DNA of 52,578 bases from Candidatus Bathyarchaeota archaeon (lineage in GTDB: Archaea; Thermoproteota; Bathyarchaeia; Bathyarchaeales; SOJC01), in NCBI GenBank assembly GCA_020341775.1, contig CP070835.1, positions 1,761,862 through 1,814,439 on the forward strand, in the 5' to 3' direction. A model generated the notes under the pieces. The model had not been told where the DNA came from and did no database searches. It worked only from the letters and a program-made list of their open reading frames with translations. Below are positions 1 to 52,578 of this stretch, piece by piece. Each line of letters starts with the position of its first letter. The stretch's first letter is position 1. Position numbers and translations under genes: made by a program.

Positions 1-19
1 CCTAACATTTGCATGAAAG

Positions 20-595
20 CTACCCTTCACACACTTTCGTTTTGCTTAACTTAATAATCTTGTTCAGAATTAGCGTGAGAAGTTGAGCACCATTCTTAGA
101 AGTGAGTTCTACTATGTAGGCATCTTTCCGCGACCTTGTTAAACTGATGAGGGGATCTTGAGCACGAAAATGGATTGTGCCCACTATTAGTTTTTCACTT
201 TGAATTGCGTCTTGCACCACTTCTCTGAAGGCTTTAGAACATAATTCCATTGGGCCAATTTCGTCAATTAGAATCCCATCTGCAGTCTTCAAAGCGTTTT
301 GAATTGCATTAACGCCTATCGAATTAAGATTTTGAAGATTAACCCGATATTTTCCTATTCGAGGACCTACAGGCTGGTGAATATGGGCAAGCCATCCTTT
401 CTCGCCAGATCTATAGTCGATGATTTCGAAACCTACGCGAACACCATTTTGGAGAATTTCGCGGCTTATCATTCCACCCAATGTGTAACCCCTTGCAGTC
501 AGTTCTTCTGCAGCTCTCAGCAGTAGAGTCGTTTTTCCAACTCTTGGAGGACCAGTTATAAACACGAGGCGCTTCATCTTGTTTCCATCGCTCAT
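20..595 (-). CDS. THEP1-type nucleoside-triphosphatase
   Basis: A 191-residue P-loop NTPase of the THEP1 (DUF265) family, which hydrolyses NTPs to NDPs in vitro; the cellular role is unknown. The Walker A motif GPPRVGKTT lies at about residues 15-23 and a Walker B-like ILIDEIGPMEL near the middle, a pairing typical of THEP1. Length fits the family (about 175-190). The start could be the first Met or MKRLVF six residues later. It is transcribed divergently from trm1 with almost no spacer, so the two promoters must overlap each other's 5' regions. Family assignment is firm, physiological role is not. Confidence 0.85.
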   Translation of the reverse strand: MSDGNKMKRLVFITGPPRVGKTTLLLRAAEELTARGYTLGGMISREILQNGVRVGFEIIDYRSGEKGWLAHIHQPVGPRIGKYRVNLQNLNSIGVNAIQNALKTADGILIDEIGPMELCSKAFREVVQDAIQSEKLIVGTIHFRAQDPLISLTRSRKDAYIVELTSKNGAQLLTLILNKIIKLSKTKVCEG

Positions 596-640
596 CCTAA
601 ATTGTTTTATGCAACAGAGACTAACTTGTTTTGCGGTCTG

Positions 641-1846
641 ATGAAAACGTTGAGCTTCTCCTTTCCCACAGAAGTGGTTGTGGAGGGCATGAGTGACGTT
701 GTTGTGCCCATGCTCGAAGCTTTTGTAGCAAAACCTTCGGATTATGCGCCCTCCAAAGCCCCAGTTTTTTACAATCCTGTGATGGAAATGAACCGCGATT
801 TAGCAGTTTTGGCACTGCAGACGTTGCAGCGAACTGCAGACCGGGAATTGCTTGTCTGTGAGCCTTTGGCTGGATGTGGAGTCAGAGGAATCAGGCTGGC
901 AAAGGAGGTGGAAGGTGTTGCATCGGTTTTTATGAATGACATAAACAATGAAGCGTATCACTTGGCGAAGTTCAACGTTGAAAGGAACGGAGTGGCAGAT
1001 AGAATCGTTGTGGACAATGAGGATGCTAATATTTCGCTAAGCCGTTTTGGTGCTCCCCTAAAACGGTTTGATTACATTGATGTAGACCCATTTGGTTCAC
1101 CGACGCCTTACTTAGACTCTGCATTAAGAGCACTGCGTAGAGGTGGATGTTTAGCGTTGACCGCCACAGACGTGGCTCCTTTGTGTGGCATACACCCTAA
1201 AGCCTGCATTAGAAAATATGGTGGAAGGCCATTGCGAACCGAGTATTGCCACGAATTGGCGGTGCGTCTACTAGCAGGAGCCTTGGCAAGAACCGCAGCA
1301 AAACATGATATTGGTGTAAAAATGCTGTTTTCCAACAGCTCAAGGCATTATGTGAGACTTTACGCAACAGTTGATTACGGCGCTAGAAAAGCGGATGCCA
1401 GCCTAAGTTCCATGGGGTACATCCACCATTGTTTCAGTTGCTTTCACAGGAAGGTATCAATGGGATTGTTTTCCTTCGGTAAATTTATTTGTCCAGAATG
1501 CAACACCGAGATGAAAATTGCAGGCCCCCTTTGGATAGGAAAAATCGTCGATAAGGTTTTTACTGATTCAATGGACAATGAGGCGAAGAGTAAGCAACTC
1601 AGGGAGAAAAGGAGGATTCACCGGCTCCTAGCGTCTATCAGTGGCGAAGCGGAGGCTCCAATCACATATTATAATGTCGACGCAATCTGCGATAAGATTG
1701 GTTTACCAGTTCCACCAATGAAAAGAGTTGTTACAGAACTGGAAACAGCAGGGTATAAAGTAAGCTTAACCCACTTTGCACATCAAGGAATCAAGACGGA
1801 CGCTTCTGCGTCCATTGTCAAGCAAGCTGTTGCTGGGACATGCTAA
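641..1846 (+). CDS. trm1: tRNA (guanine(26)-N2)-dimethyltransferase Trm1
   Basis: Rossmann-fold methyltransferase that dimethylates G26 of tRNA using S-adenosylmethionine. Visible family blocks are VFYNPVMEMNRDL near the N-terminus, the SAM loop CEPLAGCGVRGIRLA, the catalytic-site signature DYIDVDPFGSPTPYLDSAL, and a C-terminal zinc site made of CFSC and CPEC followed by GPLWIGKI. I start it at ATG 641 (MKTLSFSFPTEV); an upstream TTG at 602 stays in frame but adds residues with no family resemblance. It is divergent from the THEP1 gene. Nothing is missing from the fold. Confidence 0.93.
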   Translation: MKTLSFSFPTEVVVEGMSDVVVPMLEAFVAKPSDYAPSKAPVFYNPVMEMNRDLAVLALQTLQRTADRELLVCEPLAGCGVRGIRLAKEVEGVASVFMNDINNEAYHLAKFNVERNGVADRIVVDNEDANISLSRFGAPLKRFDYIDVDPFGSPTPYLDSALRALRRGGCLALTATDVAPLCGIHPKACIRKYGGRPLRTEYCHELAVRLLAGALARTAAKHDIGVKMLFSNSSRHYVRLYATVDYGARKADASLSSMGYIHHCFSCFHRKVSMGLFSFGKFICPECNTEMKIAGPLWIGKIVDKVFTDSMDNEAKSKQLREKRRIHRLLASISGEAEAPITYYNVDAICDKIGLPVPPMKRVVTELETAGYKVSLTHFAHQGIKTDASASIVKQAVAGTC

Positions 1847-1850
1847 GGAC

Positions 1851-1869
1851 TGCGTGCATGTGTGCACAT
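1851..1869. other. 19-nt perfectly alternating purine-pyrimidine tract
   Basis: Immediately behind the trm1 stop codon, TGCGTGCATGTGTGCACAT alternates pyrimidine and purine without a break for 19 nt. It is one of several such intergenic tracts in the window (for example 31795-31813, 38488-38504, 41611-41628). Such sequences can adopt Z-DNA; a role here is inference. Confidence 0.6.
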
Positions 1870-1931
1870 CTCTCCCTAACCTTTAAACTTAGTAAGCCGC
1901 AAAGAATGTAGCTACCAGGAATACTAACACA

Positions 1932-4040
1932 ATGCCCAATCCAAAACTCCACCGTATCCATAAAGCCGGCATCCAAGTGTTGAAAGCCATCTCTGCACAC
2001 ATTCGCGTGCAAATCCTAAATCTAATGGTTGAGCATGGTCCAATGTCTTATACAGAAATCATGAACGCCCTCAAACTAGATGCAACCCGCGACGCCGGGC
2101 GCTTTGCTTACCACCTTAAATCCTTACTAAGAGCCGATCTAATCGAGCCTGATGTTGAAACTAAAAAGTATCACTTGACAGATTTAGGTCGACACATCAT
2201 TGAGGTTGTCGACGAAATAGAGGATCGAACCTATAGACGGAGAAAGATGGTTGTCCGCACCTCTCGCCTCTCTATCGAAGAATTCGACAGGAACAAAATT
2301 GCACAATCCCTGATCACCGAAGCCGATGTGCCTACAGACCTTGCCCAAAAAATCGCTAGAGAAGCAGAAAAGCGGCTTCAACAATTTAAAACTAAATACC
2401 TAACAGCTCCTCTGATCCGCGAAATTGTGAATGCGATCCTCTTGGAAAGACACTACGAAGACTACCGCCACAAGCTTACACGATTGGGATTGCCTGTTCA
2501 CGAAGTCACCCGCCTAATCGACTCTGCTAGACCTGATGTTGAAGCAGTTCGAAGAGCAGCAGGCAACTCGGTTGTCGAGGAATACACACTTCTTAACATA
2601 CTACCTCGAAAAATCTCAGACGCCCATCTAAGTGGCAGCATACATCTTCACAATCTGAACACGTGGATACTCAAGCCAAAGGAAACCACTCATGACCTTC
2701 AGTATTTCTTCCACGCCTTCACACCCAAAACGCTAGATGCAGCTGTAAATCTAATAACAAACGTTGTACGCAACACCGCAACAGAAATAGCAGGACAGCA
2801 AAACTTAGACAACTTCAATATCCATCTACAACCTTACGCAGAAGGAAACCCCCCTGAAAAGATTAAAGAGCTGCTAACAACCTTCATAGACAATCTTAAC
2901 CAGACAACATCAACTCCCACAACAATAAGCTTAGAGTTTTCCACGAAAAAGAACGTGACATATCCAGAAGTGTCCCACAAACTCATTCTTTTACTATTAG
3001 AGGCAATACAAGAAAAAGCAGAGGTTTATGCTCTGAAAAATCCAAAAATCGTCATCAAAATGCGTAGGGAAGATTTGAAAGACGGAGAAGCAGAAGCTTC
3101 GTTATATGAAGCCCACAAACTTGCCACCGCAAGCATTCTCGTCTACTTCGCAAACTTAAGCCCCGACACCCAAAAAAACGCGACATACACAGCGTCGGGT
3201 TTACGACTAGCCGACGATTGGCTACAAGACTGGCAACTAGACACTCAACGAACAGGAAACCTAGATGATATCACCATCAATCTGCCACGCATTTCCTTTG
3301 ATGCCAAAGGAGACGAAGACAAATTCTTTGAACTTCTCAACCTCAGACTGGATCAAGCCAATCAAGCGCTGGAGATCAAACACAAGACAATCATAGCAAG
3401 AGTAGAACAAAAGCTCTTGCCATACTTAGCACAGAAAACAAACGCAGATCAGTATTTCAATTTTAACGCTGTGACGCGAACAATAACTTCCGTAGGTCTA
3501 AATGAAGCAGTTCAAGCATTGATGGCAAAAGAAGTCACTGAAGATTTTGGAGCTGCTTCCATCCTCATTGAAAAGATTCTAGAACACCTTAACACATACG
3601 CGGAGAAACACTCAAAAAAGCCCCACACTCGACAGACGACCGCCATTATCCCCCATTCAATAGCTGCAAGAAGGCTTGCAAGACTCGACGTAGAAAAATA
3701 TGGGTGGGGAGCTGTAAAAACTCGAGGTTCCAGAGAACGCCCTCGCTACTCAGACATCAATACAATCTCTTTCGCAGAAAAGAGGCACGTAACGCTTGAA
3801 GAGCGAATACACCGACTCAACCAAGGTGGCCATCTTGTGCTCGTTAACAACGAAACGCCCCATCCATCGCCAGAGGAACTGCTAGATAAAACAAAGCAAA
3901 TATTAACCAGTGAAATAGGCTTTTTCATCTACAACAGGCACCTTACACACTGCAGACACTGTAAACACACGTCCCACGGAGCTCATTTGAAATGCCCCCA
4001 CTGCAACTCCACAAACATTCTGACTGCGAACCGTTATTGA
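1932..4040 (+). CDS. Winged-helix / ATP-cone / inactive NrdD-like protein, putative nucleotide-sensing regulator
   Basis: A 702-residue fusion. Residues 1-95 form an ArsR-type winged helix (ISAHIRVQILNLMVEHGPMSY...HLTDLG). Residues about 107-200 form an ATP-cone, the dATP/ATP sensor of ribonucleotide reductases. Residues about 205-670 follow the class III NrdD fold (ends in a zinc ribbon, C674/C677/C688/C691). Catalysis looks impossible: there is no cysteine before residue 674, the LCPD cysteine of NrdD is S410 (LSPD), the active-site CC pair reads TASG near 420-423, and the chain stops before the glycyl-radical RxxGY segment. The intact nrdD follows on the same strand 234 bp later. By analogy with NrdR (zinc ribbon plus ATP-cone) I infer a transcription factor controlling dNTP synthesis. 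Annotation as a reductase would be wrong. Confidence 0.8.
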   Translation: MPNPKLHRIHKAGIQVLKAISAHIRVQILNLMVEHGPMSYTEIMNALKLDATRDAGRFAYHLKSLLRADLIEPDVETKKYHLTDLGRHIIEVVDEIEDRTYRRRKMVVRTSRLSIEEFDRNKIAQSLITEADVPTDLAQKIAREAEKRLQQFKTKYLTAPLIREIVNAILLERHYEDYRHKLTRLGLPVHEVTRLIDSARPDVEAVRRAAGNSVVEEYTLLNILPRKISDAHLSGSIHLHNLNTWILKPKETTHDLQYFFHAFTPKTLDAAVNLITNVVRNTATEIAGQQNLDNFNIHLQPYAEGNPPEKIKELLTTFIDNLNQTTSTPTTISLEFSTKKNVTYPEVSHKLILLLLEAIQEKAEVYALKNPKIVIKMRREDLKDGEAEASLYEAHKLATASILVYFANLSPDTQKNATYTASGLRLADDWLQDWQLDTQRTGNLDDITINLPRISFDAKGDEDKFFELLNLRLDQANQALEIKHKTIIARVEQKLLPYLAQKTNADQYFNFNAVTRTITSVGLNEAVQALMAKEVTEDFGAASILIEKILEHLNTYAEKHSKKPHTRQTTAIIPHSIAARRLARLDVEKYGWGAVKTRGSRERPRYSDINTISFAEKRHVTLEERIHRLNQGGHLVLVNNETPHPSPEELLDKTKQILTSEIGFFIYNRHLTHCRHCKHTSHGAHLKCPHCNSTNILTANRY

Positions 4041-4071
4041 AGAACTCCAATAATATCCAATGCGTTGACAC

Positions 4072-4110
4072 CTTCGCGTCAAACACTTCAGGTGTTAATT
4101 TCCAGCGAAG
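4072..4110 (+). promoter_or_regulatory. Nested stem-loop between the two NrdD-family genes
   Basis: CTTCGC (4072-4077) pairs with GCGAAG (4105-4110), and inside it AACAC (4082-4086) pairs with GTGTT (4092-4096) around a TTCAG loop. It could be a terminator for the upstream gene, an RNA element, or an operator for nrdD. The rest of the 234-bp spacer holds an AT-rich TATA-like stretch near 4122-4130 and shorter palindromes such as ACAGCGATCTGT. Confidence 0.4.
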
Positions 4111-4274
4111 GAGATACAAAATTTTATACAGTTCTTTCTAAAAATTTTAAGTAGCCTACATGGCGTCCTAAATTGACAGCGATCTGTAAATAAAAACCAT
4201 AATCACTAGGGCGTCAGCACGCTATTTTTGACCAAAATGTATATTGAAAATTCTAAGAAGGAAATGACTGTAAT

Positions 4275-6380
4275 GTGTTTTGCTGCGGAGGTTTTTCCAC
4301 GACGACACATCAAGAATTTGCTGTAGATTCGCTCAAATACTTTCCCAGGGTCAGAACTTCCAGAATAATGTTCGAGGACTTCAATCCTGAAAGAATACGA
4401 AACTCCTTGATGAGGGAAACGGAACTTTCCGAAGAAGTTGCAGATAGGATAGCCTTAGACATTGCAAATCGAATAAACACTCTGGACTTAGAGTTCTTGT
4501 CTGGCCCACTGATTCGCGAGTTTGTGTGCGTGGCGTTGCTTGAAAACAACTTTGAACGTTCGAGAGCTCGATACACACGGCTTGGCCTTCCTCTGTTTGA
4601 TGTTGACAAGCTTGTTCGGGCTGGCGACAAGGAAAACGCCAATCTTCAACACAACCCCGAAACAATTCACAAGCTCGCCGCTGACACGATCTTTGACCAA
4701 TACACACTTCTAAATTGTTTGCCACCCCATCTGGCAGATGCACACATTGCGGGAGCCATTCACATCCACGATTTAGAATACTTCGCCACGAGACCCTTCT
4801 GTCAAGAGCATGATTTACGTTTCTTCTTACGCAAAGGGTTGATTGTGGATGGACAAGGCGTGCATACGGCTGTCGCAGGACCTGCAAAGCATCCTGAAGT
4901 AGCGATTCTGCATGCGGCGAAGGCTTTGGCCGCAGCACAGACGAATTGGGCCGGGGGGCAAGGTTACGACTTCTTCAATGTTTGGTTGGCACCTTTTGTT
5001 CGGGGAATGTCGTACAAGCGTATGAAGCAATTGGCTCAGATGTTCATTTATGAGATGTCGCAGATGTACGTGGCGCGAGGCGGTCAAACAGTGTTTTCAA
5101 GTATTGCTCTAGAGTGTGCGGTCCCTCGGATTATTTGGGATGTGCCTGCATTTTTGCCCGGGGGAAAAATTAGCAAGTCGGAAACCTATCAGGACTATTT
5201 TGATGAAGCCAATACTTTCTTTAATGCTATCCTCGACGTTTACATGGGTGGGGACCATTTGGGGAAGCCATTTAATTTTCCCAAGTGCGAGGTGAAGTTG
5301 CGGCGGGAGTATCTCACCAAGTTTGAAGAGGAGTATATCAAAGTGGCCGAATTAGCTTCTAGGTTTGGCACGCCCTACTTTCTGAACTTATGTCCCGATT
5401 ATATGCCTGATATCGTCAATAGTCAGTGTTGCCGGCTAATTTTCGCGCCGGATAGTGATGAGCTGGAAGATTTTCACAAGGGAGCGATGCGGATGGGAAG
5501 TCTGCAGGTGGTGACCATTAATTTGCCACGGTTGGCTTACGAGGTTAATGGAAGCGACAAGAAACTCTTTGAGCTTTTAGATTTGCGTATGGATTTGGCA
5601 CGGGAGGTCTTGTTGATTAAGCGAGACGTCATCCGAGAGCGTTTGAATGGCGGCTCGCTGCCATTCTGCGCCATGGATTGCTTTGGAGAACCATACTTAA
5701 ACTTGGATAAGCAAGTGCTCAACATCGGATTTGTAGGTTTGAATGAGTTGCTTAGAGCGCATCTGGGCGTTGAGTTGCATGAGGGCACAGATGCGTGGCG
5801 GTTTGGACTTCGAGTGATTAGACATATGGTTGACCGTGTGGCTGATTTTGGCAAGGAGACTGGTTTTCGGTTTGGTTGTATACAGACGCCCGCAGAGAGT
5901 TGTGCACATCGGTTGGCTTTAGTTGACCATCGGATCTTTGGGGATGCAGCAGTTGTACAGGGCGACTTGAGTAATGGTGGAATCTACTACACTAACAGTT
6001 CACATGTGCGCCCTTCATCAGGAATTCCATTAATAGACAGAATTAAGATCGAGTCGAGTTTCCATCCGTTGACCAAAGGCGGAGCAATTTTGCACGTGTG
6101 GTTAGGTGAGAGCAACTCTTCGGCTGAGAGCGTTTGGAGCCTAATTCGGCGTGTAGCAACAGAGTCTTTGGCAGCGTATTTCGCATTTACTAGGGATTTG
6201 ACTATCTGCAGAAAATGTAACACTGTCGAAGCGAACTTACAGACGAGATGCAAGACATGCAGGGCCGAGGGTGAAAACCTGGAACATTGGTCGAGGATTA
6301 CCGGATACTACCAGCAACTGCGCGGTTGGAATGCAGGGAAGGTTCAGGAGTTCAAAGACAGACACAGGTATGTCGTATAG
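4275..6380 (+). CDS. nrdD: Anaerobic (class III) ribonucleoside-triphosphate reductase
   Basis: Makes dNTPs from NTPs without oxygen through a glycyl radical. An ATP-cone occupies about residues 25-115 (VRTSRIMFEDFNPERIRNSL), followed by the ten-stranded barrel. Catalytic cysteines are visible as LCPDYMPD (C373) and NSQCCRLIF (C385/C386). The C-terminus has a CRKC...CKTC zinc site and the glycyl-radical motif RITGYYQQL with G677, then GWNAGKVQEFKDRHRY. The GTG start at 4275 is the only obvious in-frame start upstream of the ATP-cone; its first 20 residues look unusual, so the true start is uncertain. No NrdG activase is encoded in the window. Confidence 0.95.
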   Translation: MFCCGGFSTTTHQEFAVDSLKYFPRVRTSRIMFEDFNPERIRNSLMRETELSEEVADRIALDIANRINTLDLEFLSGPLIREFVCVALLENNFERSRARYTRLGLPLFDVDKLVRAGDKENANLQHNPETIHKLAADTIFDQYTLLNCLPPHLADAHIAGAIHIHDLEYFATRPFCQEHDLRFFLRKGLIVDGQGVHTAVAGPAKHPEVAILHAAKALAAAQTNWAGGQGYDFFNVWLAPFVRGMSYKRMKQLAQMFIYEMSQMYVARGGQTVFSSIALECAVPRIIWDVPAFLPGGKISKSETYQDYFDEANTFFNAILDVYMGGDHLGKPFNFPKCEVKLRREYLTKFEEEYIKVAELASRFGTPYFLNLCPDYMPDIVNSQCCRLIFAPDSDELEDFHKGAMRMGSLQVVTINLPRLAYEVNGSDKKLFELLDLRMDLAREVLLIKRDVIRERLNGGSLPFCAMDCFGEPYLNLDKQVLNIGFVGLNELLRAHLGVELHEGTDAWRFGLRVIRHMVDRVADFGKETGFRFGCIQTPAESCAHRLALVDHRIFGDAAVVQGDLSNGGIYYTNSSHVRPSSGIPLIDRIKIESSFHPLTKGGAILHVWLGESNSSAESVWSLIRRVATESLAAYFAFTRDLTICRKCNTVEANLQTRCKTCRAEGENLEHWSRITGYYQQLRGWNAGKVQEFKDRHRYVV

Positions 6381-6555
6381 GCAATCTGGTCATGCTGCAG
6401 CAAACTACAAGAAGTTAGTGCCGCCTAGCCCAGGCACACACAAGCGCCTAGCTTCTCTCGTGGTGAAGACCGATCTTAAACACCAAATTTAGACATCATG
6501 AGCCCTTGAAAAAGGAGTCTAGAACCTGTACGCCCGCGTTGCGTATCGAAGAAAC

Positions 6556-6777
6556 TTAGCGAGAGCTTTGATATCTCCACTTCTCCAACGTCCTGTCTTT
6601 CCTGGTAGCTTTCTTATAGTCCTTGTAGTGTTCTTTACAGAGATACGCTCTTCTTTCAGAGCCAACTTTTAGACCAGCAGCCCCAACCTTGCTGGCAGAT
6701 ATGGAACGAAGGGCGTCCTTGCTACAATTCAAAACAGTGCATTTTACACCTTTGTCAATCTTTCCCATCGACATCAC
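6556..6777 (-). CDS. Small conserved-looking Cys/His protein, function unknown
   Basis: A 73-residue basic protein with C..C and C..H pairs (KCTVLNCSKDAL and YLCKEHYKDYKK) that could bind one zinc. Translation probably begins at MGKIDKG, three residues into the frame, behind the GAGGTGATG purine-rich stretch. It lies directly downstream of the PfkB kinase on the same strand with a 2-bp gap, so the two are probably co-transcribed. I do not recognise a characterised homologue. Confidence 0.6.
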   Translation of the reverse strand: MMSMGKIDKGVKCTVLNCSKDALRSISASKVGAAGLKVGSERRAYLCKEHYKDYKKATRKDRTLEKWRYQSSR

Positions 6778-6779
6778 CT

Positions 6780-7706
6780 CTAAGCAGCAACATCATTCGC
6801 CACTGGCTTAATTCCTTTCTCATATATTTTGGTTGCCCTCTCGTAGATTTCGTATCCTTTAGGCAAACGCCTGAAGCCGAAATCTTCTAAAACAAACGAT
6901 GACGCAGCTGAGCCCACACAGCAGCACCATAAAGGCTCTCTTTTACGAATAAGCTCTGCGAGAAAACCGCCCATAAAAGCATCACCAGCACCGGTTGGAT
7001 CTATAAATTTTGCGGGTTTACATGCAGGAACATGATAAAACTCCTCTCCAACATACGCTAATGTGCCTTCTCGTCCCATTGTGACCAAAACAGTTTTAAC
7101 ACCACATTCCCGAATTTTCTCCACAGAGTCTCTAAGCTTCCGGTTCCGGGTAACCGCTTTTATCTCTTCAATTGAAGACTTGAATACGTCACACTGTTGA
7201 AGAAAGTTCATGTCACCAAGCCCTTTTAGGTTAACGAAGCCTGACTCATCGAATTCTCGGAGGAATCCTTGCAGGTCAATAGACAGCAAGGGTGTCTTGT
7301 CTCTAAGTGTTCCAAGGATGCTTGTTGATAATTCGTTCGCTACTGGTGAAACGTGGATTGCATGAGCCCGCAAGGAAGAAGGAAGATCGTCAACCACAAT
7401 TGAGGGCGCCAGATCTTTCAGTTGGAGTTCTCTTTCATCACCATTATAGGTCAACTCATATCTTGTTGTAGAGGCTTTTTCGAAGACCTTTACCAACGAC
7501 AAGTCTATATTATTATGGCAAAGCCAGTCAAAATACCTAAGGAAGTCCCTGCCCACTTTAGAAACTACTCCCACCTTAGCACCCAACGTACTGGCTGCCA
7601 CAGAAACAAATGTAGGTGGACCGCCAAGCGTCACTACGGGATTGGTGCCACGTGACGAGATTATTAGGTCTATCACAAAATGGCCGACAGTGACTAGGTC
7701 TAACAC
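6780..7706 (-). CDS. PfkB-family sugar/nucleoside kinase
   Basis: Ribokinase-fold kinase of 308 residues. The N-terminal block GHFVIDLI and GGPPTFVSVAASTLGAKV resemble PfkB signature 1, and DPTGAGDAFMGGFL is signature 2 with the catalytic aspartate and anion hole. The GGPPTFVS form is reminiscent of archaeal myo-inositol kinases, and an inositol-lipid synthase is encoded nearby, but substrate cannot be decided from sequence alone. It is divergent from rps26e and is followed by a small Cys/His protein on the same strand. Confidence 0.82.
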   Translation of the reverse strand: MLDLVTVGHFVIDLIISSRGTNPVVTLGGPPTFVSVAASTLGAKVGVVSKVGRDFLRYFDWLCHNNIDLSLVKVFEKASTTRYELTYNGDERELQLKDLAPSIVVDDLPSSLRAHAIHVSPVANELSTSILGTLRDKTPLLSIDLQGFLREFDESGFVNLKGLGDMNFLQQCDVFKSSIEEIKAVTRNRKLRDSVEKIRECGVKTVLVTMGREGTLAYVGEEFYHVPACKPAKFIDPTGAGDAFMGGFLAELIRKREPLWCCCVGSAASSFVLEDFGFRRLPKGYEIYERATKIYEKGIKPVANDVAA

Positions 7707-7726
7707 ATGCTAAAACAATAAGAATG

Positions 7727-7736
7727 AATATATAAG
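7727..7736 (+). promoter_or_regulatory. TATA box for rps26e
   Basis: AATATATAAG sits about 50 bp before the TTG start of rps26e, in the spacer between the divergent PfkB and rps26e genes, at a spacing that would give a transcript leader of about 25 nt. Confidence 0.5.
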
Positions 7737-7781
7737 TCTCTTCAGCAATTGACTAGCTAGATAGCATAAGAGCGTGGATAT

Positions 7782-8072
7782 TTGCCAGTCAAGAGGAAGA
7801 GTCGCGGAAGATCAAAGGGTGGTAAAGGAAAGAGCACATTGACTCAATGCTACAGTTGTGGCGAGCTTGTTCCCCGAGACAAAGCCAAGCGTGTTTCGCG
7901 GAGAGTCTCTATGGTGGATTACGCACTGGCCAAAGAGCTGCGACAAAAAGGAGCATATATCACTTCACCGGTGGAGACGAAGTACTACTGTGTTTCCTGT
8001 GCTGTACACCGCGGCGTGGTCAAAGTACGCGCTAAAAACGAGCGAAAACGACGTCGCAGGAAGAGGTTCTAA
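7782..8072 (+). CDS. rps26e: 30S ribosomal protein S26e
   Basis: A 96-residue, strongly basic protein with the S26e pattern: N-terminal KRKSRGRSKGGKG, the first zinc pair CYSCGELVPRDKAKR, the second pair YYCVSCAVHRGVVKVR, and a basic tail KNERKRRRRKRF. S26e lies at the mRNA exit of the small subunit. It uses a TTG start. The gene is found in TACK archaea and eukaryotes and is absent from many Euryarchaeota, which supports the lineage call. Its 3' end overlaps the convergent lipid synthase gene by 4 bp. Confidence 0.95.
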   Translation: MPVKRKSRGRSKGGKGKSTLTQCYSCGELVPRDKAKRVSRRVSMVDYALAKELRQKGAYITSPVETKYYCVSCAVHRGVVKVRAKNERKRRRRKRF

Positions 8073-8671
8073 CTTTCTTTTCGTTTCAATGTTTTATAGA
8101 CATGGACTGCCCGTTGCATCACTGTGAAATTTGTCATCACTGCAAGAACGATTATGCCTAGATTAAGCGCTTCCAATCTCACAAAGGCGACAAAGCTAGC
8201 AAATCCGAGAACCAGTATTCGCTCTGCACGCTCCGCGAGACCGATAGTTTCCATTCTCGAGCCTGCAGCCTCTCCTCTTGCGCGGGCATAGCTAACTAGG
8301 AATGACCCCACAAGGGCAACAGAGCCCCAGAAAATACTACACAAGCCAGCTATCATTATAGCGACTAAAATGCAGGCATCTGCGTAGCGGTCAAGGAGCG
8401 AATCCAGAAACCCACCGAAAACAGTGGCTTCACCATAAAGCCTAGCAATTGCTCCATCAAGGGCATCTAGGAACCCTGACAGAAGAAGCAGAATTGGCGC
8501 GATTAAGAGAAAAAGGTGGTTCTGCTGCACTGCCCAGTAACTCCCTGCAGCTAAAAATGCTGTAAAAATCCCCATCCCGCTAACCTGATTTGGGGTCATG
8601 CCCATTCGATGCAGTAGTCTGGCCTCGGCTGCAAGTAAAGACTGCATTCTCTTTTTGACGTATGTTAGCAT
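8069..8671 (-). CDS. CDP-alcohol phosphatidyltransferase, probable archaetidylinositol-phosphate synthase
   Basis: A 200-residue membrane enzyme with about six hydrophobic segments and the complete family signature: DALDGAIARLYGEATVFGGFLDSLLDRYAD (read as D-x2-DG-x2-AR-x8-G-x3-D-x3-D). It transfers a polar headgroup onto CDP-archaeol. Archaeal members of this length and style usually use myo-inositol-1-phosphate, which is my preferred substrate, with serine or glycerol phosphate as alternatives. The gene overlaps the end of rps26e tail to tail. Confidence 0.82.
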   Translation of the reverse strand: MLTYVKKRMQSLLAAEARLLHRMGMTPNQVSGMGIFTAFLAAGSYWAVQQNHLFLLIAPILLLLSGFLDALDGAIARLYGEATVFGGFLDSLLDRYADACILVAIMIAGLCSIFWGSVALVGSFLVSYARARGEAAGSRMETIGLAERAERILVLGFASFVAFVRLEALNLGIIVLAVMTNFTVMQRAVHVYKTLKRKES

Positions 8672-8758
8672 TTTGGCTTTCCCACGTGTTTTAAGGTAGG
8701 AATCTTTATTTAAAAGTCGTTCAAGTCACCTGTGAAACGAAATTGCTGTTCCAGTTGG

Positions 8759-10201
8759 CTAATAAGCTATTGACAGCCTAATTATGTCTGACGCTCTCTT
8801 ACCGCAGATAACACAGTTGTCCTCAATTTTCTCTGCAATGTCGACAGGTGTTCCCAGCACTGTAGCGTTCATTTTCTCTTCAAGTTTGTGTCCACACTCC
8901 GCTTTGCCGCACCACAAAAGCTCTACAATCCCTGCCTTTTTCTCTAGCAATTGCTTCGCTTTATCTACATCGCCAACTCGATAGACTCGTCGGTGCATTC
9001 GTTCCCAAGCCTTACTTCGCAACTCCTCCGTCATCTCCTTTAACATCAAAGAAATTTTAGACGGAAGGTCGCCAATCTTGCAAGCACTTTTTTCGAAAGT
9101 ATCTCTACGCACAATAATGGCCTGCCTTTTTTGTATGTCTTTGGGGCCGATCTCTAATCGAACCGGGATGCCGCGTAGTTCCCAAAAGAAGAACTTTGCC
9201 CCTGGAGTAAGTCCGTCTCTCCGGTCGACCTCAACTCTCATGTTCAAGGTTCGCAGTTTTTCTGCTACTTGCTCGCATAATTCAGCGATCTCACATCCAC
9301 GTTCTTCGTGGGGTATGGGAATGATAACAACTTGAATTGGGGCAAGCGACGGCATAAGTACAATGCCATTGTCGTCGCCGTGTACGCTGAGCAGTGCGCC
9401 TATTCCACGTTCACTTATGCCATAGCAAGTTTGCCAGATGTAATCATGGTTGCCCTCCAAGGTCTCGTATTGGATGTCGAAGACCTTGGAGAAGTTTTGA
9501 CCTAAGTTATGTACTGTTCCTGATTGGAGAGTACGTCCATCAGGCATTATAACGTCAAAGGATACGGAGTATAAGGCACCCGGAAATTTATCCCAGTCAG
9601 GGCGGCGGCTAACCACGTGGGGGACACCGCAGGCGTCAAAGAAGTCTTTGTAGATTTGCGTGGCTTCTTTAATCTGAGCTTCTGCGCCTTTGAGGGTAGC
9701 GTGGCTAGTGTGAGCTTCTTTGAAGGTGGTGACTTCGCGGACTCGAATAATTGGACGCGTAGTTTTGGTTTCGTAGCGGAAAACACTTCCAATCTGATAC
9801 AGTTTCATTGGTAGGTCACTGTGGCTTCTTATCCACATTCTAAGCATAGGGTAGATTGCTGTTTCGCTTGTAGGTCGAAGGGCATATTTGATTTCGAGAG
9901 GTTTGAGACCGCCATACGTTACCCAGAAAACTTCATTTTCAAAGTCTTTGATGTGGGCAGCTTCTTTGCGTAGGTTGGTTTCAGTGACCATTATTGGAAA
10001 TCGAACTTCCTGATGCCCTGTAGTGTCATGTAATTCTCTTAAGAGGCTAGTGACGTGCTTGCGAATTTTATATCCGTAAGGCAGCCAAACGCCGCATCCT
10101 TTTATTGGGTAGCGATAATCCAGTATCTCAGCGTTTATCAGGACGTTGCGGAACCATTCACCATAGTGTTTGTCTCGTTTTTCACGTGTTGAGGTGGGCA
10201 T
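8759..10201 (-). CDS. proS: Prolyl-tRNA synthetase, archaeal/eukaryotic type
   Basis: Class II aminoacyl-tRNA synthetase of 480 residues that charges tRNA-Pro. Motif 2 is visible as IGSVFRYETKTTRPIIRVREV, motif 3 region as GARFF-like GAKFFFWELRGIPVRLEIGP, and the anticodon-binding domain follows. The archaeal C-terminal extension carries a zinc-type CGKAECGH...CVICGKR and ends in the characteristic terminal tyrosine (LSIAY). There is no bacterial INS editing insertion. It is divergent from thrS, so two synthetase genes share one 240-250 bp control region. Confidence 0.96.
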   Translation of the reverse strand: MPTSTREKRDKHYGEWFRNVLINAEILDYRYPIKGCGVWLPYGYKIRKHVTSLLRELHDTTGHQEVRFPIMVTETNLRKEAAHIKDFENEVFWVTYGGLKPLEIKYALRPTSETAIYPMLRMWIRSHSDLPMKLYQIGSVFRYETKTTRPIIRVREVTTFKEAHTSHATLKGAEAQIKEATQIYKDFFDACGVPHVVSRRPDWDKFPGALYSVSFDVIMPDGRTLQSGTVHNLGQNFSKVFDIQYETLEGNHDYIWQTCYGISERGIGALLSVHGDDNGIVLMPSLAPIQVVIIPIPHEERGCEIAELCEQVAEKLRTLNMRVEVDRRDGLTPGAKFFFWELRGIPVRLEIGPKDIQKRQAIIVRRDTFEKSACKIGDLPSKISLMLKEMTEELRSKAWERMHRRVYRVGDVDKAKQLLEKKAGIVELLWCGKAECGHKLEEKMNATVLGTPVDIAEKIEDNCVICGKRASDIIRLSIAY

Positions 10202-10360
10202 GGCATATCCGGCTTTTTATTTGTTATTCAGTAGTGGGGTATTTTAACGTTGAGTGCCCATCACTTTGTGATGCATCGAGAATTCTCTGTTTGGTGGCAG
10301 AATGCTCCGCAGTGTGGAAGCTCAGAGGAGATGGTGTTATGGTGGAAAGAATATAGTTAA

Positions 10361-10380
10361 GTGGGATCTTTATATCCCAC
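10361..10380 (+). promoter_or_regulatory. Perfect 7-bp inverted repeat around the thrS TATA box
   Basis: GTGGGAT (10361-10367) and ATCCCAC (10374-10380) flank CTTTAT, so the TATA element (TTTATATC) lies in the centre of the palindrome. The predicted transcript would begin around 10400, about 55 nt before the thrS start. A protein bound here would block TBP. The position suggests an operator for thrS, possibly also for divergent proS. Confidence 0.5.
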
Positions 10381-10457
10381 GAGAGTTGTTTTCCACAAGC
10401 ATTTTTAGAAAGTCCACGCTAATTCTAGGATTAAGTTGATTGGGCGGATTGAACAGT

Positions 10458-12320
10458 TTGCGCATACTTCAACTGCACTCAGACTACATTGAATACCTAC
10501 CCGTACAGAAAGAAGTCAGCGCGGCAGAAGAAACTGAAAAGACTGCTAGGCGGATAGAAGAGGTTGTGGTTCTTTTCACGGCTGTTGAAGAAGAAGACAA
10601 CGAAGTAGTAGCAACGCGAGCTATCAAAGAAATCGAAAATTTCCTGGAGAAACTCAAAGTTAATAGAATTCTGATTTACCCCTATGCACACCTAAGCAAT
10701 AACCTGGCAAAGCCGGCTGTGGCGCTCAAAGTAATTAGAAGAATGGAAGAGGCGGCCAAAACCGCGGGTATGGAAACTTTTCGGGCTCCGTTTGGGTGGA
10801 ACAAGAAATTCACCATTTCAATAAAAGGTCACCCACTAGCAGAGCAGTCAAGGACTGTTCTTGCGGACGTGGAAAACGAAGAAGAAAAGGTTTCTGAAGC
10901 GTTACAAGCTGAAGCAAAATTAGAATCATCCTGGTACATTATCCAGCCAGATGGAAGCGTAGTACCGGTTGAAAAATTCGATTTCACCGAACACAAAGAC
11001 CTCGAGAGATTGGCGAAATACGAAATTTCAAAGACAAGAGCAAGCCAAGAGAAGCCGCCCCACATCAAGTTGATGCAAAGACTAGAACTGGTAGACTACG
11101 AACCTGGTAGCGATCCTGGAAATTTAAGATGGTATCCCAAGGGACGGCTAGTCAAGTCTTTGATTGAACAGCTTGTCACAGATACGATGGTAAACTACGG
11201 CGCTATGGAAGTCGAAACTCCCGTCATGTATGACCTCAACCACCCCAGTCTAAGCGACTACCTTGACCGGTTTCCAGCAAGACAATATATAATCAAGTCA
11301 GAAGACAAAGATCTCTTCCTCAGGTTTGCAGCATGCTTTGGCCAATTTCTCATGCTCCACGACACGCAACTCTCATACCGTCAGCTTCCTCTGCGAGTAT
11401 ACGAGCTGACAAGGTACAGTTTTAGACGAGAGAAAAGCGGCGAAATAGCTGGACTCCGTAGGCAACGTGCTTTCACCATGCCAGATTGTCATGCCCTCTG
11501 CGCGGATTTAAGACAAACCAAAAGAGAATTCATTACTCGATTCAAGTTGTGCAGTGAAGTCTTGGACAGCTTGGGCCTGGAAAAGAAAGACTATGAATTA
11601 GCCATTAGGTTTGCAGAGGATTTCTACAACAAAAACAGGAATTTCGTAATATCGCTCGTCAGGTTGTTTGGAAAGCCTGCATTGATGGAGATGTTTGAGG
11701 AAAAAGCGTTTTATTGGGTTCTTAAATGGGAATTTAATTTCATTGACAATCAAGAAAAAGCTTCCGCCTTATCAACAGACCAGATTGATGTGGAGAACGC
11801 TTACAGGTATGACATCACGTACACAGATGAAACTGGCCAGAAACAGCATCCGCTGATTCTACACTGTTCTCCAAGTGGCGGGATTGAGAGATGTGTTTAT
11901 GCGATGTTAGAGAAATCGTATCGAGACCAGAAAGAAGGGGGAGTTCCATTTCTCCCCCTCTGGCTTTCTCCGACACAGGTGAGAGTAATACCTGTTTCAG
12001 ACAAGTTTACGAAAGACGCCGAGAACATTGTTGAAGAAATACGCAGACATGAAATAAGAGTAGACCTTGACGATCGGTCGCTAACTTTACAGAAGAAAGT
12101 TAGAGAAGCAGAAAGAGATTGGGTGATTTACGTCATAGTCATTGGTCAAAAAGAAATTGACTCGGGATTTTTGCCAGTTCGAGATCGAGTGGCTCGGAAA
12201 ATTAAGAAAATGAAACTCAGAGAGCTCGTGGATAAAATCTTGAAGGAGGTCGAAGACAAACCATTCAAACCTCTGCCACTGCCGCAGAAGCTGTCCCAAC
12301 GACCGCAGTTTTATGGATAG
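10458..12320 (+). CDS. thrS: Threonyl-tRNA synthetase, archaeal type
   Basis: Charges tRNA-Thr. The N-terminal about 140 residues are the archaeal editing domain related to D-aminoacyl-tRNA deacylase (MRILQLHSDYIEYLP, HLSNNLAKPAVA, FRAPFGWNKKF), which removes serine. The class II core carries motif 2 YELTRYSFRREKSGEIAGL and a PDCHALC zinc-site region, and the C-terminal anticodon domain follows (QVRVIPVSDKF). I favour the TTG at 10458, which gives the family-typical MRILQLHSDY and follows GGCGGA by about 9 nt; in-frame TTGs at 10440 and 10449 are alternatives. Confidence 0.95.
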   Translation: MRILQLHSDYIEYLPVQKEVSAAEETEKTARRIEEVVVLFTAVEEEDNEVVATRAIKEIENFLEKLKVNRILIYPYAHLSNNLAKPAVALKVIRRMEEAAKTAGMETFRAPFGWNKKFTISIKGHPLAEQSRTVLADVENEEEKVSEALQAEAKLESSWYIIQPDGSVVPVEKFDFTEHKDLERLAKYEISKTRASQEKPPHIKLMQRLELVDYEPGSDPGNLRWYPKGRLVKSLIEQLVTDTMVNYGAMEVETPVMYDLNHPSLSDYLDRFPARQYIIKSEDKDLFLRFAACFGQFLMLHDTQLSYRQLPLRVYELTRYSFRREKSGEIAGLRRQRAFTMPDCHALCADLRQTKREFITRFKLCSEVLDSLGLEKKDYELAIRFAEDFYNKNRNFVISLVRLFGKPALMEMFEEKAFYWVLKWEFNFIDNQEKASALSTDQIDVENAYRYDITYTDETGQKQHPLILHCSPSGGIERCVYAMLEKSYRDQKEGGVPFLPLWLSPTQVRVIPVSDKFTKDAENIVEEIRRHEIRVDLDDRSLTLQKKVREAERDWVIYVIVIGQKEIDSGFLPVRDRVARKIKKMKLRELVDKILKEVEDKPFKPLPLPQKLSQRPQFYG

Positions 12321-12377
12321 GTTTGATTGCACAACATATATCAAGATCTGAATGTTGTGGATATATAAAGGGAGAAA

Positions 12378-13274
12378 GTGAAAGTGGAGCAGAACGAACC
12401 TCTCATTTATATAGATGGAGAGTATTGCCCCAAATCAGAAGCGAAAATTTCAGTCTATGACCATGGCTTTCTCTATGGGGATGGCGTGTTTGAAGGGATT
12501 CGAGCCTATAGTGGCAGTGTCTTCAAGTTACGGGAACATATCAAAAGACTGTATGCATCTGCGCGGGCCATCATGATTAACATTCCATTCGCAGAGGAGA
12601 AAATGATTGAAGCTGTCATAGACACATTGAAGAAAAACAGACTCGTTGACGCATACATCAGGCTAATTGTTTCACGGGGAGTGGGTGATTTAGGACTCGA
12701 CCCCAGAAAATGCTCTAAACCCACAATAATCATCATAACCGATAGAATAAGCCTTCACCAAGGAAAGGCAAAAAATGAGGGGTTAGCAGCTATAATCTCA
12801 TGGGTCAAGCGAGACCCTGTTGACGCCACAACTCATGAGGTAAAATCGCTAAACTACTTAAACAGCATACTAGCTAAGATTGAAGCAAATAGCGCGAATG
12901 TGGATGAAGCCATTTGCCTTAACAAACAAGGCTTTGTCTGTGAAGGAGTTGCAGAAAACATATTCACTGTAACCGACGGCGTGATCATAACTCCACCAAC
13001 ATCCACGGGGGCTTTACGGGGTATAACAAGAAGTGTAGTCATCGGCATTGCGAAGAGGCTCGGATTTACGGTAATCAAGAAAGAGATTACGCCGGCCGAC
13101 CTATTTCTTGCAGACGAAGTATTCTTCACAGGAACAGCTGCCGAGGTGGTTCCAGTGAAGGAAATAAATAAGCGAAAGATTGGAGCCGGAAAACCGGGAC
13201 CTATCACTCGGAGGCTGATGGAAGAATACAGCAACTTAGTGTCAGACCCCAATGAAGGGGTACCTATACATTAA
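12378..13274 (+). CDS. ilvE: Branched-chain amino acid aminotransferase
   Basis: A class IV PLP aminotransferase of 298 residues interconverting Val, Leu, Ile and their 2-oxo acids. Family blocks are YIDGEYCPKSEAKISVYDHG, GDGVFEGIRAY, the PLP lysine in THEVKSLNYLNS, EGVAENIFTV and the phosphate-binding TGALRGITR, then DLFLADEVFFTGTAAEVVP. The GTG start follows GGGAGAAA. It lies just behind thrS on the same strand (57 bp) and has its own TATA-like ACATATATCA, so it could be transcribed alone or by read-through. Confidence 0.93.
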   Translation: MKVEQNEPLIYIDGEYCPKSEAKISVYDHGFLYGDGVFEGIRAYSGSVFKLREHIKRLYASARAIMINIPFAEEKMIEAVIDTLKKNRLVDAYIRLIVSRGVGDLGLDPRKCSKPTIIIITDRISLHQGKAKNEGLAAIISWVKRDPVDATTHEVKSLNYLNSILAKIEANSANVDEAICLNKQGFVCEGVAENIFTVTDGVIITPPTSTGALRGITRSVVIGIAKRLGFTVIKKEITPADLFLADEVFFTGTAAEVVPVKEINKRKIGAGKPGPITRRLMEEYSNLVSDPNEGVPIH

Positions 13275-13284
13275 GAGTGGTAAG

Positions 13285-14520
13285 CTATAAATTTGAATTA
13301 GAATCAACCTTCATGAAGCGTTCCAGTCTACTGAATGCCTTTTCCATGAATTCGATTGGAGGAAGAAACACTCCTCTCATATGCCCTACACCATAAGTAT
13401 TGCAGAAGCCCGACCCATGCACAAAAAGAACACCTGTTTTTTCTAAAACGTCTACGACAAATTCAAGATCAGTCTTCCAGCGTTGCCCAACATCGTGTAT
13501 TTTTGGAAAAACGTAGAAGGCTGCATTTGGCCTAGTACAGCTGATTCCTTCGATTTCGTTTAGTCGCTTCCATGCATAGTCCCTTCTCTTCCTGAGCTTC
13601 TCCACCATTTTTTTGATATGTTCTTGAGGCCCATTCAAAGCTGCCACACCTGCTTTCTGGACAGGGGTGTTGGTGCACAACCTTATTCGGGACTCTTTTA
13701 AGGTGCTGATCTTTAATTCTTCTAGTTTTTCTTCGGGATCGTGGAAATAGAAGTATCCCAGTCTCCATCCTGTAACCAAGTAGGCTTTAGAGAAGCCGTT
13801 TAGACCAATTATCGGATAATCCTCTGCAACATGAGCGGTGCTTACAAACGCTTCCTCGAAAACTATCTGATCGTAAATTTCATCGGAGAGGACTAGGAGG
13901 TCATTTTCAGCAGCCAAATCGATAATCTCTTTTACTGTTTTCTCATCATAGAGAGCCCCACAAGGATTATTCGGATTTATTATCACGACACCTTTTGTCC
14001 TTTTGGAGACTCTAGCCCGCATGTCTTCAACATCAGGCTTCCATCCCTCTTCTTCGATTGTCTTGTAAGCAACTGGTACGCCCTCAAAGAATTTTGCATA
14101 CGCAGTATAAGGGGGATACGTCGGACCAGGCACAAGAATTTCGTCTCCTCTAGCGATTATCGCTGCCAGAGTCATGAAAATCGCTTCGGAAACACCTGTC
14201 GTGACAACAACGCTTTCAGGTGAAAGATCAATGTTGTTAACGCGTCTTTCTTTATTGCAGATTGCCTCTCGTAACTCTGAAAGCCCCTCCGAAGGTCCGT
14301 ACCAGTTTGCTCCTGCATATACAGCTTCACAAAGGGCTTCTTTGACATGATTGGGAGTCTCAAAGTCATACTTCACGGGGTCGCCTATGTTGAGGTAAAT
14401 TATTTCCTTTCCTTTTCTTTCAAGCCTTTTAGCGAATTCAATGACATCTCTTATAGCATATTCTATTGAGCCAACTCTTTTTGTTGCCCTGAAGGACGTT
14501 GTAGTCAAGTTTTCCACCAT
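13285..14520 (-). CDS. Class I/II aminotransferase, alanine/aspartate aminotransferase-like
   Basis: A fold-type I PLP enzyme of 411 residues. It shows the N-terminal YLNIGDPVKYDFETP, WYGPSEGLSELREAI, the PLP-ring NPNNPCGALYDE block, VLSDEIYD with the PLP-N1 aspartate, and the Schiff-base lysine in LNGFSKAYLVTGWRLGYF. The pattern matches archaeal alanine/glutamate-pyruvate aminotransferase-like enzymes (IGDPxxF with SKA-x3-GWRxGY), but donor and acceptor cannot be fixed. It converges on ilvE with a 10-bp gap between stops, placing two aminotransferases end to end. Confidence 0.88.
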   Translation of the reverse strand: MVENLTTTSFRATKRVGSIEYAIRDVIEFAKRLERKGKEIIYLNIGDPVKYDFETPNHVKEALCEAVYAGANWYGPSEGLSELREAICNKERRVNNIDLSPESVVVTTGVSEAIFMTLAAIIARGDEILVPGPTYPPYTAYAKFFEGVPVAYKTIEEEGWKPDVEDMRARVSKRTKGVVIINPNNPCGALYDEKTVKEIIDLAAENDLLVLSDEIYDQIVFEEAFVSTAHVAEDYPIIGLNGFSKAYLVTGWRLGYFYFHDPEEKLEELKISTLKESRIRLCTNTPVQKAGVAALNGPQEHIKKMVEKLRKRRDYAWKRLNEIEGISCTRPNAAFYVFPKIHDVGQRWKTDLEFVVDVLEKTGVLFVHGSGFCNTYGVGHMRGVFLPPIEFMEKAFSRLERFMKVDSNSNL

Positions 14521-14602
14521 TGACAGCGAGTCAGAGAATATCTGTAGAGAGGAGGTTAGAGATTAAAGCTTCGCCAAATAGTGGATGAAAAGTTTGAATT
14601 TT

Positions 14603-15745
14603 TTAGCTCCCTGGAAACGTCTTGTAGATAGATCTCTCGTACCCCTGTGAGGTGTGAACTGTTATTATTGCGTCATTGCCTTTGAAAGTCTCCCAACTCC
14701 ACATGCATTGAAGAGTAAGATTTCCTCCAGGTACAAGCACCACGGGTAGTGGTCCGCCGGGTATTGTGGAGTTAATAAAAATCTCCGTTACAGTTACATT
14801 GTCGAAGACCTGAGTCCCATTTTTGATCGTGATTCTGCTAACGTTGACAAAGTGGGGCGATGCGGGATGGTTAGATATCGTCACATTGAATCCACTACTG
14901 TCCGGTAGATTGGTGAAACTCACATCGGATATGTTGAGGGAGACGACGGCAGGTAGCGTTTCTGTCTTGGAAGCGGAATACCCCTGCAAAGTCTTGACTG
15001 TGATTGTATGCGAGGAGCTAATGATTCCGAGAACGCCGTTTTCTAGCAAGTTCCACTCGCACGTGAACGTTCGAGTTTCATTTGGTTGGAGTTGCTGTGG
15101 TAGCGTGGCGGTTTCACCGCGTACTGTTACGTTTTGAGGAGGAATGCGAATTGAACCGAACTCTATTTCTGATACGTCTACCGGTATGAGCGATTCTGCC
15201 GCGTTGCGGACAGTTACATCAAAACGTTCAATTGATATCTCAGTTACAATGTCTGCTTTGACAAAGTGCAATTTCACGTTTCCCGTTGCATGAGGAAATG
15301 TTGCGCCTGAGGCATTCTGTAGAAAAACTAGGACGCGAACATTCTGGCCTGCATAGTTCCCCCAGTTTTTGTTGCATCTGAAGGTTATGGTTTCGCCCTT
15401 TCCAAGAATGTAGGGGACTGATGGATCTATGGAATCCGTTGGAACGTCGTTGATGGCTTCCTCGCCTTCAACGTCAACGGTGAAAGCAATATTTGTAACC
15501 TTTGCTTCGCCGTATGAGTAAGATGGATTTAAAACAGTCACATCGAAGTAATTACTGTCTTCAACAGGAAAAGAGACGCTGGTGATTGTTATTGTGGCGA
15601 TGCCTTCAGGTATCGTGTGTCCTTCCTTTACGTAATAGCCCACGGTCCACAGGTAGGACAAGACAGCTCCGATTGTACCCGAAACTAAAAGTAAAATAAT
15701 TAAAGAAAGGGTTGAAAGACCACCTTTGTTTCTTAAAGCATTCAC
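14603..15745 (-). CDS. Membrane-anchored or pilin-like surface protein with three Ig-like repeats
   Basis: A 380-residue exported protein of no recognised family. A basic N-terminus (ALRNKGG) precedes one hydrophobic segment (LSTLSLIILLLVSGTIGAVL), which could be a plain anchor or a class III (pilin/archaellin-like) signal cleaved after KGG. The rest consists of three diverged beta-rich repeats of about 110 residues, each opening with a V/I-x-V-S/E-F block, containing FxVTVxN, and closing with a TFxCxW strand pair (FRCNKNW, FTCEWN, LQCMWSW). Many N-x-S/T sites fit a glycosylated cell-surface location. It stands alone between oppositely oriented genes. Confidence 0.7.
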   Translation of the reverse strand: MNALRNKGGLSTLSLIILLLVSGTIGAVLSYLWTVGYYVKEGHTIPEGIATITITSVSFPVEDSNYFDVTVLNPSYSYGEAKVTNIAFTVDVEGEEAINDVPTDSIDPSVPYILGKGETITFRCNKNWGNYAGQNVRVLVFLQNASGATFPHATGNVKLHFVKADIVTEISIERFDVTVRNAAESLIPVDVSEIEFGSIRIPPQNVTVRGETATLPQQLQPNETRTFTCEWNLLENGVLGIISSSHTITVKTLQGYSASKTETLPAVVSLNISDVSFTNLPDSSGFNVTISNHPASPHFVNVSRITIKNGTQVFDNVTVTEIFINSTIPGGPLPVVLVPGGNLTLQCMWSWETFKGNDAIITVHTSQGYERSIYKTFPGS

Positions 15746-15891
15746 ATTTCATCCCTCAAATTAATGCATGCCTATTCTGATTTGCGAAGGAGTAAATAAG
15801 CATTCAGTTATGGACAAAATGTCTATGTCTCCAGATTCCTTGATAACCTACACTCAAACTTTAAGAGGACACAAAACCTTCTTCTCCGGTA

Positions 15892-17028
15892 ATGTCTTCA
15901 CCACCTCCACAAAACAGCTTCCTGCAATCACTGGTTAATCCATGGTATGAAGCTCTGCAAAACCCAGCAGAAGCCCAACACGAAGTTCTGCTGGAGCTGA
16001 TTGGGCACTACAAAAAAACTGAATATGGCAAGCAACATTCTGCAAGTGAAGTCACAAACGCGCTGGATTTCCAAACAAGCTTTCCAAAACTCAGCTATAC
16101 GCAGCTGAAACCTTACTTGGAGCAGATCAAAGCAGGAGCCTACTGGACTATGCTTTCTGAGCCTCCGACTTGTTGGGTCATGACAAGAGGTTCCACAGGC
16201 ACCTCAAAAGTTCTTCCCATCACAAAAACCCATCTGGAGCAAATATTTTCTTGTGGCGCAAGAGCCTTGGTAAATTACGCTTTAAGAAAAAACGACTTCT
16301 CTTTACTAACTGGAAAAATCCTCAACCTTAACTTCCCTTCCACAGTAGCGAAGATGAAATCGAACGGAGAAATTGTAACCTATGGTTATAGTTCTGGCAC
16401 CTATGCAAAGTTGAATCCAATGCTCAACCAAATTAGCCTGGTGCCAAAACAAGAGGAAATCGATGCGCTTGGCCCGGGCATAACAGGGCTAGATTGGAGA
16501 AAAAGATTCGAACTGGTCTACCAGAAAGCATTACACGAAACCGTGATTGCGGCTATGGGCGTCACACCGGTCATCTTATCCTTTGCTAGATATATAACAA
16601 AAAAGCACAGAAAAAAACCAAGAGACTTGTGGAGAATCAAAGCTCTTTTTTGCACGAGTGTACGAAAAATCCAATCTAAATACGCACCAAAGCTCACGTC
16701 CTACTATGGAGCAGTCCCTGTGGCCGAAATGTATACGGCTACAGAAGGCGTTTATGGTCAACAATTGGATGATCTTCCCTACATTTGCCCTAATTATGAC
16801 AAATACCTGTTTGAGGTTGAAACTGGAAAAGGAGTCAAGATGCTTCATGAACTGAAAAGAGGGGAGTGGGGGAAATTGGTTGTGTCGTCCTGCCTCTTTC
16901 CTAGATACTGCATTGGCGACATGATTGAGGCTATGGGTAAAAATTATTTCAGAATTTTTGGCAGAGCTACCACTTTCACTATTTTGGAGCATCGATTGTT
17001 TAGGCTTCTATATGGATGGCTTCTCTAG
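15892..17028 (+). CDS. GH3-like acyl-adenylating enzyme
   Basis: A 378-residue protein of the GH3/adenylate-forming superfamily. The ATP-phosphate loop is visible as MTRGSTGTSKVLPITKTHL (GH3 form SSGT-x-GKPK), the second motif as YYGAVPVAEMYTATEGVYG and the third as YCIGDMIEA. Known relatives (plant auxin-amido synthetases and bacterial homologues) adenylate carboxylic acids and pass them to an amine or thiol. It is shorter than plant GH3 (about 550-600) and lacks most of the C-terminal domain. The substrate is unknown. Its 3' end overlaps the convergent zinc-ribbon gene by 4 bp. Confidence 0.75.
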   Translation: MSSPPPQNSFLQSLVNPWYEALQNPAEAQHEVLLELIGHYKKTEYGKQHSASEVTNALDFQTSFPKLSYTQLKPYLEQIKAGAYWTMLSEPPTCWVMTRGSTGTSKVLPITKTHLEQIFSCGARALVNYALRKNDFSLLTGKILNLNFPSTVAKMKSNGEIVTYGYSSGTYAKLNPMLNQISLVPKQEEIDALGPGITGLDWRKRFELVYQKALHETVIAAMGVTPVILSFARYITKKHRKKPRDLWRIKALFCTSVRKIQSKYAPKLTSYYGAVPVAEMYTATEGVYGQQLDDLPYICPNYDKYLFEVETGKGVKMLHELKRGEWGKLVVSSCLFPRYCIGDMIEAMGKNYFRIFGRATTFTILEHRLFRLLYGWLL

Positions 17029-17399
17029 GGTCGCGGATTTCTTCTGGTTGCTCGTGTCGCTCCATAGATAGCAGAAATGATGATCACCGCGCCGATGACT
17101 AGCAAGAAAAACGCTCCACTCCAAGCTTCAGGAACGCTAAAGAGCCTAGCTACCAAAGAGGTGGCTCCGAGGACAATTATGATCAGCCCCGCAATCAGCA
17201 CCCAGAAACGATTTGCTTCTCCTTTCTCATGTTTCTCAGACTTTTCGGCTTTCTCCTCTTTCTCTTGTTTCTCCTGCTTCTCGGGCCTCTCATATTCTGA
17301 TCTTCTGGAAACCATCGCGACCTTGAGGGGTGCTCCACATTTGGGACAATACTCCATTCCTTCAGCGACTTCACTTCCACATTTCGGACAATAAGGCAA
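17025..17399 (-). CDS. Zinc-ribbon membrane protein with Lys/Glu-rich linker
   Basis: A 124-residue protein with an N-terminal double zinc knuckle (YCPKCGSEVAEGMEYCPKCG), a highly charged linker built on an EKxEK-like three-residue rhythm at about residues 38-62, and two C-terminal hydrophobic segments (FWVLIAGLIIIVLGATSLVA and GAFFLLVIGAVIIISAIYG). This zinc_ribbon_2 plus DUF-type membrane layout is common in archaea. The linker may form a charged single helix keeping the zinc head away from the membrane. Function unknown. Confidence 0.75.
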   Translation of the reverse strand: MPYCPKCGSEVAEGMEYCPKCGAPLKVAMVSRRSEYERPEKQEKQEKEEKAEKSEKHEKGEANRFWVLIAGLIIIVLGATSLVARLFSVPEAWSGAFFLLVIGAVIIISAIYGATRATRRNPRP

Positions 17400-17482
17400 A
17401 TTCTTTCACCAGGAGTTAGTTATCCTGTTTAACTGAGCGGAAATATAAGTATTATAGTAAAGCAAGTCAGGGCAGGAGACTG

Positions 17483-17674
17483 CTAGATTACATATACTAA
17501 TTTCAACGAAAGCTTCGCCAATTGCTCTAAAACGTATTTGCGAATTTCCTTGGGCTTAGGCAGTTTCGCCACGATCCTTCCGTTCTTGACGAGGGCCTTC
17601 AACATTTGCTCTGTGTTGCCTCCGCAATTTGGACATTTCGGATATGCTTTGCTGAAAGGCACAACAACATGCAT
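17483..17674 (-). CDS. Small CxxC protein, function unknown
   Basis: A 63-residue protein with one zinc-type pair (KCPNCGG) near the N-terminus and a Lys/Leu-rich helical C-terminal half. Its start codon lies inside an alternating purine-pyrimidine tract (17667-17679). No neighbour is close enough to suggest an operon. The 170 bp between it and the thiolase-like gene hold nothing I recognise. Coding status is plausible but not certain. Confidence 0.45.
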   Translation of the reverse strand: MHVVVPFSKAYPKCPNCGGNTEQMLKALVKNGRIVAKLPKPKEIRKYVLEQLAKLSLKLVYVI

Positions 17675-17884
17675 GCATAGTTAGAATCTCTCAGGGCCAT
17701 AGTGGTCTTCAATGTCTTCTCTATTGCCAAACAGCCATGCGGGCGAAACCTACGTCACACGCTCTGGTTCTGCTTCGCTTCATGTAATCTTTTTGATGAA
17801 GATATTCTGCAATCGAAAAAACACTTAAGAAACACAATTATATAGGTGGATGAAACTCTACAGAGAAAGGAGTTCACAGTCCTC

Positions 17885-19084
17885 ATGAAAGCGAAATGCC
17901 CAGCTATTGTCAGCGTGGGCAGAACTAGTTTTGGGGAGCATTATGAAGTAGAGCCAGAAAATCTGGTGTGGGAAGCTGGATTGACGGCTGCAGAGGCTGC
18001 AAACATTGAACGGAGAAGTTTAGAAGCTTGCTATTTTGCAGATTATTTTCTTCCAATAACTAACAAAATTGGACTTGAGGAAGGCTTTCTCTCTGAGCTC
18101 TTGGAACTAAATGTCCCTATGGAAATAACGCGATCATTCAGCTCTGCCCTTTCAAATGCGTGCAATGCCGTTCAAGCTGGAAAATACGATATCGTGCTGG
18201 TGGGTGGAATGGAGAAAATGACTGATCGCTGGGACAAAATCAGGGACGATCTTATGCTCTTGGAAGATCCTTGGAGCTATTACGCAGGATGCACACCTGA
18301 AGCTAATCATGAACTTATGTTGAGGGCATACATCAAGAGATTCGGGATCTCTGGTGAGAAGCTCGACATTTTTAACTTAGCGTTGGCTGAATTTGCTGTG
18401 AAGAGCCATTCGAACGCAATGAAAAATGAGTACGCCCAGTTTCACAAGGAAATTTCTGCCGACACTGTTATAAAAGCCAGAGTCAAAACAGGGAGACCTT
18501 TAGGTCTGTTTGACTTCGCCCCAATATCTGACGGGGCTTCTGCCCTTATCCTAACAAATTCAGAAACAGCTGAATCTTTCACAGATAAACCGGTCTACAT
18601 CTTGGGCTATTCTCTGGCTACAGACTACATTACCTTTCCGTCGCGCAGCGACCTTACTGGGTTTGCAGCCACAAAGCTGGCGATGAATGAAGCTCTCAGG
18701 TCAGCAAGGGTTGAGTTAGATGACATTAGTATTTTGGAGCTTTACGATCAATCAACAATGATGGGAATAGTGTCTTTAGAAGATTTAGGTTTCTGCGAGA
18801 GAGGAAAAGCTTGGAGTGACATCCACAAAAGCTTCAAAGAAAGCGAAGACTTTCTTGAGCTCAATGGTAGGAGCCTTTTTGTGAATATGAATGGAGGACT
18901 CAAAGCCGACGGAAACCCATTAGGCGCCACCGGAGGAGCGGAAATCTTCGAGATTTTTCAACAGTTGAGAAAAAAAGCGGGTGCGAGGCAAGTACAGGCC
19001 GACGGTGAACTCAAATATGGCTGTGTTCATGAAATGGAAGGCTTCGGCACAAAGGCGTACACTTGCATCTTAGGATTGGAATGA
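17885..19084 (+). CDS. Thiolase-fold protein lacking catalytic residues
   Basis: Homologous over its length to archaeal SCP2-type thiolases (VGRTSFGEHYE, IVLVGGMEKMTD, LEDLGF, GGLKADGNPLGATGG). Counting from a possible GTG start at 17846, the nucleophile position of archaeal thiolases (ACASG) reads EITRSF, so Cys is Thr95; the HDxF histidine is Tyr300 (ELYDQST); and the GHP histidine is Asn357 (GNPLGATG). Only the C-terminal histidine (H395) remains. I start it at ATG 17885, behind AAGGAG. It sits 1 bp before the DUF35-HMGS fusion, mirroring the archaeal thiolase-HMGS-DUF35 operon. A structural or substrate-binding role is inferred; catalysis by a changed mechanism is possible. Confidence 0.85.
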   Translation: MKAKCPAIVSVGRTSFGEHYEVEPENLVWEAGLTAAEAANIERRSLEACYFADYFLPITNKIGLEEGFLSELLELNVPMEITRSFSSALSNACNAVQAGKYDIVLVGGMEKMTDRWDKIRDDLMLLEDPWSYYAGCTPEANHELMLRAYIKRFGISGEKLDIFNLALAEFAVKSHSNAMKNEYAQFHKEISADTVIKARVKTGRPLGLFDFAPISDGASALILTNSETAESFTDKPVYILGYSLATDYITFPSRSDLTGFAATKLAMNEALRSARVELDDISILELYDQSTMMGIVSLEDLGFCERGKAWSDIHKSFKESEDFLELNGRSLFVNMNGGLKADGNPLGATGGAEIFEIFQQLRKKAGARQVQADGELKYGCVHEMEGFGTKAYTCILGLE

Positions 19085-19085
19085 A

Positions 19086-20609
19086 ATGAGCAGTGAACCT
19101 ATTGAAAGACGAGTAGCCTATATAGGCGATAGACTACGCGGTAGCCGCTGCACTCTTTGTGGAAAAGAGTATTTTAAACCTAGGAATCACTGTGGTGCCT
19201 GTGGGAGAAAAAGTTATGGAATGACAGAGCCTATCGATTTTTTCTATGAAGAAGGAACTCTGGAAGTTTGCACCTACGTTAAAAATCCCACAAACAGGTT
19301 CACAAAACTAGGCCCCTACGTATATGGAATCATCTCCTTCCATAATGAAGAGGTTCGCTTCCCGGGTCGAATCACCGATTTTGCCATTGCAGACGACCTG
19401 AAAATCGATTTAAACAGCTTAGAAGGCAGAAAAGTTGTACCACGCTTCCGGAGAAGACACGCTGTTGACTCTAGCGGAATAGTGCCAACAATCTCTCTAG
19501 CTTTCTCGTTTGCTGATGGATACTACCCATTCCAAGAATACAGAATTGTTCAACCTTCAAAGCAATATGACAAGCCGGGAATTGTGGCATATGGTGCATA
19601 CTCTTCAAAGTTCAGAATCAAAGAAGGAACAATAGAGCGCTCCGTGCCATTCATCGATGAAGACTCCATTACAGCAGCTGTTGAAGCTGGAAAAATGGCG
19701 CTTATACACTCTGGCGTCGACCCTATATCGGTTGCTAAAGTGTATGTAGGATCCGAGTCTAACCCCTACGCAGTCAAGCCCATTGCTTCCAAAGTAGCGC
19801 AAGTGTTGAAGCTCGGTGAAGAGTGTCAAGGCGAAGGCGTCCAATGTGTGGATGCTGTAGACACAGAATTCGCCTGCAAAGCAGCAACAAGCATGTTCAA
19901 AGACGCAGCTTCTCTGGTGTATTATCCAGATTTAAAAGGATCCTACAGCATGGTGATTGGCACCGACAACTCCCAATCTGCTCCAAGAGGAGAACCAGGG
20001 GGCGAGTTGGATCTATTTGTAGGTTACGGAAGCTGTGCTTTCATGTTCGGCATGCATGACGTGATAGCACAGTTTGAAGGCTGGAGCTCCATAACGTCAG
20101 ATACGCCAGACTTTTGGAGGAGAGATACTCAACCTTACCCGAGTCATGGAGGCAGGTTTACAGGTGAACCAGCCTACTTTAAGCACGTAACAAAAGCTGT
20201 CCAAAAGCTTACTTCACAGTTGAAGCTTGAGCCACGCGACGTGGACTACTTCGTGGCTCATCAGCCAAACGCAGTTTTTCCAACACGTGTTGCGAAGGCG
20301 TTAGGATTCAAAGAGGAGCAATTCTTACCAGGGCTTCAAGTGGCAAAATTCGGAAATACATACTCGGGTTGTTCCCCCATCGGTTTGGCGGCCATACTCG
20401 ACGTAGCAAAACCGAATGAAAGAATTTTAGTAGCAAGTTATGGTTCAGGGGCTGGAAGCGACGCCTACTCTTTCATTACTACAAATCAGCTCTTAGACAA
20501 GAGATCCAGACAGAAATTCACCATTACATACCAAGCGGAGAACAAGAATATCAGCTACGTAGACTACGCTACTTATAGAAGGTTCAAGCGGGGAATGCGT
20601 GCAGATTGA
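19086..20609 (+). CDS. DUF35 (zinc-ribbon OB-fold) fused to hydroxymethylglutaryl-CoA synthase
   Basis: A 507-residue fusion. Residues about 10-150 are a DUF35 domain: zinc ribbon C22/C25...C36/C39 and an OB fold. Residues about 163-490 are an HMG-CoA synthase domain, with Glu in VGSES (E224), the nucleophile in DTEFACKAA (C264), the histidine in VAHQPNAVF (H392), and GNTYSGCSPIGL and ASYGSGAGSDAY blocks. HMGS condenses acetyl-CoA and acetoacetyl-CoA for mevalonate and isoprenoid lipids. In characterised archaea DUF35 is a separate protein bridging thiolase and HMGS; here it is covalently joined. It follows the thiolase-like gene at once and overlaps the next gene by 4 bp. A different 3-oxoacyl condensation remains possible. 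Confidence 0.85.
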   Translation: MSSEPIERRVAYIGDRLRGSRCTLCGKEYFKPRNHCGACGRKSYGMTEPIDFFYEEGTLEVCTYVKNPTNRFTKLGPYVYGIISFHNEEVRFPGRITDFAIADDLKIDLNSLEGRKVVPRFRRRHAVDSSGIVPTISLAFSFADGYYPFQEYRIVQPSKQYDKPGIVAYGAYSSKFRIKEGTIERSVPFIDEDSITAAVEAGKMALIHSGVDPISVAKVYVGSESNPYAVKPIASKVAQVLKLGEECQGEGVQCVDAVDTEFACKAATSMFKDAASLVYYPDLKGSYSMVIGTDNSQSAPRGEPGGELDLFVGYGSCAFMFGMHDVIAQFEGWSSITSDTPDFWRRDTQPYPSHGGRFTGEPAYFKHVTKAVQKLTSQLKLEPRDVDYFVAHQPNAVFPTRVAKALGFKEEQFLPGLQVAKFGNTYSGCSPIGLAAILDVAKPNERILVASYGSGAGSDAYSFITTNQLLDKRSRQKFTITYQAENKNISYVDYATYRRFKRGMRAD

Positions 20610-21793
20610 CAGATGAAAAGCCTCACGCGCTAGAAGAGGAGCAAGAGAGAGGGCGCCCATTACAATTCATGAAATGGATACTGGAAGCGATAATTTCTCC
20701 AATAAAGGCGTTTGAAAAAATAGTACGTAGACCAGACATTAGAGGCCCAATTCTTATTCTACTAATAACGCTTCCCATTACTCTAGGCGGCCAATATATT
20801 AGCGGCACAAAATTTTTCCTGGAGATCCCAACATCGGAGGACGATTTGTGGACAGAAGAGCCATCCGGTCAAGCGTCTTTTCTATGGGAGTCCAATAACA
20901 CCATAAGCTTTGATGACGAAGATTTCGTCACGGGCAATAGCAGCGTTTCAACTTCCTTGACTAATGGCACTTCAATTTGTATGCAATTGAAAAATATAGG
21001 GAGTTTCAGCTCCTCTGAAGAGGAACATAGCCGCCTTCTTTTTCGGATGAAGTGGGTGCACGCGGCCAACACAACGCCAACCAACGCGACACTGCAACTG
21101 ACCCTTCTCGAAAATTCAAGCGAAAGCATTCAGCTGAGTATAGAAAACTATGTAGCTAATCGCAGCAACACTTGGGCAAACGTCAGTGTAAGTCTTAGCT
21201 CAGAAACCTCGAATCAGAAGGACATTGAAGCTCCAGCAAACATAACTGGGGTGAGTTTTCTCTTGCAGTGGAATGCGCCAGCAAATCTCACTCTGAAAAT
21301 CGATGAACTGTTTTTTGGAGCATATAGCGCCCTTTCAACGTCGAATGTCTTCACAACTCAACTTGCGTATTTACTAATGCAAAGCAGCGTACAGTTTCTG
21401 CTTCAATGGGTAATTCTCTCTGGAATAGCTTTGTTACTTTTAAAAAGCTTTTCTCATTGGACAGGCCCGTGGAGAAACTTGCTCGCAACAGTCGGATACG
21501 TGTATTCACCATCGATTATTTATTCAGTGGTACTAGCCTTCTTGTTTGCTCTTCTGCCACCTGTCTTCTTTCCCTATTTCCTCACCTTCTCTGAATACCT
21601 CAGCATCCAAAGCAGTTGGGGAATACCAATCTCGATTGTGGGCTTGCTGTATTATGGCTGGCTAACTATTCTTTGTGGAATCTCTTTAAAATCGTTGGAG
21701 GAGCTCTCGTGGAGAACAGCTCTCTTGATAAGCTTCGGAGCCGTAATAATGAGTTTGTTGCTCAGCTCCTTTTTACTCAGCGCTTTTCTTTGA
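20606..21793 (+). CDS. Yip1-family membrane protein with extracytoplasmic insertion
   Basis: A 395-residue integral membrane protein. An N-terminal amphipathic block (MKWILEAIISPIKAFEKIVRRPD) and a first membrane segment lead into an external Asn-rich domain (about residues 70-235) with many N-x-S/T sites, followed by four or five hydrophobic segments like those of Yip1 proteins. The TTG start overlaps the TGA of the HMGS fusion (TTGA), so translation is probably coupled, although no functional link is obvious. The end overlaps the convergent HTH gene by 17 bp. Confidence 0.7.
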   Translation: MTDEKPHALEEEQERGRPLQFMKWILEAIISPIKAFEKIVRRPDIRGPILILLITLPITLGGQYISGTKFFLEIPTSEDDLWTEEPSGQASFLWESNNTISFDDEDFVTGNSSVSTSLTNGTSICMQLKNIGSFSSSEEEHSRLLFRMKWVHAANTTPTNATLQLTLLENSSESIQLSIENYVANRSNTWANVSVSLSSETSNQKDIEAPANITGVSFLLQWNAPANLTLKIDELFFGAYSALSTSNVFTTQLAYLLMQSSVQFLLQWVILSGIALLLLKSFSHWTGPWRNLLATVGYVYSPSIIYSVVLAFLFALLPPVFFPYFLTFSEYLSIQSSWGIPISIVGLLYYGWLTILCGISLKSLEELSWRTALLISFGAVIMSLLLSSFLLSAFL

Positions 21794-22265
21794 GAGGCAC
21801 TTGTTGCCTGAAACGATGATCACAGGCAGAAAGAAAACATAGCTTGCATTGCTCTATGTCTAAAGCTGGATCTGTGCGTTTGCATAGTCTACACATCAGA
21901 CGCTTTTTCCGAACAATGCTACAAGTCGTGCAGATTTGCAGTGCAAGAAAAGGCCTCTCAAAGTTACCATCTGCCAAGGACGCAGCAGTTTTCATGATTA
22001 GCGTTTTCACCTCCTTCTCCCCTCCAATCGAGAGAACACTTCCCCGTACGCGGTGAATGTATTTACTCACTGCTGTTTGGGTTATGCCCAAAAGGTCGGC
22101 AGCATCCCCTTGCTTCATTCCATAATTCTCAGTGAGTTCTCTGGCTAGGAGAGCACGTATTGCCGGCACGACGGATTTCACGGCTACTTCACATGGAAGT
22201 TTCAAAGTTTTGACTCCTTTGGGTAGTGTTTCGGGGAAAAGGTATATAAGCATGACGTCTGTCAT
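21777..22265 (-). CDS. HTH transcriptional regulator with C-terminal cysteine cluster
   Basis: A 162-residue predicted regulator of the archaeal COG2522-like type. Residues about 30-75 are a helix-turn-helix (YGMKQGDAADLLGITQTAVSKYIHRVRG). The C-terminal third has a cysteine set (CTTC, CRLCKR, CKLC, C) that may hold zinc or an Fe-S cluster, hence a possible redox or metal sensor. Codons 1-5 lie within one of two matching palindromes; an alternative start at codon 5 (MLIYLFPETLPKG) would place that palindrome in the leader, suggesting autoregulation. It is divergent from the three-domain winged-helix gene. Confidence 0.8.
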   Translation of the reverse strand: MTDVMLIYLFPETLPKGVKTLKLPCEVAVKSVVPAIRALLARELTENYGMKQGDAADLLGITQTAVSKYIHRVRGSVLSIGGEKEVKTLIMKTAASLADGNFERPFLALQICTTCSIVRKKRLMCRLCKRTDPALDIEQCKLCFLSACDHRFRQQVPLKEKR

Positions 22266-22285
22266 AATATTATGACGTGTGTCAT
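22243..22285 (+). promoter_or_regulatory. TATA box followed by twin ATGAC-N4-GTCAT palindromes
   Basis: TATATAAG (22243-22250) is followed by ATGACGTCTGTCAT (22252-22265) and ATGACGTGTGTCAT (22272-22285). The two 14-bp palindromes share half-sites and are 20 bp apart centre to centre, close to two helical turns. They lie in the start region shared by two divergent regulator genes, just where a transcript from the TATA box would begin. A dimeric regulator, probably one of the two neighbours, is the likely ligand. Confidence 0.65.
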
Positions 22286-22306
22286 AGACTCTTTGGAGGA
22301 AAAACG

Positions 22307-23305
22307 TTGAAGAATTGCACTCCTTTCTCCCCTCATAAGAGTACTGCCGTGCAGACCCAAGCTTCTATGGCATACGGTTTTCTCAAAACCCTCACACCTG
22401 AGCAAAGACGGGTCGCCGACTCGATGTGGTTGTCAAAAAAGATGGTTGATGACGGATGCACACTAGAGCAAACATTTCAAACGATGAATGAGCGATGCAA
22501 GATCTGCGACGAAGTTTCGCCGATGGTTTGTGTCGACCAATGTGACACATGGAAAGTGAAGAGGGAACTACGCAAAATTGATAGATTGCTTTCAAAGGAT
22601 GATCACAGGCTTAAGCTGTTGAATGCCCTGAAGAATGATAGGAGACTAAAAATTCTTCACATTCTGCGGAAGAGGACTCTTTCAGTTGACGGCTTACAGG
22701 GTGAGTTGAGAAAATCTTGTCTCTATCACAGCAAGAAGACAATCAACGAATATTTGAATCCCATGTTGGAAGCTGGATTGGTCAGTAAAAAAGGCGGATG
22801 CTTCATGCTCACGCTGTATGGAAGAAAGGTTCATGACGCTGTTGTCAGACATGAGTTTGTGGGGCATCTCCCAATTCATTCCAGGGGCTATGAAGAGATA
22901 GTGCTCAGGAAACTTTTGGATGGTGGAAAAACTCGCGGAGAATTGGCTGAAGCTGGACTTGCAAAGAGCTTGTCAAGGGTTTTGAAACGTTTAGTGGACA
23001 GTGAATTAATATCCAATAATTCTCCTTCTGCCCGAATTTTCTACTTCCGGACCAAAAGAGCCTTGTCCATGGAACATGTTTCGACAACTCAGAGAACTAT
23101 TTGCGAGGTTATTCCTCAAGCAGGCATTCCAGCTCGCGCCTTAGCGGAGACTACAGGCATTAGCTTGCGACGGACATACAAAAATTTGCGAAATTTGCGA
23201 GGGAAAAAGTTGGTGTTTAGGCGTGAAGTCCCAGTGAAATACGAGTTGACGACACGTGGTCGAGCCGTAGCCAAGTTTTTAGAAGAAATCGCTGAAGTTG
23301 AGTAA
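22307..23305 (+). CDS. Multi-winged-helix transcriptional regulator
   Basis: A roughly 332-residue protein with three winged-helix-like units: about residues 95-175 (NDRRLKILHILRKRTLSVDGL...LTLYGRKV), 190-250 (VLRKLLDGGKTRGELAEAG) and 260-325 (CEVIPQAGIPARALAETTGIS...YELTTRGRAV). A small cysteine group (CKIC, CVDQC) precedes them. TTG 22307 is preferred to the upstream GTG because GGAGG stands 7 nt before it, leaving the palindrome in the leader. No known member is recognised; the target is probably the shared divergent promoter. Confidence 0.75.
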   Translation: MKNCTPFSPHKSTAVQTQASMAYGFLKTLTPEQRRVADSMWLSKKMVDDGCTLEQTFQTMNERCKICDEVSPMVCVDQCDTWKVKRELRKIDRLLSKDDHRLKLLNALKNDRRLKILHILRKRTLSVDGLQGELRKSCLYHSKKTINEYLNPMLEAGLVSKKGGCFMLTLYGRKVHDAVVRHEFVGHLPIHSRGYEEIVLRKLLDGGKTRGELAEAGLAKSLSRVLKRLVDSELISNNSPSARIFYFRTKRALSMEHVSTTQRTICEVIPQAGIPARALAETTGISLRRTYKNLRNLRGKKLVFRREVPVKYELTTRGRAVAKFLEEIAEVE

Positions 23306-23356
23306 GATTTTACCTGCGCAATACCTTTTAAGCGCAATTGAGGCCCAACTTCAACT

Positions 23357-24199
23357 TCATTGCTGCAAGGCCAAATTATTTCGCCAGAACGGAACTACTC
23401 TAACAACGGGGTTTTTTGTTTTATATAAGTGGAAAAATTCGCCATTCTCGCCTAAAGCTTCACCGTGATCTGACGTGATCACAATTTTATGGTCGCTGAA
23501 TCTTTCAATTATTTGCATCGCTGAACTCAAAGCCCATTCTAAATTATCCCTATAGAAGTACTTGAGGTCATCAACTGAGTACTTTCTCCAATAAATCTCG
23601 TTCAAGTCTTCAAGAAAGTTGAGTCGCAGGAGCTTCTTGAATTTCCAATAGGCAATTCTAAATCGTGAAAAATTAAAGTCTAAAGATTTGATCAAGTTTC
23701 TGGCGAATCTTTCTAATAAAATCGCCATCTCTGGGTTGCTTTTCGCACATCTCAGGTCGAAGTAGGTTGATGGGCAAGGAGCCTTTCTATAGGGAAAATG
23801 AGGTTGTATGAAGTGAATTATCACCTTTCTTTTGGGGTGTTCAGCTATTGCGTTTACGGCAATTCTGGCAACCTTGTTGGGTAGAGCCGATCCTAGGCCC
23901 CAGCTCCACGCGTCAAGCCATGCATCATATACTCGGTAGAATCTCTCGCTCGCATTAAAATTCCCCCACGCAACACCCTTGCTGTTTATTCCTGGATGAG
24001 CACTCACATATACTATGTTACTCGCTCTGCCCCCATTGAAAACTGTGTGCAGCCATTCGAATGTGTCTGAAGCACCAGCTCTTTTTTCGAGTTTTCCTGA
24101 TGGTAAATATTGCTCGTATGCTTCTTTGAAGATATCATATCTGCAAGCGTCCAAAATTATTGCGATATCCCATTGCTCCTCCATTAAACTAAGACACAT
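23357..24199 (-). CDS. Alkaline phosphatase/sulfatase-superfamily protein
   Basis: A 280-residue protein with the metal-site elements of the superfamily: an N-terminal IAIILDACRYDIF, where the aspartate and a Cys/Thr would be ligand and nucleophile, HFIQPHFPY in the middle, and VITSDHGEALGE with the conserved D-H pair near the C-terminus. It has no signal peptide. GGGGAGG 9 nt before ATG 24199 supports this start. Relatives often act in cell-surface polysaccharide or lipid modification, but no such genes flank it. Its AT-rich codons differ from the neighbours, which hints at transfer. Confidence 0.72.
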   Translation of the reverse strand: MCLSLMEEQWDIAIILDACRYDIFKEAYEQYLPSGKLEKRAGASDTFEWLHTVFNGGRASNIVYVSAHPGINSKGVAWGNFNASERFYRVYDAWLDAWSWGLGSALPNKVARIAVNAIAEHPKRKVIIHFIQPHFPYRKAPCPSTYFDLRCAKSNPEMAILLERFARNLIKSLDFNFSRFRIAYWKFKKLLRLNFLEDLNEIYWRKYSVDDLKYFYRDNLEWALSSAMQIIERFSDHKIVITSDHGEALGENGEFFHLYKTKNPVVRVVPFWRNNLALQQ

Positions 24200-24578
24200 T
24201 GGTCCTCTACCTCCCCTAGTGGGTGGGACGACTGCTGCATTAGCTTGCTATTTTTATTCCATGTGTTTCCTTTTATTTCTGTCGTATTCTCAACTTCGAA
24301 GTACGCGCGCGCTATGCGCCCAACATAGCTACTGAAGGCACCACAAGGTTGACTCTATGCGTCAGGGCATAGGCACGAGTGCATTTCCAAACCTACCTGT
24401 TGCTCAATCTTCCGCATTGAAGTAGGCATTAGGGGAATAGTGAAGTTGTTCCAGCGTAGTCATGGGTGTCAAGACCAGTCGGTCCTGCGATGCGCCCTTC
24501 CTTCGTTTGAGTCAACGCAATATTAGGGTATACTCACCGGTAAGTGTTATTTCTGTGTTTGGTGGTTGATATAGTTGG
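24200..24578. other. Intergenic region without a recognisable gene
   Basis: No open frame of coding character on either strand. It contains a 12-nt alternating purine-pyrimidine tract (GTACGCGCGCGC at 24301-24312) and then unstructured sequence leading to the tRNA. I see no intact promoter beyond AT-rich stretches. Confidence 0.5.
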
Positions 24579-24666
24579 GCAGGGGTTCCCAAGTCTGGTC
24601 AAAGGGGTGAGGTTCAGGACCTCATGGCGTAGGCCTTCGTGGGTTCAAATCCCACCCTCTGCACCA
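24579..24666 (+). tRNA. tRNA-Leu (anticodon CAG)
   Basis: Class II cloverleaf of 88 nt including CCA. The acceptor GCAGGGG pairs with CCTCTGC (one G-U), D-loop AAGTCTGGTCAAA is closed by CCC/GGG, the anticodon stem TGAGG/CCTCA encloses TTCAGGA with anticodon CAG, a long variable arm (GGCGTAGGCCTTC) follows, and the T arm is GTGGG-TTCAAAT-CCCAC. Discriminator A and encoded CCA follow. The long variable arm and A73 fit leucine. No intron. Confidence 0.95.
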
Positions 24667-24754
24667 TCTTTGAATCAGACTTGACGCCGTAGAAGGCGAA
24701 TCTATATTTCCTTCTCTATTAGTTTATTTTCAAGTTGTTGCCAGGAAGGATTGT

Positions 24755-26011
24755 ATGGAAGTTTCGAGGCTTTATACGTCAAGTGTGATAATCCTGTCTC
24801 TATCTGCACTTGTAGAGAATCTAGCGTATGCTTTGCCGATTTCATATTTTCCCAACTATGTTCAGCTTCTAGGAGCGTCAATCGCTTACATCGGCCTATT
24901 CACTGCCGCCTTCACCGCTGCAAATGCAACTCTGTCACAAAAATTCGGTTCGTTGTCGGACAAAATTGGACGGAAGAAGCTTATCCAAGCTGGTTTGTTA
25001 GCCGATGTGTTTCTAGGCGTATTGACCGGCGTCGTCTGGGACTGGGCACCTCTCCTATTAATAAGATTGTTAAACGGAGTTGCCACTGCTGCTGTGGCCG
25101 CACCGGCTGAAGCGTCTTTGGTGGATCAAGTTCCAAAGCACAAGAGAGGAGAAGCCTTAGGATTCTATTTGACACTAAGCATGGTGGGATTTAACTTAGG
25201 GCCAGTCTTCGGAGGAAGTGTCCAATTCCTATGCAATAACATTCTTGGAACAGGGCTTGAGTGGAGCTACAGAATCCCCTTCTTTGTTGACTCCCTCTTG
25301 GCCCTCACAGCTTTCATTCTGGTGTGGCAAGGGGTCAAAGAGACAAGGGGAATAGATGTAATTGAGACGCCGGCAAAGCAGGAAGAAGTAACACTAAGTA
25401 GAAAAGTGGGGTTTTCTCTTAAAGTTCTCTATATTTCATCTCTTGCAACAGGGTTTGCCGTTGGATTCATAATACCCGTAAGTGTCTTGTACTTCGGGGA
25501 CGTTTTCAACGCCACGTCCTTTCAAATTGGCATAATACTCTCAATCTCGGGATTTGTTGGTTTAGTATGCAACCTTTACGCTGGAAGAGTCTCAGACCGA
25601 GTTGGGAGAAAACCCATAATAGCTCTGGGAAGCTTCCCTTCCAGACTAGCCACTATGGTCTTTCCCTTCGCTTCCGACCTAGTCTCCGCCGCAGGAGTAA
25701 CGATATTCAGAGCCTTGGGTCACAATATAGCCATGCCAGCAGCCCGAGCCTTGAATGCTGACTTGGTGCCCGAGAAGATTAGGGGAAGACTCTTTGGAAG
25801 ACTGGCAGCCTTTTTCAGTTTAGGCGCGATTCTGGGGCCAATTCTTTCCACAGTGATATACGATGTTTACAGGGGACAAGTCTTTGAAGTTACATGGCTT
25901 GGCAATCTCACCATAAGAGGAGGCGGGCTGCCTTTCATTATAAGCAGTGTGATAGGATTTTCTTCATTGTTCCTACTCCTCGCGTTTGTGGAAGAACCGA
26001 GGCGGAAATGA
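24755..26011 (+). CDS. Major facilitator superfamily transporter
   Basis: A 418-residue, 12-segment membrane transporter. The MFS motif A occurs in both halves: GSLSDKIGRKKLI after segment 2 and GRVSDRVGRKPIIALG after segment 8, the duplication expected for the fold. LLIRLLNGVATAAVAAPAEASLVDQVP matches the motif of drug:H+ antiporters. Substrate is unknown, with multidrug or sugar export most likely. ATG 24755 follows GGAAGGA. It stands 88 bp behind tRNA-Leu and is not in an operon. Confidence 0.85.
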   Translation: MEVSRLYTSSVIILSLSALVENLAYALPISYFPNYVQLLGASIAYIGLFTAAFTAANATLSQKFGSLSDKIGRKKLIQAGLLADVFLGVLTGVVWDWAPLLLIRLLNGVATAAVAAPAEASLVDQVPKHKRGEALGFYLTLSMVGFNLGPVFGGSVQFLCNNILGTGLEWSYRIPFFVDSLLALTAFILVWQGVKETRGIDVIETPAKQEEVTLSRKVGFSLKVLYISSLATGFAVGFIIPVSVLYFGDVFNATSFQIGIILSISGFVGLVCNLYAGRVSDRVGRKPIIALGSFPSRLATMVFPFASDLVSAAGVTIFRALGHNIAMPAARALNADLVPEKIRGRLFGRLAAFFSLGAILGPILSTVIYDVYRGQVFEVTWLGNLTIRGGGLPFIISSVIGFSSLFLLLAFVEEPRRK

Positions 26012-26169
26012 TTAATCGGAGAATTTCGGTGAAAGTCCCCCAAGTCGTCAAGAACCCAAACTAGCGATGAATAATATCGCGTTGAACCGGAGATTCTTGT
26101 TCGATCTAGTCCCACGATGCATCAACCTTTTTCTGTCAAGTCGACGCTTTCCTAAAGCAAGGATGGTAG

Positions 26170-26514
26170 ATGTCTTCACCTGAGAACGACGTCGCAAAAA
26201 GGAGTATTCGGGTTAGAACGTGGGAGGAGTTCAAGAAATTGGCATTAGAAAAGCAACCGAAAAGTATTGTTTACGTTATTGCAAGAAGCATTCCAGCAAA
26301 GAACCTAACAAGTCTCAAGCTCATAATGCCAATTGAAAGCGCACAATACATTTTTGTCGATTCCGCAAAGGGCGACACACTGCGGCGGACGGGAATCGCA
26401 ATACATTGTAACGAGGAGGGAACCCGCTTCCTCAAAGAACAAGATGTTGAAAAATTCTTGGAAAAACATTTAGGACGAGGAAATCTTCAGGTTCTTTCGT
26501 ATTGGACCATTTGA
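26170..26514 (+). CDS. Conserved-looking hypothetical protein
   Basis: A 114-residue soluble protein with alternating beta and alpha character (SIVYVIARSIPAK, LKLIMPIESAQYIFVD, GIAIHCNEEGTRFLKEQDVEKFLEKHLG) and a basic N-terminus (RSIRVRTWEEFKKLALEKQ). It resembles short alpha/beta archaeal proteins of unknown function; I recognise no family. A 10-nt alternating tract (CGCACGCGCA) begins 3 bp after its stop. It converges on the thiolase gene. Confidence 0.6.
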   Translation: MSSPENDVAKRSIRVRTWEEFKKLALEKQPKSIVYVIARSIPAKNLTSLKLIMPIESAQYIFVDSAKGDTLRRTGIAIHCNEEGTRFLKEQDVEKFLEKHLGRGNLQVLSYWTI

Positions 26515-26551
26515 CTCGCACGCGCAGACTGGTACTGAAAAGGCGTTACTT

Positions 26552-27793
26552 TTACGGCGCCCTCTCCACAATAGTTGCGATGCCCACTCCACCACCACCG
26601 CACAGAGTCTGAAGTCCATAGCGCAGATTGTTTCGCTGCATCTCGTAAATCATTTCAATGAAATAAATTACGCCTGTTGCTCCAATTGGATGGCCTAACG
26701 CGATTGCACCTCCGGTTGGGTTGACTCGGGGATCATCAAGTGGATATCTGAATTCCTTTGCCAAGGCAAGAGGTGGGCTCGCAAAGGCTTCGTTTGGCTC
26801 AATTATGTCAACGTCGTCAATAGCCAGATTGTCAGCCCGCGCTAACGCTTTTCTCACAGCTGGAATCGGCCCAAGGAGCATCAAAGCAGGATCAGCCCCT
26901 GCGACCGCCATAGATTCGATTGAAACCATCCATTCTAGCCCTAGCTCATCTGCCTTCTCTTCTGACATCAACATTGCCGCAGCCGCCCCATCTACGATTT
27001 GAGAAGAATTCCCTGCCGTGTGGACACCTTCGGGGCTAAACCGCGCGTCCAGCGCTGCTAATTTCGAAAAAGCAACCTCCGGCTCATCTAAAGATTGCAT
27101 TCTAACTGTTTCATCCATGTCCACAGTTTGGCTTTGTCCATCAGATTGAATGATCTTGACTGGCGCGATTCTCCTATTATACCAATCCTTGTTTCTCAGG
27201 GCCTTTGTCGCCTTCTGATGACTCCAAAGTGCGAAATCATCACATTCCCTACGTGTTATAGCATATTTCTTTGCCACCATGTCAGCTGCAACACCCATGG
27301 GAGTGAAGACGTTTCGCTCATAGATTTTATCGCTAATCATCACTGGGAACCCAGCAGCCTCTGCGGCGCTGATGCTTGACATCATTGGGTAATGAGACAT
27401 GTGTTCAACTCCAGCAGCAATCATTATATCTCCACATCCCGACAATATTGCCTGCGCCATCGAATTAATCGCTTGCAGCCCAGCATTGCAGTATCGATCA
27501 ATCGTCATTCCCGCTACCTCATCTGGAAGATCAGCCAGAAACACGGCAAGCCGTCCAATGTTTCCTCCTTGCTCTCCGATTTGACTTAAACAGCCAACAG
27601 CGAGGTCCTCGATCTCCTTTGGACGGAAGTCTTTTGATTTATAACTGGCACGCTTCACCAATTCGACTATCGCAGATGTGAGTAGGAGTTGAGCGGAGAC
27701 ATGCGCAAATTGCCCACCTCTCTTCATCCCATTCCACCCAGATTTTCCGATGGGAGTTCTCACGGCGTCGACAACGACGCATTTTCGCGACAT
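26552..27793 (-). CDS. Acetyl-CoA C-acetyltransferase (thiolase), intact
   Basis: A roughly 413-residue type II thiolase. All active-site elements are visible: the nucleophilic cysteine in DRYCNAGLQAI, NEAFASPPLAL, the histidine in GHPIGATG, and the second cysteine in TLCGGGGVGIATI. It condenses two acetyl-CoA to acetoacetyl-CoA or cleaves 3-oxoacyl-CoA. The start MSRKCVVVDAVRTPIGK (27793) is chosen over an upstream in-frame start because it fits the family. This intact enzyme, 7 kb from the DUF35-HMGS fusion, could supply the acetoacetyl-CoA that the neighbouring thiolase-like protein probably cannot make. Confidence 0.9.
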   Translation of the reverse strand: MSRKCVVVDAVRTPIGKSGWNGMKRGGQFAHVSAQLLLTSAIVELVKRASYKSKDFRPKEIEDLAVGCLSQIGEQGGNIGRLAVFLADLPDEVAGMTIDRYCNAGLQAINSMAQAILSGCGDIMIAAGVEHMSHYPMMSSISAAEAAGFPVMISDKIYERNVFTPMGVAADMVAKKYAITRRECDDFALWSHQKATKALRNKDWYNRRIAPVKIIQSDGQSQTVDMDETVRMQSLDEPEVAFSKLAALDARFSPEGVHTAGNSSQIVDGAAAAMLMSEEKADELGLEWMVSIESMAVAGADPALMLLGPIPAVRKALARADNLAIDDVDIIEPNEAFASPPLALAKEFRYPLDDPRVNPTGGAIALGHPIGATGVIYFIEMIYEMQRNNLRYGLQTLCGGGGVGIATIVERAP

Positions 27794-27965
27794 CGTGCTT
27801 TCACGGGAGAAGTAACAATAGTTCGCCGGATAAAACATTTATTGTCAAAGAAGCACGCGCAAAGCGTTGAAGACGCAAGGCAAATTGAGCAAGAAAGATG
27901 CAGACCTAGCCTTAGCCAACCTACGGAAAATCGACAACGTCCTGCAGATAGTCTTTAACTAGTTT

Positions 27966-29033
27966 CTATTGGTAGGAGTTGGAAAAGTGGAATGGCCTAT
28001 GATACTGTGGTTCTGTCATAATCTTAGCCACGATTCTCGAGTACTCTAATCCTTCTTCTATAGGGACACCCCAGAAATTTCTCCCAATAATTCTTCCTTC
28101 AGCCCCAGCGTTCATAACGATCTTCGTTGTTAAGGCAAGGGTTTTTCCAGGCTCTTCTTTTATTTTGGGTCCTCCAGAGACGACCACAAAGCTTCTCGGC
28201 ACTGCGTTGACTATCAGCTTCATTCTCTCCGTGTGTTGCTCTTCTGTCAGTTCCTCTCCTTTTTCAGCTTCAAGTTCAATGTATTTTGTGGCTTCCGAGG
28301 TTTTCTTTGCAGTCTTTGTTAGATATTTGAAATATGCTTCTCTCTTGTTTTCCCTTACTGGCGAAGGGAATTTCGTTTTTATGATGTCGGCGCCCAAAGA
28401 TTCAGAAACGACGCAGGCGTAATGCACCCAGTAAAGCGTGTCACCACCAATTTCATCTACACCTGGTCCTCTTGCGTAGGCCCACACGACTGCAGGAAGA
28501 CCGTGCCCATGAGCTGCTCTCACTAGGCTGCTGACCCTCTCCATATCTTCCCTCGTCATGCTGGAGCCAGGATAGAACGACATGCCAACCGCAGTAGCCC
28601 CCAGTTTTAAAGCGTGTGCAATCCCACCAACGGTTGAAGGAATAGCAGGGTTTTTAGGAATAGTCATATGTCCATCCAATTTGTAGATCAACGGAATGTC
28701 TAATCGTAGAAGATCTTGATATTTGTCTGCAATTCCAGGATGCAGTACAATGGCAGAAAAATTCCCTTTGTTGGCCAGCTCCGTTACTGTCTTAGGGTCA
28801 GCAGAGCCACGACCAGTTATAGCGACATTTGTGAAGTCTTTCTTCTCCCACTTAAAAGTGTGTAAAGCGCCGTGCTCCACTAGCTGATCAAAGGGCAAAC
28901 TTAGGAAAGTCCCTTGGCCAGGTCCACTCTGATAAAGCATTTTATGAAGCTTCTCGAGTCTTCCTCGACCTAGGTGAGTCAATCTGGCAAGTTTGGGTCT
29001 ACCTGCAATGTTCTGTGCAACATTTTCTTTCAT
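27966..29033 (-). CDS. fbaB: Class I fructose-bisphosphate aldolase, FbaB/DhnA type
   Basis: A 355-residue TIM-barrel enzyme that makes fructose-1,6-bisphosphate from two triose phosphates or cleaves it. FbaB-like blocks are LSLPFDQLVEHGA, IYKLDGH, GATAVGMSFYPGS, AVVWAYARGPG, the Schiff-base lysine in GADIIKTKFP (K219), and VVSGGPK. Its length fits the FbaB group rather than the shorter 260-residue archaeal DhnA form. TATA-like GATATAATT (29061-29069, minus strand) lies 30-40 nt before the ATG. It shares a 120-bp control region with the divergent phosphofructokinase. Confidence 0.88.
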   Translation of the reverse strand: MKENVAQNIAGRPKLARLTHLGRGRLEKLHKMLYQSGPGQGTFLSLPFDQLVEHGALHTFKWEKKDFTNVAITGRGSADPKTVTELANKGNFSAIVLHPGIADKYQDLLRLDIPLIYKLDGHMTIPKNPAIPSTVGGIAHALKLGATAVGMSFYPGSSMTREDMERVSSLVRAAHGHGLPAVVWAYARGPGVDEIGGDTLYWVHYACVVSESLGADIIKTKFPSPVRENKREAYFKYLTKTAKKTSEATKYIELEAEKGEELTEEQHTERMKLIVNAVPRSFVVVSGGPKIKEEPGKTLALTTKIVMNAGAEGRIIGRNFWGVPIEEGLEYSRIVAKIMTEPQYHRPFHFSNSYQ

Positions 29034-29153
29034 GCTTGTTCACTGACCACAGGTTCAGATGATATAATTGGCCGAATATTTATTTTCTTACTGAACTTTG
29101 TCTTAGCAAGTGTTAAGAGTTTAGAACCTCGATTTCTTTAGGGTGAGAAATCA

Positions 29154-30185
29154 TTGAAAGTTGCAATCTTGAGCGGAGGAGGGGACGCTCCGGGAATCAA
29201 TGCCGTAATAAGGGCTGTTGTTAGAAAGGCCATTCAAGAATACGACTACGAAACTGTTGGGGTTAGAGATGGGTGGCGTGGACTCATTGAAGGCGAATTC
29301 ATTCCATTAGATCTGAAGACAACTTCAGGCATGCTTCCCCGAGGAGGTTCAATTTTAGGAACCTCCAGAACTAATCCGTTCAAACATGAAGGAGGCCCTC
29401 AACGCATTTTGCAGCAAGTTGAAAAGCAAGCAATAGACGCAGTAGTTGTCATTGGTGGAGACGATACTCAAGGAGTAGCTTATAAGCTTTCTGAGATGGG
29501 GCTGCCCTCCGTGGGGGTGCCAAAAACCATTGACAACGATCTTGCTGGCACCGACTACACTTTTGGGTTTCACACTGCAGTTTCGATTGCATGCGAGGCG
29601 CTCGACAGGTTGCACACAACTGCAGAAGCACATCATCGAGTAATAATTCTCGAGGTAATGGGTAGAAAAACCGGTTGGATTGCACTGTGGGCAGGGCTAG
29701 CAGGAGGGGCAGACATTATTCTGATTCCTGAAATACCCTTCGATGTTGGAGAGGTTTGTGGATACATTGAACAAAGACAAAGGCGAGGTCGCAACTTCAG
29801 CCTAGTTGTTGCCGCTGAGGGGGCCAAGCCAAAGGGAGGCACAGAGATTGTGTATAGCACAGGTGTAGATGAATTTGGTCATGCAAAGCTTGGCGGTGTT
29901 GGATACTACCTCGGGAAAGAAATCGAAAAAAAGTGCCAAAACATTGAAACCCGCGTGGTAGTTCTAGGCCATCTTCAAAGAGGTGGTTCGCCTGTAGCAT
30001 TTGACAGAGTATTAGCCATCAGGTTTGGAATCGCTGCAATCGACCTCGTTCACGAAGGAAAGTTTGGACGCATGGTCGTTCTCAAAGGAAACGTGATTAC
30101 CTCAATTCCGCTAAAAGAGGTTGTTGGCAGACGAAAAACGGTTAACTTGAAGCTTTATAAGATTGCGAGAGTTTTCTTCGGCTAG
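29154..30185 (+). CDS. 6-phosphofructokinase, PPi-dependent type by signature
   Basis: A 343-residue PfkA-family enzyme phosphorylating fructose-6-phosphate. MKVAILSGGGDAPGINAVIRAVV is the donor-binding start. The decisive residues read GGDDTQG (D104, where ATP enzymes have Gly) and PKTIDNDL (K124, where ATP enzymes have Gly), the combination typical of pyrophosphate-dependent PFKs; TFGFHTAVSIACEALDRL and LEVMGRKTGW complete the site. The PPi reaction is reversible and would serve glycolysis and gluconeogenesis. TTG start; TATA-like AATATTTATTT near 29076. It is divergent from fbaB, making a sugar-phosphate control point. Confidence 0.88.
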   Translation: MKVAILSGGGDAPGINAVIRAVVRKAIQEYDYETVGVRDGWRGLIEGEFIPLDLKTTSGMLPRGGSILGTSRTNPFKHEGGPQRILQQVEKQAIDAVVVIGGDDTQGVAYKLSEMGLPSVGVPKTIDNDLAGTDYTFGFHTAVSIACEALDRLHTTAEAHHRVIILEVMGRKTGWIALWAGLAGGADIILIPEIPFDVGEVCGYIEQRQRRGRNFSLVVAAEGAKPKGGTEIVYSTGVDEFGHAKLGGVGYYLGKEIEKKCQNIETRVVVLGHLQRGGSPVAFDRVLAIRFGIAAIDLVHEGKFGRMVVLKGNVITSIPLKEVVGRRKTVNLKLYKIARVFFG

Positions 30186-30247
30186 GCACAAGAATGCGCT
30201 TTAGAGCTTTGTGATTAGCCTCAATCCGAAAAGCGATGATACGGTAT

Positions 30248-30538
30248 TCAAACAGCAGGCAACAAAGCGTCCTTGCAGGTCTGACTTTCATCGATTGTTT
30301 GCACTTTCTTGAGATATTCTATCAATGCGTTTACTGCGTCTGCATATTCCTTCTCGTCGACACTGCTTATGTACTCGTTAACTGCTTTAACGATGCTTTG
30401 CCGCTCTTCTTCGCTCAAAACCTGCCCAACGATGACCCCTTCCAACCATTTTGTTGCTGCGATTTGCTTGTCTGGGCTCAAACTTTCAATGACGCGAATT
30501 AGCTTAGTCAACGCTTTCGATGGGCGGCTTCGAGTCAT
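30248..30538 (-). CDS. Small helical hypothetical protein
   Basis: A 96-residue protein predicted to be almost wholly helical (KALTKLIRVIESLSPDKQIAATKWLEG, EEERQSIVKAVNEYISSVDEKEYADAVNALIEYLKKVQ), with regular amphipathic spacing. No motif or family is recognised. It is convergent with the phosphofructokinase gene. Codon usage looks coding-like. Confidence 0.55.
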   Translation of the reverse strand: MTRSRPSKALTKLIRVIESLSPDKQIAATKWLEGVIVGQVLSEEERQSIVKAVNEYISSVDEKEYADAVNALIEYLKKVQTIDESQTCKDALLPAV

Positions 30539-30733
30539 CTTCCAGCATCCATAGCTTTCCTCAAAGCAGGAAAATATTAAACTTGTGGATTCATAATACA
30601 GAGTTATGGCACACCAACGCTCCCTCGTGCTCTTTCCTGGATGTGCTCAGGTTATCTACAATACTAATTGCAGCACAAAATTCTGAATTAATAACGCTTT
30701 AATCAGTTTCACTCAAATTAGTTACTGATTCAC

Positions 30734-31261
30734 ATGAAGCTTCAACTGAATCCGAAGTTTCTATTGCTAATTAACGTTATCGGAGCAGCGTTGGCGATTG
30801 GAATAGTGGCACTACTCTTCCAAGTCGATGAAGTGGTCAACGTCTTACTCTACAACTTTGGCCTACAATTTAACTATGAGTGGGCCACACCCTATTGGAC
30901 CTTTTTAAGACTTGCGCTTGGGTTTCTAGGTTGCATAGCGGGTTTAAACATTCTGTCTATAATATACCTGGTATTCGCTCATCAAACTCCAAGCGTGTCT
31001 GATAGGTCTATCAGGCTTCCTAGAAAAGTTGAGCCAAAAATTCAACATAAAAACATAGAGAAAGAAGAAGCTCGCTCGATCGATAAAGATGAGAATGGCG
31101 TCGAGGTCGCAGCCTTGCCGATGGTATGCAACAAATGCGGAAAGGTGTTCACTCAACCTCTTTGTATGTTCGATTTCAAGTCGGGGAAACCCCGGTTGGT
31201 GAACGTTTGTCCATACTGCAACGCAGTGTTAGCAGTTTCAGGCAATTCGAAGATTGAATGA
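30734..31261 (+). CDS. Two-segment membrane protein with zinc ribbon, paralogue of the next gene
   Basis: A 175-residue protein with two hydrophobic segments (FLLLINVIGAALAIGIVALLF and LALGFLGCIAGLNILSIIYLVF) around a conserved loop VVNVLLYNFGLQFNYEWATPYW, then a charged linker and a C-terminal zinc ribbon (CNKCGKVF...CPYC). The loop recurs in the next gene (LYNFGVRFSYRWAMPYW), so the two arose by tandem duplication. The stop overlaps the next start (ATGA). Function unknown. Confidence 0.7.
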   Translation: MKLQLNPKFLLLINVIGAALAIGIVALLFQVDEVVNVLLYNFGLQFNYEWATPYWTFLRLALGFLGCIAGLNILSIIYLVFAHQTPSVSDRSIRLPRKVEPKIQHKNIEKEEARSIDKDENGVEVAALPMVCNKCGKVFTQPLCMFDFKSGKPRLVNVCPYCNAVLAVSGNSKIE

Positions 31262-31788
31262 AAACCTACATCGCCAAAAAGGATGTAAAGCTAGAGTATG
31301 AACTCACAAAACTTATGGTTTATTTCACCGCTTTGGAAAGTGCGGGTGGTGTTTCAATGAGGCTCGGCGTCAACCGTTCGGCCTTCGCTTCTGCTTTAAT
31401 CATCATGGCTATAATCTCCCTTCTGATTATGATCTGCTTGACACGCCTTGACTTCATTGTCCACAGCGTTCTATATAACTTCGGGGTAAGGTTCAGCTAT
31501 AGGTGGGCTATGCCATACTGGACCAGCTCAGCAGTCATCATAGGCCTGTCATGGTTTAATATAGGCGCCTCTTTCACCTTAGTCTACTACGTTTCCAGGA
31601 GAAGAAAGCCTTCACCAAGTTTGATTACTGAACAAGCAATAGGCGCGGTGTCAACCGAAGGCTCTGTTGCGCAGCCTGAGAAACTCGTAGAAACGCAGAT
31701 TCTTGATCAGTACTGCGAGCCTCTCACGCTTCCGATCAAGAGCTTCGATGTCAGACATCCTGAAGATGTGATTGACAGTCAGTGTTGA
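31258..31788 (+). CDS. Membrane paralogue of the preceding gene, zinc ribbon lost
   Basis: A 176-residue protein whose ATG overlaps the preceding TGA; MRLGVNRSAF (31357) is an alternative start nearer the first membrane segment. Two hydrophobic segments (FASALIIMAIISLLIMI and SAVIIGLSWFNIGASFTLVYYV) flank the shared loop VHSVLYNFGVRFSYRWAMPYW. The tail has no zinc ribbon and only single cysteines (QYCEP, SQC). The ATGA overlap implies coupled translation, and the pair may form a hetero-oligomer. Function unknown. Confidence 0.65.
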   Translation: MKTYIAKKDVKLEYELTKLMVYFTALESAGGVSMRLGVNRSAFASALIIMAIISLLIMICLTRLDFIVHSVLYNFGVRFSYRWAMPYWTSSAVIIGLSWFNIGASFTLVYYVSRRRKPSPSLITEQAIGAVSTEGSVAQPEKLVETQILDQYCEPLTLPIKSFDVRHPEDVIDSQC

Positions 31789-31794
31789 TGACGG

Positions 31795-31813
31795 GCATAC
31801 GCGCACACATGTA
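31795..31813. other. 19-nt perfectly alternating purine-pyrimidine tract
   Basis: GCATACGCGCACACATGTA alternates purine and pyrimidine for 19 nt, beginning 7 bp behind the stop of the membrane protein gene and in the spacer facing convergent mgtC. It is the same kind of tract, at the same type of place, as that behind trm1. Confidence 0.6.
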
Positions 31814-31861
31814 GACGCCATATCCCGAATTGTCGACTTGGTAAGACCACGCTCCAAGTAG

Positions 31862-32266
31862 TCAACGATGCGGCCTTTCAAAAATCGATAATTTTAAGAC
31901 CAAGACCCCGAGTGCTGTGACTACGATGGCCAGTAGGTAATATCCTACACCAATTGCTACGCCAATAGAGACGACAGTCCACAACGTTGCAGCAGTAGTT
32001 AATCCAATGACCCTTTCCCCAGTCTTAAGTATGGTCCCAGCGCCAACGAATCCCATCCCTATAATTATGGCAGCAGCCACTCGGGCAGGATCAGAGCCTG
32101 GGAAAGCATCTATAGACAATATCGTGAGGAGAGTTGAACTGAGCCCAACGAGAATGTGAGTTCTCAACCCCGCAGGTTTAAGGCTAACTTCTCTCTCCAG
32201 CCCCACAAATCCACTCAATATGAAGCCTAAAATCAGTCTCGCAACAAATTCTAACTCTATGTTCAT
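31862..32266 (-). CDS. MgtC/SapB-family membrane protein
   Basis: A small integral membrane protein of about 134 residues with four hydrophobic segments and the MgtC-defining GFVGLEREVSLKPAGLRTHILVGLSSTLLTILS, then DPARVAAAIIIGMGFVGAGTI and GLTTAATLWTVVSIGVAIG. The family is linked to magnesium or membrane-potential homeostasis. The soluble C-terminal domain of Salmonella MgtC is absent. I place the start at MNIELEF (32266), eight codons into the longer frame, because a TATA-like element about 25 bp upstream would then give a leaderless or near-leaderless transcript. Confidence 0.85.
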   Translation of the reverse strand: MNIELEFVARLILGFILSGFVGLEREVSLKPAGLRTHILVGLSSTLLTILSIDAFPGSDPARVAAAIIIGMGFVGAGTILKTGERVIGLTTAATLWTVVSIGVAIGVGYYLLAIVVTALGVLVLKLSIFERPHR

Positions 32267-32291
32267 GATTTTCCTATTTGTTGAACTCATA

Positions 32292-32312
32292 TATAGATTT
32301 AAAAGATCTATA
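32292..32312. promoter_or_regulatory. Inverted repeat over the mgtC promoter
   Basis: TATAGAT (32292-32298) and ATCTATA (32306-32312) form a perfect 7-bp inverted repeat with a TTAAAAG spacer. On the minus strand the proximal arm is part of the TATA-like CTATATAT that would serve mgtC, so a bound protein would compete with TBP. Chance occurrence in AT-rich DNA cannot be excluded. Confidence 0.4.
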
Positions 32313-32368
32313 CTTCGGGGAATACAGCTTCAATAAGGTACCAGCATTTGCCTCTGCGGGGAATTGCA

Positions 32369-32380
32369 AATATATAAAAA
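32369..32380 (+). promoter_or_regulatory. TATA box for the FabZ-like gene
   Basis: AATATATAAAAA lies about 40 bp before the ATG at 32417, a spacing that predicts a leader of about 15-20 nt. It is among the clearest TATA elements in the window. Confidence 0.6.
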
Positions 32381-32416
32381 GATACCCAAGCAATTACGCC
32401 TTGAGAAGCGAAAACT

Positions 32417-32923
32417 ATGGCACTCAATAGGAAGCAGATAAAAGAAATAATTCCCTACTCCGAGCCATTCCTGTTTGTGGACAAGGTGGAGAAAATTGAA
32501 GGAAACAAAATTCATGGTTTCTATCAAACATCTAGTGACGATTCATACTTCAAAGGCCATTTTATAGATTTCCCAATCATGCCAGGCGTTCTTACAATCG
32601 AAGCATTAGCGCAACTCTCTACAATCATCTTGAGGAAAAGACTGGGCCAGAATCACAGGAGATTTCATCTCCTCGCCTACGATGTTAAGGATGCCCAGTT
32701 CTACAAACCGATTTTTCCAGGCGATAAAATTGCGTTACAAGCTGAAATCTCCGACATCAGCGAAGACAGAATCGCAAGGGTTCAAGCTAAAGCATTTGTC
32801 GATGGCGAGTTGAAATGTAGGGCAACATTTTCTGTAGCATTTGTTAGTAAGGATAAATTCAAGGCGAAATCCGCACACGGGCGTAAAGAACACAGCGCAA
32901 AGGATACTCGTTTTCAAATCTGA
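32417..32923 (+). CDS. FabZ-like hotdog-fold dehydratase
   Basis: A 168-residue hotdog protein close to bacterial 3-hydroxyacyl-ACP dehydratase FabZ. Blocks are IPYSEPFLFVDKVEKIEG, the catalytic histidine in YFKGHFIDFPIMPGVL, and the catalytic glutamate in TIEALAQLST; FYKPIFPGDKIALQAEI follows. Both catalytic residues are kept. Bacterial FabZ works in type II fatty acid synthesis, which most archaea lack, and no ACP or ketosynthase gene is near; a CoA-linked dehydratase or thioesterase role is equally possible. It has its own TATA box and seems monocistronic. Confidence 0.82.
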   Translation: MALNRKQIKEIIPYSEPFLFVDKVEKIEGNKIHGFYQTSSDDSYFKGHFIDFPIMPGVLTIEALAQLSTIILRKRLGQNHRRFHLLAYDVKDAQFYKPIFPGDKIALQAEISDISEDRIARVQAKAFVDGELKCRATFSVAFVSKDKFKAKSAHGRKEHSAKDTRFQI

Positions 32924-33089
32924 AAACATGGTTTCCCTAAACATGTGTGCTTTGAATGCCCAAAAGAGACTGCATTTTGAATCCAACAAGCTCGCCCAAA
33001 AAAGAAGCGCTTTTGACAAACCGCGAATCCAGACGTCTACTATGTGCGTGCATTAAAGCGGGAGCGCCGAAAAACGTAAGTGCAGCATT

Positions 33090-33596
33090 ATGGTATTCTT
33101 AATTATGCGAAAGAGGTTTAATGAAAGATTATTAATAGAATTGCTGAGGGATTCTAAACAGAGCGATAGAAAACTAGCTAAGAAACTGGGAGTTTCGCAG
33201 CCTACAATAACTCGAACTCGCACAAAACTCGAACGGGAAGGATACATTAAGCATTACACCTTTATTCCAGACATGAGAAAAATGGGTTTCGAAATAATTG
33301 CCTTCACCTTTGTCAAAATGGATCCAGCGGTTTTAACCCAAGAGGTTCTCGAAAAAGTAATGGTCTACGCTGCCAAATTTCCAAACGGGATTTTCGCATC
33401 TACTGGAGAGGGGATGGGTATGACAGGAGTGATAATCGGGGTACACAAAGACTATAGAGACTATGCTAAGAAGCTTGCCTTATTCAGAAGCGATTGGGCG
33501 GAGTACTTGGAGGACATTCAAAGCTTTGTTATGACCACTGAAGAGGGTGTGATTAAAGATTTCTCATTCAAATACCTTGACGAAAGCCTCCTATAA
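33090..33596 (+). CDS. Lrp/AsnC-like transcriptional regulator
   Basis: A 168-residue protein with an N-terminal HTH (RLLIELLRDSKQSDRKLAKKLGVSQPTITRTRTKLEREGYIKHYTF) in the Lrp/AsnC arrangement, followed by an alpha/beta domain with FIPDMRKMGFEIIAFTFVKM and FASTGEGMGMTGVIIGVHKDY in place of a typical RAM ligand domain. Start may be MRKRF at 33105. The effector is unknown. A 13-nt alternating tract lies just upstream (33041-33053). Confidence 0.78.
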   Translation: MVFLIMRKRFNERLLIELLRDSKQSDRKLAKKLGVSQPTITRTRTKLEREGYIKHYTFIPDMRKMGFEIIAFTFVKMDPAVLTQEVLEKVMVYAAKFPNGIFASTGEGMGMTGVIIGVHKDYRDYAKKLALFRSDWAEYLEDIQSFVMTTEEGVIKDFSFKYLDESLL

Positions 33597-33743
33597 GATT
33601 AGTTGCTCCACTCATTACATCTACTTTTTGCTTTAACAGAAGTGCGCTTCCACGTACGTAGCTGGGCGGGTAAATATTTCTGATACGAATTTCCAATTCT
33701 TAAGAGATTTATTTGCAGACGTCAGCTTGTCAAATGATGATAC

Positions 33744-34022
33744 GTGACTCGGTCCAAGCTGGAACAATATCTCGAAATTCTTGAAATCTTAGTAGCCAAA
33801 CCTCTGGAATTTGAGATCATATTTTATCAAGCCGATAGAAATTGGGAAGTCGTCAAGAAATACTTGGATTTTCTAATTGCTTGCGATCTAGTTGAAAGGC
33901 TTCCGCTCGGCAATAAACGCGTCGTCTACAACATCACTGATCGAGGGCTAGCAGTATTGGAAAGTTTGCGAGGGGAAGGAGCAAAGCACCGTGACCAGGT
34001 TTTTCTTGTATATGAAGAGTGA
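33744..34022 (+). CDS. Small winged-helix protein
   Basis: A 92-residue archaeal winged helix: LEQYLEILEILVAKPLEFEII, recognition-helix region NWEVVKKYLDFLIACDLVERLPL, and the wing NKRVVYNITDRGLAVLESLRG. Such one-domain proteins are common archaeal regulators of unknown target. The start is GTG (33744). It has the same general layout as the winged helix at the N-terminus of the KaiC-like fusion at 36189. Confidence 0.72.
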   Translation: MTRSKLEQYLEILEILVAKPLEFEIIFYQADRNWEVVKKYLDFLIACDLVERLPLGNKRVVYNITDRGLAVLESLRGEGAKHRDQVFLVYEE

Positions 34023-34091
34023 GAGGACAAACGAGGAACGCGAGCATCCCAACATCGCCACGTGCGCGCAGGATTCAAACGACGAAGGCGT

Positions 34092-34307
34092 TTAAAGGAG
34101 CTTCACACCAGCATGCATGCATGCTCGGAGCCTTATAAGCGGCAGCTCGCTATCAAGATAGGCTTGGTTGTACATTCTCCTAATTCCAAGATATTTCGCT
34201 GAATCTCTTTCGTATATGTTAACCTCACCGTCATGCATGCACGCACCGTAAACCTCACGGAAAACCTGTACTAAGGAAGGCCAGCTCCTAATATAACAAA
34301 CACCCAC
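34092..34307 (-). pseudogene. Remnant of a KaiC-like C-terminus
   Basis: A 71-codon frame whose core, GEVNIYERDSAKYLGIRRM followed by YNQAYLDSELPLI, matches the very end of the fusion protein at 36189-37547 (GEIDIYEKE... then FLRIKRMFNQRYLENQ). No ATPase core exists upstream on this strand: the sequence before it is broken in all frames. I read it as a decayed fragment of a paralogue. Two ATGCATGC-type tracts (34111-34124, 34232-34246) lie inside. Confidence 0.5.
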
Positions 34308-34426
34308 TGCTACGTCAATTCTGATTAGTCACGCTCACAAGGTTGGGATGGCTACCATCACGCAAAATGCCAACGGCCTAGTTATAAGAATAGGTGTCGA
34401 GGCTGATGATGCTCGCATAAGTCAGT

Positions 34427-34570
34427 CTACTTCACGAATTTCATTGGCTGTCTCTTGAACCTCTTTTTACAGGTCACGCTGCAAAAATGATAGGTTTCCC
34501 CATCATATGCCATCTTGAACTTGGCTGTCTTTTCATCTAAAATCGCGCCACAAACTGGATCTCTATGCAT
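34427..34570 (-). CDS. 47-residue YHS-domain protein
   Basis: A very short complete frame that reads MHRDPVCGAILDEKTAKF, then YDGETYHFCSVTCKKRF, and ends FVK. This is a near-minimal YHS domain: DPVCGM-like start, a lysine/alanine turn, YHFCSxxCKxxF end. YHS domains bind metals such as copper through these cysteines, and stand-alone copies are often metallochaperones. It has no clear ribosome-binding site. No metal transporter flanks it. Confidence 0.75.
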   Translation of the reverse strand: MHRDPVCGAILDEKTAKFKMAYDGETYHFCSVTCKKRFKRQPMKFVK

Positions 34571-34855
34571 AATTTCAGTCTCATGCAGAAGTGTGCGTTC
34601 TGCTTATTAATACTATTGATGCGATGTACCCTGAAAGGAGGGGAGAGCAGCTGCTGTCGTCGCAACAACTCATCAGCCCCAATTCCAACATGTGCAAAGT
34701 TTAAAAACGAGGGGCAAAAATCTTAAATTCACGCGCATTCGGCGCTTCAAGAGTTCAAGTAGACGCGAGACACCAAGAATAATCACAAATTGTGACTACG
34801 TCACGTGAGTTGCCTTTTTTAGTGTCGCATGGTTCTTTCTGTTTAGATGAAATAG
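34571..34855. other. Intergenic region upstream of the bactofilin-like gene
   Basis: No coding frame is seen. A purine-rich GAAAGGAGGGGAG stretch occurs near 34631-34645 but no start codon uses it well. A TATA element for the downstream gene is not obvious. Confidence 0.4.
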
Positions 34856-36064
34856 ATGACTGGAAAAATCGTTCCTCCAAGAAGCACGGCAACGTTCAGT
34901 GTTGTTGAAGGAGATTTAGAAGTCAAAAGACAAGCCGTCGTCAAGGGCGAAGGATCCCCTCCGAAAGTCGTTGTTGCTGGCACGATCCACGCAGAAGATG
35001 ACTCCATCTTTGACTGCAGTCTTTCGGGGGATGAATTGGATGCGAAAGGACGAATCATTGTGAAAGGAGACCTTGAAATTAGAAACGGCGTCATCGTGGA
35101 TGAGGGTAGTTTGACTGTCTTGGGCAGCATGACCGCAAAAAAAGCAGATGTGAGTAGAAATCTAAGAGTCGAGAAGACTCTCGACGTTGAAGAAGTCGAC
35201 GTGGGAGGGCATCTTGAAGTTGGCGGGTCAACAGTGGCGAATGACATAGACGTGTGTGGAATGTTCAAGGCAGATGGCAAGGTCAAGGCCAAGAACATCG
35301 ATGTCTGCGGATCTGTAAAAGTCTGGGCGGACATAGACGTGGAGGACAACGTTGATGTCGGAGGCACAATCGTAGTTGAAGGCGGCAAAGTTAACAAAGT
35401 TGACGTGGGAGGAAGTTTCATCTCGAAAAAGCCGCTGAGTTTTTGCAGAATTGACGTGGGAGGAAGTGTCAAACTCGCAGGGGGCAGCGTAGGAGGTTCT
35501 ATTGAAGTGGGGGGCATATGTAAAGTTGCAGGTGACTTGAAGTTTGATGCCATTGATGTGGGTGGCGTCATTAAAATCGAAGGCTCTGCAGAAGGAGCAG
35601 AAATAGATGTCGGAGGAAAGATTCACACTGAAGGCGCGTTGACTCTGTCAGGAGCACTGGAAGTTGGAGGAAAAGCAGACATAGAAGGTGAACTAAGCGC
35701 CCAAAAAGTTGAAGTGGGCGGTTCCTTGCAAGCGCCAAAAGTCACCGTACACTCAACGGTCACCGTGGGTGGATTTATAGACACAAAGGAAGGAGTACAT
35801 GCATCAGTCGTACGTATTGGCACTAGAGGCAAGGTTAGAGGTCCTATAAAGGCAGACGAAGTGTTTGTGGGAAGAAGAGCCTACGTAGAAGACATCGAAG
35901 CTAAAAGAATCGTTCTGCACAGAAACGCAAGAGCTAGGAATCTACGAGGGGAAGAAATAGAACTGGAGTCAGGATGTAGAATCTCCGGCAAGATCTACTA
36001 CACGACGCGCTTGGATACGGACAGAAACATAAGGTTCACTGAACCACCAGAGAAAGTGGAATAA
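34856..36064 (+). CDS. Bactofilin-like repetitive beta-helix protein
   Basis: A 402-residue protein made almost entirely of short repeats in which I/V-DVGG or EVGG recurs at about 17-20 residue intervals (DVGGHLEVGGS, NVDVGGTIVVEGG, KVDVGGSF, RIDVGGSVKLAGGS, AIDVGGVIKIEGS, EIDVGGKIHTEGA, KVEVGGSL). This is the pattern of a stacked right-handed beta-helix like bactofilins and polymer-forming cytoskeletal proteins. It has no signal peptide or membrane segment, so it is probably cytoplasmic and able to polymerise. No known partner is adjacent; function is inference from fold. Confidence 0.75.
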   Translation: MTGKIVPPRSTATFSVVEGDLEVKRQAVVKGEGSPPKVVVAGTIHAEDDSIFDCSLSGDELDAKGRIIVKGDLEIRNGVIVDEGSLTVLGSMTAKKADVSRNLRVEKTLDVEEVDVGGHLEVGGSTVANDIDVCGMFKADGKVKAKNIDVCGSVKVWADIDVEDNVDVGGTIVVEGGKVNKVDVGGSFISKKPLSFCRIDVGGSVKLAGGSVGGSIEVGGICKVAGDLKFDAIDVGGVIKIEGSAEGAEIDVGGKIHTEGALTLSGALEVGGKADIEGELSAQKVEVGGSLQAPKVTVHSTVTVGGFIDTKEGVHASVVRIGTRGKVRGPIKADEVFVGRRAYVEDIEAKRIVLHRNARARNLRGEEIELESGCRISGKIYYTTRLDTDRNIRFTEPPEKVE

Positions 36065-36188
36065 GCACCGATGGCCTGTGAGGCACGCTTAGAAACCAAC
36101 AATGCTGCCGTGCTCCAAGTTTTGCTCATCAGTTGCTTCGATATAGTTTATGTGTGCCCAAATGCTAAACTAATAAAATGTGTAATCC

Positions 36189-37547
36189 TTGCCTAAGCGA
36201 AGAACTAAGTATGAAATATATGCCGAGCTGTTAGACATCGTCGCAAGAAAAGATCCGTGCCGGTTGACTAGAGCTTCTTATGGGGCAAACTTGCCTGTCG
36301 ACAGAGCCAAAGAAACACTAAATTTTCTCGTGTCAAGAGGATTCCTAAAAGAAACCATCGTTAGCAACTTCACGGCGTATAGAATCACAAGACGAGGCTT
36401 AGAATATTTAGAAACCTTCAAACAAATGCGCAAGCTTTTTGCAGCGTTAGATGAAAAACATGAAATCCCGGATACAAAGATGGGAAAAATCAAGCCAACC
36501 TCGAAAATTGAGGCAGCCCTGTCACTCAGCGAAGATGAGGTCAACGTCAACGAAGATGTGGAATTGGAGGTGCACATCGCAAACATAGGAGAAATGGCTG
36601 TCACCCTGGGGATCATCGAGAAAATCATCCCAACGAATTTCAAAGTAGTTTTTAAACCGGACAACCTAACCCGCAAGGGTTATTCTCTCTTTCCCGAAGA
36701 AGTCACCATCGATCCTGATATGACCGAGACGCTGAGGCTTCGCTTACAGCCATATAGCAAAGGCAAGTACGCCATAAAACCGAGAATCACCTATAGAGAT
36801 GATAAAGGAACAACCCAAGTTTTTTCGCCGGAGCCCGTTACATTAAATGTCCTGAAAGCACAGCGCCCTCAGCGACTTGCCACAGGATATCGAGCTCTAG
36901 ACAACTTACTCCTAGGAGGAATACCGGGAGGATACGGAGTGTTGATAACTTCTCCGCCCTGCGACGAAAGAGACTTGTTGACATTGAAGTTTCTAGAAGA
37001 GGGATCAAATCGGCGGCAGACTACTCTTTACGTGACAACTGATCCAAACCTGCCGAAAGCCTTTCTTCGAAAGGTCGATTCAAACTTCTATGTCCTCTTC
37101 TGCAATCCACAAGCCGACTCCCTGATTGAAAGCCGCCCCAACACTCTCAAACTCCAGGGCATAGAGAACCTGACAGATATCAATATCACCCTCACCTCCG
37201 CTTTTCGCGAAATTAACAGAAGCTTTAAAGAAGACCAGAGGCGAGCGTGTATTGGAATCCTCTCAGACATACTCTTGGAACATGGCGCAGTGCGAACGAG
37301 AAAATGGCTAACAGGGCTACTCTCAGCCCTAAAGTCTGAAAGGTTCACTTCTATAGTACTGTTGAATCCTCAAATGCACTCTAAAGAGGAGGGACAAGCG
37401 GTCTTAGATCCCTTTGAAGGCGAAATAGATATTTACGAAAAGGAAACCAAGGACGGACTCCGCAAATTCTTGAGAATCAAAAGGATGTTCAATCAGCGAT
37501 ATCTAGAGAACCAAATGCTACTAGACAAGGATGAGCTGAGAGCTTGA
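36189..37547 (+). CDS. Winged helix / Ig-like / KaiC-like fusion with degenerate P-loop
   Basis: A 452-residue protein with TTG start. Residues 1-85 are a winged helix (YEIYAELLDIVARKDPCRL...YRITRRGLEYLETF), residues about 105-225 an Ig/CARDB-like beta domain (EAALSLSEDEVNVNEDVELEVHIANIGE), and residues about 228-440 a KaiC-like RecA fold (ATGYRALDNLLLGGIPGGYGVLITS). The Walker A motif reads TSPPCDERDLL instead of GxxGxGKT, so ATP binding is probably lost. A canonical KaiC-like ATPase is encoded convergently 50 bp away and might form a mixed oligomer with it. A decayed relative lies at 34092-34307. Confidence 0.78.
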   Translation: MPKRRTKYEIYAELLDIVARKDPCRLTRASYGANLPVDRAKETLNFLVSRGFLKETIVSNFTAYRITRRGLEYLETFKQMRKLFAALDEKHEIPDTKMGKIKPTSKIEAALSLSEDEVNVNEDVELEVHIANIGEMAVTLGIIEKIIPTNFKVVFKPDNLTRKGYSLFPEEVTIDPDMTETLRLRLQPYSKGKYAIKPRITYRDDKGTTQVFSPEPVTLNVLKAQRPQRLATGYRALDNLLLGGIPGGYGVLITSPPCDERDLLTLKFLEEGSNRRQTTLYVTTDPNLPKAFLRKVDSNFYVLFCNPQADSLIESRPNTLKLQGIENLTDINITLTSAFREINRSFKEDQRRACIGILSDILLEHGAVRTRKWLTGLLSALKSERFTSIVLLNPQMHSKEEGQAVLDPFEGEIDIYEKETKDGLRKFLRIKRMFNQRYLENQMLLDKDELRA

Positions 37548-37599
37548 AGACGTGTAGGCTGCGCTCGCGCAGTGTGCTCAACTTATAGCTTAGAAACTT

Positions 37600-38355
37600 T
37601 CACTCCCCAAACAGGGGCAAGTTGGGAAATATCTCTACTCCATTCTTGTTGATTGCATAGGGTACCAAGCTAGGATTAACTTTCGCCCCTCTCATCTTCT
37701 CAACCTGTATCGCTCTCGTTGTAGTTGACCCGGAGAACAAGGTCTGAAGCATTATAACGCCGTGCACCAAGAACTCTTCTTCTAGAGCTTCACGTTCAAG
37801 ACCAAGATGTCTCAGTTCTGTAGTCAAAACACACGTTACCTCAAGATCTGCCAAAGATTGGATCAGTTCCACCACTGCCGTCCTCCGTTCCACCTCATCA
37901 GGAAACCGATAGAAGAGTGCGGCGAGAGTATCCACCACAACTCTCTTGGCGCCGATTCCCGAGATTTTCGCCTGCAACCCCTCAATCAATCTATCAATCG
38001 ATAAATCCCTCTCCCGCAGACTTGGCGCTTCATCCTTGTAGATGGCCTCTTTCAGTTTCGCGACTTGAGAGATGCGCGTAGCATCAATGAACGCAAACTT
38101 CTGTTCTCTCTCAGCTCTCTCAAAATCCCATCCAAACTGCTTCATCTCCGAGTAGAACTGACTCTTGCTTTCATCAAAACTAACGAAAACACCAGGTTCG
38201 TTCTTTTCGTACATCCCTTTATACAGAAATTGGCTGCAAAGGATCGTTTTTCCTGTACCAGGACCGCCAATCACCAAAATGACCCGCCCTTCAGGAAATC
38301 CACCATCAACCAAATCATCCAGTCCTGGAATTCCAGTATCAACTTTTCCCGACAA
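37600..38355 (-). CDS. KaiC-like RecA-superfamily ATPase
   Basis: A single-domain, 251-residue KaiC homologue with substrate-lid opening VDTGIPGLDDLVDGGFPEG, intact Walker A GGPGTGKTILCSQFL, VFVSFDES (E-loop in KaiC is usually EE; here DE), and Walker B KRVVVDTLAALF. Archaeal one-domain KaiC-like proteins act as signalling ATPases, sometimes with chemotaxis or archaellum systems. TTG start behind GGTGAAG; TATA ATTTATAAATAGG lies at 38393-38405 on the minus strand. It is convergent with the degenerate KaiC-like fusion. Confidence 0.85.
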   Translation of the reverse strand: MSGKVDTGIPGLDDLVDGGFPEGRVILVIGGPGTGKTILCSQFLYKGMYEKNEPGVFVSFDESKSQFYSEMKQFGWDFERAEREQKFAFIDATRISQVAKLKEAIYKDEAPSLRERDLSIDRLIEGLQAKISGIGAKRVVVDTLAALFYRFPDEVERRTAVVELIQSLADLEVTCVLTTELRHLGLEREALEEEFLVHGVIMLQTLFSGSTTTRAIQVEKMRGAKVNPSLVPYAINKNGVEIFPNLPLFGE

Positions 38356-38766
38356 ATTGCTTCACCTATAGGTCTTCTACATAAATTTCTCGCCTATTTA
38401 TAAATTATGCTGAACGCCACGAGGAGGACGTGGGATTAAGCCCCAGAGAAACAGATTTTCGTGCAAAGAGTTTTATTAACTCGGTCCCGCATATGCGCGC
38501 GCGCCGCGCTCAATTGCACCCGCCAACGATATGCCCAGAACAAGTGGGGATCAAGCTACACATGTAAAAACTTAGACATCTCAATCGAGTCCCGTAGGTT
38601 TTGCTGAGGCCACAAATCCAAGAGCGCGGGTAAAATGCGTTTTTTGCCCACCAGACCCTAAACCTGGAGACAGGGCTTCTAAAATCGCGTGTGAATGGAT
38701 AATAACCCTTCCACGCTGATGCCCTGGTACACGCAAACGGACTAGCGGCTGGTCTTAATCAGTTGG
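38356..38766. other. Intergenic region with an alternating purine-pyrimidine tract
   Basis: Holds the KaiC-like gene's TATA box (38393-38405) and a 17-nt alternating tract, CGCATATGCGCGCGCGC (38488-38504). No coding frame or clear RNA structure is seen in the remainder. The promoter for the adenosine deaminase appears further on, at 38794-38800. Confidence 0.5.
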
Positions 38767-38793
38767 GTGTCCAGTCTTTCAGGAAGCCACTCT

Positions 38794-38800
38794 TTTTATA
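38794..38800 (+). promoter_or_regulatory. TATA box that fixes the adenosine deaminase start
   Basis: TTTTATA lies inside the longest possible reading frame of the adenosine deaminase gene. A transcript beginning about 24 bp later (near 38824) would exclude the upstream GTG at 38767 and leave GTG 38836 as start, which agrees with the protein family. Confidence 0.5.
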
Positions 38801-38835
38801 ACACTTCACACGCAAACATTCAGGCGGGACGCGAC

Positions 38836-39870
38836 GTGTCCAACATTGAAGTTCTGATTAAAGCTTTGCCTAAGGTTGAGCAGCACATTCACATCGTTGG
38901 AGCCACGAGACCAGACACGCTGCTTTGGCTTGTAGAAGAGGGAGGGTTGAAAAGGCCCTTCAAGACAGTGAAGGATGTTCGGCGTTATTTTCGATACAAC
39001 GATTTCCCCCACTTCATCAATGTCTATAAAACAGTCTTTAAATGCATCACGAGAGAGGACCAATTCGAACGCATCACTTATGAAATGCTGGAAGATGATG
39101 CACGATGTAATGTTAGATATGTCGAGGCAAGCTTCTCCGCCCCAGACCACGTACGTCAAGGCTTGGATTATCCACTCTTGCTTGACGCCATAAACAGAGG
39201 TGTGTCTCAGGCACAACGAGACTTTAACATCCTCTGCAACCTCAGAATCGACCTAGTTCGAAATTATGGTCCAAACATGGCAATGCAAGTTTTGGATTGG
39301 ATCGAAGAAAAGAGAGAGAACGTTGTCTCCGTTGACATCGGGGGCAGCGAAGAAAGGTTTCCTCCAAAACCCTTTGGACGTGTTTATCAGAGAGCCCGGG
39401 AGATGGGTCTGCATTTAGTTGCCCACGCTGGTGAAGCAGCGGGACCTGAAAGCATCTGGGACGCAATAAACTATCTGAACGTCGAACACATCGGTCATGG
39501 CGTGACTGCTAAGCAGAGCCCAAAACTAGTCTCCCATCTCCTCCAGCAAGGCATCGTTCTTGAGATGTGTCCCACCAGCAACGTGAAGACAGGAGCAGTT
39601 GCTTCTCTAAGCAGGCATCCTATCAGAGAGTTATTTGAGAAGGGAGTTACTGTAACTGTCAACACTGACGACCCTTCGATGTTCAACACAAGTATGGATA
39701 ACGAGTACCTGCAACTCCATCGACATTTAGGCTTCACTGTTCCTGAACTATTCCAGTTGACAGTTAGCGCTCTCGACTCATCCTTTATGGGGGAAACGCA
39801 AAAAACTCAGATGCGAGAATCCTTCGTGAAGGACTATCAACAACTAATGGATAATGGCCACGAGCATTGA
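38836..39870 (+). CDS. Adenosine deaminase family protein
   Basis: A 344-residue metal-dependent amidohydrolase for purine salvage. The zinc and catalytic residues are complete: HIH in PKVEQHIHIVGA, HAGE with the catalytic glutamate, HIGHG, and NTDDP. The usual HLHLDG is HIHIVG here, a conservative change outside the metal ligands but in the region that lines the substrate pocket, so adenine, 6-aminodeoxyfutalosine or another aminopurine are possible substrates. The GTG start at 38836 follows GGCGGGA. Confidence 0.85.
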   Translation: MSNIEVLIKALPKVEQHIHIVGATRPDTLLWLVEEGGLKRPFKTVKDVRRYFRYNDFPHFINVYKTVFKCITREDQFERITYEMLEDDARCNVRYVEASFSAPDHVRQGLDYPLLLDAINRGVSQAQRDFNILCNLRIDLVRNYGPNMAMQVLDWIEEKRENVVSVDIGGSEERFPPKPFGRVYQRAREMGLHLVAHAGEAAGPESIWDAINYLNVEHIGHGVTAKQSPKLVSHLLQQGIVLEMCPTSNVKTGAVASLSRHPIRELFEKGVTVTVNTDDPSMFNTSMDNEYLQLHRHLGFTVPELFQLTVSALDSSFMGETQKTQMRESFVKDYQQLMDNGHEH

Positions 39871-40110
39871 AGAGGGCTCACGAACTGCTGATCAGTTCCC
39901 AAGCCGAGTCAACCTAAAAATGCGATCTCAATTGAAGCAAGCAAAGAGCATTCATCCCATTCGCAAATGGGAGGCTTTTGCAGCCAGTTTGTGACGTTTG
40001 GTCGCGATTGTGCATATGCAATTCACTTACGTAAAGATCCTTCATTATTAAATAGAGGAATTAGCTTCTAGAAAATATCTCCACAAGTCATTTTAAGCAT
40101 TTTACCTATG

Positions 40111-40120
40111 ATTTTATATC
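40111..40120 (+). promoter_or_regulatory. TATA box of a candidate RNA gene
   Basis: ATTTTATATC stands in a 448-bp spacer with no open frame on this strand, so it does not serve a protein gene. It is about 25 bp before the structured region listed next. Confidence 0.4.
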
Positions 40121-40144
40121 CCCCTCAAGAAAGGAGAAAGGCGA

Positions 40145-40316
40145 CGAGAAGGCGGAGACTTAGCAGTCGATGAAGCGAGCTCGACCAACAGGCTATGGCT
40201 CCCCGTCTCTCTATTTGGTCTTTCCACTCGTGTTGGTAGAGAGCATTGAACCTTGATGTTCACAGCCCCACAACACACGCGTTCGAGTCAATGAGCGGGG
40301 CTGCACCTATCCACGA
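40145..40316 (+). ncRNA. Candidate structured RNA with possible pseudoknot
   Basis: No protein frame is present. ACCAACA (40184-40190) can pair with TGTTGGT (40231-40237), and CTCTCTA (40207-40213) with TAGAGAG (40237-40243). The order a-b-a'-b' with abutting 3' arms is that of an H-type pseudoknot; alternatively they are competing stems. TGAAC/GTTCA (40247-40262) and CAGCCCC/GGGGCTG (40263-40303) form two further hairpins. A TATA box precedes it. It matches no SRP, RNase P or tRNA pattern I know. Ends are approximate. Confidence 0.35.
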
Positions 40317-40318
40317 AT

Positions 40319-41509
40319 CTATGGGTTGCCTGAAATCTTCGTGGAGATTTTCTTTCCGAAGTCAACAGCTTTCCTTAATTCGCTTTCGTTTGGTCTTAAA
40401 TTAAAGTCGAGATCGCTTTCAACCAACTCCAAACCGGAAGCTTGGATCAACGCCTCGGCTTCTTGTTTTGCTCCTCCACCCCAACCGTGGGACCCAAAAA
40501 AGGCTCCAACCTTCTGACGAGGCCTCAATCCTTTCAGGTAGGTAAGGAAAGAAGCAACTGATGGGAAGAGACCGTTGTTCAACGTAGGCGACCCAATTAA
40601 CACCGCCCTAGCATCAAGCACGTCGGTGATGACTTCGCTGTTGTGTGAGCTGCTTAATCTGTGCATTTTGACCTCTATGCCTTCACTGGCCACTCCTTCT
40701 AGGAGTGCATTGGCAATTCTCTCAGTACTTCCCCACATCGTGTCGTAAACGATAACCACTTTTGGCTCCGAAACGCCTTCAACCCACCTGCTGTAAGTTT
40801 CAATAATTTTTCCGGGGCCGCTTCTCCAGATTACACCATGAGAAGGCGCAATCATGCCAATCTCAGCCCCCCCTAGGGCGGCCAAAGCTTTGCCTATAGG
40901 TCTCCAAAGGTGCATCACGATGTTGGCATAATATGTCTTGGCCTCCTGGAAAAGAATCGCTTGATCAACTTCATCATCAAACCTCTTAGATGTAGCAAGA
41001 TGTTGACCAAAGGCATCATTTGAGAAGAGCAGCTTATCCTCAGGAACATAGGTGACCATGGAATCAGGCCAGTGGACCATCGGGACCGGCATAAACCGCA
41101 GAGTCCGGTTTCCGATATCAATGCTTGGTTTTTCTGTAATCGTCGTACACTTCAGGTCTTCCCCATAATAACGTTTCAACTCTTTCAGTCCTGGTTCGGA
41201 AGCGATCAGTTCCGCATTTTCCGCAACAGCTAAGAATGCGCGAATGGCACCTGAATGATCAGGCTCAGTATGATTAGATATGAGAAAGTCCACTTCAGAT
41301 GGATCCACAATCTTTCTTATTCGATCCAGCATTTCTAGAAAAAAGGGACTTTTAACAGTGTCAACTAGGGTGATTTTATCATCCACTAAGAGATAAGCGT
41401 TGTAAGTGGTTCCTCGGTTCGTAATATAACCGTGAAAGCTTCTAATATTCCAGTCAACAGCTCCTACCCAATAGACACCTTCTTTCATTTCAGTCAAACC
41501 AAACACCAT
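40319..41509 (-). CDS. Flavodiiron protein (FprA family)
   Basis: A 396-residue A-type flavoprotein that reduces O2 to water or NO to N2O, in methanogens with F420H2. All diiron ligands are visible: SNHTEPDHSG, PMVHWPD, FSNDAFGQH and IAPSHGVIWR. The C-terminal flavodoxin domain shows VYDTMWGSTERIANAL, GSPTLNNGLFPS and FGSHGWGGGA for FMN. No rubredoxin or reductase domain is attached. It lies 180 bp behind the CooS-like gene on the same strand, which suggests joint use against O2 or nitrogen oxides. Confidence 0.93.
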   Translation of the reverse strand: MVFGLTEMKEGVYWVGAVDWNIRSFHGYITNRGTTYNAYLLVDDKITLVDTVKSPFFLEMLDRIRKIVDPSEVDFLISNHTEPDHSGAIRAFLAVAENAELIASEPGLKELKRYYGEDLKCTTITEKPSIDIGNRTLRFMPVPMVHWPDSMVTYVPEDKLLFSNDAFGQHLATSKRFDDEVDQAILFQEAKTYYANIVMHLWRPIGKALAALGGAEIGMIAPSHGVIWRSGPGKIIETYSRWVEGVSEPKVVIVYDTMWGSTERIANALLEGVASEGIEVKMHRLSSSHNSEVITDVLDARAVLIGSPTLNNGLFPSVASFLTYLKGLRPRQKVGAFFGSHGWGGGAKQEAEALIQASGLELVESDLDFNLRPNESELRKAVDFGKKISTKISGNP

Positions 41510-41610
41510 CGAATCACATCAATAGCTCGCAGCAACTGGTTTCAAAGCACAAACGTCAGATATTAGGATTTCCCGAAGATTTTCCTGAAGCAATGACTTT
41601 AAGCTTGCGG

Positions 41611-41628
41611 ACGCATGCGCACGCGCAC
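41611..41628. other. 18-nt perfectly alternating purine-pyrimidine tract
   Basis: ACGCATGCGCACGCGCAC alternates without a break in the spacer behind the CooS-like gene and ahead of the flavodiiron protein gene (both on the minus strand). Confidence 0.6.
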
Positions 41629-41688
41629 TACGCCCGCTGCCTTTGTGTGGACCGTAAGGAATGTTCTAGTGCTCCGCCATCCATTAAC

Positions 41689-43626
41689 TCAAATACCAAT
41701 TTTCACCCGTTTTTCCTCCAAGTGAGCCAAGATTGAATCAGCTGCTTCAGCAGGGTCTTTTTCGACGTTTAGGCGCCCACCCGTCACCTTTTCGCAGTCC
41801 TGCGTTAAAAGTTTGACCAGATTTGGGGCCCCCGTCACGGTTGGAACTGGGTTAACATAGGTATAGAGCCCTAAAGCCAAAGCAAACACCGCGTCAATTG
41901 TAGCCTTCTGTTCCATATATTCAGGTGCCACTGCAGCAACCGGTAGATCTGGAATTGGCACGTTTAATGAATCCGATATTGCAGCCACCAAATCAGCAAG
42001 CCGCCCAGTGTCAGTGCAGGTACCAAAACTTAGAATCGGAGGCACACCTAGCGCGTCACAGAGGCTCTTAAGGTTGGATCCTGCAAATTGCTTCGCTTCG
42101 GGACTGCACAGACCAGCAACCTGCATCGCTCCATTGCCACACCCTAAGGAAAGAACCAAAATATCTCGTCTAATCAGTTCTTTAGCCACGCGGACACTAT
42201 GCACATCCTGACCATGATCTCGCAGGCTTGCACACGACACAAGACCCACAATCCCCCGCAGGGTTCCACGTTTGAGGGCTTCTAGAAGGGGCTCAAGAGA
42301 CCCACCCAAGATTTCGAGGATGCTCTCAGGGGAAAAGCCGACCACAGCTTCCTTCATAGGCAACTGAGTAGCTGCCTTGACAGAAGTTCGGCGTTCTTTG
42401 AAGTTGCCGATCGCCATATGTAGGAGCTGTGCAGCCTGCATTTCCGCAGACACAGGATCATAGTTAACTCGGTTTGCCACTCCCTTAAACGCTACAACTT
42501 CGCTCACAGGTACAAGCTTGAACTTGTATCTCTCAGCGTACAGCGGATCAATAGGCATCGAACAATTCATGTCCGCTGCGAAGAGGTCCACACACCCACT
42601 CGCTAGAACTGCTTCCTGCATAAGCCAGTTTCCCGTGAAGCCATAGAATATGTCATCCATCTCCCATCTTTGAATCATTTCTTGACCTGTCTCGATGTTT
42701 GCAATAACCCGCAGTCCTTTTGCGCCTACATCCCTTGCTTTTTCCTGCCATTCACGCTGCCGAGCCAACTGCACCATAGCAAATCCGAGAAATGGCTCAT
42801 GGCCATTGGGAAGCACATTGACGTAGTCGGGGTCTAACACGCCCAGATCTACACGCATCTTGTGTGGTCTCGGGATCCCGTAGAGGATATCTTGGCAATA
42901 TTCATTAACGATCTGACTCTGATAAGCCATGGCCAGGCCAAGGCGCATTGCCTTCAAAGCCAAACTCAAATAGTACCCATCGACGTTTGTTAGGCAGGAA
43001 CTAGTAGACAACATTGTCTCACTGTAGATTCCGCCTGGAAAAATGTCGAGACTCCGCCACCTTTCTTTGCGTTCTTCCGGAGCCAGAGCCTCGACGATTT
43101 GGCTGGGCTCATAGTACTTTCTGTTAAAGTCTGATTCCACAAAGTCGCATAAGCGAATGGCAATTTCGCGTTCCGACCCTGTCGTGTCAATCCCTAGTCG
43201 CTTGGCGAAGCCCTTCAACTTCTCAGGTTCCATTATCGAAAACGGCGTCAACCCTTTTGCAGTCGCCCTAAGAGTCTTGATAGTTTGATCTGTGTGGTAA
43301 TGGTATGTGGATACGCCCATGACGTTTCTAAGCAGCATCATGCGCATGGCCATGCCATCAGCGTCGATGCCACACACGCCTCGCTTGTCTTTGGAGACGT
43401 CTGCTCGGCACGGCCCGTTGGAACAGAGGTCACATCTAACTCCGGCCATGCAGAAGGGACACCGCTTATCGGGGTCATCACCAAAACCTTGGGCTGCGTA
43501 TCGATCCCAGATGTTGTTCACACCATCTCTTTTGATCTTCTCGTAGAGGGTGCGGACAGATTCATGATGGGAAACTCTATCTTCGTCCATTTTGACTAAC
43601 CATTTCTCAAGTATGACGTGGTTCAC
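41689..43626 (-). CDS. CooS-like protein lacking a C-cluster cysteine; probably not a true CO dehydrogenase
   Basis: A 645-residue homologue of Ni-Fe CO dehydrogenase. B-cluster cysteines are C65/C68/C73/C85 and the D-cluster pair is C56/C59 (CPFC). For the C-cluster, H276 (NGHEP), C355 (DMNC), C465 (VSCAS), C496 (LGCGNG), C537 (GTCTD) and the catalytic Lys in APEYMEQK (K574) are present. The cysteine equivalent to Cys295 of Carboxydothermus CODH-II (GICCTGNE) is replaced by Glu312 (ANIETGQE). The characterised deviant CooS-V of that organism also lacks a C-cluster cysteine, carries a Fe-S-oxo cluster and does not oxidise CO but slowly reduces hydroxylamine. GTG start; ATG at 43590 is an alternative. 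Flanked by an HTH regulator and a flavodiiron protein. Confidence 0.9.
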   Translation of the reverse strand: MNHVILEKWLVKMDEDRVSHHESVRTLYEKIKRDGVNNIWDRYAAQGFGDDPDKRCPFCMAGVRCDLCSNGPCRADVSKDKRGVCGIDADGMAMRMMLLRNVMGVSTYHYHTDQTIKTLRATAKGLTPFSIMEPEKLKGFAKRLGIDTTGSEREIAIRLCDFVESDFNRKYYEPSQIVEALAPEERKERWRSLDIFPGGIYSETMLSTSSCLTNVDGYYLSLALKAMRLGLAMAYQSQIVNEYCQDILYGIPRPHKMRVDLGVLDPDYVNVLPNGHEPFLGFAMVQLARQREWQEKARDVGAKGLRVIANIETGQEMIQRWEMDDIFYGFTGNWLMQEAVLASGCVDLFAADMNCSMPIDPLYAERYKFKLVPVSEVVAFKGVANRVNYDPVSAEMQAAQLLHMAIGNFKERRTSVKAATQLPMKEAVVGFSPESILEILGGSLEPLLEALKRGTLRGIVGLVSCASLRDHGQDVHSVRVAKELIRRDILVLSLGCGNGAMQVAGLCSPEAKQFAGSNLKSLCDALGVPPILSFGTCTDTGRLADLVAAISDSLNVPIPDLPVAAVAPEYMEQKATIDAVFALALGLYTYVNPVPTVTGAPNLVKLLTQDCEKVTGGRLNVEKDPAEAADSILAHLEEKRVKIGI

Positions 43627-43698
43627 ACTAAACTACTTATTGGTTAATAGGTCAAGCATTTCTTGAAAAAGTCACTCAAAGCCGCGGGCGCAAAGCTG

Positions 43699-44460
43699 TT
43701 ATTTTGCTATCTGGCGGTTCAACGGGATTCTGGAGATGCTTCGTTTCACCCTGAGATTCTTTTTCTTCTCTGGTGAAGCATGGTAGTACAGCTCAATATT
43801 TGGAACTAGCGCTGAAATGAGCTTGTTCTCACCTTTCATGAGATGTTCTTGGAAAGTGGTCCGTGGAACTTTCTTTTTGGCGGCAATTGCTTTAACATCA
43901 GCAGTTCTCGGCAGGTTGTAGTAGCCATTATGGTGTGCCGCGAGAATAGCTTCCATCTGTTTCTCAGTTAAACCAGAAAATAGCGCGTCAGCTGACATGG
44001 TCAAAGAGCTTGAGACAAAGCCATCAAAAGGAGCCTTACGTAGAATCTTGTAGAACCACCCCCATTTCTCAAAACGTGTAAGAAGCTTTTCCAAGTCTTC
44101 ATGCTTGAAGACAATGAGTCTGTGGTATGCCCAGCCATTTTCAATCATGTTTGGAAAAATGTTGAGAATGTCGAGCCTTCCAATGTGTCTGACAATCGTG
44201 TCTTGTGTCATGCAATGACATTCATGAACATTCAAGTAGAGCCTGCGTTCGTCAGAAATTTCTTCAATAACATCCATAACTGGGGTTGTGCGAATCTCCT
44301 TCATCACTAAAGGATACTCGTCAGGATCTCTTACAACAATCTCAATGACGTCGTTCTCTCGGTTGCACCAAATAAATACGCTTGCAGATGGAAATCGTCG
44401 GGTTAAGTCAGTCCAAAAACTCTTAGGCGCTACTTTCAATGTAACTTCATACAGCGTCAT
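43699..44460 (-). CDS. Bat-type HTH_10 transcriptional regulator
   Basis: A 253-residue regulator of the bacterio-opsin-activator type. The C-terminal HTH_10 reads LTEKQMEAILAAHHNGYYNLPR, then IAAKKKVPRTTFQEHLMKGENKLI. The N-terminal about 190 residues form an alpha/beta sensor with a HECHC motif near position 75 that could bind metal or sense redox state. It precedes the CooS-like gene by 72 bp on the same strand. A TATA box (44493-44506) and two GCCG-type palindromes lie upstream, suggesting autoregulation. Confidence 0.85.
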   Translation of the reverse strand: MTLYEVTLKVAPKSFWTDLTRRFPSASVFIWCNRENDVIEIVVRDPDEYPLVMKEIRTTPVMDVIEEISDERRLYLNVHECHCMTQDTIVRHIGRLDILNIFPNMIENGWAYHRLIVFKHEDLEKLLTRFEKWGWFYKILRKAPFDGFVSSSLTMSADALFSGLTEKQMEAILAAHHNGYYNLPRTADVKAIAAKKKVPRTTFQEHLMKGENKLISALVPNIELYYHASPEKKKNLRVKRSISRIPLNRQIAK

Positions 44461-44508
44461 TTCAGAAGCACTAAAAAGGAAATAGACAACGCTTCATATA
44501 TAAATATA

Positions 44509-44550
44509 GCCGTCATATGCCGGCACTTCCTATGCCGTCTTATGACGGCA
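44509..44550. promoter_or_regulatory. Two related palindromes upstream of the Bat-type regulator
   Basis: TGCCGTC-TTAT-GACGGCA (44533-44550) is a perfect 7-bp inverted repeat. A second, imperfect copy, GCCGTC-ATAT-GCCGGC, lies at 44509-44524, 25 bp away centre to centre. Both are upstream of the TATA element (44493-44506) of the minus-strand regulator, where an activator would bind, and also close to the small plus-strand gene at 44601. Confidence 0.6.
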
Positions 44551-44600
44551 CAATGCCTATGTTTCTCTTCTACACATATCGGTAGGTGTGGTAGTATCGA

Positions 44601-44843
44601 ATGAAAGAGCTCAAACCACTAGGAAAAGAAAGAGGTTCCCTTGCTGACAAAGTAACCAAGGCGTTAGGGAAGAGCGGTGGCTTTGAGTTACCAATACCTT
44701 CCCTAAAGAAGAAATCCACTGATGTTTCTGCATACCACGAACCATATAACAATCAAAAGGAATTTACAAACGCCTTGCTGGAGGCGGAGAGACTCAAAGC
44801 TTACGACATAATGCAAACCCAAAGACACAACTCATTTCGCTAA
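44601..44843 (+). CDS. Small hypothetical protein
   Basis: An 80-residue basic, hydrophilic protein with no recognised motif (GKERGSLADKVTKALGKSGGFELP, EFTNALLEAERLKAYDIMQTQ). It is divergent from the Bat-type regulator and shares its palindrome-bearing control region. No clear ribosome-binding site is seen, and coding status is only probable. Confidence 0.4.
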   Translation: MKELKPLGKERGSLADKVTKALGKSGGFELPIPSLKKKSTDVSAYHEPYNNQKEFTNALLEAERLKAYDIMQTQRHNSFR

Positions 44844-45165
44844 AGCACAGCAGGAAACCCTTCATTTCCCCTTTTTTCAAGAATTTTGGGTGGTCTTTGC
44901 AGAGTCGCTTTCGCACGCTTGGTTCTTTTGAACAAAGGAGCATTCAGGAGTCTTCTTTATATGCCATTGAAGCCAACCACACGAGATATGAGTAATGGAC
45001 AATAGGCTAGCGCGTTTGTGAAACCTGCAAACAATAGACTAAAATATTGTTTCTCTCAAAGCGATAAATGTATAAGGTGGGGAGATTGAAGAGCCGCAAT
45101 ATTCTGAAGTGCAGGTTGCTTGAGATAAACGTTGCTTCTTCAGAATTGTTCGGGGCGTTGTAACG
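44844..45165. other. Intergenic region upstream of the STAND ATPase gene
   Basis: No coding frame on either strand. A T-rich stretch (CCCCTTTTTTC, 44869-44879) could end the small upstream gene's transcript. A TATA box, ATGTATAAGG (45069-45078), lies about 90 bp before the GTG start of the ATPase, predicting a leader of about 65 nt. Confidence 0.45.
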
Positions 45166-47910
45166 GTGAAATCTGGGCTCCCTGCTGAGCCAGCGTTGGT
45201 TGGTAGAGATCAGGAAATTCACCTCCTTAGGCAAAACCTTGACTCTGCGTTGAATGGACATGGTACGACTGTGTTTATATGCGGTGAAGCTGGAATTGGA
45301 AAAACGAGACTCGTTAATGAGTTCCTGATCTTCGCAAAGAAAATGGGGGTGAAGACGCTGTCAGGATCGTGCCTAAGCGGGGCAGCTATTCCCTACTTTC
45401 CTTTTACGGAAGCCTTCAACACCTATGTCTCAACCACAGACGATGAGAAGGAGAAATCCGCTATCACAAAAGAGCTGGGAATCACAGAATGGTTGAAAGG
45501 CTCCGAGTACTCACGAGAGCTAGCTGCGAGGAGGTTAGGAATTGCGGAATGGTTGAAGGGCCCCGAATACCCACGAGATTCCCTCACCAAAGAGCTCCTT
45601 TCTGCACCTCAAATAGAGAGAGACAGAACGTTTGAAGCAGTGGCACGAGTTTTTCTGCAGCTGTCTACCAAAGATCCACTCATCTTCTTCTTGGATGACC
45701 TGCAGTGGGCAGATCAACTCAGCCTAGCTTTGCTTCACTACTTGTCGAGGAAGTGTATAAACACACACCTCCTTATCATCGGAACGTATCGATCGGAAGA
45801 GATAATCCCTAGCAGGGAAGAACGAATTCATCCTCTTGAACAAACAATGTTTGCAATGAGTCGAGAAGACTTGCTAGTTAAAGTCGAGTTGGACCGTCTG
45901 AAGCAGAATGATTTCCCCAAGTTATTAGAATCTATACTTGGCTCTTCCGCAGATGAAGAATTCGTGGAAAAGCTTTATGATGAAACTGAGGGGAACCCTC
46001 TATTCGCCCTCGAGACACTTGGCCTTCTTGTGGATGAAAGTTTTCTTTCAGAAAAGGAAGGTTTGTGGACGCTCGCTGCTCCATTGGAGAAGATCGGCAT
46101 ACCCTCCAAAGTTCAAGAAGTTATTGCTCAAAGAATTGCCAGGCTAGCGCGTGAGGAAAAAGAACTGATTGACTTGGGAGCCGTTTTTGGCTTTTCTTTT
46201 AGCCCAGATATGTTGAGTCGATCCTTGGCGTTAGATGTGGCAAAAGTTTTGCGGACACTGGTTGAAATTAAACAGAGACACAGGCTAATCCGCTCCACAG
46301 ATTCGAGATTTGAGTTCACTCACCACAAAATAAGAGAAACCATATACGCAAACATGCCCAACGAATTGAGAAGAATATATCATCTCAAAGCTGCAAACTG
46401 CCTCGAGCAAGTTCTCACAAAAGAATTCTCAGATAGGCACATACCTGACTTGGCTCATCATTATGTTGAAGGCGGGGCCCTCGAAAAAGCATTTGAATAC
46501 TTAGCCAAGCTAGGCGAAAAAGCCGTAAACATCTTTGCGAACATGCAAGCAATAGAATATCTTAACAAGGCCATAGATGCCACACAAAAGATTGCCAGCC
46601 TTGATACAAAGGAAAACCTTACCAGAATTTACATGCTCAGAGGCAGAGCTTGGTGTGCCCAAGGAGAATTCACTAGAGCGAAAAGTGATTTCAATCTGCT
46701 GCTACAAAACGTTACTGACATCAGTGATGATGAATGCGCTGAAGCACACTACTGGTATGGTTACGCTGTAACAGGGGAAGGAAATTTTCCTGGTGGTATG
46801 CCACATTTTGTGAGGGCGATGGAGACGGCGCGAGAGACAGGTAACAAACTAATAGAAAGCAGAAGTCTAAATGCACAAGGGTATTCACTTTTTTACAATC
46901 TCAACACCTTAGAGGAAGGTCGCAAGCGACTTGAAGAGTCTTCCCGGATATGCGAAGAGATAGGCAATAAAGTCACCGAAGCCCAGAATCGTATTTTCCT
47001 CGGGTGGTACCATAACTGGAGGAGTGAATTCAATCTAGCCAAAGAAAACACAAAAAAGGGGTTAGCGCTTGCTGAGAAATTGGGTGACAAATACTGGAGA
47101 TTGACCGCTCTACGGCTTTTAGGCTGGATATGTGCAGGTGAAGGGAAGTACAACGATGCCATCTCAACCATACAGAGGTGTCTCGAATTTTCCCAAGAAT
47201 GGGCTATTGAGGTTTACGATCGCGGGACTCCACTTCTTACTATTCTAGGCTGGATTTATCATGACTTATCAAACCTCGAGCCTGCTATCGAATATCATGA
47301 AGAAGCATTAAGAAACGCCACAGATTTATGGGTAAGTGGAATGCCTGCTCTAGTAGACTTAGGGAGGAGCTATTTATCCAAGAATGACTATGAGACTGCT
47401 GAAAAATATTTCAAAGAGGCAGCTAGCTTAAATCCTCCACATGGATTGGGGAAGTGGCGCTTTAAGACACGTATATTTCTAGGTTTAGGAGAAATATCGC
47501 TTGCCAAAGGCGACTACGCAAAAGCACTAAAACTTGGTGAAGCCTCGTTGGTCATATCTGAAAAGGCAAGCACCAGAAAATACATTGCTAGAAGCTTGAA
47601 GCTAAAGGCTGAAGCACTTGCGAATATGGGCAACCTGGAGAAAGCTGTTGAGCTGATGGAGGAAGCTTTAGCATTGGCACAACAAGTGGGCAACCCGCCT
47701 TTGCTCTGGCAAATCCATTATTCCCTCGGATTACTACTCGAAAAAAAAGAAAATCCACAAAAAGCCAATGTACATTATGCTGAGGCAATAGAACTAATAA
47801 AAGCCACAGCACTAAAACTCGACGACCCATCCCTCAAGAAATCTCTCTTAACATCTCAAGCAACAAAGACAATACGCACCTCGCATGCCAGAACAAGTCA
47901 AAATATGTAA
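45166..47910 (+). CDS. STAND-type AAA ATPase with TPR repeats
   Basis: A 914-residue signal-transduction ATPase of the MalT/adenylate-cyclase-associated type. Residues 10-300 form the NTPase: LVGRDQEIHLLR, Walker A ICGEAGIGKTRLV (40-50), Walker B IFFLDDLQWADQL, and a winged-helix-like block near 330-400 (FTHHKIRETIYANM). Residues about 430-900 are TPR-like helices with the rhythm A-x3-Y-x4-A (FEYLAKLGEKAVNIF, AIEYHEEALRNA, AEKYFKEAASL, AVELMEEALALAQ). No catalytic or DNA-binding output domain is attached. Two 20-residue direct repeats at 101-140 (LGITEWLKGSEYSREL and LGIAEWLKGPEYPRDS) sit inside the NTPase. Ligand and partner unknown. Confidence 0.85.
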   Translation: MKSGLPAEPALVGRDQEIHLLRQNLDSALNGHGTTVFICGEAGIGKTRLVNEFLIFAKKMGVKTLSGSCLSGAAIPYFPFTEAFNTYVSTTDDEKEKSAITKELGITEWLKGSEYSRELAARRLGIAEWLKGPEYPRDSLTKELLSAPQIERDRTFEAVARVFLQLSTKDPLIFFLDDLQWADQLSLALLHYLSRKCINTHLLIIGTYRSEEIIPSREERIHPLEQTMFAMSREDLLVKVELDRLKQNDFPKLLESILGSSADEEFVEKLYDETEGNPLFALETLGLLVDESFLSEKEGLWTLAAPLEKIGIPSKVQEVIAQRIARLAREEKELIDLGAVFGFSFSPDMLSRSLALDVAKVLRTLVEIKQRHRLIRSTDSRFEFTHHKIRETIYANMPNELRRIYHLKAANCLEQVLTKEFSDRHIPDLAHHYVEGGALEKAFEYLAKLGEKAVNIFANMQAIEYLNKAIDATQKIASLDTKENLTRIYMLRGRAWCAQGEFTRAKSDFNLLLQNVTDISDDECAEAHYWYGYAVTGEGNFPGGMPHFVRAMETARETGNKLIESRSLNAQGYSLFYNLNTLEEGRKRLEESSRICEEIGNKVTEAQNRIFLGWYHNWRSEFNLAKENTKKGLALAEKLGDKYWRLTALRLLGWICAGEGKYNDAISTIQRCLEFSQEWAIEVYDRGTPLLTILGWIYHDLSNLEPAIEYHEEALRNATDLWVSGMPALVDLGRSYLSKNDYETAEKYFKEAASLNPPHGLGKWRFKTRIFLGLGEISLAKGDYAKALKLGEASLVISEKASTRKYIARSLKLKAEALANMGNLEKAVELMEEALALAQQVGNPPLLWQIHYSLGLLLEKKENPQKANVHYAEAIELIKATALKLDDPSLKKSLLTSQATKTIRTSHARTSQNM

Positions 47911-47978
47911 GCCGCACACGTAGGTTCACGCATACGTTCTCATAATTCCTAATAGTGAGTTGCCTCCTTGTATGGATC

Positions 47979-48425
47979 ATGTCATATGAAGAAAAGAGCA
48001 TTAGGGTGCTTCCAGAAGATACAGACGTTTTTGGCCGATTAAATTGGAGAGTATACTGTCGATATTGTGAACAAGGAGAAGCCGGGTTGATGGAGAAATC
48101 GGGTTTTCCCCCAATGTACTTCCAGAGGACGCAGAGGATATCCTTCCCTAGGAGAGCTGCGCATTTCGAGTATATTTCCCCAGTCTCCCCGGAAAACCTG
48201 GTTAACTTGAAGACCGAGATCAAAAGAATTGGAACCACATCACTTACTCTGATGCATACTTTTTACAAGATGAGGAGAACTGGTGGACCCCAAACATTAG
48301 TAGCAAAAGCAGAGGTAACAATTGTTGCTTATGATGATAGGCTTCGTGAAAAGGCTGAACTGCCAAAAAAACTAGTAAACGCATTGCGCGGGCATTGGCA
48401 TAAGAAGAAAGTAGAATCACGTTAG
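47979..48425 (+). CDS. Hotdog-fold acyl-CoA thioesterase-like protein
   Basis: A 148-residue protein of the 4HBT/FatB-like hotdog family. RVLPEDTDVFGRLNWRVYCRYCEQGEAGLME corresponds to the DTDxxGHV-x2-xxYxxxxExAR block, with the catalytic aspartate present and the usual His position altered (FGRL). ATG 47979 is preferred to an upstream TTG. Substrate unknown. It is followed by a same-strand arrestin-like gene after about 100 bp. Confidence 0.75.
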   Translation: MSYEEKSIRVLPEDTDVFGRLNWRVYCRYCEQGEAGLMEKSGFPPMYFQRTQRISFPRRAAHFEYISPVSPENLVNLKTEIKRIGTTSLTLMHTFYKMRRTGGPQTLVAKAEVTIVAYDDRLREKAELPKKLVNALRGHWHKKKVESR

Positions 48426-48531
48426 CGCACCCCCTTTATTTATGAATAGTGTACAGGCACATTGAGACGTGTGGGTTTTTATAGACGGTTACAAAAATAC
48501 TCTCTTCAAATAAACCTGAAGGTGCAACCGC

Positions 48532-49101
48532 GTGGGATTTCTTGACAGATTCAGAAAGCCAAAGGCGCAGGTCATGCTGACAATCCCGAAGCCCACGGTT
48601 TATCTAGGAGACGATTTGAAGGGAGCGATCACCATTTCCAGTAACGATGAATTTGATGCAACCGAAATTCGGGGAGAGCTACGGTGTGTCGAGAAGCGCA
48701 GGAAAGAAAAATGGATATACGACGAAGAGAAAAAAAGAGAAGTTCGACGCGTTTACTGGGACATCGCTACTTTGCATTCAGCTAACCCCAAAGTGGCGGA
48801 GCAGATGCATCTCATATCTGGCGTCAAAAAGACATTCCCCCTGCAGGTGAACATACCCATAGCTGGACGAGAATCCTTCGACGGAATAGATGGCAACGTG
48901 AGCTGGCTAATAAAGGGAGTAATCGCAATAGATGGACGCCCCGACGTCACCAGCAAATCGATCGAGTTACAGGTTATTAAATCAGCCCAACCGATAGCCA
49001 AAAAAGACGACGTCACAATGGTGGCATGTGAGTATTGCCAAGGTCTAATGCCAGAGACAACAACAGCATGCCCAAACTGTCGGGCCCCTCGCAAAGCTTA
49101 G
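48532..49101 (+). CDS. Arrestin-like protein with C-terminal zinc ribbon
   Basis: A 189-residue protein. Residues about 12-155 have the beta-sandwich pattern of the arrestin/Spo0M group (VMLTIPKPTVYLGDDLKGAITI, ATEIRGELRCVEKR, FPLQVNIPI, VSWLIKGVIAIDGRPDVTSK). The end is a zinc ribbon, ACEYCQGLMPETTTACPNC. In eukaryotes arrestins are sorting and signalling adaptors; archaeal and bacterial forms are little studied. GTG start. Confidence 0.72.
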   Translation: MGFLDRFRKPKAQVMLTIPKPTVYLGDDLKGAITISSNDEFDATEIRGELRCVEKRRKEKWIYDEEKKREVRRVYWDIATLHSANPKVAEQMHLISGVKKTFPLQVNIPIAGRESFDGIDGNVSWLIKGVIAIDGRPDVTSKSIELQVIKSAQPIAKKDDVTMVACEYCQGLMPETTTACPNCRAPRKA

Positions 49102-49322
49102 GAAGCATTGAAGCATACAAAGCCACCTTATCACTAAACCTCTGGATTTGCGTCCGCGCACTTTTCATCCAAGTTTCGAATTGATACAGCTGCAGGCTCA
49201 CTCGCAATTTATGCGCAATATTTATACGTAACTTTCTCTTATCGCCTGGTTTTGTCAAGGACTGAGAGACGGTTGACCCGCAGCGGCAACTAACTATCGA
49301 AGCAAAGGTTGGTACAATAGAC

Positions 49323-50519
49323 GTGCATGATGTCTTTTTCTTAATGGCCATCACTTATATCATTGCGCTCGGAATCGGCCATCTGCTCCAAAAATACTTC
49401 CGGATGCCTTGGATGTTCGCCCCTCTTTTCATTGGGTTGATTTTCTCTCCACTTGGCCTATTCAAAGCCACGATCGAGAGTGATACCTTCAAGTTGTTAG
49501 AGACCCTAGGAATGTATTTCCTGCTTTTCATCATCGGATTCAGCCTTGACTTCCGACGGATAGCCAAACTCAAGAAATACGTTGTTTTTGGAACATTGGT
49601 GATAATCTCGTTTGAAGGGTTTTTTGGAAGCCTGCTTCTCTATTTAGGCTTTCCAGCAGAGGTAAACCACTCTTTCTTAGTCGCCTTAGTTACGGCCCTA
49701 TCGTTCGCCACTGTTGGAGAGGCCATTCTCCTTCCGATTCTTCACGAATTTCGTGTAACCAGAACGAAATTTGGTCAGCTCACGCTTGGAATAGGAACTT
49801 TGGACGATATCGTCGAAGTTTTAATGCTTGCAGTTGTAGGTGTTCTACCAAGGTTTCTGCCAAATGTCCCAACAAATAGTCTTCCAGACCCTTTGTTCAT
49901 CCTTTCAGGATTGGGGTGCCTTCTCTTTCTGACCGGCACATTCATCAAATTTGGAGGATCGGTGAAGAGGATCTTAGAGAAGAATCATCCACCACCATAT
50001 ATTGCCTCCCTACTCACCCTTCTCGTTTGCTTCTCATTCATCGCCATCGGAGGATTCTTTTTTGAAAGTCTTGCAACTGTAGGCGCAATTTTCGGAGGTA
50101 TGGTATTCAGAGCATTGTTGCCTAAAGAAAGGCTCTATCAAAATGAGCGAGCCGTAGAATTTCTCGGATACATCTTCCTCTCCCCGCTATTCTTTCTCAG
50201 TGTCGGCGCCTCTGTGTCAATAGCCTCTCTGCTAGTCAATCCATTGTTGATCATGCTAATCTGGGCAGTCTCCAAAAACTCAAAAATTATAGCCTCGTTT
50301 CTCCTCTTCCGCAAATTGCTAGGAACTAAATACTCTCTGCTATTGGGTTTAGGACTCAGCGTAAGGTTCAGCACAAGCCTAATCATCATCTTCAACTTGC
50401 TGAACTCGGGGCTAATTTCGGTAACTTTGTATTCTGTACTCACCGCCACCGCAATATTCATGAAACCAGTGATAATAGGGTTGTATTCTTGGAAGCTGTC
50501 GTCTGAAAAACCTCCTTAA
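49323..50519 (+). CDS. Cation:proton antiporter, CPA2 family
   Basis: A 398-residue protein with about 12 membrane segments, of the Na+/H+ or K+/H+ exchanger superfamily. ALSFATVGEAILLPIL and GTLDDIVEVLMLAVVG correspond to the two half-broken helices; the adjacent Asp-Asp of LDD matches the ion-binding DD of electrogenic antiporters. FFESLATVGAIFGGMVFRALLP and FLSPLFFLSVGASVSI are further family blocks. There is no C-terminal TrkA domain. GTG start. Confidence 0.85.
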   Translation: MHDVFFLMAITYIIALGIGHLLQKYFRMPWMFAPLFIGLIFSPLGLFKATIESDTFKLLETLGMYFLLFIIGFSLDFRRIAKLKKYVVFGTLVIISFEGFFGSLLLYLGFPAEVNHSFLVALVTALSFATVGEAILLPILHEFRVTRTKFGQLTLGIGTLDDIVEVLMLAVVGVLPRFLPNVPTNSLPDPLFILSGLGCLLFLTGTFIKFGGSVKRILEKNHPPPYIASLLTLLVCFSFIAIGGFFFESLATVGAIFGGMVFRALLPKERLYQNERAVEFLGYIFLSPLFFLSVGASVSIASLLVNPLLIMLIWAVSKNSKIIASFLLFRKLLGTKYSLLLGLGLSVRFSTSLIIIFNLLNSGLISVTLYSVLTATAIFMKPVIIGLYSWKLSSEKPP

Positions 50520-50690
50520 CCACCCATCTCTAGAGCCAACCTCCCCTCCACGTTTACTGGTGTAATGGTCTTACCAAGCCCGATCCCTAGCGAGTGCAAC
50601 CTCTGCATTCCCGCTTCTTTGCGGGACTCCTCACTCGACGTAATACTTCCAACGAAGCAACGACTACTTGGACAGGCGCTTCTCGCGCTC

Positions 50691-51188
50691 CTAGGCTTCA
50701 CCACTATACCAAAGCTCGATGGGACAGGCTTCGACAATACCACTTTTCGCTTCTTTCAGCTTCTCGTTCATGTCCTTGACTCTTCTCCTAGCGCTTCTGC
50801 GCGAGACAGAGCTTAACATAGTAAAACAAAGAGAAACTGCCGAGAGCACAATGCTGATTGACAATCCAAGGCCAAACCACGTAAAATTGATGAAAACTCC
50901 TCCATCTTCAGGATTCCAGAATACGTGTTCCGGTCTCATCCCAGACACCTGTCCTATAGAGTAAACAACTGTTGCTGCCGAAACAAAATCAGCAATCCCA
51001 AATCCCACCCAAAGAGAAAAGAGGGCGATTGCGATCGTAAAGCGCCTTTCTTTATGTGCCATGTCTATCAGAGACAAATCCAGTAATTTCATAGTTTCAT
51101 GTAGCCGATCGACTGCTTCACGACAACTTTCACTAACAGTAAGCTTCCGTTCAGACAACAGACCCACACCTGAGTTTGTTTGAATCAA
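50691..51188 (-). CDS. Membrane protein of unknown function
   Basis: A 165-residue protein with an N-terminal helical region, two or three hydrophobic segments (FTIAIALFSLWVGFGIADFVSAATVV and FGLGLSISIVLSAVSLCFTML) and a basic, helical C-terminus (SRRSARRRVKDMNEKLKEAKSG). No family is recognised. The 170 bp between it and the antiporter (50520-50690) hold an open minus-strand frame of doubtful character. Confidence 0.65.
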   Translation of the reverse strand: MIQTNSGVGLLSERKLTVSESCREAVDRLHETMKLLDLSLIDMAHKERRFTIAIALFSLWVGFGIADFVSAATVVYSIGQVSGMRPEHVFWNPEDGGVFINFTWFGLGLSISIVLSAVSLCFTMLSSVSRRSARRRVKDMNEKLKEAKSGIVEACPIELWYSGEA

Positions 51189-51483
51189 ATCTTATGACCA
51201 AAGCATTTTTATGATTTACGCTCGTCAACAAATCTACGCTTGCAGGCAGACCTGTACGATTTTCCACTCACAAACCTTCGGGCGACCCCTCCTGAACAAC
51301 CGAGCGGATCACAGCTCAGATTTGCACACGTACCATTGACCGAAGCGAGCATTGAGTATACAAGAAATCCAACCATCTTTTTCTCCACCCACCTTCATTT
51401 TTCTTGCGTCCGACGATACGTATCGATTTCCGAAACTAGATTATTATCCGGCAAATCCGCCTGTATGTAGCAGAGCGAGCAAA

Positions 51484-52155
51484 ATGAAACGCCTTATGCC
51501 TATGTCACGCCCTTGTCTTCTGTCGGCGATAATCGCATTGTTTCTAACAAGTATGGTCCTGAACGTTTGTTTGGCAAACAGCGTCTCCAAAGACCTTAAT
51601 GGTGATGGCCGAATTGACATCAAGGATGTGGCAATAGCTGCGTCTGCATTCGCTTCCTATCCCGGGCATGAACGATGGAATCCAAATGCAGACATCAATA
51701 GTGACGGTCGAGTAGATCTAGAGGACATAGCACTAATAATCCTCGGATTTGGCGCACGCCAACCCATAGCAAATTTCACAGCAAACTCAGAGAACGCGCC
51801 TGTTGGTACGCAAATAGAATTTGATCCCAGCAGCAGTTATGATCCTGATGGAACAATTATCCTATATGAGTGGGACTTCGACAATGATGGTGTCCTAGAC
51901 GCCAGCACTTTCTTTGCAGAAACCACGTCATACACGTATATGCTCCCTGGCATATACACAGTCACACTCCAAGTGACAGATAACGATGGCCTCATCGGTA
52001 CAACAACAGCCACACACACGGTCACGCCCTCAAAAGGCAATCCAGAGACCGTACCAGACATCATCATAGAAACGATTCTGCTTGTCTCAATCGCGTTTAT
52101 TGTCTATATAGCTGCTGCACGAATTAGACGAAAGCAAAGATCGGCCACCATCTAA
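51484..52155 (+). CDS. Secreted, membrane-anchored dockerin/PKD protein
   Basis: A roughly 223-residue surface protein. It has a signal peptide (LLSAIIALFLTSMVLNVCLA), then a dockerin type I-like pair of calcium loops (DLNGDGRIDIKDVAIAASAF and DINSDGRVDLEDIALIILGF), one PKD domain (FDPSSSYDPDGTIILYEWDFDNDG ... YTVTLQVTDNDG), and a C-terminal membrane anchor (IIIETILLVSIAFIVYIAA) with a basic tail. ATG 51484 is preferred to upstream in-frame starts because the signal peptide follows it. No cohesin gene is in view, so a dockerin-cohesin partnership is only possible. Confidence 0.82.
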   Translation: MKRLMPMSRPCLLSAIIALFLTSMVLNVCLANSVSKDLNGDGRIDIKDVAIAASAFASYPGHERWNPNADINSDGRVDLEDIALIILGFGARQPIANFTANSENAPVGTQIEFDPSSSYDPDGTIILYEWDFDNDGVLDASTFFAETTSYTYMLPGIYTVTLQVTDNDGLIGTTTATHTVTPSKGNPETVPDIIIETILLVSIAFIVYIAAARIRRKQRSATI

Positions 52156-52425
52156 TTCTTTTTTCAAAAATGCACACAAGAAAACCCCATTTCCCACTTC
52201 TAAGCAGATCCTACCTTTCACGACAAACCTTGGATAGTAGACGAGTACGTTAAGCATCTTATCGCTCGGCAGCAGCGCCGCGCTCCCACCGATGAGCAAC
52301 AGAATCCGCCAAAACCACGAACACAAGCGCGCGCATTGCCAAACAACACCGACGATATTCTATCGCATGCCCCCATAAGCTATGCAATCAGAAAAAGGGG
52401 AAAGGAAGAACGCCTGGACCAAGCA

Positions 52426-52578
52426 TTAGCGAATTGTGTTCCGGCGAGCTAACTCTATGGCTGTGGCGCGGTTTCGCTCAACCTGTAGTTTGAAGGCCTC
52501 GATGGCATTCTTTTCTACGTTGCTGAGAGCATGAACGAGGTTATTAGGTGTGTTAGGCGTTGTGGTGAAGGGATTCAA
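52426..52578 (-). CDS. C-terminal end of a protein cut by the window edge
   Basis: An open frame runs from the right edge to a TAA at 52426-52428 and gives about 50 residues, ending ATAIELARRNTIR. The helical, charged pattern (LSNVEKNAIEAFKLQVERNR) looks coding. The family cannot be told from this piece. Confidence 0.45.
   Translation of the reverse strand: MNPFTTTPNTPNNLVHALSNVEKNAIEAFKLQVERNRATAIELARRNTIR

Follow-up and report, generated by a model that had tools for sequence, protein, structure and literature searches.

A catalytically dead NrdD with a winged helix as a putative regulator of deoxynucleotide supply in Bathyarchaeia and ammonia-oxidising archaea

The window, the whole stretch of DNA analysed here, comprises 52,578 nucleotides from the genome of a Candidatus Bathyarchaeota archaeon (contig CP070835.1), which is 1.92 Mb in size and assembled as a single contig. 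Near its beginning, on the forward strand, lies a real open reading frame with an ATG start (1932–4040), which encodes a protein of 702 aa with relatives in 40 of the 41 genomes of the order. The protein joins a winged helix and an ATP-cone to a catalytically dead version of the class III ribonucleotide reductase (RNR) NrdD and ends in a zinc ribbon; it is called dead NrdD below. An interval with the conserved promoter region of nrdD (4041–4274, forward strand, alignment of 12 genomes) separates it from an intact class III nrdD gene (4275–6380, forward strand), the presumed target.

The winged-helix domain comprises residues 11–98 (1962–2225, forward strand). In Pfam, residues 16–93 match DUF7347 (PF24038) with an E-value of 1e-8 and 35.6 bits against a curated cut-off of 27.6; the matches to HTH_45 and HTH_20 stay below cut-off, and several relatives match PF01022 (HTH_5/ArsR) above it. 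The domain contains invariant columns, and its helices and beta wing are present in the AlphaFold2 model. The ATP-cone with its following helix (residues 106–200; 2247–2531, forward strand) is recognised by PF03477 at residues 106–178 (9e-7; 29.8 bits, cut-off 25.8) and has the highest conservation in the protein. The NrdD-fold body occupies residues 206–698 (2547–4025, forward strand), where PF13597 matches with 2e-62. The score against the NCBIfam model for NrdD (TIGR02487) is 225 bits, below the cut-off of 326, and the identity with the intact NrdD downstream is 28%. The zinc ribbon (CxxC...CxxC; C674, C677, C688 and C691; 3951–4004, forward strand) is invariant in the family alignment.

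The AlphaFold2 model has a pLDDT of 85 and a pTM of 0.71. Its top Foldseek matches are all NrdD structures (9d3x, E 1e-25), the highest target TM being that of T4 NrdD (0.71 by target length), and the best PDB matches are NrdD by sequence and by predicted fold alike. Model and structure comparison predict the NrdD fold for a family member from an ammonia oxidiser as well. The stretch with Glu290 and Asn298 of PcNrdD, which belong to the dimer-interface specificity site, stays unaligned against the 702-aa protein. An earlier note on this DNA had read from the sequence the order winged helix, ATP-cone, NrdD body and C-terminal zinc ribbon, and had found no cysteine before residue 674. The Pfam matches and the structure comparison bear out the former, and the latter is correct, as the chain contains four cysteines in total, each of them part of the zinc ribbon.

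The loss of catalysis is evident at several places of the protein. In the former radical finger loop (3189–3206, forward strand), TASGLR replaces SQCCR; the two cysteines align with G and L, and the position of the thiyl-radical cysteine is taken by L. The chain stops where the glycyl-radical segment of its neighbour, RITGYY, begins. Besides these, the protein has lost the substrate flap (NxN), the triphosphate motif (HxHD) and the PAE loop. An alignment of 39 dead family members of the order with 21 active NrdDs gives the same picture: the CC pair and the radical glycine are each found in 0 of the 39, whereas the flap, HxHD and the PAE loop are present in the active NrdDs and gone in all dead members. 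A stray single cysteine at the thiyl position occurs in four of the 39 (TGCRF, TGCRL or SGCKF), none of which has the radical glycine, and in several relatives the tail is longer and retains RxSxxY as a degenerate remnant. The motif R-x-x-G-Y is absent from all 39 and from all aligned members of the phylum, and the former active-site loops vary freely within the dead family, of which every one of the 39 with a complete C-terminus keeps the four zinc cysteines. Structures of Prevotella copri NrdD show that the flap and HxHD bind the substrate (PMC11226230); their loss, together with that of the PAE loop, implies that substrate binding has gone as well as radical chemistry.

The alignment and the structure prediction that the earlier note had proposed as checks thus agree with its account of a missing CC pair (TASG) and a missing glycyl-radical segment at the chain end. 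The possibility it had raised, that cysteines or glycine are supplied elsewhere in the fold, finds no example, since each catalytic and substrate motif is lost in all the full-length family members examined throughout the phylum. Its use of LCPD, changed to LSPD here, as a sign of a dead active site was dropped, because that cysteine is kept by many dead relatives and missing from two subtypes of active NrdD.

The wider search of archaeal genomes, also proposed earlier, found the architecture in 40 of the 41 genomes of the order (G026 being the exception) and in most of the phylum sample. At E <= 1e-15, a model of winged helix plus ATP-cone has matches in 111 of the 151 class genomes and in 196 of the 300 phylum genomes; a minority of the hits fall on cones of active NrdDs or on fragments. 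In the tree, dead and active NrdDs are split along one branch in 100% of bootstraps, with a few long branches of uncertain place within the dead group. The dN/dS of the gene against its relatives is 0.11–0.15, which rules out decay. Conservation is unevenly spread, with a mean column majority of 0.79 for the ATP-cone, 0.73 for the winged helix and 0.52–0.60 for the NrdD body, whose barrel is the least conserved part; this is the opposite of the pattern expected from a decaying enzyme. The recognition-helix segment RDAGRFAYHLK is nearly invariant in the order, and DAGRFAYHLK is still recognisable across the phylum. The ATP-cone begins with VRTS, in place of the canonical KRDG, in almost all of the family throughout the phylum; two divergent members have VRR. 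Being retained so widely, and also by the active NrdD neighbour, VRTS is a feature of the lineage, and because it replaces KRDG, nucleotide binding by this cone is not to be assumed.

Shortened versions of 587–636 aa with a reduced NrdD body occur in families f35 and f32 (L216, L217, L221). The complete zinc ribbon is lost in L217 and L214, two divergent or reduced members. In genome G036, the 3' end of the dead-NrdD gene is present a second time, together with the start of the downstream promoter (L076, 6564–6915). This duplicated fragment adjoins a tRNA-like sequence and an integrase-like ORF, and a mobile element was perhaps its carrier.

The gene downstream, which the earlier note had taken for an intact nrdD, is one in full: it contains LCPD, QCCRL, NANLQHN, IHIHD, TPAES, the four zinc cysteines and SRITGYY. 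The GTG at 4275 is probably not its true start. In the relatives L043, L044, L040 and L050, an indel shifts the upstream start out of frame (window 4275–4320), and a ribosome-binding site (GGGGG/GGAGG) is kept, followed by ACG (ATG in L040 and L050) at window position 4299. Judged by this comparison, the ACG at 4299 after GGAGG may be the real start codon.

Linkage of the two genes extends beyond the window. In 22 of 40 Bathyarchaeia the dead-NrdD gene lies codirectionally just upstream of nrdD, in some with a glutaredoxin gene in between; the count takes in G003, whose locus is split between scaffolds, and G011, which retains just a fragment of nrdD next to the gene. G003 was rejected as a case of distant nrdD, because the same promoter stands on both scaffold ends and an assembly gap explains the separation. 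Roughly every second Bathyarchaeia genome has its nrdD elsewhere. The downstream enzyme itself belongs to three subtypes (NSQCCRL, CYQCCAYCF and RSMCCRL), and two genomes of one genus, G017 and G036, have different subtypes in the same place behind the same dead NrdD.

Several of these loci have peculiarities of their own. A small glutaredoxin-like gene precedes the subtype-2 nrdD in one operon (L059, L065, L067, L070); its counterpart in G036 is truncated and stands before a subtype-3 nrdD, which gives the impression of an in-place exchange of the enzyme. Genes resembling pyrB and pyrI (aspartate carbamoyltransferase) adjoin the dead-NrdD/nrdD pair in many Bathyarchaeia (L044, L050, L055, L057, L059 and others), with pyrB on the opposite strand. 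On the one contig of G011, nrdD is scattered over three places as pieces of 172, 585 and 387 aa (L051, L052, L053), a result of rearrangement or misassembly. The subtype-3 NrdD of G018 (L111, 3691–6747) has 1018 aa and is split at residue 267 by an insertion that is probably an intein.

Outside the Bathyarchaeia, the gene stands upstream of the class II RNR gene nrdJ in 28 of 28 loci of ammonia oxidisers, at a distance of 99–436 bp (mostly about 200); the families with this linkage are identified as ammonia oxidisers by the presence of archaeal AmoA. No active NrdD was found in the 21 ammonia-oxidiser genomes searched (98–100% complete), where the dead protein is the sole NrdD. Families f60 and f64 have the gene for dCTP deaminase (dcd) as the next one in the same direction. 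The conserved linkage to RNR genes that the earlier note had looked for is therefore real, if not universal, and it tracks the dNTP pathway rather than one enzyme.

Counter-cases do occur. In nine genomes (f7, f8, G021, G007) the dead-NrdD gene directly precedes pyrB, nrdD having been lost from between them, in several other families it has no RNR neighbour, and unrelated neighbours are seen in other families. In f7, G021 and G005, the subtype-3 nrdD is preceded by a bacterial-type nrdR and has NrdR-like boxes of its own at the promoter. NrdR is rare in archaea (PMC9110341). Its model, TIGR00244, finds no match in the source genome; eight of the 41 genomes of the order match it, elsewhere in the genome, and no NrdR model is among the NCBIfam matches of the 702-aa protein. 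An nrdR–nrdD operon encoding a bacterial-type NrdR is present in eight Bathyarchaeia genomes (subtype-3 loci L111–L125; L133–L136), and NrdR-like boxes lie at its TATA element.

Two candidate control elements are located in the interval before nrdD. The first is a repeat, CGTCAAACA-N6-TGTTAATTT (4076–4102, forward strand), whose candidate operator half-sites are conserved in the family; relatives carry it as TGTCAAACA-N6-TGTCAATTT, upstream of the second element. This is a conserved block of 42 bp (4113–4154, forward strand) with the core TACAAAATTTTATACA at 4115–4130, followed by the TATA-like sequence TCTAAAAATTTTAAGTA. An exact-match search for the core TACANAATTTTATACA gave eight matches in 41 genomes, all at a dead-NrdD/nrdD junction or an nrdD promoter, and one in the source genome. 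A PWM of the block scores 24–53 bits solely at these junctions, and the remainder of about 1 Mb of loci does not exceed about 15 bits. The 42-bp promoter element is thus nearly specific to nrdD. The dyad symmetry of the Bathyarchaeia block is not above that of column shuffling (89/500 shuffles), and a palindrome is not claimed. With a TATA-like element in the block and symmetry at shuffle level, part of the conservation may be that of a core promoter.

The nrdJ promoters of ammonia oxidisers contain a different element, GTCAA-N5-TTGAA, which is built on TGTCAA and whose dyad symmetry exceeds that of shuffles (2/500). TGTCAA is found in both nrdD and nrdJ promoters, is shared with the repeat described above, and ranks 4th of 2,080 hexamers by joint enrichment. 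As the sequences compared are related, the enrichment is suggestive, and a half-site common to both promoters is a lead, not proof. An RNA element in the nrdD leader was rejected, as neither an Rfam match nor an RNAalifold consensus was obtained. Further regulon members in the source genome did not emerge: the next-best core matches carry two mismatches, and counts at up to three mismatches are no higher than in the reversed control, so no regulon is proposed. Upstream of the dead-NrdD gene itself, a search for operator-like elements yielded only a conserved TATA/BRE-like block (in f1). Binding to its own promoter, considered in the earlier note, is therefore unsupported, and autoregulation was rejected.

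These observations make it quite likely that the dead NrdD with its winged helix is a transcription regulator, with putative DNA binding, of RNR and other deoxynucleotide-supply genes. It would probably sense and regulate the supply of DNA precursors. Its origin would lie in an ancestor of these archaea, in which a winged-helix DNA-binding domain was joined to an NrdD that lost catalysis afterwards. The NrdD-fold body would keep the protein dimeric, and the ATP-cone, perhaps along with the ancestral specificity site of the dimer interface, would read ATP versus dATP or dNTP. The nucleotide state would set the arrangement of the winged helices and thus how they bind promoter sites of the downstream RNR gene, which would most likely be repressed when dNTPs are plentiful. 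By analogy with NrdR (PMC9110341), the protein is probably nucleotide-gated and a repressor at high dATP. The proposal of the earlier note, a dead NrdD reused as a dNTP-sensing RNR regulator, stands as regards lost catalysis and retained RNR linkage; DNA binding, binding of ATP or dATP and repression we infer.

Retention of the gene alone beside pyrB after the loss of nrdD, the unrelated neighbours in other families and the TATA-like sequence within the 42-bp block would all suit a regulator of other genes or one with another ligand, for which the RNR linkage is inherited synteny and the block a basal promoter. However, several dNTP-supply genes (nrdD of three subtypes, nrdJ and dcd) are linked to it in different lineages, not in one inherited arrangement, and the ATP-cone is the best kept of all domains, so that this explanation is unlikely. 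Somewhat less credit still is given to a pseudoenzyme subunit that tunes the active NrdD or another RNR and uses its winged helix for protein contacts only. The NrdD fold and ATP-cone that it has in common with its neighbour are in keeping with such a role, and adjacency to nrdD fits co-production. Yet the recognition-helix segment is near the top of conservation, and ammonia oxidisers without an active NrdD keep the protein beside another RNR class, a linkage that a partner of NrdD cannot explain. The dCTP deaminase linkage of f60 and f64 is likewise left unaccounted for; taken together, the links to nrdD, nrdJ and dCTP deaminase argue against an accessory subunit of NrdD and for a regulator of RNR and dNTP genes.

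Were the protein still an enzyme, using its NrdD barrel for another chemistry without radicals, the retention of barrel and zinc ribbon would be explained, but this is very improbable: the triphosphate and flap motifs, the cysteines and the glycine are all gone, the old active-site loops vary freely, and the barrel is the least conserved part. A decaying nrdD duplicate fused to a winged helix by chance, to which the loss of all catalytic residues might point, is refuted by the conservation of a family-wide, ancient protein under purifying selection and has practically no likelihood left.

The preferred reading, a regulator of deoxynucleotide-supply genes, can be extended to a general RNR regulator of the archaeal phylum. 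With the full allostery of an RNR at its disposal (ATP-cone as well as specificity site), it would monitor the entire dNTP pool and adjust how strongly the genes for class III RNR, class II RNR and dCTP deaminase are transcribed, as an independent counterpart of NrdR that has outlived its parent enzyme. This extension is possible, though we hold it to be somewhat short of an even chance.

The transcription-level control of archaeal dNTP supply is largely unknown, and the dead-NrdD family would fill this gap in Bathyarchaeia as well as in ammonia-oxidising archaea, abundant inhabitants of oceans and soils. If the interpretation is true, an allosteric enzyme can be converted into a gene regulator with its sensing kept, and an NrdR-like solution has been reached independently. 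Many ammonia-oxidiser genomes carry one dead-NrdD copy beside nrdJ, which makes the idea directly testable. A large class of proteins is also likely misnamed anaerobic ribonucleotide reductase in aerobic archaea.

The fusion of a winged helix to an enzyme-derived ligand sensor is familiar from the MocR and ROK regulators, which use an aminotransferase and a sugar kinase, respectively. The dead NrdD resembles them in design, as a winged helix with a reused enzyme domain, and differs in the sensor enzyme; we know of no MocR- or ROK-like regulator built from a ribonucleotide reductase. A full-text literature search, with subscription journals mostly outside its coverage, returned no paper on, or characterised example of, winged helix, ATP-cone and dead NrdD in one protein. 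With the archaeal winged-helix regulators of the ArsR/DUF7347 type, the protein has its putative DNA-binding head in common (PF24038; PF01022 in relatives), whereas those regulators are small one-domain or differently fused proteins. With class III NrdD it shares the ATP-cone, the barrel fold and the C-terminal zinc ribbon; it lacks the radical cysteine and glycine, the NxN flap, HxHD and the PAE loop, and adds the winged helix. It descends from NrdD but is no RNR, as the catalytic residues of one are gone.

A close functional parallel is NrdR, in which loading of the cone with dATP and ATP sets the oligomeric state and DNA binding (PMC9110341). Both proteins would couple an ATP-cone as nucleotide sensor to a DNA-binding domain, a coupling presumed for the dead NrdD, and the genes of both are linked to RNRs of more than one class (nrdRJ in Streptomyces; dead NrdD with nrdD or nrdJ) (PMC9110341, PMC12176259). 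NrdR, however, has about 150 aa, a DNA-binding zinc ribbon at its N-terminus and no RNR body. In the dead NrdD, the presumed DNA binder is an N-terminal winged helix, and the zinc ribbon is C-terminal and of the NrdD type; homology is confined to the ATP-cone. The dead NrdD would thus be NrdR-like in its working, yet it is not an NrdR, having neither the TIGR00244 signature nor the zinc-ribbon head.
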